A DNA stretch of 27,500 bases, taken from NCBI GenBank assembly GCA_016946835.1, contig JACVTC010000191.1:102501-130000 (forward strand), in the 5' to 3' direction. The notes below the pieces were generated by a model. That model ran no database searches and was not told the origin of the DNA. It worked only from the letters and a program-made list of their open reading frames with translations. The DNA is from Neocallimastix lanati (nom. inval.). Its lineage: Eukaryota > Neocallimastigomycota > Neocallimastigomycetes > Neocallimastigales > Neocallimastigaceae. Position numbers and translations under genes: made by a program. Below, piece by piece: positions 1-27,500 of the stretch (positions within the stretch are counted from its first letter, which is position 1; the number at the start of each line of letters is the position of its first letter).

Positions 1-42
<42 letters not shown>
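1..42. repeat. (AAT)n microsatellite at window edge
   Basis: Uninterrupted AAT trinucleotide run that probably continues beyond the window. It is simple sequence with no gene signal. Confidence 0.95.
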
Positions 43-44
<2 letters not shown>

Positions 45-303
45 TTATAAAAATAAAAAAATTTAAAAATTAAAATTTAAATAATAAATAATGAATAATA
101 AAATAGATAACATAAAATAAATATATAAAACATATATGAAACAATTGAAATATTAAATAATATAAAACAAAACAAAACAAAGCCAAAAAATTAAAAAATA
201 AAAATTAAAAAATAAAATAAAATAAAATTAAAAATAAAAAAATTGAATTAAAATTAATATTGAATTGAAATTAAAATTTATTGAAAGGGAGATATTATTA
301 AAA

Positions 304-475
304 ACTTTTTTATTATTTAATTTTTATATTTTATTATTTAATTTTTATATTTTATTATTTAATTTTTATATTTTATTATTTAATTTTTATATTTTATTAT
401 TTAATTTTTTTATTTTATTATTTAATTTTTATATTCTATTATTTAATATTTATATTTTATTATTTAATTTTTAAT
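304..475. repeat. 21-bp minisatellite, about 8 units
   Basis: Tandem units of about 21 bp, built on TTATTTAATTTTTATATTTT with small substitutions. Because 21 is a multiple of three, one frame reads as a repeating seven-residue hydrophobic peptide (LLFNFYI). This is a composition effect and not evidence of a gene. Confidence 0.9.
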
Positions 476-726
476 ACTTTTTATTGTAAATATCAAAACT
501 GAATTTTTTTTTTTTTTTTTTTAAATTTAATTTAAAGACATAAAATATTTAAATAATTTCAAATGAATAAATAAAAAAAATATATATAAGTATCTGTATA
601 TATACGTAACATGTTTGTAACATATGTATATAACATATTATATATTTTATATATTTATTTTTAAATAAATAAATAAATAAATTATAAACTTCTTTTTATT
701 TTATTTTATTTTTTTATTTTTTATAT

Positions 727-761
<35 letters not shown>

Positions 762-927
762 ATTTATTTTTTAATTAAATTTTAATATAATAAAATTTCC
801 ATTTATGAGTTATTAAATTATTTTCTATGGAGAGAATGAATATGATTTTTTTTTTTCTGTTCAAGAAAAATGGATGTGATATCATTGGAATATTTTTTTT
901 AATATAAATATTTTCTATCTAAAGAGA

Positions 928-971
<44 letters not shown>

Positions 972-1134
972 TTATTAATTTTTTTTTATCTGAATCACTT
1001 TTTTTTTTTTTTTAACACTTGAGGAAGGATCAATACCACCATAAATAAAGTAGTAATAATAAGAGATTGAACTTTTGTTTGTATTTGTTTTATGTTTTTA
1101 AACCAAAATAGTGAAGCAAAAAATATATATATAA

Positions 1135-1177
<43 letters not shown>

Positions 1178-1931
1178 TTAATAATATAATATACGATTGA
1201 ATAATAATATTTCTCTTGAAAAAAAAAAAAAAATAAAAAAAAAAGGAATCAATTTATTGGTTAAGAAAATTGGAGAATGAGTATATAATAGATATCTAAT
1301 AGATTTCTAAACTTTAGACTCGATAAAGGCAATGGCTAAGGTTTGCGTTTGAAGTGAAAGATGGTTCACAATAACTTGAAAAAAAAGCGATGACCTAAAT
1401 AGGTATTAGTTAATTCTTTGAGAAATGGAATACCTCCACCAAGGTAAAACGTTGGTTTTTCATAAACCATGGTAAAATTTTTTTTTTTTATAAAATTAAA
1501 AAAGACTTAATAGTCCATGGTAGCACCATTTATGAATACCAAAGAACATTTCATTTTTATTGGCTCAGTTTAATACATTGACGAAAGGAGAGTATAAAAA
1601 AAAAAAAAAAAAAAAATTATTTAAATAATATATATATATACATATATATGTGGAACATAGAGTTAAATAATAATGTAATGTTAATAATAATAATAATATA
1701 TGAAATATGAATATTAAATGGTTTTTTTAAAAAAAAAAAAAAAAAAAAAAGAAAAAAAGATAAATTATAAGAGTAATTTTAATAAAATTAATAATAAAAA
1801 AAAAATAGTTTTTTTTTTTAATATATTTTTATTTTTTAATCTTTTAATCTTTTAATCTTACTATTTTTATTTTTTATTTTTTATTATTTATTTATTATTT
1901 ATTTTTTTTTTTTAATTCTTTGATCTTTGAG

Positions 1932-1962
<31 letters not shown>

Positions 1963-1972
1963 TTACAACTAT

Positions 1973-2007
<35 letters not shown>

Positions 2008-2526
2008 ATTTTATTTTATTTTTTATTATTGTTATTTTATTATTTTTATTTTTTTACTTTTATTTTTTCTTTTTTTCTTCTATTTAATACTACATAATAT
2101 ATAATAATATATACATTTATTTACTTATTCAAAAATATACTAATAAATCTTTTTTTTTTTTTTTTTTTATTATACTATACTATATATATAAAATAAAAAT
2201 ATAATAATAATAAAACGCTTTAATAATAATAGAGTTTGGTATTATGAATATTGAATATTAATAATATAAAATCTTAAAGTTAAAAAGAATATATATATAT
2301 TTATAAAAATACTGAAAATATATAAGAAAAAAGAAAGAAAGAGAAAAAAAAGTAAAATAAAAAATATATTAAAATAATAATTAAAAAATGTTTTATTGTA
2401 TTTTTTTATTTTTTTATTTTTTTTTTTTTTTTTTGTAATAATACTTTTTATTTAAAAAAGTATATTAATATTTATTTATTTATTTTTATTTTGTTTAAAA
2501 AAAGTTGATATTTGGAATTTTGTGGC
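476..2526. other. AT-rich spacer with homopolymers and scraps of coding-like sequence
   Basis: Mostly poly(T)/poly(A) runs and short AT repeats, including a (TTA)n run near 929-971. The stretch 780-1600 is less simple. On the minus strand it contains short open patches with ordinary codon use, for example near 1475-1360 (a YLGGGIPFLKELTN-like peptide), 1375-1300 in another frame, and 1075-1020 (a YGGIDPSSSVK-like peptide). They are separated by stops and poly(T). I do not recognise a family, and no exon chain joins them. They may be a decayed gene or a transposon relic. The region lies downstream of the minus-strand 7TM gene and includes its 3' UTR. Confidence 0.5.
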
Positions 2527-5206
2527 TTAAAGCTATAAAATAATTAAAAATAAATTAATAGAAAATAAATAAATTGAAAGTTAATAAAAAATGATTAATA
2601 TAATAATAATAATAATAATAATAAAAACTTACTTCAGCATAGGAAGCGTTTATCTTTTCATTGTTCTTCTTAGCCTTGAAGTATTGAACAACAGGTAAGG
2701 TAATAGAAACAGATAACATGTAAATGGCAACAAAAGTGAATAAAATCTTACCACCTTTAGTAATTTCAAAAAGATTTAAAAAGACTTTACGATGGAAATC
2801 ACCATTGTATTCGAATTCACCACCAGTAGCATATTTTTGAAGAACAGCGTTGAAACCACCACTAATGAAAAGAATAATAGAAGTACTTAACATTTCAAAC
2901 TATATTATTATGATGATTATTAAATTTTTTATTAATTAGTATAAAAAAAAAAAATTAGTATAATTTAATTTAAAATTTTATATATTTATTATTTAATTTT
3001 CTTTCTTTCTTTCTTTATTATTTTTTTTAAATAATTTTCATATTAAATTTTATAAATTAAATAATTATTTAAAAAAAAAAAAAAAAAAACTTATTAAAAA
3101 AATTACCTTAGCACCATATTTATTAGCATCTTTAACAAAAGTAAGGAAAACAGCCATAATGATACTAAGAATAGTGTATAAAATACTGAAAATTCTAACT
3201 GGATAGAATAATTCCTTACCATTATTTAACTTTAAATCTAACATAGCATCTCTAATAACATCAAATCTATTATTCGAAGTAATTAAAAAAAAAAAAAAAA
3301 AAAAAAGAGAAAGAATAATAATAAAATAAATGTAATTTAATAATTATATATCATTCATAATAATAGTAATAGTAAATAGTAATAGTAATAATAATAAATA
3401 TATATTATTTTGGTTTATCAAATTAAAAATAGTATTGATATTAACCTGCATTTGTCATAATATTTGGCATGAAGAACAATGGAACTAACAAAGGAAATTA
3501 CCTTTTTTAAAAGATTAATATTCAAAAAAAAAAATAATAATAATAAAAAATAAAAAAAAATTTAAATAATAAATATAAGCATTATTTTGTAAGAAACATT
3601 CATTAAAATTTTGATTTTTTTATATTTAATTATTATTATTATTATTATTATTATAATTTTTTTAAAGAAATATAATAATTAAATTGAAATATTTTACAGT
3701 AGTAATGCCAATAATAAGATAGATAATTCTGTTAACTTTTCTGTGAAGATTTTGTAAGTAATTGTTAGAGTCAGATCCCTTATTTAAAGAAATACTTAAT
3801 TTACTATCAGTAACATTTTCAGCTATTATGAATTTAATATATACATATATATGTATTATGATGAATTTTAAATAAAATAAAATTTTTTTGTCATTAAATA
3901 ATTTATTTTATCATTCAATAAATAAATAAGGTTTTATTTATCAATTTAGTATTATATTACTTTAAATATTTAAATATTGAACAAAATATATATATATATA
4001 TAAATATTTAAAATAAATATATACCTTTGAAACCATCATTGTAGTAGAGTAAGACAAGACGAAGACTTCTGCAGAAGAAACTTTATATATTAAAAGAATA
4101 AATAAATATATACAATTCATATTTTTTAAAAAAGATATTTATTATTAATAAAATATAATTAAATTAAATAGGTTATTCTAATTATATACATATTAATATA
4201 AAAATAATTCTTATACTTACATAACGTTAACCATAACATTTAAGATGTTAGCATTGTACATGGAAACTATATTAATAAAGAATATAATATAATTATTATT
4301 TTTATTTTTTCTTTCCATTATATATCATACTTGACACTTATAATAAAAGTATAAAATATTAAAGTAAAAAATTTATATATAATATTATAAATTATATAAA
4401 ATATTTACATGGACATGCAATTGCCATCATTTGTGGAATCTATAATGGATAATAAAGTAATATAAAACATTAAAATTAATATAAATATATTTAATAAAAG
4501 TAAACATTCATTAATAAAAATATATAATTTTAGTATTAATTTATTATTATTAATTAAAAAATAATAAACTTACAAAACCAAGGAAGGCATTAATGAAAGT
4601 AATAATACCACCAAAGAATGTTAATCCGAAACCTCTTTCACGTACAATAGCAGAGTTACGAATTTGATAGAACCTTTAATTTTATTTTATTATTTTTTTT
4701 TAGAGAATTATATATAAATATAATAATTAATAAACAATTATTTATTGACGATGTCAAAGATATTGATAAATTTCATTTTATTAAGTTAATAAATAAATCA
4801 ATAATATAGGATTATTACTAAAATGAATAATAAAATATATATATTTTTTATACAAAATTATTATTATTATTTTTATGATTTTTTTTTTTTTTTTTATTAA
4901 ACATACAAAACTAATGAGGTAATAAAAACAACATTATATATAAGGAATAAAATGACGTAAATTATTCTTTCAAATTTGTATTCCTCTGTTATAAATCCAG
5001 TGTGTTTGTAGTTTTGAAAATCTGCGTTTTCGACGTTACTAGTATCAAATAAATTTCTCTATTTAATATTTATGGGAATATCATATTAATATCATTTTAT
5101 ATATACATATATTTATCATTATTATTTCATAATAAACTTATATATATATATACTTATATATATATATATTTTTTTTATAAGAAGGGAAATTTACCTTTTC
5201 AAACAT
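2527..5206 (-). CDS. Seven-transmembrane protein, RGS-less paralogue (11 exons, 336 aa)
   Basis: Predicted exons (minus): 5206-5195, 5058-4907, 4673-4574, 4439-4409, 4266-4221, 4080-4025, 3822-3698, 3501-3446, 3266-3107, 2899-2633, 2532-2527. All introns are GT-AG and the frame stays open to TAA. The start MFEK is followed by a hydrophilic N-terminus. Seven hydrophobic segments lie near residues 35-55, 70-91, 105-125, 163-183, 213-235, 247-268 and 299-320, so this is an integral membrane protein, presumably at the plasma membrane. Cysteines just before TM3 (AIACP) and after TM4 (YDKCR) could form the usual extracellular disulfide. It is a paralogue of the gene at 8787-12908, with identical exon boundaries and phases through exon 10. 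That gene continues into an RGS domain; here exon 11 codes one Leu and a stop. Reading through the last intron instead gives a short Tyr-rich tail and a stop, so the RGS domain is lost either way. Its ligand is unknown. No mRNA support was available. Confidence 0.8.
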
Positions 5207-6821
5207 TTTTTATTTAAAATATTATAAATATTAAAATTATATATATGATTTTTTAAATAACAAAAATTGTAATTTTGCGATGATAAAAATATTTGAATAA
5301 ATATTTATTGCTTTAAATTAATTTAAATTTTGTTTTGTTAAGATTAATGTGTGTAAAGGTATTACAATTTTTTTTTTTTTTTTTATATTTTTATGATAAA
5401 ATATTGGAATATATATATATTTCTTTTTTTCTTTTTATTATTATTATTATTTAATTTTTTTTTTTTTTAAATAACTAATAATATAAAATTTATAACTTTT
5501 TTATTATAATAGGTATATAAAAAATATATATATATAAATAATGGAATTAGAAATAAAAAAAAATATATTTATTTCTTTGTAAGATTAAAAAATAAATAAG
5601 AAGGTAATGATTATGAAGAAAAAAAAAAAATTGAAATAAAGATAATATAAATTCTTTTTTAAAAAAAAAAAGAAAGAAAAGAAAAGGGGAAAAATATTAC
5701 TATATTTGTATTAATATTAATTTTTTTTTAAAAAAAAAAAAATAAATAAATATAAATTCAAATGGTTAATATATGTATTCTATATTAAAAAATTTTTTAT
5801 TAAAAACTTTTTTTTAAAATTTTATATTATTTTAAGTTTTTAATTCATTAAATCTTAATTACTACAAAAATTATTATATATAATTAATATAAGAAAAAAT
5901 TAAAATATTAATAGTAGAAAATAAAAAAAAAAAAAAATTTTTTTTTTAATATCAGAGTATTAAATATGAATAATTACTCTTAATATATGAATACATAATA
6001 TAATTTTATATAATAATTAATTAAATTTTTATATTTTCTTATTAATTCAAGTATAAAAATAATATTAAAAAACAGAAAAAAAAAAAAAAAAAAAAGATAA
6101 TTGTATAGTTTTTTTTCAAAGTTTAATACTGATTTAAATAAAAATCAATATGAAACCAAATTAAAATTTTATTTATTATATAAACTATTTTAAAAATATG
6201 AAAAAACACAAATAAAAAATAATTAAATAATATACACACGAATTTTAATTATATATTTAAGATAAAATATTTTATTTTATCATTTAAAGAAAATATCATA
6301 ATATTCATATTTCTTTGTATTCTTTTTATTTACATTTCATTATGAGAGTTTTTCAAAATTCTTTTTTATTAATTATGTCAAAAAGATGAAAAAAAAAAAA
6401 TAAACATAAAAGATAAGAATGTTCATAGAGACTTAAATAAAAGAACAATGACCATCACTACTCCTTTAATATGTCCTTAATATGACATTTAACATTTAAC
6501 ATTGGAAATGAACAAAAAAATATAAATAAAGTTTAAAATTAATTTAATAGTGCAGGTTACACAGATAATTATAAATGTGGAAATAATTAACTTTTTTTCT
6601 TCTTTTTTTTTTTTAAATTGATTTTAAATATATATTTAATATATTATACTTCAGTAGATAATATATTTTTATTAGATTCTATTGGCTTAAAAATTTTTAA
6701 AATTATTTTATATTAAATGGCTAAGAAATAAGAAAAAAGGATTGTCAAGAAAAAATAATTTAATTAAATATTATAAATTATACATCAATAATCTTAAATA
6801 ATTAATTAATCAATAATTAAT
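5207..6821. other. AT-rich intergenic region upstream of the 7TM gene
   Basis: No supportable coding sequence on either strand. Poly(A), poly(T) and AT dinucleotide runs dominate. The part nearest 5207 must contain the promoter and 5' UTR of the minus-strand 7TM gene, but no distinct element can be picked out of such AT-rich sequence. Confidence 0.6.
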
Positions 6822-6829
6822 AAGGATTA

Positions 6830-6834
<5 letters not shown>
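6822..6834. repeat. Target-site duplication, left copy
   Basis: AAGGATTAATCAA occurs here directly before the poly(T) run and again at 7283-7295 directly after the GC-rich insert. The 13 bp match exactly, and a following T may extend this to 14. This is the signature of target-primed reverse transcription. Confidence 0.9.
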
Positions 6835-6873
<39 letters not shown>

Positions 6874-7282
6874 GACTGAAGACTTTGGTCTTCCCCATAT
6901 AGTAATATGGGTGTATGATTAACTGCCATACCGGTACGGCGTCGACGCTCTCAACTCCCCATAAGCAAAGAAACTCCATATAGAAGCACCCTACGCGATC
7001 CTCGAGGGAAAGCAGAGCCAACTATAGGTGGCGTCCTTGCCATCCCAGAGGAGCTGGACACTGTAAATCCTCTCAGACAAGGCTTACGCAATGGGATTCT
7101 AATAGTGTTAGAAATATAGAAAACTTAGAAAGTATACCTACCTGAGTATCGTTTAACCCCTAACCTTTCACGCAAAACCCAAAGGGAAAAATCGTGAAGA
7201 TATGATACTTGTGGGGGTCGATCCAGAGACCTTTGGTATGATAAGCCAACGACTTAACAACCCAGGATAAGAACTGGATGAC
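6835..7282 (-). mobile_element. tRNA-derived SINE with 36-nt poly(A) tail
   Basis: A ~412-bp GC-rich, CpG-containing block (6871-7282) sits in a very AT-rich background. On the minus strand it ends in 36 A (T at 6835-6870), and a 13-bp direct repeat flanks the whole. The minus-strand 5' end looks tRNA-like: an A-box-like stretch (TTGTTAAGTCGTTGG, about 7246-7260) and a B-box-like GGATCGACCCC (7214-7224; consensus GGTTCGANTCC). These would give an internal RNA polymerase III promoter. The body carries palindromes (TACCGGTA 6929-6936, GCGTCGACGC 6939-6948), and two perfect hairpins lie before the tail. No ORF is conserved, so it would be non-autonomous and mobilised by a LINE in trans. A diverged relative lies at 20301-20490. 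The tRNA parent is not identified. Confidence 0.8.
6878..6911 (-). other. Two adjacent perfect hairpins at the SINE 3' end
   Basis: On the plus strand GAAGAC-TTTG-GTCTTC (6878-6893) is followed without a gap by CCCATAT-AGTA-ATATGGG (6894-6911). In the SINE RNA (minus strand) these are the last structures before the tail, a usual place for features recognised by a partner LINE reverse transcriptase. The structure is seen directly; the role is inferred. Confidence 0.65.
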
Positions 7283-7295
7283 AAGGATTAATCAA
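7283..7295. repeat. Target-site duplication, right copy
   Basis: Exact second copy of the 13-mer at 6822-6834; it bounds the 5' end of the minus-strand SINE. Confidence 0.9.
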
Positions 7296-7375
7296 TAATG
7301 AGTAATAAATCATAAATCATAAATAATTGAATAATTGAATAATTAAATAATTGAATAAATGAATAATAAATAATA

Positions 7376-7800
7376 AAAAAGAGTATTTATTAATAAATAA
7401 TAAATAATAAAAAGAGTATTTATTAATAAATAATAAAAAATAAAAAAGAGTATTTATTAATAAATAATAAAAAGAGTATTTATTAATAAATAATAAATAA
7501 TAAAAAGAGTATTTATTAATAAATAATAAATAATAAAAAGAGTATTTATTAATAAATAATAAATAATAAAAAGAGTATTTATTAATAAATAATAAATAAT
7601 AAATAATAAATAATAAAAAGAGTATTTATTAATAAATAATAAAAAATAAAAAAGAGTATTTATTAATAAATAATAAATAATAAATAATAAATAATAAAAA
7701 GAGTATTTATTAATAAATAATAAATAATAAAAAGAGTATTTATTAATTAATAACAAATAATAAAAAGAGTATTTATTAATAAATAATAAATAATAAATAA
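7376..7800. repeat. Minisatellite of about 33 bp, roughly 12 units
   Basis: Units contain AAAAAGAGTATTTATTAATA followed by a variable number of AAATAAT heptamers, so spacing between units ranges from about 30 to 47 bp. The repeating LLINTLF-type peptide on the minus strand is a by-product of the 33-bp period. The array starts about 80 bp beyond the SINE 5' end. Confidence 0.9.
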
Positions 7801-8786
7801 TAAATAATAGATAATAGATAATAAAAAATTAGTAATAAAGTAGTATTTTTTAATATATAAGAAATGAAAAATATGAAATATGAAATGGTAAATAAATTTA
7901 CAATGGATTATATATTTTCCAATTTATTTTTACTTCTTTTTTTTAAGTCATTTAATAAATAAATAAACAAACCAATATATACATATACAATGAATTAAAA
8001 TTCGCTCTTTTTTTTTTTTTAAGTAAAATAAAAGTTTAAAAAAAAAATTTTTTTTTTATATATAAATATATATTCATCCTTGCATTGTATTATTATTTAT
8101 TATTAAATTATTAATTAAATCTCTTCCTATCTCTTCATATATTATTTATAGTACAAAAAAAAAAAAAAAAAAAACAAAAAAAAACTTTTTATTTTTTGTA
8201 GATCGTTCTGTTTAAATAATTTTAATTTCTTTATATGATTAAATATATATAAAAAAAATGTTTAAAGGGTATCATATATAATTTTAAAAAGAAAAAAAAA
8301 AAAAAAAAAAAGTTATTAAATTATATTATAAATAATTCATTTCATTTTTATTTATTATGTTTCTTTTTTTTTTTTATTTATTTTTTTTTTTATTTTTTAT
8401 TTTTTGTTTTTTTTTTTTTTTTTTTATTTATGAAAATTTTTTTAATATAATTAAATAATCCAATTTTATTTCTTTTTATTTTCGATCAAAGATAGAATGA
8501 TAAATATAAACTTTAATATATATTTTTTTTTTTATATTTATATTTTTATTATTAAATATTCTATATACAATAAAAATACAAATTGTACTAAAAAAATTTT
8601 GATGTATAAAAAAAAAAAAAAAAAATTGAATTTTAATAAATATGCTTATATATATATATATTAATCTTATTAAGAGAATGTTCATTATAATAATAAAAAT
8701 AAATTAAAAAAAAAAAAAAAATAATAATTATAATTATAATAATAATAATAATTATTATTTTTAAAAATTTTTTATTTTATTATTTT
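7801..8786. other. AT-rich spacer, includes 3' flank of the 7TM-RGS gene
   Basis: Poly(A)/poly(T) runs and TA repeats; nothing coding can be supported. The right end must hold the 3' UTR and poly(A) site of the minus-strand 7TM-RGS gene. Confidence 0.6.
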
Positions 8787-9012
8787 TTAATTTATGGTAT
8801 TTATAATATATTTCTCATATTTGTTTAGTAGTATTGGATAAATTGAAGAATACATTAAATCGGTGACCTCATCTTTCGCTTGATCAAAAATATCTATGGT
8901 TGGAAAATTTATTTCATTACGAATTTTTAAAACTGTTTGTCCTAAAATGTTAACTGGGGCAGGTCCATTACTATCAATAAATCTAATTAATATAATAAAT
9001 TTATATAAAATT

Positions 9013-9044
<32 letters not shown>

Positions 9045-10343
9045 TATTAATAAATAAATACATAAATAAATACATAAATAAATACATAAATAATATCAAT
9101 AATATCAATAATATCAATAATATCAATAATTTAATAATAATAAAAAAAAATTTTTTTTATTAATATTAATAACAATAATAATAGACAATAATAATATATA
9201 TAAATATTATATGCTATATTATTTAATAAGAAGTTGAATATGTAAAAAAAAAAAAAAAATAAAATAAATAAATTTATTATTTATTATTTACGTTTTATAA
9301 AAATTAATATAGTATGGAACAATGGGTTTCGGAACTAAAACGTTGGTATCAATGGAATCCGAATCCATACTTGTTTTAGAAAAGGAATTTATTTGCTCTT
9401 GATAATAACCTTCAAAATCATACTGATTAACTAATTTATCATTTCCTAATTCTTGTGCTTTTTTGAATTGAAAATAGTAACGATAAATCATATTTTGTAA
9501 AATTCGATAATTTTCCCAAAATAACACATTTTCAACTGAAAATTCTTTAATGGCAATATTTCTTAATTCATCCACTAATGTTGGTATATTTAAAACTTTA
9601 TTAAAGAATGATTTTGATGTTAAATCCTAACATAAAAAAATATATATATATACAAATAAATTAAATTATTATGATTATTATTAATTATATATTAAAGTAT
9701 TATTTTAGATTATTATTGAAGAATAATAAATGTTAAAATAATTAATAGTGATGGTTAAAATATTAATAATAAAACAAAACAAAATAAAATAAAATAAATC
9801 AAATATATATATATATATATATACAAATATATATATATATATATGTATATTTATTTCTAAATTCGATTTCCATAAAAAAAAAAAAATAAAAAAAATAAAA
9901 AATAAAAAATAAAAAAAAAAAAAATTAAATAAAATAAAATAAAATAAAAATAAAAATCTTACCTCTTCAATATATCTTCGATTAGCTATTTTAGCTTTAT
10001 AATAATGAATGAGGGGTAAAGAAATGGAAGTGAAGAGGATATAAATTGAAACAATAGTGAATAATAATTTTCCTCCTTTTGTAAATTCAAAGATATCTAA
10101 ATACACTCTACGACAACTTTCAGTATTATAATCAAAATTTTTACTGGCATTAATTTGTACAATAATATTTATGATATTAGCTAAAAAAATTAATATACAT
10201 GTACTAAGACATTCAAACTATTATAAATATATATATATATATATATAATGTTGAATATATTATTAAATAATTTATTCATATAAAAATTTGAAAAAAAAAA
10301 AAGGGAAGATTTCAAATAAAAAATTAATAATTGAAATAGAATT

Positions 10344-10380
<37 letters not shown>

Positions 10381-10434
10381 GATTTAATTAAATAAAATTT
10401 ATTTATTTTTATATTTGTTATTTATTTATTTAAT

Positions 10435-10474
<40 letters not shown>

Positions 10475-10716
10475 CTGGTAAATATATTACTTACTTTAAC
10501 ACCAAAAACATCAGAATCTTTAATAAAACTAAGTAAGATCGTCATGACTAAACTAAGAATAGTATATAAACCACCAAAAATTTGGATGAAAAAAAATAAA
10601 TTTCTTCCCTGATTCAATTTTAAACCTATCATGGCATCTTCCAATTCAATAAAACTATAAAATTTGATTAATAGATGAATATAATTTTTTATTTTATAGA
10701 TTGAAATAGATTATAA

Positions 10717-10771
<55 letters not shown>

Positions 10772-11244
10772 TTAATAATAATAAATAATAGAATTATATA
10801 TCATAAATATCATAAATATATATATATATATTTATAATTATTGGGAATTATAAAATATAATATATATATGTATATTTTTTGTTTTCTAAATACCTGCATT
10901 CATTTCTTGAGGTGGTTAAATGAATTATGACTGTAACAAGAAATGAAAAAACCTTTTGTTCATATATAATAAAATAAAATATTAAAATATTATTAATATT
11001 AAAAATAATAAAAAATAAAATAAAATAAAATAAAATAAAATAAAATAAAATAAAATAAAAAAAAAAAACAAAATAAGATAAAATAAAATAAATTAAATTA
11101 AAATAAGATAAAATAAAATAAAATAAAAAGAAAATAATTTATTATTGCTTTAATATAAAATAAAATATAAAATAATTTAATGTAAAAAAAATTATGCTTA
11201 TATTTTTATTAAATATAAGCTGATTTAATTAAATTATAAATATA

Positions 11245-11276
<32 letters not shown>

Positions 11277-12107
11277 TCATTACCGTTGGTATAATAATGA
11301 CAGCAAGAAGAACATTTTTAATTTTTTTTATTAATTTTGAAAAATAATGATTTGGTTCCCATGTTATGCGTTTATTGTTTTTTTTAACCGATGTGACTAA
11401 ATATTATTTTTATATTAATATTAATAATATTATAATAATGTATGAAAAAAAAAATTAGATAATCATAATAAAGATATATATAAATATATATATATATATA
11501 TTAAAACCCTAACAAAAATATTCTTTATTTACCTTTGTAAACATTATAATAATAGAATAAAACTATACGAAGACTTCTACAAAAAAAACTATATAGAATA
11601 ATAATAATAATATATATATATATATACATATTTTAAATTTTTCATTAACTAAAAATGATATATATAATATATATTTATATATATATATATTATTTTTTTT
11701 TTTAAAAAAGTTTTTGTATTCAAAAATGATAATAATAATAAAATAGAATAGAATATCTTTACATTAAATTAACAAGTACATTTACAAGATTTGCTTGATA
11801 TACGGATACTAATAAAATATAAATGATTAAAATAAAATAAAATAATTAAAATTTTAAAAAAAAAAAAAAAAAAAAAAAATTAATATCATATATCTTTCAT
11901 ATATCTTAATTATTATTTTTCTAATATTATACATACAAGCACATGGAACTTTCACAATTTGTGGTAACTATATGAAAATATTAATTTTTTTTTTTTTTAT
12001 ATATTAATATATTATTATATTAATATATATATATATATATGATTTTATGTGAATATATGAAGATAAAAAACATATATATACAAAGGTAAAATAAGATGAA
12101 TAAATAA

Positions 12108-12165
<58 letters not shown>

Positions 12166-12908
12166 TAAGGAATTGGAATAAAAAAAATTTTTTTTTCCAT
12201 TTCTAAATATTAATATATATATCATTAAATATTATTAAACTTACAAAACTTAATATTATATCCAAGAATGCCATAATTCCTCCACTAAATGTTAAATTAA
12301 ATCCTCTTTTATGAATTATATAAGAATAACGTAATTTATAGAATCTGCGGTAATATATATATATATATAAAGATATAAAGAATAATATATACATTAATTT
12401 TAAGAATGCTTTTTTTTTTTTTTTTTTTTTTTCCTATTAGGTATTTTAATAATATATATTAATATTTGTAATAATGAAAATTAATTAAAATTTCATATTA
12501 AGAAATAATATTTACTGTATTAAAGAAGCACTACAGAAAATAATCAATAGTACAAAAACTATTCTATAAAATATAACCTCATTCTTAAATTCAGGATTAT
12601 CTAAGAAACCCCTGTGAATATAGGTTTCAAATTCTTCTTTACTTACTACAGTAGTATTAAATAAATTTCTCTATTTTTTTTTTTTTTTTTTTTTATAAAA
12701 ATTGAATGTATATATGCAAAAAGAAATAAATATTTAGTTTTCTTTAAAAATATTAAATGGAAAAAAAAAAAAAAAAAAAAAAATCAAGTTCATTCTAATA
12801 ACTTGTCATTATTCCTTCTTTTTTTTTTATAATAATAATTTTTAAAATAATATTATTCATTTCAATAATTAAAAATTATTTTTTAAGAATAAATACCTTT
12901 TTAAGCAT
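8787..12908 (-). CDS. Seven-transmembrane protein with C-terminal RGS domain (12 exons, 505 aa)
   Basis: Predicted exons (minus): 12908-12897, 12670-12516, 12344-12245, 11967-11937, 11808-11763, 11588-11533, 11396-11284, 10952-10894, 10654-10495, 10217-9963, 9626-9292, 8982-8787. All introns are GT-AG, and the frame is open from ATG (MLKK) to TAA. Seven hydrophobic helices lie near residues 36-56, 71-92, 106-126, 161-182, 212-234, 245-265 and 295-315. An RGS domain follows (about 335-500), with the helix SFFNKVL, the signature EFSVENVLFW (E361, N362) and the later VNI and FDQAKDEV motifs. RGS domains speed GTP hydrolysis by G-alpha subunits; 7TM-RGS fusions such as plant AtRGS1 act as membrane-bound brakes on G-protein signalling. 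An insert of about 45 residues separates the two RGS halves, and part of the final helix departs from the consensus. The gene is the upstream tandem paralogue of 2527-5206. The ligand is unknown; GAP activity is inferred from the domain. Confidence 0.85.
9040..9130. repeat. Short tandem repeats in the last intron of the 7TM-RGS gene
   Basis: A run of AAATACATAAAT 12-mers (about 3-4 units) passes into four AATATCAAT nonamers, all inside the intron between exons 11 and 12. Neighbouring introns hold other arrays: (AAT)n near 10719-10770 and 12108-12162, and (TAAAA)n near 11008-11130. Confidence 0.85.
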
Positions 12909-15411
<2,503 letters not shown>

Positions 15412-15501
<90 letters not shown>

Positions 15502-15506
15502 ATCAC

Positions 15507-15540
<34 letters not shown>

Positions 15541-15558
15541 GTTATTATTATTATTATA

Positions 15559-15596
<38 letters not shown>

Positions 15597-15606
15597 CATT
15601 ATTATC
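15412..15606. repeat. (TTA)n microsatellite, interrupted
   Basis: About 195 bp of TTA repeats with a few interruptions near 15500, 15541, 15557 and 15597. It has the opposite orientation to the AAT array about 1.05 kb to the left, so the two could pair as the arms of a large hairpin. Confidence 0.95.
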
Positions 15607-15690
15607 ATATTTGAATTAAGAATTATTCTCTTCTATACTTTTATTAAAATTATTTTTTTTTTTTTTGCTACAAATTCTTTCTGATATAAA

Positions 15691-16858
15691 ATGAAAATAA
15701 AAACTTTAATTATTAATATATTATTTTTGTTAATAATAACATAACAATAAATTAATAAATCATTAAATTAAATTATCACTAGTTTAATTATTCTATAATT
15801 TATATGTTTTGATATAACGTGATATAAAATAGATTTATATAATATCATTAATTCTATACCAACACATAAAATTAATGTAAGCCTAAAATTTATAACATAA
15901 ATCTTATGTTAATTGGATTTACCATGGAATAGTCTTTTAGAGTAATTTTGGAAGTTTTTATTTAATTTTATTAATTTATGATACATACATCTTGATATTA
16001 AAAGATAAATGTAATAATCGAATTCATATTTCTATTATTAATATGTTTTATTTATATATTATATTATATGTTTATTTTATATATAGTTCTAGTATGTATG
16101 AAATAAATATCAATTCTTTAAACATACCAAGTCATACCAAGTAAATTTCTATATAATTGTACTATTATGAAATAAATATCAGTTCTTTAAACATACCAAG
16201 TAAATTTCTATATAATAATACTATTAATACATAAAAGTGACTTACAGAGTTATAGTGGTCAAGAAGATCAACCAGATATTAATAAAGCATACTTTTGTAA
16301 AAATGATAATTGTACTAGTGTAGTGTATATAATGAAGGATATACAAGCAAATTTATTAATCTTCCAAATGATATTGGAAATAAAAAAATATATATATATA
16401 TTATCTATACTTGTGAACATTCTTGTGATTATAAAATGAATTATAACAAAACACATGATATTTCTTTTAAATGTACTAATAATTCGGATTTGTTTATATA
16501 ATAAATGTATTAATAATTTTTGTACTTTCAATAATAAATCTTCCATAGAATATTATAATAATATATATAAAAAAAAATTTTTTTTTTTTTTTTTGAATAT
16601 TCGTATATATATTGTGGTAAAGCTCCAGGTGATATATGTAATAATAATAATAATAATAATAAATGCTCATCTAAAGAATGTAAAAATAAGATATGTAAAG
16701 AACTTATAATATATGATATAGATAATATTAGAATAAATAAACAATTTACAACTTTCATATTATTGATAATTGTAGTATTATTTATAATTATATTAATTAT
16801 GTATTGTATTTGTTATTACTGTATTGAAAAAAATAAATTTACAAAGATCCAAAAATAA
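15691..16858 (+). pseudogene. Broken gene for a Cys-rich, single-pass membrane protein
   Basis: Plus-strand relic read from several frames. At 15691 an ATG opens a signal-peptide-like stretch (MKIKTLIINILFLLIIT) that stops at once. From about 16237, after a possible acceptor CTTACAG, an open stretch has Cys spaced as FCKNDNC. A frame change near 16324-16330 leads to YTCEHSCDYK and FKCTNNSD, then stops near 16500; another frame change gives YNKCINNFCTF. After a poly(T) run comes a better-kept tail: YCGKAPGDIC, an Asn run (AAT repeat), then KCSSKECKNKICKE. Next is a transmembrane segment (about 16756-16805) and a short Cys-containing cytoplasmic end, stopping at 16856-16858. CG-x-GD-C...C-x4-C-type Cys modules are, from memory, common in surface proteins of anaerobic fungi. 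At least two frameshifts plus stops make it non-functional unless unmodelled introns rescue it. Function unknown. Confidence 0.55.
16100..16228. repeat. Imperfect tandem duplication of about 60-69 bp
   Basis: The block beginning GAAATAAATATC and containing TTCTTTAAACATACC appears at 16100-16168 and again at 16169-16228. The first copy has an extra 10-bp AAGTCATACC, itself a local duplication. It lies inside the broken gene and adds to its decay. Confidence 0.85.
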
Positions 16859-17925
16859 TTTTACTAAGAACAATATAATTTCAAATAAGAACATATTTAA
16901 AATAGAAATATTTATTTAAATTTATTATTTTTAAAAATTTTATTCATAAATTTGTAGTTGGTAGCAATAGTTAACTTTAAATATTTAAAACTTTCAAAAT
17001 TGTATAAATTATATTATAACCATGGCATAGACTAATTTATATAAACTATTGTTAAACTAAATAGTAGACTTACTTAATCTATTTGGGTATATTCATGTTT
17101 ACTGTTAATATAAAAATAAAATTATACATTACAAAAAGCAAACTTTTGAAAATAAAAACAAATATTAAATAAATAAAATCTATTATTATTTTTATTATTA
17201 CTATTGTTACTACAAAATTTATATAAACATAAGTATAATTAAAATATTATTAAAAATAAAAAGGAAAATATATATAAAAGTAGTATAACAATAAAGAAAT
17301 AAATGTAAATCCAATAACAATATTCAACAAATGACAATCTTTATTAATGTGAAATTGAAACATTTGTGGTTTATAGTATTGTCTGTGTTTATAAAGAATA
17401 TTTATATTTCAGTATAAAATCTATAGATTAAACCTTTGATTGAATTTAAAGAATGGCAATAGAAATGTATAATATATTCCAAATATATATAAATAATAAT
17501 AATAATAATAATTACAAGATTATTATAGTAACCAATTCAGAGTAACGTAATGGGAATATTTAATGTCTTTAAATCTCTGAATAATTCCGAATATTTATAT
17601 AATAAAATATGGATAAATCCTATGTTAGATAAGAAGCACCAATAATTTATTGTAATATTATTATAAATAACTAATATTTTAATGTATATATTTACACACT
17701 TTATTTAAATTAATAAAATAGTTATAGGATGAATATATAAGATAAATTTTTAAATAACTCGAAATATTTAAATTAATAAAATAGTTATAAGTTATATGAT
17801 GAATAATTATGCCATAATATAAAATATTTTTTAAAATAAAACAATAACAATATAATTATTTATTTATATATTTGTATAGTTATAGTAAATAAATAAATTA
17901 ACTAAATTGAATTAAATTTTATACT
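16859..17925. other. Spacer with weak coding-like traces
   Basis: Less homopolymeric than the spacers to the left. Two short overlapping open stretches on the plus strand near 17454-17640 (one contains NVFKSLNNSEYLYNKIW) have plausible codon use but are broken by stops. No family is recognised. Otherwise nothing is supportable. Confidence 0.4.
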
Positions 17926-18003
17926 CAGTAAGGCCGTCCAACAGAAACATTATTTGTCTATGTGAAAAAGCATACAAAAGTATTGTGACTACCTCAATAT
18001 TCC
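17926..18003 (-). repeat. LTR-like remnant, probable left end of a decayed retroelement
   Basis: Shares ACTCAGTAA at its left and an exact 19-mer GTGACTACCTCAATATTCC (17985-18003) at its right with 20859-20926, in the same order and at similar spacing. Weaker similarity lies between. Together with the minus-strand pol fragments between the two copies, this suggests they are decayed LTRs. The outer boundaries are lost. Confidence 0.45.
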
Positions 18004-18099
18004 CATACCCTTGAGATATCAATTAAAAAATAATAGAAATAAAGATATTATTTTCTAAAAGGGATTATTTATTTAATTTTTAAAATATAATATAAAAGA

Positions 18100-18305
18100 A
18101 TAAAGTTTTAATAAATATATAAATAAATATATAAATATATAAATATATAAATATATAAATAATAAATAATAAATAATAAATATTAAACATTAAATAATAA
18201 ACAATAAATAATAAACAATAAATAATAAATAATAAATAATAAATAATAAATAATTAAATAGTAAATAAATAAATAAATAAATATTTAATAAATAATAAAT
18301 AAAAT
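18100..18305. repeat. AT-only short tandem repeats
   Basis: Arrays of TAAATATA, AATAAATAAT and AAAT units in succession. Simple sequence with no gene content. Confidence 0.85.
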
Positions 18306-18313
18306 TATATTAA

Positions 18314-19393
18314 TTATAGATAACATTTAGTTTCATTGTATCTTGATGCTTGGGTAAGGACATAAGCAATGTCTGGGCTAGATTTTTACAGATATATATA
18401 TATATATATATCAAAGAGCCTAAAATGAGATTGATATTTATTTACATCCATTATTTCTGAATTTATTCTTTCGTGAATCTGAATTTTTCTACATGAATAT
18501 TTTAAGATTTAAAGTTTTTATTTATATTATATTTTTTTTTTTAATAACTTTTTTCTATCTAATCAGTTTGATTTTTTTTGTAACCTTTTTTTGTTTTAAA
18601 TATAGTAATTTTCAATAATTTTTTCTGTGTTTTGATTCTTTTGATATATACATATTTAATTTTTTTTTTTTAAATTAATAATTATATAATTAATTACTTG
18701 ATCTTCTCCAGCTATTAAAATATCATCTATAAATAATGTTAATAGAGTAGTTAATTTTTTATTAATTATATTATATAAGTCAAAAAGACATTTATCATTA
18801 TTAGCTTTGTTTTGTTTCATATTAATACTTTTTAAAAATGATGAAATATCTTTATTCCACATTATTCTAGATTGTTTTAGTCTATATACTTTATTTTTCA
18901 TTGTAGTTAACATCTTCAGGTGGGATATTCATATATATCTTTTCATTTTAAATCTGCATTTTAAATCTTCATTTTAAATCTGTAGCTTTTATGGTCTAGT
19001 TATCTTCATTTTCCATTTTTTTTTGTATTGTAGCGATAGCTATTGTATAACTATTATAATTCTTTAAACTATTGGCTTTTACAATTGGGAGAATGAATAT
19101 CAATGAATTTTTTTTTTTTAAATTTGTTTCGTTGGAAAACCCTTCGCCACTAATCTAGCTTTAAAAGCAGCATCCTCCTGGATAGTTAATACCCATCTAG
19201 GGATGGATATTAACTATCAAAGGATCTATAATTTTTTTTTTTTTTTTTTTTTTTTAATTTTATCTTTGTCAATAATTTTCATTGCACCTTTTTTGGACAT
19301 ATTTTTTTTTTTTTTTAATTTTTTTTCAAATGCATTTTTCCATTTTTTAGAATTTATAGAATGAATGGCCTCATTATATTTAGATGGAATTTT
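18314..19393 (-). pseudogene. Decayed Ty1/copia pol fragment (reverse transcriptase to RNase H junction)
   Basis: Read 5' to 3' on the minus strand, recognisable copia pieces come in the right order. 19393-19321: PSKYNEAIHSINSKKWKNAF (start of the RT region). 19198-19130: RWVLTIQED...FKARLVAKGF (RT motif). Near 18945-18900: IYMNIPPEDVN. 18913-18656: VYRLKQSRIMWNK followed by LFIDDILIAGEDQ (a YVDD-type catalytic box read as FIDD). 18382-18314: SSPDIAYVLTQASRYNETK (the segment preceding RNase H). The QLDVKTAFLNG-type segment with the first catalytic Asp is missing, several frame changes occur, and poly(T) runs interrupt it. It is a dead copy, distinct from the intact element at 21398 onward. 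Confidence 0.85.
19181..19218. repeat. 17-bp inverted repeat with 4-nt loop inside the pol relic
   Basis: GATAGTTAATACCCATC (19181-19197), TAGG, then GATGGATATTAACTATC (19202-19218): 16 of 17 positions pair. The left arm encodes part of the conserved RWVLTI motif on the minus strand, so the right arm is an inverted copy of coding sequence. Confidence 0.85.
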
Positions 19394-19700
19394 AAAATTT
19401 ATATTTAATATTTTGTGTTTTTTTTTTTTTTTTCTTTTTTTTATTATTATTATTTAAATTATTATTATATAAAGATTTTCATGACATTCATAATCATAAT
19501 GTTTAAATAAATAAATTATTTAATTTGTTTAAATATAATATATAATTATTAATTATAATATCTAGATTTCTTATTTTTTTTCTTATTTTTTATTTTTTTT
19601 TTTATTTTCTTTTTTTTTGTTCAAGTAAGTTTAAAAGAGGTTCTCCTAATTTATAAAATTGAGATTTTAATCATTTTATCATTTGATATGTAATTTTACA

Positions 19701-19743
<43 letters not shown>

Positions 19744-20300
19744 TTCGTTTTTGAATGGAGACTACTAGTTATGATTACTTATACTGAATTATCAAATTTA
19801 ATTTGTATTCTTGTCATATCATTAGACGTGAAATCTTTGATTTATCTATTCATTATAATCTTTGGCAGTTAGGTGCCTATTTTCGTTCTTCAAACCCTTC
19901 TAAGAAATTTGAGTTAATCTAATTTGAAATTAAATCTTTATAGTGAAAAAACAGATTTTATTATACAATCTTTATATTCTATTCTATTTATTTTTTTTTT
20001 ATTTTTATTTTTTTTTTTTTTTTTTTGAATTATAGTTCTTTTTCAAAAAATTTCCTCATTTTTTTTTTGAAGAAGATGCCTTATTTTCATTTCCTTTAAG
20101 AGACTGTAAGGGAGTAGATGAAGCAAACTTTATTTCAAAAGTATTTTTATGGGAATTTTTATTTTTATTTTTATTTTTTATTTTTATTTTTTTTTTAGTA
20201 TAATATTAAACATTAAGTTTTTATTAAAGAATTATTTTTATTAACAAAACTTTTTCTAATTTTTTTTATATATATTTAAATATTAATTAATTCATGTAAT
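19394..20300. other. Spacer inside the old retroelement
   Basis: Poly(T)-rich, with a TA dinucleotide run at 19705-19734. A minus-strand patch near 20127-20041 reads like a Ser/Lys-rich linker (ASSTPLQSLKGNENKASSS), compatible with the variable region upstream of copia RT but not diagnostic. A short plus-strand open stretch near 19822-19920 (contains HYNLWQLGAYFRSS) is not recognised. Confidence 0.4.
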
Positions 20301-20490
20301 AATCGAACCAGATTTCTATCCTGGTTGTTAGTCCGTGGGGCTAACATACCAAAGACTCCTTGGTTGGATCCCATCCTATGACCATTTTTTCCAAGGGTTT
20401 CACTCACAAGAGGGCTTTTTTTTTTTTTTTTTTCTGAATATGGTGTTTAAGGTTTAAGGTTACAGATAAGTATGTCCCACCCCTCTCCTT
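20301..20490 (+). mobile_element. Diverged SINE copy related to the one at 6835-7282
   Basis: The stretch TCCTGGTTGTTAGTCCGTGG...AACATACCAAAG...TTGGATCCC aligns with the minus-strand 5' end of the other SINE (TCCTGGGTTGTTAAGTCG...CATACCAAAG...GGATCGACCCC). Weaker similarity continues through a TTTTTCC-AAGGGTTT segment and a GGTTAnnnATA-AGTATG segment. B-box-like GGTTGGATCCC lies at 20362-20372. No poly(A) tail or target duplication could be delimited, and a poly(T) run interrupts the copy at 20416-20433. Match beyond the tRNA-like part argues for a SINE family rather than a tRNA pseudogene. Confidence 0.6.
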
Positions 20491-20837
20491 TATATATATA
20501 TATTTATTATAAATTATATTATTTAAAATAGAAAAAGATACTAAACTATTTAAGAGGAGTTGCTCTAGTTACTATTGTATTATTTAAGAGGGAATTGCTA
20601 GTGTTTGGTTACATGATTGATTTCATATGTCCATGTAGAAATGTCCATGTAGATATATATTCTATTAAATTGCAATCTTTCTGATATTTATAGGCACAAA
20701 AGGGGAGCTTCAGTACGAAACTTTATGGGTTAGGTTATACAAGTCTCTCGTCTTTCAAAAAAAAAAAGGGAAGTTTACAATCAAACCCGGAGAAGCACTC
20801 AGAGAAGTAGTACTAGAAAAATTCATAATGTATGTAT
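20491..20837. other. Unique-sequence spacer inside the old retroelement
   Basis: Moderately complex sequence with no supportable ORF. It contains a small direct repeat, ATGTCCATGTAGA at 20627-20639 and 20641-20653. If the element model is right, this would be its 5' leader and gag side, now unrecognisable. Confidence 0.35.
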
Positions 20838-20926
20838 GTCTGGGCGCCAATGTTGAAACACTCAGTAAAATTATCCAGTAGGGATAATTCTGTCTTTATG
20901 GATGGGGGTGACTACCTCAATATTCC
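20838..20926 (-). repeat. LTR edge and primer-binding-site-like motif of the decayed element
   Basis: On the minus strand an LTR-like end GTTTCAACA (20859-20851) is followed after one base by TGGCGCCCAGAC (20849-20838). A TGG-initial motif abutting an LTR end is how a site complementary to a tRNA 3' CCA end looks. The plus strand then continues TGTTGAAACACTCAG and on to the 19-mer shared with 17985-18003 (here 20908-20926). The next ~60 bp contain GGGGGGTGGAGGACTGAAACC, of unknown role. The model is consistent but the copies are too diverged for certainty. Confidence 0.45.
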
Positions 20927-20979
20927 TTACTAGTCCTGGGGGGTGGAGGACTGAAACCATTAGCCGTACACACCCGAAA

Positions 20980-21397
20980 TAAAATAAATAAATAAATAAC
21001 AAAAAAAAAATTTATTTATTAATTTATTTATTTATTTATTTATTTTATAATTGTATTAAAAATTATTAAAAAATTTTTTTCTTTTGACATTAACAAAATA
21101 AACGTCACATTTGTCAAATGCCACTTTCCAAAAGGTACCACATCCCAAAAGATATATATTTATATTGTTATAAATAGTTTATTAATTTATATAGCATAAG
21201 TAAATAAATAAAAATAAATAAAAATTTATATATTGTTGAAAGATGACATAAAAAATAATTTATTTTTAATATATATATATATTTAAAAATTAATGATGTC
21301 TTTTAATAGATAAGTTAAGAGTAACAACAACAACAATAATAATCATAATCATAATCATAATCATAATAATAATAATAATAATAATAATAATAGTAAT
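20980..21397. other. AT-rich spacer left of the intact retrotransposon
   Basis: Runs of AAAT, TTTA and TA repeats, a (CATAAT)n run at about 21342-21366 and an AAT run to 21391. No gene. The last five bases, GTAAT (21393-21397), would be one copy of the integration-site duplication of the retrotransposon; the other copy lies outside the window. Confidence 0.5.
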
Positions 21398-21700
21398 TGA
21401 TATATGTTGTTTATTTATTTAATATAATAATACGAAAGTATTATGGTTAACAAAGAGAGAAGTGGATAGTACATTCATGATGTTTATATAGAACTATATC
21501 ACATGAATATATTTGTTACGTAAATACATGTTACACAAAATAATTAAAATGATTGTTGACATAGTTTATACAATATAAAATAAACGTATTAACTAATTTA
21601 CATAAAACATTAACACAAGTACACTTTAATAAATTACATAATAAATAAATATATAAAATAATATAAATAAATATATAGTATAATTATTAAGTAGTTATCA
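21398..21700 (-). repeat. 3' LTR, 303 bp
   Basis: Bounded by TGATA...TATCA (5-bp terminal inverted repeats of the TG...CA type). Its inner edge abuts the polypurine tract and its outer edge matches the start of the second LTR at 27317. It contains a hairpin, ATAATAC-GAAA-GTATTAT (21427-21444), near the end that would be U5. It should hold promoter and polyadenylation signals, which cannot be picked out from AT-rich sequence. Confidence 0.95.
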
Positions 21701-21713
21701 CTCCCCCTCAAAT
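21701..21713 (-). other. Polypurine tract for plus-strand DNA priming
   Basis: The minus strand reads ATTTGAGGGGGAG immediately before the LTR's TGATAAC. A purine run of the GAGGGGGAG type just before the 3' LTR is typical of copia elements. The gag-pol stop lies only 20 bp upstream. Confidence 0.92.
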
Positions 21714-21720
21714 GAGATTT

Positions 21721-24700
21721 TTATATAAAAATATTATTTGTAAATTTTAGTATTTTTGCACCATTTGAATCTTTTGTTAATATGTCGGCTAGCATGTTTT
21801 CCGTGTCTATATATTTTAGATTTATTCTTTTCTTTAATATGTTATCTCTATTGAAATGGTATCTGACATCTATATGTTTTAACTTAGTATTGATTTCACC
21901 ATTTTCCATTATACATTTACTTGCTTGATTATCAGTGTAGATTGTTATATTTAATTTCTTATTTAATATTTCTTTAATAATGTTTCTTATCCATAATATT
22001 TTCTTGACGTTTTCCGAAGTACTTATATATTCGGCCTCTGCGGTAGAAGTAGCAACGCACGTTTGTTTTTTAGATATCCAGCATATAGGACTTTTTCCCA
22101 TTAAAATAATTCCACCTGAAGTAGACTTTCTATCAATTTTATCGCCTGCGAAATCCGAGTCCGTGTATGCAATTAACTCCCCCTTTCCATCATATTTAAT
22201 TTTATAATCTTTTGTACTATTTATATATTTTAAAATATTTATTACTTTGTTCCAGTCTGAAATTGTTGGTTGTTCACATTTTCTGGAAGCTTTATTAACG
22301 GCGAAAGAGATTTCCGGCCTTGTACATTTTGATAAATAAATTAAGGATCCAATTGCACTTTTGTATATTGTTTTATCGAAAGGCTTTTTATTTTCGGATA
22401 TATCATTGTCTCCTGTGCAGGGTGTTTTTCTTTTTCGAGTATTGCTTATATTGAATTTTTCTAATATATTTTCAATAAAACTTTTCTGTGAAATTATATA
22501 ACTATTATTTTGTTTTTCTACTTTAATACCTAAAATATATTCGATTGGTCCACAATTTGATATTTTGAATTTTCTTTTAATTTTTGATATTATATCTTTG
22601 ATAAATTTTATTTCACCGGCAATGACCATGTCATCAACATAGAGTCCAATTATACATTTTGTTTTATAATTTATTGTATGTTTGAATATGCATTGTTCGG
22701 CTTTTATTTGTTCAAAATTATTATTAATTAAAAATTTTCTTATTGTTTCGTACCACTGTCTACCGGATTGCTTAAGGCCATATAATGCTTTGTTTAGTTT
22801 CCAGTATCCCCTCCCAAAGTTTATATCGCCTTTAGGAATGGTAGTGTAAATATCCTTGTCGAGAGGAGCATTAAGGTAAGCAGCCTTAATATCAAGTTGA
22901 AAAATGTCCCAATGAAAAGCAGCAGATAAAGCAAAAATGAGTTTAAGACTATCAATATTTAAAGTTGGGGAATACGTAAGATCATAATCAATACCCCATT
23001 TTTGACGGAAGCCTCTGGCAACCAGACGAGCTTTATATTTGTAAATAAAATTATTACTATCCCTCTTAGTTGCAAAAACCCATTTCGTAGAAATAATATT
23101 TTTTCCAGGAGGAACTTTTGAAACAAAAGTCATAATCTTATTTGAATATAAATTATTTAGCTCATCTTTAATGGCATTAATCCAGCAATTTTTATTTTTG
23201 CAACTAATGGCTTCATCATAGCTATTTGGAGAATCAGAATAAATAGAAGCGATCATATAAGAATCATCAATATCCAACTTTCTTCTTAAAGTTCTAAGAG
23301 TGGAAGGAATAACTGTTTTGGAATCGGGAGAATTTGGGGGTAAAGGACGTTTTCTGGAAGAATGAGAATTATTAATTTCATCGTTATTAATCATTATATC
23401 ATCCATAATTTCATTTTCATTAGATTTAATAATGTTATGAGCAATTGATGTAAGAGACTGATTATCTTGGTATAGATTATCATTGTATTGCAAATTATTA
23501 GTGGTATTGGTTGAATTGTTAAAATTGGAATTATTAGAAATATTAATATCAATTTTTCGTGAATCTTGAGTATTAGAATTATCGATGTCTTGTAAAGAAG
23601 TATCAACTGAGGAGTTGGAAATAATAGTATCATTTGAAGCCTTATTAAGAGTATAATTATTAAAAGTATTATCATTATGCGAGTTTGATAAAATAGGTAA
23701 ATTATTGGTAATTTTATTAATGGGTGTGTTGGAATTTTTAAAATTTGTAATTTTATTGTCATTGTTTGATAAAAAATTTTTATTATTAAAATTTTCATCA
23801 TTTTTTGAAAAATTTTTATTATCCATAGTTTTATTAGAAATTTCAATAATTTTATGTCGATCATTAGTATTATTATTATGATCATGTGTATTATCATTTT
23901 CCAAATTTTCAGATGAAGATTTATGTAAAATTTTATCACGTGAGGTTGATAAGGTATTATTTAAAATATTATTTATATTACTATTTGATGAACAAGGTTC
24001 TGATAAATTTATTTTGACCAATGGCTGTTTAGAAATTTTTGGTTCAATTTTTGAAAAATTTTTATTAATAAAACTTTTTTCACTTTTTTCAATATTAGAA
24101 TTTTCGTCATTTTCATTGATTTTTTCTTTGCCTTTATTTTTAGCCGAAGGAATATTTATATCACCAGAATTTATAGGGTGTTTTTTATCAATTTCATTTG
24201 ATTTTATTTCTTCATTTGGATTATTTTTAATTAAATCATTTTTTCCCACAGTATTATTTTCTTTTGATATGTTATTTTCTTCTTCATTAATGTCGTTATT
24301 TTCAATAAAATTATTATTGTCCGTTAAATTTACATTTTCATTTAAATTAATATTGTCCAAATTATTATTATTATTTTCATTGTTATTCTCATTATTGTTT
24401 TCATTTAAAACATTGTTCTCGTTATTGTCGTTAGCTATATTGATATTATTATCTTCATTTACATTATTATCTAGATTTAAATTATTATTTATGTTTAAAA
24501 TATTGTTCTCATTTAAATTGATATTTTCATTTAGAAGATTATTGTCATTATAATTATTATCGTCATTTATATTTCTATTTCTCATGTTTCTTTCATCAAG
24601 GTCCATTTTAGTAAAAGAGAAATAAGGGTCTTGGAAGCCGTTATTCGGATATTTAAAATTTCCTGGTTCTTCTTCAATGCATTCAATGTCACTAACATAA

Positions 24701-27255
24701 TTTAATTTTCTAGTTTCTTTGTCCATAATAATATACGAATATTTCTTTTTGTCAAAACCAAGAAAAATGCCTTTCCTTGAATTTGGTTGAAATTTGGATT
24801 TGTGTGGACTTTGGTCTCTGAAGTAGCAAGTGCATCCAAAAGTTCTTAAATGTTTTATATTTACTTTTTTATTATAAAATACTTCGTCAGGAATTAAATT
24901 ATTGTTTCCTGAATGTGGAATCATATTGTATAAATAACAAGCATGCTTTATCGCAAAATTCCAGAAGTTTTCCGATAATTTAGCCCAATACATAAGTGTT
25001 TTTGCTGAATTTCTAAGTGTATTATTAATTTTTTCAGCTTTTCCGTTTATTTCTGGGCAATAAGGAGGAGAATACACCTTTTCGATACCATTTTCTTTAT
25101 AATATTTGTTTATCTTTTTATTTTTATATTCCTTTCCTCCATCAGATTTAAATATTTTTATCGTATAATCCTTAAATTGATTATTTAGATAAGTAAAGAA
25201 TTCTATTATTTTATCTGGAGCTTCAGCTTTTGACTTAAGAGTAAATATCCAGACTTTTCTAGAGAATTCGTCCATCATTGTGAGAAAGTATTTCTTGTTA
25301 TTAATGGATAGATTATACGGCCCAGAAATGTCTGAATGAATTATTTCCAGGAGTTCTGTTGCCTTTGGAGTTTTCCCTTTATGAGATCCCCTCCTCATCT
25401 TAGAAATTTTGCAATCTATGCATGGAGGAGCTTTTATATTATGTAGATCTAGGTATTTAGGTAAATTACTTTGATAAAAATGGCCTAATCTTCTATGCCA
25501 TATTTCAATACTTTTGTCATCTAATTTACCTATATGCATTATATCATTTCCTATTATTTTATTACTGTTTAAATGTTGTGTTTTGATAGGAAATTGATTA
25601 TATTTAGATGATAGGAATGTACCTAGATTAGTTTTATTCTTATCCCACAATTTTAGTCTAGCTTTTTCTCCATCAGAAGAATCAATTAAAGAAATAAAAC
25701 CTGATTTTGCAAGTTCTATACCACTAATAAGATTTTTGTGAACATTTTTGGAAAATAAAACTTTTTCAAGTTTAATATATTGTTTATTTATGAAACACTC
25801 ATAAGTTCCATATCCTTCAAATTGGCAAATTGAACCATTTGCACAACACAACTTAACGGATTCATATTTAAAGTTCACAAGTAAAGATTTATCATTCGTT
25901 ACATGTTCACCGGCACCTGTATCATAAAACCATGTAACATCATCTGTTATTAAGTTACTATGATTAATAAAATCAATAGATTTATCGTATATGTTATCAA
26001 AATCACGAGTATGTTTGTTATTATTTGGAATAACCTCCAATAAATTTATATATTTATTATTTTGCTTTCTCTGATACATTAATGCTCTAGCATCCTTAAA
26101 ATCAAAGTTTTCATCGTAATTGCTGGCATTATCAGAGTAATCTTCATTTTTGGTGTATTTTGGAGTACTATTATTTCTATAATCATTATAGTTTCTTGAG
26201 TTTACCAAGTAATTTAATGATTTCTTCTCTTGTTGTTGATTTTGCCTCCCTTTTTTATTATTATGCTGATTTTTAATATTGTTTTCTTTGTTTTTAAGAT
26301 TGAAATGACATTCTTTTGTGGAATGTCCGTTCATATCACATATATGACAATAACTTTTATTTTCTTTCTTATATTTATGTTTATTTTTCTTATTGTTAAT
26401 TAAACTTGAAGGTTTTTTGTTTAATTTTGTAGTTCTTTTCCTCTTGCTAAGGTAATCAAGGTCCATAGGATCATCATCTTCATCTTTTTCTTTAATGTCA
26501 TCCCAGTTTTCAACATATGACCTTGCTGAGATAATTCTTTTGAGAGTATCTAAGTACTCATCTGCATCACTGTTCAAGTCGAATTGAACAATATTTTTAT
26601 AGTCATCAGTAAGAATGTTATATAGGTATTTTAATTTTTCCTTGTTTGTAATACCTAAAACAACTTCTTCCATTTCTACGAAAATTTCTTTCGCTTGGTC
26701 CAACATTTTAATTACTTCATTTTTGTTCTTTGGCTTTAAACTTTTGAGTATTTTAAGCCAGTACTCCATATCAGCGTTGTTGTTACCGTATTTTCCCTTG
26801 AGTTTTTCCATAATACGATAACTGTTAGTCAGACGACTTATCTCTTTAACGATTTTTTCGTCAATATTTTTTAAAATCAATAACATCAATTCGGCATCCA
26901 TTTTTATAGCCTCTTTGATAATTAATCTTTTTGTTCTATTATCCAATAATGGTTCTAGAGCATTATTGTTTACATTCTCTGGTGCGTCATTGTTTTCTCT
27001 AACAGGACGAGGTTCTTGACCAGGAATTGGGAGGTTTAAATTGTTAAGAATGTCCGTAATGACCCTGTTGGTTGGTTCATTACCGTTTGGGGCGTAAACA
27101 AAGAATTCATTATTTAGATGACTGATAATATCATCTTCTAAAAAGTCTTCAATACCTTGAGTTTTGGCAGCGGTTACAATAAAAAGTTTCCATTCGTTGA
27201 AGTTAGACTTTCCACGAAGGCGTTGGTCTTTAGCTAAAGTAGTTTCTTGAGGCAT
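21721..27255 (-). CDS. Ty1/copia gag-pol polyprotein (1844 aa, single frame)
   Basis: Gag occupies about residues 1-300, starting with the LRGKSNFNEWK motif, followed by a CCHC zinc knuckle (C303, C306, H311, C316; CX2CX4HX4C). Aspartic protease: active site FYDTGAG (D445). Integrase: zinc motif H587, H592, C612, C615, then catalytic D642, D705, E741 with DD35E spacing. An Asn-rich linker (about 880-1300) follows. Reverse transcriptase: KARLVARGF, FQLDIKAAYLNAPL, ALYGLKQS and YVDD (1539-1542). RNase H: YTDSDFAGD (D1699), STAEAEY (E1740/1742) and YTDNQAS (D1775). Order PR-IN-RT-RH defines the copia superfamily. The protein self-processes, packages the RNA, copies it and integrates the cDNA. 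All catalytic residues are present. No frameshift or readthrough stop separates gag from pol, so Gag excess must come from processing or another route. The ATG is 61 nt past the LTR. The linker is far longer than usual. Confidence 0.98.
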   Translation of the reverse strand: MPQETTLAKDQRLRGKSNFNEWKLFIVTAAKTQGIEDFLEDDIISHLNNEFFVYAPNGNEPTNRVITDILNNLNLPIPGQEPRPVRENNDAPENVNNNALEPLLDNRTKRLIIKEAIKMDAELMLLILKNIDEKIVKEISRLTNSYRIMEKLKGKYGNNNADMEYWLKILKSLKPKNKNEVIKMLDQAKEIFVEMEEVVLGITNKEKLKYLYNILTDDYKNIVQFDLNSDADEYLDTLKRIISARSYVENWDDIKEKDEDDDPMDLDYLSKRKRTTKLNKKPSSLINNKKNKHKYKKENKSYCHICDMNGHSTKECHFNLKNKENNIKNQHNNKKGRQNQQQEKKSLNYLVNSRNYNDYRNNSTPKYTKNEDYSDNASNYDENFDFKDARALMYQRKQNNKYINLLEVIPNNNKHTRDFDNIYDKSIDFINHSNLITDDVTWFYDTGAGEHVTNDKSLLVNFKYESVKLCCANGSICQFEGYGTYECFINKQYIKLEKVLFSKNVHKNLISGIELAKSGFISLIDSSDGEKARLKLWDKNKTNLGTFLSSKYNQFPIKTQHLNSNKIIGNDIMHIGKLDDKSIEIWHRRLGHFYQSNLPKYLDLHNIKAPPCIDCKISKMRRGSHKGKTPKATELLEIIHSDISGPYNLSINNKKYFLTMMDEFSRKVWIFTLKSKAEAPDKIIEFFTYLNNQFKDYTIKIFKSDGGKEYKNKKINKYYKENGIEKVYSPPYCPEINGKAEKINNTLRNSAKTLMYWAKLSENFWNFAIKHACYLYNMIPHSGNNNLIPDEVFYNKKVNIKHLRTFGCTCYFRDQSPHKSKFQPNSRKGIFLGFDKKKYSYIIMDKETRKLNYVSDIECIEEEPGNFKYPNNGFQDPYFSFTKMDLDERNMRNRNINDDNNYNDNNLLNENINLNENNILNINNNLNLDNNVNEDNNINIANDNNENNVLNENNNENNNENNNNNLDNINLNENVNLTDNNNFIENNDINEEENNISKENNTVGKNDLIKNNPNEEIKSNEIDKKHPINSGDINIPSAKNKGKEKINENDENSNIEKSEKSFINKNFSKIEPKISKQPLVKINLSEPCSSNSNINNILNNTLSTSRDKILHKSSSENLENDNTHDHNNNTNDRHKIIEISNKTMDNKNFSKNDENFNNKNFLSNNDNKITNFKNSNTPINKITNNLPILSNSHNDNTFNNYTLNKASNDTIISNSSVDTSLQDIDNSNTQDSRKIDINISNNSNFNNSTNTTNNLQYNDNLYQDNQSLTSIAHNIIKSNENEIMDDIMINNDEINNSHSSRKRPLPPNSPDSKTVIPSTLRTLRRKLDIDDSYMIASIYSDSPNSYDEAISCKNKNCWINAIKDELNNLYSNKIMTFVSKVPPGKNIISTKWVFATKRDSNNFIYKYKARLVARGFRQKWGIDYDLTYSPTLNIDSLKLIFALSAAFHWDIFQLDIKAAYLNAPLDKDIYTTIPKGDINFGRGYWKLNKALYGLKQSGRQWYETIRKFLINNNFEQIKAEQCIFKHTINYKTKCIIGLYVDDMVIAGEIKFIKDIISKIKRKFKISNCGPIEYILGIKVEKQNNSYIISQKSFIENILEKFNISNTRKRKTPCTGDNDISENKKPFDKTIYKSAIGSLIYLSKCTRPEISFAVNKASRKCEQPTISDWNKVINILKYINSTKDYKIKYDGKGELIAYTDSDFAGDKIDRKSTSGGIILMGKSPICWISKKQTCVATSTAEAEYISTSENVKKILWIRNIIKEILNKKLNITIYTDNQASKCIMENGEINTKLKHIDVRYHFNRDNILKKRINLKYIDTENMLADILTKDSNGAKILKFTNNIFI

Positions 27256-27301
27256 GTCGTATTTTTTTTAAAAAAAACTTTTAATATTAGAATAGAATCG
27301 A

Positions 27302-27316
27302 ATGAGACTCTTAATC
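27302..27316 (-). other. Primer-binding site matching tRNA-Lys(CUU) anticodon arm
   Basis: Immediately next to the 5' LTR end, the plus strand reads ATGAGACTCTTAATC. This equals the anticodon arm of eukaryotic tRNA-Lys(CUU): half the stem, the CUCUUAA loop with the CUU anticodon, and the first bases beyond it. The element RNA would therefore pair with an internal tRNA segment ending near nucleotide 39-40, as in Drosophila copia, which uses a cut initiator-tRNA-Met fragment. The tRNA identity comes from remembered eukaryotic sequences. Confidence 0.8.
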
Positions 27317-27500
27317 TGATATATGTTGTTTATTTATTTAATATAATAATACGAAAGTATTATGGTTAACAAAGAGAGAAGTGGATAGTACATTCATGAT
27401 GTTTATATAGAACTATATCACATGAATATATTTGTTACGTAAATACATGTTACACAAAATAATTAAAATGATTGTTGACATAGTTTATACAATATAAAAT
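27317..27500 (-). repeat. 5' LTR, partial (184 of about 303 bp)
   Basis: Starts with TGATATATGTTG exactly as the LTR at 21398 and is identical to 21398-21581 over its whole visible length. The window ends within it, so the element promoter region and the outer target-site copy are not visible. The hairpin seen in the other LTR is repeated here at 27346-27363. Confidence 0.97.

What the first reader, a model, noticed from the sequence alone, without database searches (positions are those of the whole stretch)
2527..12908. Tandem 7TM paralogues, one with and one without an RGS domain
Both minus-strand genes share ten intron positions with identical phases and clear protein similarity in every exon. 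The gene at 8787-12908 continues after exon 10 into two RGS exons; the gene at 2527-5206 stops one codon after the same intron. The pair suggests that a receptor-like membrane module was duplicated and then uncoupled from its G-protein brake. The RGS-less copy could act as a decoy, a partner, or a plain receptor.
Basis: partly seen in the sequence, partly recalled or inferred. Interest (0 to 1): 0.75.

Follow-up and report, generated by a model that had tools for sequence, protein, structure and literature searches.

The report
Receptor copy that lost its brake
In what looks like an anaerobic gut fungus, a large family of membrane sensor proteins that carry their own G-protein off-switch has one intact-looking member that lost the switch and also changed residues that its relatives keep, which makes it a natural test of what the sensor half does alone.

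Summary
Two minus-strand genes, R (12908-8787, 12 exons, 501 aa) and L (5206-2527, 11 exons, 332 aa), share ten intron positions with identical phases; R continues into two RGS exons, L stops one codon after intron 10. Pfam RGS hits R at 9.4e-7 and not L. The interpretation needs changing. R and L are neighbours in an old array; R groups weakly with a copy on another contig, although an L+R pairing is not rejected (p-AU 0.156). On a midpoint-rooted tree L sits among RGS-bearing copies, so L most simply lost the domain; no remnant is detectable. Of 27 family loci found, 23 show RGS sequence, three are undetermined, and only L is shown to lack it. L looks functional: open frame, ten usable introns, second-position change still restrained. 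It departs at 6 of 25 residues invariant in the 19 RGS-bearing copies compared; no other copy departs at more than 2 by that strict count. Most departures lie on the predicted cytoplasmic face, but that clustering is not statistically robust. Best reading: a brake-less paralogue within a class VI-like (GprK/AtRGS1-type) receptor-GAP family; its signalling role is inferred.

The parts
8787..12908 (-). Gene R: 7TM-RGS protein, 12 exons, 501 aa
   Evidence: exon chain with GT..AG introns and open frame; exons 2-10 recovered with L as query
9963..12908 (-). R exons 1-10: 7TM part (12908-12897, 12670-12516, 12344-12245, 11967-11937, 11808-11763, 11576-11533, 11396-11284, 10952-10894, 10654-10495, 10217-9963)
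   Evidence: seven hydrophobic stretches by Kyte-Doolittle after overlapping windows are merged by eye, the fifth and sixth touching
9292..9626 (-). R exon 11: first half of the RGS domain, with EFSVENVLFW
   Evidence: match to RGS10 2i59
8787..8982 (-). R exon 12: second half of the RGS domain, with PVNI, and the stop
   Evidence: PF00615 9.4e-7 over aa 434-486; RGS8 match
2527..5206 (-). Gene L: 7TM protein without RGS, 11 exons, 332 aa
   Evidence: no RGS in Pfam scans
2633..5206 (-). L exons 1-10: 7TM part (5206-5195, 5058-4907, 4673-4574, 4439-4409, 4266-4221, 4068-4025, 3822-3698, 3501-3446, 3266-3107, 2899-2633)
2533..2632 (-). L intron 10, same position and phase 0 as R intron 10
2527..2532 (-). 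L terminal exon, one codon (Leu) and stop
   Evidence: not confirmed by transcripts
4628..4663 (-). L residues 59-70, first cytoplasmic loop by hydropathy, with Y63A (4651-4649) and Q67E (4639-4637; Q in 18 of 19 others, R has K)
4035..4037 (-). L codon 125, N125D, start of the second cytoplasmic loop
3767..3772 (-). L codons 146-147, EP to DS in the EPN motif of the second cytoplasmic loop
3701..3703 (-). L codon 169, P169T in the fourth hydrophobic stretch
2891..2893 (-). L codon 245, C245M in FECLS at the third cytoplasmic loop edge

Best explanation
R is one member of a family of membrane-bound GAPs: a 7TM sensor part carrying a cytoplasmic RGS domain that speeds GTP hydrolysis on a G-alpha. 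Its contact-face motifs are intact. L is a descendant of such a 7TM-RGS gene that lost both RGS exons, kept intron 10 and ends one codon later. It still encodes an intact, selected 7TM protein with a short tail. The most likely mode of action (inferred) is as a 7TM without GAP activity that shares ligand, membrane partners or G-alpha with its RGS-bearing siblings and so raises rather than lowers G signalling when present. Shown: gene structures, absence of RGS in L against its presence in nearly all relatives, reading-frame integrity, restrained evolution and changed invariant residues. Inferred: direction of the change (midpoint root), membrane topology, GAP activity of R, any coupling of L, net signalling effect.
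For: Gene models and phases. RGS in R by profile and by solved RGS sequences; RGS in 10 of 11 members scanned, all but L. EFSVENVLFW or a close variant in 20 of 20 RGS-bearing copies examined; a VN motif of the second half in 19 of 20, the missing one being cut short by unread sequence (for C79_439680 the script caught another VN first, its KVNI is read by eye). 23 of 27 family loci carry RGS sequence, L does not, three are undetermined. Tree: the intronless copies and the pair C500_37162/C79_270417, all with RGS, lie outside the group of 15 holding L and R (supports 100/100 and 94/93; midpoint root). No RGS remnant. Second- to third-position branch length for L 0.21, the 11 others 0.07-0.32, so L does not look like a dead gene. 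L has the highest third-position GC of those 12 copies, 0.243 against 0.120-0.209, which may mean higher expression. The genome has 51 G-alpha profile matches on 19 contigs, so targets exist. In Aspergillus fumigatus, 7TM-only GprK gave enhanced radial growth (PMC5008803, passages), so a class VI 7TM without RGS can have an effect of its own.
Against: No transcript or protein evidence. In A. oryzae the 7TM-only class VI constructs did not lower sclerotia formation, while RGS alone did (PMC10794492, passage). L has the longest end branch of the tree (0.99) and the highest first- to third-position ratio (0.58, others 0.19-0.44), so part of its change may be relaxed constraint. The 7TM part matches no Pfam receptor family in any of 11 members scanned (one member touches MFS_1 at 0.0026) and no solved receptor among the 33 sequences listed up to E 10 (a designed membrane protein, 6b87, at 0.0044).
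Confidence: 0.55

Rival explanations
1. L is a decaying leftover: after losing the RGS exons it is expressed little or not at all and is on its way to a pseudogene.
For: Longest end branch; 6 of 25 otherwise invariant residues changed; elevated first- to third-position ratio 0.58; relics of the family exist, e.g. C24 near 1183826 with an in-frame stop.
Against: Open frame through ten introns with GT..AG ends; 19 of 25 invariant residues kept; second- to third-position ratio 0.21, inside the range of the RGS-bearing copies; highest GC3 of 12 copies.
Confidence: 0.2
2. L is a plain signalling receptor (a GEF) that activates G-alpha, the others being brakes; removing the RGS turned an off-switch into an on-switch.
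For: Seven hydrophobic stretches and two invariant cysteines (L C97, C188) placed as in the usual receptor disulphide (the hallmark is recalled); many G-alpha matches.
Against: Cytoplasmic-face residues that might touch G-alpha are among the ones that changed in L; in the passages I saw, class VI receptors are listed only as 'potential' receptors (PMC13308352).
Confidence: 0.15
3. The missing RGS in L is an assembly artefact: the true locus has RGS exons that were lost or collapsed.
For: Other copies in this assembly are cut by unread sequence.
Against: The window holds no N and L has its own stop codon right after intron 10; the whole-genome search with L found no second near-identical copy, the best other matches being 49% or less.
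Confidence: 0.05

Closest known systems
Fungal class VI GPCRs (GprK/GprR of Aspergillus)
   Same: R: 7TM followed by a C-terminal RGS domain, similar size (501 aa against 559 for A. fumigatus GprK, RGS at 372-545; PMC5008803 passages).
   Different: Here it is a family of 27 loci, 19 of them intron-rich and clustered on four contigs, and three intronless; L lacks the RGS. Sequence relation of the 7TM part to GprK could not be tested.
Plant AtRGS1
   Same: 7TM joined to a cytoplasmic RGS; acts as a receptor-like GAP (PMC3386157 and PMC12017998 passages). R keeps the EN pair of the RGS contact face (that the E is AtRGS1 E320's counterpart is my inference).
   Different: Different kingdom; nothing here shows a self-activating G-alpha. 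In Setaria italica decay went the other way: the 7TM became a pseudogene, the RGS was kept (PMC3386157 passages).
Class C GPCRs of anaerobic gut fungi
   Same: Same kind of genome: 131 PF00003 matches in this assembly, a lower bound; about 100 such receptors reported in three gut fungi (PMC5168858 abstract and passages).
   Different: The R/L family has a short N-terminus and no PF00003 match in 11 members; profile comparison with six class C domains of this genome scores 15.2 (18.1 intron-rich alone, 13.9 intronless alone), no better than reversed controls at 18.6 and 18.8, while intron-rich against intronless scores 218.

Membership tests
Fungal class VI GPCR (GprK-like), for R | C-terminal RGS domain after the membrane part | tested here: met
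   PF00615 9.4e-7; solved RGS matches
Fungal class VI GPCR (GprK-like), for R | seven transmembrane helices | tested here: inconclusive
   seven hydrophobic stretches by simple hydropathy, fifth and sixth touching; no dedicated predictor or structure model
Fungal class VI GPCR (GprK-like), for R | 7TM sequence homologous to GprK/AtRGS1 | not testable with these tools
   no fungal or plant protein collection on hand; Pfam has no receptor match to the 7TM part
Fungal class VI GPCR (GprK-like), for L | C-terminal RGS domain | tested here: not met
   no RGS by Pfam and none downstream; L is a paralogue of such proteins, not a member by definition
Active RGS (GAP), for R | contact motif residues kept (EN before xLFW, N of the VN motif) | tested here: met
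   R FSVENVLFW and PVNI line up with RGS8 FSEENLEFW and EVNI (the first piece scores only 0.9 bits on its own); kept across copies. That these residues touch G-alpha is recalled
Active RGS (GAP), for R | stimulates GTP hydrolysis | not testable with these tools
   needs purified proteins
Class C GPCR | PF00003 7tm_3 domain | tested here: not met
   0 of 11 members at E up to 10; profile comparison at control level

The most novel reading that the evidence does not exclude
The residues that L changed (Y63, N125, E146-P147, P169 and C245 in L numbering; each invariant in the 19 RGS-bearing copies compared, the most distant of them about 23% identical to L) form the surface on which the 7TM part holds its own RGS domain or hands G-alpha to it. 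Once the RGS was lost that surface was freed, and L became a dedicated RGS-free subunit that tunes the RGS-bearing siblings of the array. That would be a natural separation of the sensor and brake halves of a class VI-type receptor.
Probability: 0.25. Interest if true: 0.65.

Novelty: new variant of a known kind. Interest (0 to 1): 0.45.

Why it matters
For fungal class VI receptors it is stated as unclear whether deletion phenotypes come from loss of the whole receptor or of the RGS domain (PMC13308352 passages), and 7TM-only constructs gave different results in two Aspergillus species. L is a naturally occurring, apparently selected 7TM-only paralogue beside many RGS-bearing siblings, and its residue changes name positions that can be mutated to ask how the two halves talk.

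Tried and rejected
Class C idea: the loop YIIRQRNFxLTFxGGI looked to me like the first loop of class C receptors (recalled); PF00003 matched none of 11 members and profile comparison was at control level. Dropped.

RGS remnant near L: none above shuffles.

L and R as sisters: the best tree does not join them, but the AU test does not reject it (p 0.156), so I do not claim rejection.

Statistical clustering of L's changes on the cytoplasmic side: p 0.035 with loop borders drawn by hand, 0.02-0.20 when borders move by up to 3 residues, 0.10-0.46 with strictly invariant columns. Suggestive only. Under looser conservation criteria C79_439680, which keeps its RGS, departs almost as often as L (6 of 37 against 7 of 33; 6 of 42 against 9 of 45 in a 15-copy set), though over the whole membrane part.

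A second RGS-less member: C24 near 1183826 is a relic fragment with an in-frame stop. A C2 copy (followed) is partial and runs into unread sequence; its RGS state is unknown and its EPN motif reads EHN. A distant relative at C24:1386716 keeps EPN and aligns to the first half of the RGS, but Pfam does not confirm an RGS in the stretch fetched. Both are counted as undetermined.

Rfam and tRNA scans of the window found nothing.

Structure prediction and fold search were not run: the tool's written rule admits proteins that the DNA gives letter for letter from the window or from loci of named tools; R and L are spliced, and the intronless relatives came from the genome search, which is not named there.

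Papers: listings only; one search returned none. Passages for PMC12842992, PMC13308352, PMC5168858, PMC3386157, PMC10794492, PMC5008803 and PMC12017998; one whole section (16) of PMC12842992. No paper in the library holds both 'Neocallimastix' and 'RGS domain'. 'Anaerobic fungi' with GPCR and RGS gave one unrelated paper.
Full report
What was checked. The window lies in a 199-Mb, 762-contig assembly (G000:C103:102501-130000) of very low G+C (0.17 in the window).

Gene models. Both genes were assembled from the minus strand. R: 12 exons, 501 aa. L: 11 exons, 332 aa. All introns begin GT and end AG. Intron phases 0,2,0,1,2,1,0,2,0,0 are the same in the two genes. A spliced alignment with the other gene's protein recovered exons 2-10, apart from one exon 6 donor in L and ragged ends of exon 10. 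Similarity is far above chance in exons 2, 3 and 5-10, weak in the 11-residue exon 4 and not significant in the 4-residue exon 1.

The RGS domain. In R the domain is split by a phase-2 intron, with a long insert in the middle. Pfam matches only its second half (aa 434-486, 9.4e-7), but RGS10 is matched by the first half and RGS8 by the second, and a profile of 11 family members finds RGS10 and RGS4 at about 2e-6. The E-N pair before xLFW and the N of VN are kept.

Census. Whole-genome searches with R, with L, with the 7TM part of C500_25849 and with the 7TM part of an intronless relative point to 27 loci with the 7TM part plus one relic. Spliced alignment shows both halves of the RGS in 15 intron-rich copies, R included (in C500_37162 and C79_270417 the two RGS exons are fused). 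One more C103 copy has exon 11 and is then cut by unread sequence. C728 is a near-copy of C103_188955 cut by its contig end, with RGS. Three intronless copies (open frames of 567, 597 and 582 residues from stop to stop; C554 twice, C632) carry RGS. Three more distant loci (C13, C84, C599) have RGS-region matches and 7TM matches but were not modelled. That makes 23 with RGS sequence. Undetermined: one C79 copy with exons 2-7 and one C2 copy with a few exons, both cut by unread sequence, and a distant C24 relative whose RGS is seen by alignment only. L is the only locus shown to lack RGS. The searches score only the best candidates, so the census is a lower bound. Further R matches confined to the RGS or TM7 region (C13:332953, C710 twice, C90, C101, C67) were not examined.

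History. A tree of 20 7TM parts (C728 and the partial C79 copy left out) separates the three intronless copies (100/100) and then the pair C500_37162/C79_270417 from a group of 15 that holds L and R (94/93). The root is at the midpoint, so 'outside' is an inference; with all 19 other rows carrying RGS, loss in L is the simplest history. L's neighbours inside the group are unresolved. R falls with C79_447149 (82/66). Forcing L+R costs 12.4 log-likelihood units, p-AU 0.156. Adding the partial C79 copy on exons 2-7 leaves L apart from a moderately supported R group (85/91). Five C103 or C500 copies pair with C79 copies at bootstrap 99 or more, in the same order along each contig (coordinates), which suggests an old segmental or larger duplication.

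Is L alive? The frame is open, ten introns have GT..AG ends, and on its end branch the ratio of second- to third-position change is 0.21 (12 of the 20 copies, 292 codons; the others 0.07-0.32). First-position change is relatively high (0.58; others 0.19-0.44) and third-position change is about one per site, so this is a coarse measure. GC3 of L, 0.243, is the highest of the 12.

What changed in L. Taking each of 20 copies in turn and counting residues invariant in all the others, L departs at 6 of 25; the next is 2 of 21, five copies at 1 of 20, and thirteen at 0 of 19. The six are Y63A, N125D, E146D, P147S, P169T and C245M. With looser criteria C79_439680, which keeps its RGS, comes close to L (6 of 37 against 7 of 33). 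The local context is ungapped for Y63, N125 and C245; the EPN motif sits at the end of a gapped loop but is present in 19 of 19 others and in the distant C24 relative, while the C2 copy of unknown RGS state reads EHN. By hand-drawn hydropathy topology five of the six lie in cytoplasmic loops or at their edge; the clustering test is not robust to the borders (p from 0.02 to 0.46 over the variants). RGS loss and these changes happened in one lineage, so their link is a hypothesis.

How it may work. Class VI receptors are described as 7TM proteins followed by an RGS sequence, and it is stated to be unclear whether the phenotypes come from the whole receptor or the RGS part (PMC13308352). In A. 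oryzae RGS alone lowered sclerotia, 7TM alone did not (PMC10794492); in A. fumigatus 7TM alone enhanced radial growth without restoring the mutant's other phenotype (PMC5008803). L resembles those 7TM-only constructs, but as a natural, maintained gene. I commit to L being a GAP-less 7TM that offsets its RGS-bearing siblings, at about even odds, with decay and direct GEF activity as rivals.

Known or new. 7TM-RGS proteins are known (class VI, AtRGS1). [quoted passage not shown] I found no paper holding 'Neocallimastix' and 'RGS domain' in the library searched. I rate it a new variant of a known kind.

Noticed in passing
window 6870-7282, minus strand: GC-rich (0.45) 413-bp element between L and R, followed by an A-run; 39 other copies, most over the same 413 bases, at 96-100% identity among 40 scored of 396 candidates. 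Looks like a young SINE-type repeat; a tRNA/B-box-like stretch is recalled, not tested, and ARAGORN and Rfam find nothing.
   Followed up: partly
window 21721-27255, minus strand: Uninterrupted 1844-aa open frame resembling a Ty1/copia-type retrotransposon polyprotein (by eye from the translation).
   Followed up: no
L012, L014, L015 (C554 twice, C632): Three intronless 7TM-RGS open frames, distant relatives of the intron-rich array (one measured at 23% to L); perhaps old retrocopies or the ancestral form.
   Followed up: partly
C103 and C500 against C79: Paired arrays of 7TM-RGS genes in the same order, five pairs at bootstrap 99 or more: an old segmental or genome duplication.
   Followed up: partly
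whole assembly: At least 131 class C 7tm_3 matches and 51 G-alpha matches on 19 contigs, a large G-protein repertoire.
   Followed up: no
window about 7370-7800, minus strand: Tandem repeats of a unit like TTATTAATAAATACTCTTTT between L and R, seen when reading the sequence.
   Followed up: no
L088 (C24 near 1183826): Relic of the 7TM part with an in-frame stop.
   Followed up: yes
L090 (C24:1386000-1388500): Distant relative (about 25% to R) that keeps the EPN loop motif and a first-half RGS-like stretch ending in a long Asn/Ser-rich region.
   Followed up: partly
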